From assembly GCA_029857975.1 (NCBI GenBank), contig JAOUFX010000057.1:1-9830 (forward strand): a stretch of DNA of 9,830 nt, in the 5' to 3' direction. Numbering within the stretch: the first letter of the stretch is position 1; each line of letters begins with the position of its first letter. The notes beneath the pieces are model-generated. The model was not told where the DNA came from, searched no databases, and saw only the letters and a program-made list of their open reading frames with translations. The position numbers and the translations under genes are program-made. The DNA is from Deltaproteobacteria bacterium. GTDB taxonomy: Bacteria > Desulfobacterota > SM23-61. Shown in pieces: positions 1 through 9,830 of this stretch.

Positions 1-150
1 TTGAGGGGGCGTAATAAATTAATCAATGTTCCATTACTTTTACGAAGCTCAATAACACAAATAAATTTTTGAGAAATTGCACGTTAGTAGTACAGAGGAA
101 AATTAAGATAAAAAAGTGAAAACAACACAATATTTTAACTTACGAAAGAA

Positions 151-202
151 CGCAGAGAATAAATCGAGTTTTTTTAACTATGAAATTATTCTCCGAGATC
201 TC
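151..202. repeat. Imperfect inverted repeat, intergenic
   Basis: The left arm near 153-164 (CAGAGAATAAAT) is approximately the reverse complement of the right arm near 183-194 (AAATTATTCTCC), sharing the core GAGAATAA. The sequence around it (CGCAGAG on the left, CTCTGTGG on the right) extends the symmetry loosely. It resembles dispersed intergenic hairpin repeats, but only one copy is visible here. Confidence 0.3.
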
Positions 203-245
203 TGTGGTTTAAAAAAAATCGCTCAATTTAGGCATTAGATAAAGG

Positions 246-274
246 TTGACAGCGAGGGAACCGTTGGATAGATT
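246..274 (+). promoter_or_regulatory. Candidate sigma70 promoter for the lipoprotein gene
   Basis: A perfect -35 hexamer TTGACA at 246-251 is separated by 17 nt from TAGATT (269-274), which matches 4 of 6 positions of the -10 consensus. Transcription would start near 281, about 18 nt before the ATG at 299. Confidence 0.5.
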
Positions 275-298
275 GATAAACAGAGGTCCTGTAGGCGG

Positions 299-751
299 AT
301 GAGAGACTTGGGTAGGATCACTGCGGTTGGATTATTATTTCTGCTGTCCTCTTGCCTTAGCTTATTTCTGGAAAAGCCCACCTTCGCTTTGAAGGAAATC
401 GAGATCAAGCGCATCTCCTTCCAGGAAATTGATTTCCTTTTTGGCATCGAGGTCCAAAACCCGAATCAGTTTGATTTGAAGCTGCGAGCCCTCGAATACA
501 CGGTCTATCTCAGCGGTCAGGAAGTGGGCAAAGGTCGTCTGGAAAAAGAAATTAAAATCGTGAAAGCGGCTTCAACCCTGGTTCCGGTTCCTTTGCAAAC
601 GAACTTAAGAAACCTGGGCAACCCCTTGGCCCTTATCCTGGCCGGCAAGGATTTGCAGTATAAAATCGAGGGGGCAGCCATCATCAAGGCCAGTATGGGC
701 AGCACTACCATCCCCTTTTCCAAAAGCGGTGAGATCAAAATAAAGAAATAG
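299..751 (+). CDS. LEA type 2 (LEA14/WHy-like) lipoprotein
   Basis: Predicted 150-residue exported lipoprotein. Residues 1-18 form a short signal peptide with a hydrophobic core (AVGLLFLL) ending in the lipobox LSSC, so Cys19 would be lipidated after signal peptidase II cleavage. The mature part is a beta-rich domain. The segment 'FLFGIEVQNPNQFDLKLRAL' carries the V-x-NPN-x-F motif typical of LEA14/water-stress-hypersensitive-response (WHy) domains, followed by 'YTVYLSGQEVGKG' and a C-terminal 'IPFSKSGEIKIKK'. Bacterial relatives are small periplasmic lipoproteins without a settled function. The ATG at 299 follows a weak GAGGT at 283-287 and lies downstream of a candidate promoter. No obvious operon partner: the next gene starts over 200 nt later with its own promoter. 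Family assignment is fairly secure; the role is unknown. Confidence 0.85.
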   Translation: MRDLGRITAVGLLFLLSSCLSLFLEKPTFALKEIEIKRISFQEIDFLFGIEVQNPNQFDLKLRALEYTVYLSGQEVGKGRLEKEIKIVKAASTLVPVPLQTNLRNLGNPLALILAGKDLQYKIEGAAIIKASMGSTTIPFSKSGEIKIKK

Positions 752-919
752 ATTTAAAGTTTATTGCATTAGGCCTACTCTTCCTTCTTTTCTTCCTAGT
801 ACCCCCTCCAAAAAATGCCCCACTTCCGCCCTCCAAATACTCTATTTTTTTCTCTGCTGCCACTTGGCAAATTTGCTCTTGAGCCAACGCAAAATACTTT
901 CCTAAAGATTTATTTAGCC

Positions 920-952
920 TTGACAGGTCATTTTGATGTGACTAAAATAGTC
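920..952 (+). promoter_or_regulatory. Strong sigma70 promoter with overlapping palindrome (toxin-antitoxin operon)
   Basis: TTGACA (920-925), 17-nt spacer, TAAAAT (943-948): nearly ideal. The -10 box sits inside the inverted repeat GACTA-AAA-TAGTC (940-952), a plausible operator for autoregulation by the antitoxin, as Phd/YefM antitoxins do in known systems. Transcription would start near 955, so translation must begin at 977 and not at the upstream in-frame ATG at 815. Confidence 0.65.
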
Positions 953-976
953 CTAATGGATTTAGGAGGGACGGAT

Positions 977-1267
977 ATGAAAGTTGCAGCCGTATCAGAA
1001 TTGAAGGCGCGCCTTAGCAAATACCTGAATCGAGTCAAGGCCGGTGAGGAAGTGCTCATAACGGATCGTGGGACCCCGGTCGCTCGGCTATTGCCGATCT
1101 CGCGTGCAAAAACTGCGAAGGAAACAATGGCGAGTATGGAAAAGCGAGGATTGATAAGGGTCGGGTCGGGCAAGCTTCCGAAGGATTTTTGGGAGAGGTC
1201 GAAAGCCGAGGATTCAGAGGGCTTGGTCCTGCGGGCCCTTTTGGAAGAACGGGAAGGTGGAAGGTGA
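977..1267 (+). CDS. Type II antitoxin, Phd/YefM family
   Basis: Predicted 96-residue antitoxin that would bind and neutralise the PIN toxin encoded immediately downstream and repress its own promoter. The N-terminal half is a classic Phd/YefM fold: 'VAAVSELKARLSKYLNRVKAGEEVLITDRGTPVARLLPI' is a dimerising DNA-binding module seen in many antitoxins (residues 3-41). The C-terminal half is charged ('DFWERSKAEDSEG', 'ALLEEREGGR'), as expected for a toxin-wrapping tail. The open frame extends up to an ATG at 815, but I choose ATG 977: it has an ideal AGGAGG at 964-969, lies downstream of the promoter at 920-948, and is where family homology begins. Its TGA (1265-1267) overlaps the toxin start by 4 nt, implying translational coupling. 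Confidence 0.88.
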   Translation: MKVAAVSELKARLSKYLNRVKAGEEVLITDRGTPVARLLPISRAKTAKETMASMEKRGLIRVGSGKLPKDFWERSKAEDSEGLVLRALLEEREGGR

Positions 1268-1686
1268 GATTCTGGGACTCTTCGGCAATCATTCCGTTGT
1301 GTCTGAAAGAGCCAACATCTGAGGTGGTCGAAAACCTGGCCAGGACAGATGAAGATCTCGTTGTTTGGTGGACGACGTGGGTTGAATGCATTTCCGCCAT
1401 GGCGCGCCGATACCGAGAGGGGGTCCTTCCCATCAATGCCGAGCGACAGGCAAGAGCAGCGCTTACAACACTCGCTGGGGAGTGGTCAGAGATTCAACCA
1501 ACGGAACTCGTACGGCATCGAGCGGAGAGGCTTCTTATGGTCCATTCCTTAAGGGCGGCAGACGCCTTGCAACTGGCCGCAGCACTGATTTGGACGGAGG
1601 AAACGACTGCGGGGGCTGAGTTCGTGTGCCTCGACCAAAATTTGAGGGAAGCAGCTTTAAAAGAAGGCTTCACCGTTCTTCCCTAA
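1264..1686 (+). CDS. vapC: PIN-domain ribonuclease toxin (VapC-like)
   Basis: Predicted 140-residue toxin: a Mg2+-dependent PIN-domain endoribonuclease expected to cleave RNA when freed from its antitoxin. The four acidic residues of a PIN active site are in place: Asp5 in 'FWDSSAIIPL', Glu41 in 'WVECISAMAR', Asp100 in 'LRAADALQLAAA', and Asp124 in 'FVCLDQNL'. I start it at GTG 1264, which overlaps the antitoxin stop (GTGA); the frame stays open to an ATG at 1189, but that would bury it within the antitoxin and add residues with no PIN similarity. An AGGTGG-like site at 1255-1260 could serve as the ribosome binding site. The RNA target cannot be told from sequence. Confidence 0.88.
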   Translation: MRFWDSSAIIPLCLKEPTSEVVENLARTDEDLVVWWTTWVECISAMARRYREGVLPINAERQARAALTTLAGEWSEIQPTELVRHRAERLLMVHSLRAADALQLAAALIWTEETTAGAEFVCLDQNLREAALKEGFTVLP

Positions 1687-1800
1687 ACTTGATTAACTCT
1701 TCTGAAACTTTTTCCTGAATAGATTTCATGCCCTCCTTCCTCGCTCAGACGTTCCTTTTGAGGTCGTCACAAGGAATGATCGTGCTCGGTCAACTTCTCC

Positions 1801-1860
1801 TTTCACCTTGGCAAATTGTTTTCGCAGCGGCGGCAGTCAGGGCCACAAGTTCGATCAGAT
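1801..1860. repeat. Dispersed ~60-bp repeat, copy 1
   Basis: Aligns without gaps to 5587-5646 with 48 of 60 positions identical by hand count; the shared core is CACCTTGGCAAATTG. Both copies are intergenic. The differences are spread over all three codon positions, so a conserved peptide is not indicated. It may be the relic of a mobile or REP-like element. Confidence 0.6.
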
Positions 1861-1982
1861 ACAAAACCCCAGGTAAAGTAGGTCTTACGCTATGCTCCAT
1901 GCGCCATGCGTTTCCTTCTGTCCTGCCCAATCCCTTCTTCCGGGAGTCCGGAGGAGGGTGCCAATAATACATATAAAGAAGT

Positions 1983-2019
1983 TTGACTTATTCGCATAAT
2001 CTGAATTATTATTATTATT
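1983..2019 (+). promoter_or_regulatory. Candidate promoter containing an (ATT)5 microsatellite
   Basis: TTGACT (1983-1988) is followed after 18 nt by TATTAT (2007-2012). That -10-like box lies within five tandem ATT units (2005-2019), which end just before the ribosome binding site of the antitoxin gene. Changes in repeat number would alter promoter or leader spacing. Confidence 0.4.
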
Positions 2020-2038
2020 GGAAAAAGGAGGAAATCTT

Positions 2039-2326
2039 ATGAAAGCTTTTGCTACTGTTCCCAGGCCCGCGAGGATAAGAATCCGGGGGCAGATTACCAT
2101 TCCCCAGGACATACGAGAAGAAATGAATCTGGATGCGCAAGCTACGATTAATCTCTTCCGGGTGGGGAAGGTTTTGTTGCTGACCCCCAAACGACTGGAG
2201 CGAGCTTCGTTGGCCAGGAAGGTGGAGCGGGAAATGAAGCGCGAAGGACTGACTTTGGAAGATCTGCTGGCGGGTCTCAAATCCCAACGGGAACGATATC
2301 TTGAAGAAGCCTTCTCAAAAGATTAA
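2039..2326 (+). CDS. Antitoxin, AbrB/SpoVT (MazE-like) family
   Basis: Predicted 95-residue antitoxin with an N-terminal swapped-hairpin AbrB/SpoVT DNA-binding domain. The segment 'RIRGQITIPQDIREEMNL' (residues 13-30) shows the family's basic-Gly-Q-hydrophobic-TIP-x-x-IR pattern, followed by a short beta region ('TINLFRVGKVLLLTPK'). The C-terminal half (from about residue 53) is a charged helix that would contact the toxin. Start chosen at ATG 2039, which has a strong GGAGG at 2027-2031; an upstream in-frame TTG at 2018 would place the ribosome binding site inside the gene. The downstream PIN gene overlaps its last 26 nt, the arrangement expected of a toxin-antitoxin pair. Confidence 0.87.
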   Translation: MKAFATVPRPARIRIRGQITIPQDIREEMNLDAQATINLFRVGKVLLLTPKRLERASLARKVEREMKREGLTLEDLLAGLKSQRERYLEEAFSKD

Positions 2327-2756
2327 GGTTTTCATCGACACCAGCGTTCTCATTGCGGGGGTCTCGTCGGTAACCGGAGCATCTGCCGCGGTTCTGGATC
2401 TCTGCGAGGCTGAAGTCCTCCAGATGGTGGTCAGTCGGCAAGTCCTGGTTGAAGCGGATCGTAATTTTTGCGCCAAACTCCCCAATTTAGTAATCCAATT
2501 TCGCCGGTTCATCCAGAATCTGGCTATTTTAATGGTCGAGGACCCGCCGACAAAAGCCGTGGAAAGGGCTGCCAATCTAATTCACCGCAAGGATGCCCCA
2601 ATCCTTGGCGCAGCCATGGAATCAGAAGCTGACTATTTGATTACGCTCGATAAAAAGCATTTCTTAAAGCAGAAGGCCACGCCCAATATCCCCATCGAAG
2701 TCTGCACGCCGGCTGATTTTCTAAGAATTTTTGAGCGTCTCTGGATCCAGGATTAG
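2301..2756 (+). CDS. PIN-domain toxin (PIN_3/VapC-like)
   Basis: Predicted 151-residue PIN-domain ribonuclease, partner of the AbrB-type antitoxin. Active-site acids: Asp13 ('FIDTSVLIAG'), Glu51 ('VLVEADRN'), Asp98 ('HRKDAPILGAAMES') and Asp117 ('DYLITLDKKHFL'). The 'KDAPILGAA...ADYLITLDKKHF' pattern is characteristic of the PIN_3-type branch, different from the VapC-like protein at 1264. No ATG or GTG occurs near the N-terminus; TTG at 2301 is the best available start and overlaps the antitoxin by 26 nt. The ribosome binding site is weak, so translation is probably coupled and low, which suits a toxin. Function is inferred from family and gene pairing. Confidence 0.87.
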   Translation: MKKPSQKIKVFIDTSVLIAGVSSVTGASAAVLDLCEAEVLQMVVSRQVLVEADRNFCAKLPNLVIQFRRFIQNLAILMVEDPPTKAVERAANLIHRKDAPILGAAMESEADYLITLDKKHFLKQKATPNIPIEVCTPADFLRIFERLWIQD

Positions 2757-3123
2757 CCCCCCTTCTTGTTCCCTCCCTTGTTCCCCTGGAGTTAGTTGGT
2801 CGGGAAATGGAAGCCTGGACAAAAAAAGTGTATTCCTAAACAACTATGCGAATCTCATGATGGAAAAAGGAAATTTCAGCAGGGCGGAAGAGCTTTTTAA
2901 AAAGACTTTGAATCTGAAACCCGTTCACCCACATTCTTCCTTCGGCCTCGCTTTGTTGTACCGGGTAACCGGCCATCCCGAAGAAAGTTTCAAAGTCCTT
3001 GAGCGGCTTTTCATTTTGATGCCCAAAACGCCGGGAATTGAAAGCATGCAGATTTACAATGAGGCCCGCAATCTCTACTCGGAAATTAAGGCAGATACGG
3101 AATCAAAGACAAGCACTCATTAA
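2731..3123 (+). pseudogene. TPR-repeat protein fragment
   Basis: The frame encodes roughly two tetratricopeptide repeats. 'NNYANLMMEKGNFSRAEELF' followed by KKTLNLKP is a textbook TPR, and 'SSFGLALLYRVTGHPEESFK' followed by VLERLF a second, with a helical tail after. TPRs mediate protein-protein contacts. The first ~30 codons (2731-2820) do not look like protein and overlap the preceding toxin gene; TPR similarity begins abruptly near 2828. The only in-frame ATGs (2857, 2860) lie inside the first repeat and have no good ribosome binding site. I therefore read it as the surviving 3' end of a larger TPR gene. A short expressed protein starting at 2857 cannot be excluded. Confidence 0.5.
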
Positions 3124-3493
3124 AACCAGAAATAGTCGCGAGACGAAATATTTGCGCGTGAAAACCGGGAATACGGATCTCCGGGTCTCTATAGCCCGCT
3201 AACTTTCCTGGCGGATAAAGATTTAATCGAATTTCAGTAAATTCCGAATGCAAACAAAATAGACCTGACCCCGTGCGCACTTGACAGGAGGAATATAGGA
3301 TGTCCCCTTTTTCACGCGGGTTGGACTCGCCTTGAATAATAATTAAAAATACATGAAGTTGGAAGCGATGGCAATATAGAATTTCTTTTTCCTCTAGGAT
3401 TTTCGTGCTTTCCTATCGCGGCTGTTGTAGAATTGAAAAAACGTTGGCGTCTTTCGAGTCACGTGATCAATTTTTTTATAAGGAGGTTGCCTT
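3124..3493. other. Intergenic region upstream of the AOR gene
   Basis: No gene supported. It contains AGACCTGACCCC (3261-3272) and TGTCCCCTTTTT (3301-3312), motifs that recur in other gaps of this window. Close to the next gene is the perfect palindrome TCACGTGA (3459-3466), 28 nt before the ATG, a possible regulator site. I could not assign a convincing promoter. Confidence 0.5.
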
Positions 3494-5386
3494 ATGCCGA
3501 CAGGATACAACGGAAAAATCTTGCGGGTCAATTTGACCTCAGGGGCTATCCGTGAGGAAACCCCGGAGGAAATCGTCTACCGCACGTATATGGGCGGATC
3601 CGCCCTTTCTTCGTATTTTCTGCTGAAAGAGCAAAAGGCGGGCGTAGACCCCCTCGGCCCGGAGAACAAACTACTCTTTATGTCCAGCGTGATCTCCGGA
3701 GCGCCCCTAATGGGTCTAACCCGATACACCGTGGCGGCCCGCTCTCCCTTGACCGGGGCTTTCGGGGAAGCAGAAGCGGGAGGTTTTTTCGGGCCGGAGC
3801 TGAAGATGGCGGGGTTTGATGGAGTCATCATTGAAGGGCGGTCGGCCAAGCCGGTATATCTCTGGATCAAAGACGGCCGGGCGGAAATTCGGGATGCTTC
3901 CAAGATTTGGGGAAAAGACACCGGAGAGGCGGAAAAGCTGATCCGCGAGGAGCTCGGAGACAACCGGATTCGCGTGGCCCAGTGCGGCCCGGCCGGGGAG
4001 AAGCGGGTGCGCTATGCCTGCGTGGTCAACGAACTGAAGCATGCCAACGGCCGTACCGGCATGGGAGCCGTGATGGGGTCCAAGAACCTGCGGGCCATTG
4101 CCGCCCGGGGCACGCAGAGGGTTTCGCTGGCCAATCCGGAAAAAGTCGGGGAGATCGGGAAAAAAGTACTCGAACTCCTTTCCCAGTCCGTAATGGCCCA
4201 GAATTTGAAAAAGTTCGGGACGCCCATGTTCGTCATGCCCCTGCAGAACTCGGGGATCCTGCCGACGCGGAATTTTCAAAAGGGGCAATTCGAGGGGGCG
4301 GAAGCCATTTGCGGCGAAAAGATGACCGATACGATCCTGGTGAAATCGGAAGGTTGCTACGCTTGTGCGGTTCTATGCAAGCGGTCGGTCAAGGTGGAGG
4401 GCAAGTATAACGCCTCTCCCGAATACGGGGGGCCTGAATACGAGACGGTCGCCTCCCTGGGGTCCTACTGCGGGATTGATAACCTGGCGGCTATCGCCCA
4501 GGGGAATGAGATGTGCAACCGGTACGGTTTAGATACCATCTCCGTGGGTGTTTGCATCGCTTTTGCCATGGAATTGGTGGAAAAGGGAATCCTTACTGCA
4601 AAAGACACCGACGAGATTGACCTTCGCTTTGGGAATACGGATGCCATGTTGGCCATGATTGGGAAGATCGCCAGACGCGAAGGTTTCGGCGATGTGTTGG
4701 CGGAAGGCGTTCAGCGAGCGGCCCAGAAGATCGGGAAAGGGGCTGAAAAATTTGCCATGCACATCAAGGGCCAAGAACTGCCCATGCATGATCCGCGGGG
4801 AAAGCAGGGATTGTCCCTGAGTTATGCCACCTCCCCCACCGGGGCGGATCATATCGAAGCTCCCCATGATACTTCTTTCTTAACCGATGGCCCGGCGCTG
4901 AAAGCTGCCAAGCCGGCCGGTGTTATGGAGCCCGTCCCGGCGCTGGAGATGGGCCCGAGAAAGGTTCGGCAGTTTGTCCACACCCAGGCAATCTGGAACT
5001 CCTTCAACTCCCTGGGAGTCTGTAACTTTGCCGCGGCGCCTTATACGGCGATTCCTCTTGTTACGCTCGCCGAGGCGGTGGAGGCGATTACCGGCTGGAA
5101 TACCAGCCTTTACGAATTGATGGAGTTGGGGGAGCGGACGGTCACAATGGCGAGGATGTTCAACATCCGGGAAGGGTTGTCCAAAAAGGATGATTATCTC
5201 CCCGAGAGATTATATGAAACCTTGGAGGCCGGGACTCCCCGGGAGAAAAAGATTACCCGCGAAGATTTCGCCAATACCCTGAAACTTTATTATGGGGCCA
5301 TGGGCTGGGACCCGGAAACCGGAGTGCCGACCGAAGGGAGATTGAGCTTTTTAGGCTTGGATTGGCTGATTCCCAAAAAATAGAGA
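3494..5386 (+). CDS. aor: Aldehyde:ferredoxin oxidoreductase family protein
   Basis: Predicted 629-residue cytoplasmic tungsten/molybdenum bis-pterin oxidoreductase that oxidises aldehydes to carboxylic acids with ferredoxin, or runs in reverse. The length is typical for the family. The N-terminal domain (about 1-210) includes 'LTRYTVAARSPLTGAFGEAEAGGFFG' (pieces at residues 75-100) and 'NGRTGMGAVMGSKNLRAI' (185-202), a pterin-binding signature. The [4Fe-4S] ligands are Cys288, Cys291 and Cys295 (CYACAVLC) plus Cys510 in 'FNSLGVCNF'. 'LPMHDPRGKQGLSLSYATSP' (429-448) is the conserved segment near the active site. ATG 3494 has an excellent TAAGGAGG at 3479-3486. It stands alone: no ferredoxin, MoaD-like or pterin-synthesis gene adjoins, and a strong terminator follows. 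The aldehyde substrate cannot be deduced. Confidence 0.95.
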
Positions 5387-5403
5387 AGGGCCCCTCCAGA
5401 CAT

Positions 5404-5452
5404 AAGGCCATAGAAGATTCATCCTCCCTGAATTTTCTATGGCCTTTTTCTT
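5404..5452 (+). terminator. Rho-independent terminator of the AOR gene
   Basis: A long stem, AAGGCCATAGAA plus GATTC (5404-5420), pairs with GAATT plus TTCTATGGCCTT (5430-5446) around a 9-nt loop. The pairing is continuous over 17 positions with one G-U, and a T-rich run TTTTTCTTTT begins at the 3' edge of the stem. It lies 18 nt after the AOR stop codon. Confidence 0.9.
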
Positions 5453-5703
5453 TTCCGACCATAAAGCCACAACAAATAACCCTTCCCCCCTCTTTTCGGG
5501 ATTACAAGCAAGTTCAGTTTGAACCGACGTCCCTTTTGATAAACGTGGGCAACTTATAAATTTATGGACGTCCCCCTTTCCCACACTCTCACCTTGGCAA
5601 ATTGCTTCCGCAACCGCGGCAGCCAGGTCCGTAAGTTCACTCAGAAAGAACGTCCCCTTTTATGACCCCATTTCTTTGGTCCGACCCCGCTTCACGTTCT
5701 CGT
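5453..5703. repeat. Repeat-rich intergenic stretch (GTCCCC/TGACCCC motifs)
   Basis: No gene supported. The stretch between the AOR terminator and the 3' end of the opposing selenoprotein gene holds several copies of short related motifs: GACGTCCCCCTTT (5567-5579), ACGTCCCCTTTT (5650-5661), TGACCCCA (5663-5670) and CCGACCCC (about 5681-5688). The second copy of the 60-bp repeat lies between the first two. This looks like debris of a REP-like element. Confidence 0.45.
5587..5646. repeat. Dispersed ~60-bp repeat, copy 2
   Basis: Ungapped match to 1801-1860 (48/60 identical by hand count). It is flanked on both sides by GACGTCCCC/ACGTCCCC motifs, which suggests that the repeat is the interior of a small element bounded by these motifs. 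Copy 1 lacks obvious flanking motifs. Confidence 0.6.
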
Positions 5704-6411
5704 TTATGATTGGGGTGGCAACCAGAAAGGCCCCGTCTTTCCAATCGCCCGAAGTGTTATCGGCCTTTCCTTGCGGTACTCCTCCATGCGAGAAAAAAAA
5801 TCCAGATCGAGGCGCCGGCGAAATAGTTCTCCCGAAAATATCTTTACCAAATCATTCAGCGAAATAATCCCCTCTTCATTCCGGATATCGAACTGGGCCC
5901 ATTTCCGAATGTGTTCTTCCGACCGGAAGAAATTCATTGTGCTTCAGGAATAAGGAAGGTTTTCGTACCATTTCCACATGGGAACAGCCACATATCCCAT
6001 CACCCCTTCAGGCTCGATGCGGAGGAGAATACCATCCTTTATATCCACCCGGATCGGCAACCCACAATCTAAACACGGCGTATCGATCCGAACGGTCTTC
6101 CCTGGAAAAAGCCAGCAAACTGCCAGCGACTCAAACGCTCACTGGCCAAACCACTTCTGTTGACCATCAATCGTCAGCCGATACTGAGTAGGAAGGTTAT
6201 TGAAGGGGGCAAAGGAGACGATATAATCAGACCCCGGAAATACCCAGGCGGGCATCCTCCCGCTAAGGAGCTCATGGAGAGTCTTGCGACCCTCTTCCGG
6301 AATAACTCCTAGCTCGGCAGCGATCTCCGTATAGTGCGGCGCCTGCCCCGTATCCATCATCCGCCGTAAAATGAAATGAAAGGTTCGATCAAGAATAGTG
6401 GGTTCATTCAT
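5704..6411 (-). CDS. MerB-like organomercurial lyase family selenoprotein with two in-frame UGA (Sec) codons
   Basis: One continuous 235-residue frame from ATG (6411-6409) to TAA (5706-5704), interrupted only by two TGA codons: residue 91 (6139-6141) and residue 156 (5944-5946). Residues 6-50 resemble the N-terminal winged-helix part of MerB. Then come 'NNLPTQYRLTIDGQQKWFGQ', U91, 'AFESLAVCWLFPG', 'DTPCLDCGLPI', 'RIEPEGVMGYVAVPMWKWYE', 'NLPYS', U156, 'STMNFFRSEEHIRKW' and 'EEGIISLNDLVKIFSGELF'. Against classical MerB, WCALD aligns with Q-U-AFE (Cys96 to U91, Asp99 to Glu94), HCAATG with PCLDCG, and SFCCHVHFFAS with YS-U-STMNFFRS (Cys159 to U156). Spacing is 65 residues versus 63. MerB cleaves C-Hg bonds with exactly these residues. 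Each TGA has a SECIS-like hairpin at the right distance. AAAGGAGG (6418-6425) lies 6 nt before the ATG. The selenocysteine reading is inference from these coincidences; a decayed gene would not place its stops only there. The true substrate is unproven. Confidence 0.88.
5914..5931 (-). promoter_or_regulatory. SECIS-like hairpin for UGA 2 (residue 156)
   Basis: In the mRNA sense the sequence is TTCTTCC-GGTC-GGAAGAA: a perfect 7-bp stem capped by a GGUC tetraloop. It begins 13 nt after UGA 5944-5946, with the loop 19-22 nt after it. From memory of the E. coli fdhF SECIS, the apical GGUC loop and its distance from UGA are nearly the same; the loop guanines and uracil are what SelB recognises. 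Confidence 0.85.
6111..6127 (-). promoter_or_regulatory. SECIS-like hairpin for UGA 1 (residue 91)
   Basis: In the mRNA sense GCTGGCA-GTT-TGCTGGC forms a 7-bp stem with two G-U pairs and a GUU loop whose first base is G. The loop lies 19-21 nt after UGA 6139-6141, the spacing known for E. coli fdhF. Weaker than the second hairpin, because of the G-U pairs and the minimal loop, but correctly placed. Confidence 0.65.
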
Positions 6412-6417
6412 GAAAAG

Positions 6418-6425
6418 CCTCCTTT
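6418..6425 (-). promoter_or_regulatory. Ribosome binding site of the MerB-like gene
   Basis: AAAGGAGG in the - strand sense, 6 nt before ATG 6411. It fixes the start codon and shows that the frame is actively translated from this point. Confidence 0.8.
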
Positions 6426-6441
6426 CTTCCCTCGCTTTGGT

Positions 6442-6618
6442 CTATAAAATTAAACCTTGAGGTCGTACCGGACACCTCTTATTTCTACCCATCTTCCCCA
6501 GAAGATCCAGCAAAATCTCAAAATCCTCCGGTGCGGCGAAGTAAAACTCGCGATTGTTGCACCGAGCAACCACACGCATCGTCGCCCCAGGGGAATAGAT
6601 ACATGCCAAACGGGGCAT
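6442..6618 (-). CDS. Hypothetical small protein upstream of the MerB-like gene
   Basis: A 58-residue frame from ATG 6618 to TAG 6442-6444. It begins 'MPRLACIYSPGATMRVVARC' and continues with NNREFYF, then 'PEDFEILLDLLGKMG' (a likely amphipathic helix) and a basic 'RNKRCPVRPQGLIL' tail. It ends 30 nt before the MerB-like ATG on the same strand, so the two could share a transcript. A purine-rich run with GGGAGG lies just before ATG 6618, though very close to it; a second ATG at 6579 would give 45 residues. I recognise no family. It could be a small accessory protein, the 3' relic of a larger gene, or a chance frame; the protein-like composition makes chance less attractive. There are three cysteines (residues 6, 20 and 49) but no CxxC pair. 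Confidence 0.35.
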   Translation of the reverse strand: MPRLACIYSPGATMRVVARCNNREFYFAAPEDFEILLDLLGKMGRNKRCPVRPQGLIL

Positions 6619-6831
6619 GGCCTCCCAACCCCCTACCCCTAATAAGAATGGCTAATCACATCTAATAAAAACAGGGTCTTCTGTCATCAAAAATGCCCGG
6701 TACTTCGGCGCACTTATGCCAGACCCCATTCCCACAATGTCTCTTGTCAATACTTATTTACTTATGCCTGACCCCCTTCGTCAAATCTTTAGCCCCAGCC
6801 AAAGTTTATCCGAGGGAGGAAAAAGCATTGT
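6619..6831. other. Intergenic gap at the composition boundary
   Basis: No gene supported. The stretch lies between the possible small gene and the 3' end of the FGGY kinase gene. It contains a direct repeat of a TGACCCC-type motif (6713-6775) and marks the change from moderate GC on the left to high GC on the right. I see no clear terminator for the kinase operon. Confidence 0.5.
6713..6775. repeat. Direct repeat CTTATGCC(A/T)GACCCC
   Basis: CTTATGCCAGACCCC (6713-6727) recurs as CTTATGCCTGACCCC (6761-6775), 14 of 15 bases identical and 48 nt apart. The same TGACCCC core appears at 3266-3272. This resembles intergenic repeat debris found near REP-associated transposases in deltaproteobacterial genomes, but no transposase gene is in the window. 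Confidence 0.55.
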
Positions 6832-8316
6832 TCATCCGGACTGCCCCCTGCTCAGGGACTCATAGAGAAGACGCATGCGCGCGCGAAGGCCCCGGTAGAG
6901 CTCCACGCTGCGCGGATTAGGCTCCAGGCGCCTCCTCACCGGCGGGCACACGGACCGGAAAGCTGCGGAATGATCGGGATAAACGCCAAGACTGACACAT
7001 GCGCTCATCAGTGCTCCGAGGGTGGTCGCCTCGCTGTTCTCGAAGCAGTTGACCGGACGGCCAAAGCAATCGGCCTGTATCTGGTTGAAAAGATCGAACC
7101 GGGTCAGCCCCCCGGCGACTCCGATCTCTCTGATTCCGCCTACGAGCGAATCGATGGCCTCCAGGCCCTCGCTCATCTCGATCGCGACCCCCTCGAGGAT
7201 CGAGCGCGCGATATCGCCGCGGGTGCTCTCGAGGCTCACCCCGAAGAACACCCCCCGAGAGCGGGGGTTCCAGTACGGGGAAGCCGATCCCTTGAAATGC
7301 GGGAGCGTCAGGACCCCCCGCGCCCCAATCGGAGAGGCCTCGACCCCTGCGTTCATCTCCTCCACTGTGGAATCCCGGAAAAGCTGCTCCTTCGCCCACG
7401 AGTAGGCAGCCCCGCTGACGAGCACGCCAGCCTCCACTATCCACGTGCCCGGCACAGCCCCGCAGCTGCAGAGCGTGCGCATCCAGGGATCGAATGCCGG
7501 CCGGTCCGCGTACGCGACCAGGAAGGACCCGGTGCCAGTATTCGCGGCGGCCGACCCCGGCGAGAGCACGTTCAGGGCGAGGGCCGCGCTCTGCTGATCC
7601 CCGCCGGAAATGATGACCGGAACCCCGGAGGGCAGGCGGCAGGCGGCGGCCGCCCCGACATCGAGCCCTCCCCCAACGCTTCCCGGCGCCACGATGCGCG
7701 GCAGCAAGTCCTCGGTCACCCCCACCGCGGCGACTAAGTCCGCGTCCCAGCGCAGGGAGGCAACATCCATGAGCATCGTGCGGCACGCCTGGGTCGCGTC
7801 GGTCACGTACTGCTCGGTTAGGAGCCACACGATCCAGTCCTGGACGCCGATCAGTTTGGCGGACCGGGAGAAGATCTCGGGCCGGTTCTTCCGCAGCCAG
7901 AGCATCTTCGGCGCCGAGAAGTAGGGGTCGGCGCGGAGGCCGGTCCGCTGATATATCCCCTCGACCGTGAAGGAAGAGGCGAGTGCGGCGCTCTCCCCGA
8001 CGCTGCGCTTGTCGTGCCACATGATGGCGCGGCACAGCGGCTGCCCGTCCCTGCCCACGGGGATCACAGAGGCGCGCTGCGAAGCAACAGACAGCGCAAG
8101 GACGCCGCACTCCGCCGAGCGCGCGTATCCGGCCGCCTCGGCGAGGGTCTCGAAAAGGGCGGTCCGCCATGTCAGCGCGTCCTGCTCCACCGCGTCCCCC
8201 TCGAGGAACAGCGGGGAGCATGCGCGCGACGAGGAGTATCGCATCGTTCCGTCAAGGCCCACGACGCTCGAGCGCAGGCTCGAGGTGCCGACGTCGATCA
8301 CGATGATGCTGTTCAA
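6832..8316 (-). CDS. FGGY-family carbohydrate kinase
   Basis: Predicted 494-residue ATP-dependent sugar or polyol kinase, full length for the FGGY family (xylulokinase, gluconokinase, LsrK and relatives). N-terminal phosphate-binding segment 'VIDVGTSSLRSSVVGLDG' (residues 6-23); substrate-domain 'MWHDKRS' (99-105); catalytic base Asp240 in 'IISGGDQQSAALALN'; 'NTGTGSFLV' (259-267); the adenosine region 'GVAGGLTRFDLFNQIQADCF' (399-418) then GRPV; and 'EATTLGALMSA' (429-439). The open frame runs up to 8547, but those codons overlap the aldolase gene and are not kinase-like. I take TTG 8316, directly before the first beta strand and 13 nt after the aldolase stop, with GTAGGA upstream at 8333-8328. 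Third and last visible gene of the operon. It probably phosphorylates a ketose later cleaved by the neighbouring aldolase; the substrate is unknown. Confidence 0.9.
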   Translation of the reverse strand: MNSIIVIDVGTSSLRSSVVGLDGTMRYSSSRACSPLFLEGDAVEQDALTWRTALFETLAEAAGYARSAECGVLALSVASQRASVIPVGRDGQPLCRAIMWHDKRSVGESAALASSFTVEGIYQRTGLRADPYFSAPKMLWLRKNRPEIFSRSAKLIGVQDWIVWLLTEQYVTDATQACRTMLMDVASLRWDADLVAAVGVTEDLLPRIVAPGSVGGGLDVGAAAACRLPSGVPVIISGGDQQSAALALNVLSPGSAAANTGTGSFLVAYADRPAFDPWMRTLCSCGAVPGTWIVEAGVLVSGAAYSWAKEQLFRDSTVEEMNAGVEASPIGARGVLTLPHFKGSASPYWNPRSRGVFFGVSLESTRGDIARSILEGVAIEMSEGLEAIDSLVGGIREIGVAGGLTRFDLFNQIQADCFGRPVNCFENSEATTLGALMSACVSLGVYPDHSAAFRSVCPPVRRRLEPNPRSVELYRGLRARMRLLYESLSRGQSG

Positions 8317-8329
8317 GGCAGCCGTTTTC

Positions 8330-9160
8330 CTACCCCTTGAAGATCCCGATGTATTTCCGCGCCACCCGCGTGACGAGGTCAACCGCTTCGAGGGAAAGCT
8401 TCGAGTAATGGAAGTCCTTCCCGGAGGCGAGCATGGCGCGGAACCGATCGACGACGAGCGTCGATATTTCCGTGTTGACGTTGATCTTGCAGATGCCGTT
8501 TTGGATGCATTCGCGCAGGACGTCCTCCGGCGTGCCCGACCCGCCATGCAGGACGAGCGGTACGGACACCAGGCGCCGGATCGCCTTCAGGGTGCCGACG
8601 TCGATCTTCGGCTCGCCCTTGTACAGGCCGTGCACGGTCCCGATGGAGACTGCGAGGGCATCGACCCCGCTGGCCTCCACAAGCTCGCGCGCCTGCGCCG
8701 GATCCGTGTAGATCTGCTCCGCGGCTTCCTCGTTGGAGCGGTCTCCCAGGGCGATCGCCCCGAGCTCCGCCTCCACCGACACCCCCGCCGCGTGCGCGAA
8801 GCGCACGACGTCCCTGCTCGCGGCTACGTTCTGCGCGAACGGCAGCGATGAGCCGTCGAACATAACCGAGGTGAAGCCGGCCCTGATCGCCTGCACGATG
8901 TGGTCGACCGACTTGCAGTGGTCGAGGTGCAAGGCGATCGGCGTGGAGACCTCGCGCGAGAGCCTCTCCGCGACGAGGGCGACCGACTCGAAGTCCATGT
9001 TCTCCAGGTAGCGCTCGCCGAAGGCCACGATGACCGGGACCTTCTCCTCCTGCGCCGCCTTCACGACCCCGAAGATGGTCTCGTAGTTGTACACATTGAA
9101 GGCGCCGACCGCGTACGCGCCCTTCTGCGCCTCGTCGAGAAGCTCTCTCATGGGACGCAT
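8330..9160 (-). CDS. Class II ketose-bisphosphate aldolase (GatY/KbaY/Fba type)
   Basis: Predicted 276-residue zinc aldolase that cleaves a ketose (bis)phosphate into dihydroxyacetone phosphate and an aldehyde. Motifs in order: 'GAFNVYNYETI' near residue 20; 'IALHLDHCKS' with catalytic Asp80 and zinc ligand His81; 'SVMFDGSSLP'; 'VEAELGAI'; 'IGTVHGLYKGEP' with zinc ligand His177; 'LVLHGGSGTP' with zinc ligand His205; and 'KINVNTE' for phosphate binding. The length fits the tagatose/fructose-bisphosphate group. ATG 9160 overlaps the upstream stop as TGATG; GTG 9163 is an alternative start giving one more residue. A GGGGG-containing site lies at about 9171-9175. Cotranscribed between a dehydrogenase and an FGGY kinase, which points to a dedicated sugar catabolic route rather than central glycolysis. 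Confidence 0.92.
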   Translation of the reverse strand: MRPMRELLDEAQKGAYAVGAFNVYNYETIFGVVKAAQEEKVPVIVAFGERYLENMDFESVALVAERLSREVSTPIALHLDHCKSVDHIVQAIRAGFTSVMFDGSSLPFAQNVAASRDVVRFAHAAGVSVEAELGAIALGDRSNEEAAEQIYTDPAQARELVEASGVDALAVSIGTVHGLYKGEPKIDVGTLKAIRRLVSVPLVLHGGSGTPEDVLRECIQNGICKINVNTEISTLVVDRFRAMLASGKDFHYSKLSLEAVDLVTRVARKYIGIFKG

Positions 9161-9830
9161 CACGGCTTAACCCCCTTCAGCCACGCAGCGAACGAGGGAT
9201 CGGAAAGCACCCCGGGGTTCTTGATGAACCTGGGCTTGTCCCCGTCGAAGAACTTCTTGATGTCCTCCATCAGCAGTCCGGGCGAGCCGGAGAGAGCCTC
9301 CTTGGTCGTGCCGGCGATGTGGGTGGTGAGGGTTACGTTGTCCAGGTCGAGGAACTCGTTGCCCTGCTCAAGGGGCTCGTTCTCGAACACGTCGAGGGCC
9401 GCTCCCGCGATCTTGCGGCCGCGAAGCGCGGCAAGCAGTGCCTTCTGGTCGATGAGCCCTGCGCGCGCCGTGTTGATGATGTAGGCCGTCGGCTTCATGA
9501 GCCCCAGCTCCCGCGCTCCCACCATGCCCTTGTTCTCCGCGCCCAGCCGGGCATGAAGCGTGATGAAATCGGCGTTCTGAAAAAGCGCGTCCTTTTCCAC
9601 CAGGCGCACGCCGCACTCGGACTCCACGGACTTGTCAACGAACGGGTCGTGGACGAGGATCTCGACGTTGAAGCCGGAGAGCTTCCTTGCGACCAGCCGC
9701 CCGATATAGCCGAAGCCGACGATGCCGACCTTCTTCTCCTTCAGCTGAGGAACCCATTCTGAGTTGGAGAACTCCTTGCGCCACTTTCCGTTCTTGATCG
9801 CGAGGTGGGCCCGCGCGATGTTCCTGCTCT
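9160..9830 (-). CDS. D-2-hydroxyacid dehydrogenase (phosphoglycerate dehydrogenase-like), 5' end outside window
   Basis: C-terminal 222 residues of an NAD-dependent D-2-hydroxyacid dehydrogenase; the frame is open to the right edge, so the true start lies outside. Visible: 'KVGIVGFGYIGRLVARKLSG', the Rossmann dinucleotide motif GxGxxG; 'VHDPF', an acidic residue after the second strand that favours NAD; 'FITLHARL'; 'IINTARAGLID' with the substrate-binding/catalytic Arg; 'ALDVFENEPL' with the catalytic Glu; and 'TTHIAGTTKEA' with the catalytic His. The codons right of 9627 continue the same protein, so no start at 9627 should be used. Its TGA overlaps the aldolase ATG. It would reduce a 2-keto acid or oxidise a 2-hydroxy acid; similarity to SerA is at family level, and the operon suggests sugar-acid metabolism instead of serine synthesis. 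Confidence 0.92.
   Translation of the reverse strand, partial: SRNIARAHLAIKNGKWRKEFSNSEWVPQLKEKKVGIVGFGYIGRLVARKLSGFNVEILVHDPFVDKSVESECGVRLVEKDALFQNADFITLHARLGAENKGMVGARELGLMKPTAYIINTARAGLIDQKALLAALRGRKIAGAALDVFENEPLEQGNEFLDLDNVTLTTHIAGTTKEALSGSPGLLMEDIKKFFDGDKPRFIKNPGVLSDPSFAAWLKGVKP

Follow-up and report, generated by a model that had tools for sequence, protein, structure and literature searches.

A MerB-like gene with two in-frame TGA codons, predicted to encode a di-selenocysteine protein, in a deltaproteobacterial contig

The locus and its reading frame

The window, the whole 9,830-nucleotide stretch of DNA analysed here, carries a MerB-like gene on the minus strand together with an oxidoreductase gene, a run of sugar-related genes and two toxin-antitoxin-like pairs:

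815-1686 and 2018-2756, plus strand: toxin-antitoxin-like pairs, a Phd/YefM-like antitoxin with a PIN protein and an AbrB/MazE-like protein with a PIN protein (profile matches)
3494-5383, plus strand: aldehyde:ferredoxin oxidoreductase homologue, convergent with the MerB-like gene and about 320 bp from it (Pfam)
5404-5446: 18-bp terminator-like hairpin by the aldehyde:ferredoxin oxidoreductase gene
5704..6411, minus strand: MerB-like gene, putatively double-selenocysteine, ATG to TAA, with TGA at codons 91 and 156 (translation, Pfam, phmmer, family alignment)
5944..5946, minus strand: TGA of residue 156, putative second selenocysteine (Sec) codon, aligned with MerB Cys159 (translation, phmmer)
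6064..6075, minus strand: Cys113-x-x-Cys116 (CLDC), with Cys113 aligned with MerB Cys117 (phmmer, family alignment)
6130..6132, minus strand: Glu94 codon, at the place of the MerB catalytic Asp99 (phmmer alignment)
6139..6141, minus strand: TGA of residue 91, putative first Sec codon, aligned with MerB Cys96 (translation, phmmer)
6418..6425, minus strand: Shine-Dalgarno-like run AAAGGAGG, 6 nt before the ATG (read from the sequence)
6832-9828, minus strand: FGGY sugar kinase, class II aldolase and a third gene in one run (Pfam, ORFs)

The sugar-kinase gene is on the same strand as the MerB-like gene, about 420 bp upstream, and the third gene of its run is presumably a D-hydroxyacid dehydrogenase, which its translation resembles. 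With TGA read as U, positions 5704-6411 translate to 235 residues with U91 and U156, a terminal TAA and no further stops, bearing out a first-pass annotation that had described a single frame broken only by two TGA codons and running to a TAA. Translation table 11 splits this 235-codon frame into a 90-residue and a 77-residue ORF, as that annotation expected of gene-calling pipelines, but the expectation fails for the window's own database entry (P0002), which is full-length and has Trp at both TGAs. Residue 155 of the window protein is Ser.

Correspondence with the MerB fold and catalytic site

The Pfam MerB profile (PF03243) matches residues 72-189, a span that includes both TGAs, and scores 74.1 bits (cut-off 27). 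In phmmer alignments with solved MerB structures, residues 91, 113 and 156 correspond to Cys96, Cys117 and Cys159, and the earlier placement of the two TGAs proved correct (U91-C96, U156-C159). The top structural matches of the window protein are MerB chains, while LexA and other winged-helix chains in the same comparison have far lower Z scores (4.7 or less). A further substitution, absent from the first-pass annotation, is Glu94 at the position of the catalytic Asp99; in the 43-gene family described below, column 94 is E in 42 genes and D in one.

Classical MerB (PF03243; 3f0o, 3f2f, 5c17) has Cys96, Cys159 and Asp99 where the window protein has predicted Sec, predicted Sec and Glu, and the window protein differs further in its CxxC at 113-116, its identity of about 20% and the lack of recognised mer genes nearby. 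A survey of mer genes screens for Cys96, Asp99, Cys117 and Cys159 and names 99Ser and 117alt variants; within the portion of its text available here, the string "selen" occurs only in the reference list (PMC8261052). Against that strict signature, the window protein has the PF03243 match and Cys117 (as Cys113), while Cys96 and Cys159 are replaced by TGA, read as Sec, and Asp99 by Glu94 (PMC8261052). It also scores below the cut-offs of the NCBIfam MerB models (NF009710, 41.6 of 193 bits; NF033555, 33.2 of 200).

SaoL (NF040728) is a MerB-like organometallic lyase of the SAO system, entered in Table 1 of a 2026 selenoprotein inventory in a row citing Haft and Gwadz 2023, and no other row of that table is MerB-like; its one Sec lies in a CU motif (PMC13188914). 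Both SaoL and the window protein are MerB-like and contain, or are predicted to contain, Sec; SaoL has Cys at column 91 and a Cys just before its single Sec, whereas the window protein has two predicted Sec residues and Ser155. The two genomes with a protein over the SaoL cut-off (G130, locus L105; G255, locus L104) show Cys at column 91 and a CU whose U falls on column 156. Identity of the window protein with SaoL was rejected on its score (34.9 bits against a cut-off of 140), its two TGAs and its lack of a CU motif. Judged from these profile and alignment results, the window protein is MerB-like by fold and site, yet outside the strict MerB and SaoL definitions.

Two other proteins in Table 1 of the inventory, the double-Sec UxxU protein NF041115 and MbdU (NF045648), likewise have two Sec residues and metal-related names and are not MerB (PMC13188914). 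The first-pass annotation knew of no described MerB with two Sec residues, and none was found in that table, in literature searches or among the NCBIfam models.

A family sharing the two TGA columns

A database protein search with the window protein returned 248 homologues. In a sample of 395 genomes from the phylum there were 26 places in 22 genomes (hereafter carriers) with at least 200 residues covered at 41-80% identity, and all 26 have exactly two TGAs; a Pfam MerB search of the same 22 carriers (E 1e-6 or better) gave 31 places, 30 of them with exactly two TGAs. A scan of contigs from named genomes gave 23 loci, 22 of which contain both columns, with TGA at column 156 in all 22 and, at column 91, TGA in 20 and Cys in two. 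These loci are labelled mostly as Deltaproteobacteria and Desulfobacterales and as Dehalococcoidia or SAR202-type Chloroflexi; a single bin carries the label Actinomycetes. The closest relative, from Deltaproteobacteria bacterium SM23_61 (L036), is 81% identical over 217 columns.

The non-duplicate set comprises 43 genes including that of the window. It omits L001 and L005 (the same genes as L036 and L042), the frame-broken L076 and L077, L058, which lacks its N-terminus, and four paralogues, from G083 (one), G089 (two) and G144 (one). All 43 genes have TGA at column 156; at column 91, 41 have TGA and two (L048, L053) have TGC. None has another internal TGA, TAA or TAG. A sequencing error at either TGA is ruled out by the recurrence of both in many separately assembled genomes, and the earlier judgement that two such codons were unlikely to have arisen by chance is upheld by the Pfam score, the homologues and the 43 genes with the same columns.

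The nearest sampled genome (G001), with 27% of sampled 31-mers in common with the window, has no match to the MerB-like protein. In G002, G005, G374 and G387, the high-identity partial matches come from copies that are broken or cut; other matches are distant. Within the nearest genus or family, homology is lost after about residue 82 in G002 (L116), and G005 (L117) retains only fragments of the gene. There was no match to the MerB-like gene among plasmid records (E 1e-10) or phage records (E 1e-5), and five pattern matches in viral contigs included no relative, one of the two patterns used there having required Cys at column 91.

Selection on all three segments

The standard code places two stops in frame, and broken or partial copies occur in G002 and G005 (of the same family), G374 and G387, so the gene could be read as a decaying MerB gene with two chance nonsense mutations. 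The recurrence of the two TGA columns across 43 genes that are free of other internal stops argues against such decay, as does purifying selection, which persists 3' of each TGA. Across 903 gene pairs, median pN/pS was 0.36 before the first TGA, 0.41 between the two and 0.53 after the second, with values below 1 in 100%, 100% and 99.7% of pairs, respectively. Between the window gene and L036, pN and pS were 0.11 and 0.51 before, 0.05 and 0.34 between and 0.14 and 0.39 after the TGAs. In the very close pair L054/L055, dN/dS in the middle segment was 0.93, on few changes. Purifying selection in all three segments is a strong argument against either a pseudogene or a truncated product as the selected form, and the pseudogene reading, contradicted by both the 43-gene TGA pattern and the selection, was dropped as extremely improbable.

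A related reading would have the TGAs act mainly as stops, with a 90-residue protein as the main product and rare, selenium-dependent read-through; a selenium-dependent switch is conceivable for any UGA-coded selenoprotein. Here, however, all three segments are under selection and the 90-residue piece would be without most of the MerB domain, whose Pfam match begins only at residue 72. The selection on all three segments led to this reading, too, being dropped as very unlikely.

Selenocysteine rather than tryptophan

Among the matches listed (120 of the 248, from which the window's own P0002 was left out to give 119 assessed homologues), 70 have C at column 91, 48 have W and one has S. Column 156 is missing from 70 of the same 119, most of which finish just short of it, as a stop codon there would predict, to judge from the protein entries alone. 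P0002 has W at both TGAs, and the other W entries are for that reason taken to be TGA read as Trp as well. Public predictions often place Trp at both catalytic positions; the TGA-as-Trp origin is direct for P0002 and deduced for the others.

The W entries at column 91, with P0002 as an example of how they arise, are what would be expected if the host reassigned TGA to tryptophan, as some public gene predictions assume. Where the DNA was seen, though, the alternative to TGA is a Cys codon and never TGG, and column 91 in the listed homologues is otherwise C or, once, S. Further, TGG is used 285 times elsewhere in the 43-gene set, and 12 of the 43 genes end at TGA (the first stop after residue 200, taken as the ordinary end; L056 is left out of this count, as a masked run precedes its end). 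Carriers also have selA and selB (see below). Reassignment, contradicted by the Cys codons, the TGG usage and the terminal TGAs, was dropped as hardly credible, and the residue at both TGAs is most likely selenocysteine.

Homologues with Cys or TGA at the same two columns, which the first-pass annotation had proposed as support, were found in the database, contig and distant sets. Among the matches listed, P0032 and P0044 have Cys at both columns, and P0044 is nested inside the double-TGA clade (support 100/93). Distant homologues (24-36% identical) include Cys/Cys forms (L078-L080, L082, L109-L112, L114 and L115, some of them the same gene twice), forms with Cys at column 91 and TGA at column 156 (L103, L104, L105, L108) and forms with TGA at both (L106, L107), while L113 has Cys at column 91 and is unaligned at column 156. 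The family accordingly shows the pattern used to recognise bacterial selenoproteins, an in-frame TGA that is conserved and has Cys in its place in some homologues. A 59-row tree requires seven changes among the three Sec/Cys labels, against a minimum of two, so that Sec and Cys were probably exchanged repeatedly; a number of its deep branches are long, however, and join at uncertain points.

SECIS-like hairpins within the coding sequence

Downstream of each TGA, the window contains a candidate SECIS-like hairpin:

6111..6127, minus strand: SECIS-like hairpin after TGA91, GCUGGC-AGUUU-GCUGGC, loop at +20 from the U of the UGA (hairpin scan, pairing)
5914..5931, minus strand: SECIS-like hairpin after TGA156, UUCUUCC-GGUC-GGAAGAA, loop starting at +22 (hairpin scan, pairing)

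In the hairpin after TGA156, the best-scoring loop starts at +22 in 42 of the 43 genes (one base earlier in L048), and the loop reads GGUC in 42 and GAUC in one. In its seven-pair stem, 99.7% of cells are standard pairs, compared with 47-66% for slid versions, and 16 cells are changed on both sides. The same hairpin was found in all six genes examined from a divergent double-TGA MerB-like subfamily (L106, L107, L125, L155, L157, L158), whose addition raises the count of doubly changed cells to 19. Among these are three genes with C-G to U-A beside the loop, a change that on its 3' side turns a Ser codon from TCG to TCA. This subfamily has in common with the window family the two TGA columns and, behind the second of them, the hairpin with its GGUC loop; it differs in being far in sequence and in its first-TGA hairpin (GCCCUU-CGUGC-AAGGGC, read by eye).

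After TGA91, the loop at +20 is mostly GGUCU, AGUUU or AGUCU, and 96.9% of stem cells pair (11-61% when slid), with no cell changed on both sides; 31 of the 43 genes have their best-scoring hairpin at +20 and the other 12 have it at a different position. With the stem enforced, the two window hairpins have energies of -8.6 and -9.6 kcal/mol, in agreement with the criterion given in the legend to Fig. 2 of the inventory (PMC13188914). Free folding of the window sequence favours other structures over the TGA91 hairpin, which is not its free-energy minimum, and when 50 and 60 nt after each TGA of the window alone were folded freely, shuffled sequences were not clearly beaten (z 0.39, -0.98, 0.77 and 0.19). 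A search of the window against Rfam gave three matches, all below gathering scores.

When every codon was scored as if it were the UGA, residues 155-157 and 89-92 took ranks 1-7 of 210 columns, with column 156 third and column 91 fourth, although the margin in mean energy is modest (-11.4 to -10.5 kcal/mol for ranks 1-7, -9.7 for rank 8). Codon choice is constrained in the same places. Comparing synonymous entropy with expectation over 71 conserved degenerate columns, nine of the ten lowest columns fall in 94-98 and 162-165, with Ser164 encoded by TCG in 43 of 43 genes and Arg163 by CGG in 42. This single-column ranking is clearer than whole-block Mann-Whitney tests, which were modest (p 0.007 for 92-102; p 0.07 for 157-168). 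Taken over the family, it is strongly supported that each UGA has its own SECIS-like hairpin inside the coding sequence.

Selenocysteine machinery in carriers and relatives

Over cut-off, selA is present in 22 of 22 carriers, selB in 21 and tRNA-Sec in 15; the carrier without selB (G017) is a genome 85% complete, and the tRNA-Sec search gave no match in the other seven carriers. In the nearest genus (G001-G004), selA and tRNA-Sec were found in four of four genomes and selB over cut-off in three. As selB occurs in 353 of the 395 sampled genomes, the machinery in carriers is a consistency check with little power to discriminate. The window's own genome is presumed to hold the Sec genes found in these relatives. 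One contig of G001 (C222, 3118-5189) has a second tRNA-Sec just before a second selB, with another selB and tRNA-Sec elsewhere in the genome.

Genomic context and co-occurrence with hgcA

There was no conserved operon among 42 loci including the window (L036 and L100 being the same genome), as no neighbour cluster occurred in more than four loci once gene-piece clusters (by size and place) and clusters of closely related SAR202-type loci were set aside. The largest, cluster 11, includes the short-chain dehydrogenase of L090. Local synteny is seen among the SAR202-type relatives, and otherwise no neighbour cluster is widely common. Within 300 bp on the same strand there were 32 neighbours, and a Pfam scan of 20 of them placed 19 in various unrelated families (among them a DUF169 protein, a C_GCAxxG_C_C protein, short-chain dehydrogenases, an amidase and an ETF subunit) and one in none, with no mer theme among the 20. 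A DUF169 protein and a C_GCAxxG_C_C putative redox protein lie directly downstream of the gene in two carriers (L083, 8795-9592; L085, 8718-9344). MerA was found over cut-off in two of 22 carriers; sub-cut-off MerA matches are given little weight, as they also occur in 13 of 14 control genomes.

Genomes with hgcA (NF040863, E 1e-50 or better) made up 118 of the 395, with a match in 18 of 22 carriers and in 100 of 373 others (Fisher p 3e-7), genomes with broken copies being counted as non-carriers. The four carriers with no hgcA match are G017, G194, G196 and G237. At the curated cut-off, the counts were 16 of 22 and 97 of 373 (p 1e-5). When hgcA labels were permuted inside each of the 11 carrier-containing families, 12.4 joint cases were expected (p 0.0006); of the 22 genomes lacking a family label in the selB listing, only G286 entered this stratified test, and those left out have no hgcA match. 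The association points to mercury as the substrate, while being a correlation within one phylum of which shared habitat may be the cause. With no conserved operon and so few carriers of MerA, mercury is therefore a presumed substrate.

Proposed function and its alternatives

Reading the gene as one 235-residue MerB-fold protein, in which UGA 91 and UGA 156 are each decoded as Sec through their own hairpin, is strongly supported by the family comparisons. The fuller explanation, a di-Sec MerB-fold protein with an organometal-breaking role in anaerobes, is given a probability of about 0.8. By analogy with MerB, R-Hg(+) would be taken up by Sec156 and Sec91, Glu94 would assist protonation of the carbon so that R-H departs, and Hg(II) would stay bound by both selenols, to be removed in the end by a small thiol, selenol or sulfide. 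The most likely role would be breaking methylmercury or another organometal inside anaerobes that often bear hgcA and mostly lack MerA. The parts of this scheme that we infer are the decoding of UGA as Sec in this host, the binding of an organometal by two selenolates, the protonating role of Glu94 and which metal is involved.

Mercury held by two selenols should, on chemical grounds, be very stable. Slow product release would consequently be a weakness of a lyase with such a site, and a sink or an Hg-removing partner has to be considered; the same chemistry might make the lyase a tight mercury binder tuned to low-level organomercury, as the first-pass annotation proposed. A protein that only bound or sequestered Hg(II), organomercury or some other soft metal through its two selenols would fit the very tight binding expected of such a site, the possibly slow release, the scarcity of MerA in carriers and the replacement of Asp99 by Glu. 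Such a protein would have no obvious need for the Glu or Asp found at column 94 in 43 of 43 genes, and the MerB fold and three catalytic positions are retained, which makes a sink in place of a lyase unlikely.

The lyase might instead act on organotin, organoarsenic, organoselenium or organotellurium compounds. SaoL, a one-Sec relative of MerB, belongs to a system named only as organometallic (PMC13188914), and the scanned neighbours offer no mer theme; the hgcA association, as a correlation only, favours methylmercury, and a different substrate is considered rather unlikely.

If the di-Sec lyase reading holds, a broader proposal follows tentatively, at somewhat less than even odds: mercury-methylating anaerobes would often have a di-Sec lyase of their own, such that one cell both makes (through HgcAB) and breaks methylmercury, mostly without MerA, and surveys that look for uninterrupted frames with Cys96, Asp99 and Cys159 would miss the demethylating half. 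The splitting of the frame under table 11 and the Cys/Asp screening in the mer survey (PMC8261052) suggest that a potential methylmercury sink is probably uncounted, one that would span sediment-type Deltaproteobacteria and SAR202-type bacteria. A di-selenol site on a MerB scaffold would also be a natural test of the part selenium plays in metal-carbon cleavage, and the existence of Cys/Cys, Cys/Sec and Sec/Sec forms of one fold makes direct comparison possible. Since the gene and hgcA often occur together, the net methylation of one cell is a question that can be tested directly.

As a separate observation on gene arrangement, a single contig of genome G319 (C126) holds hgcA (8516-9502), selA (20893-22269) and tRNA-Sec (25950-26039).
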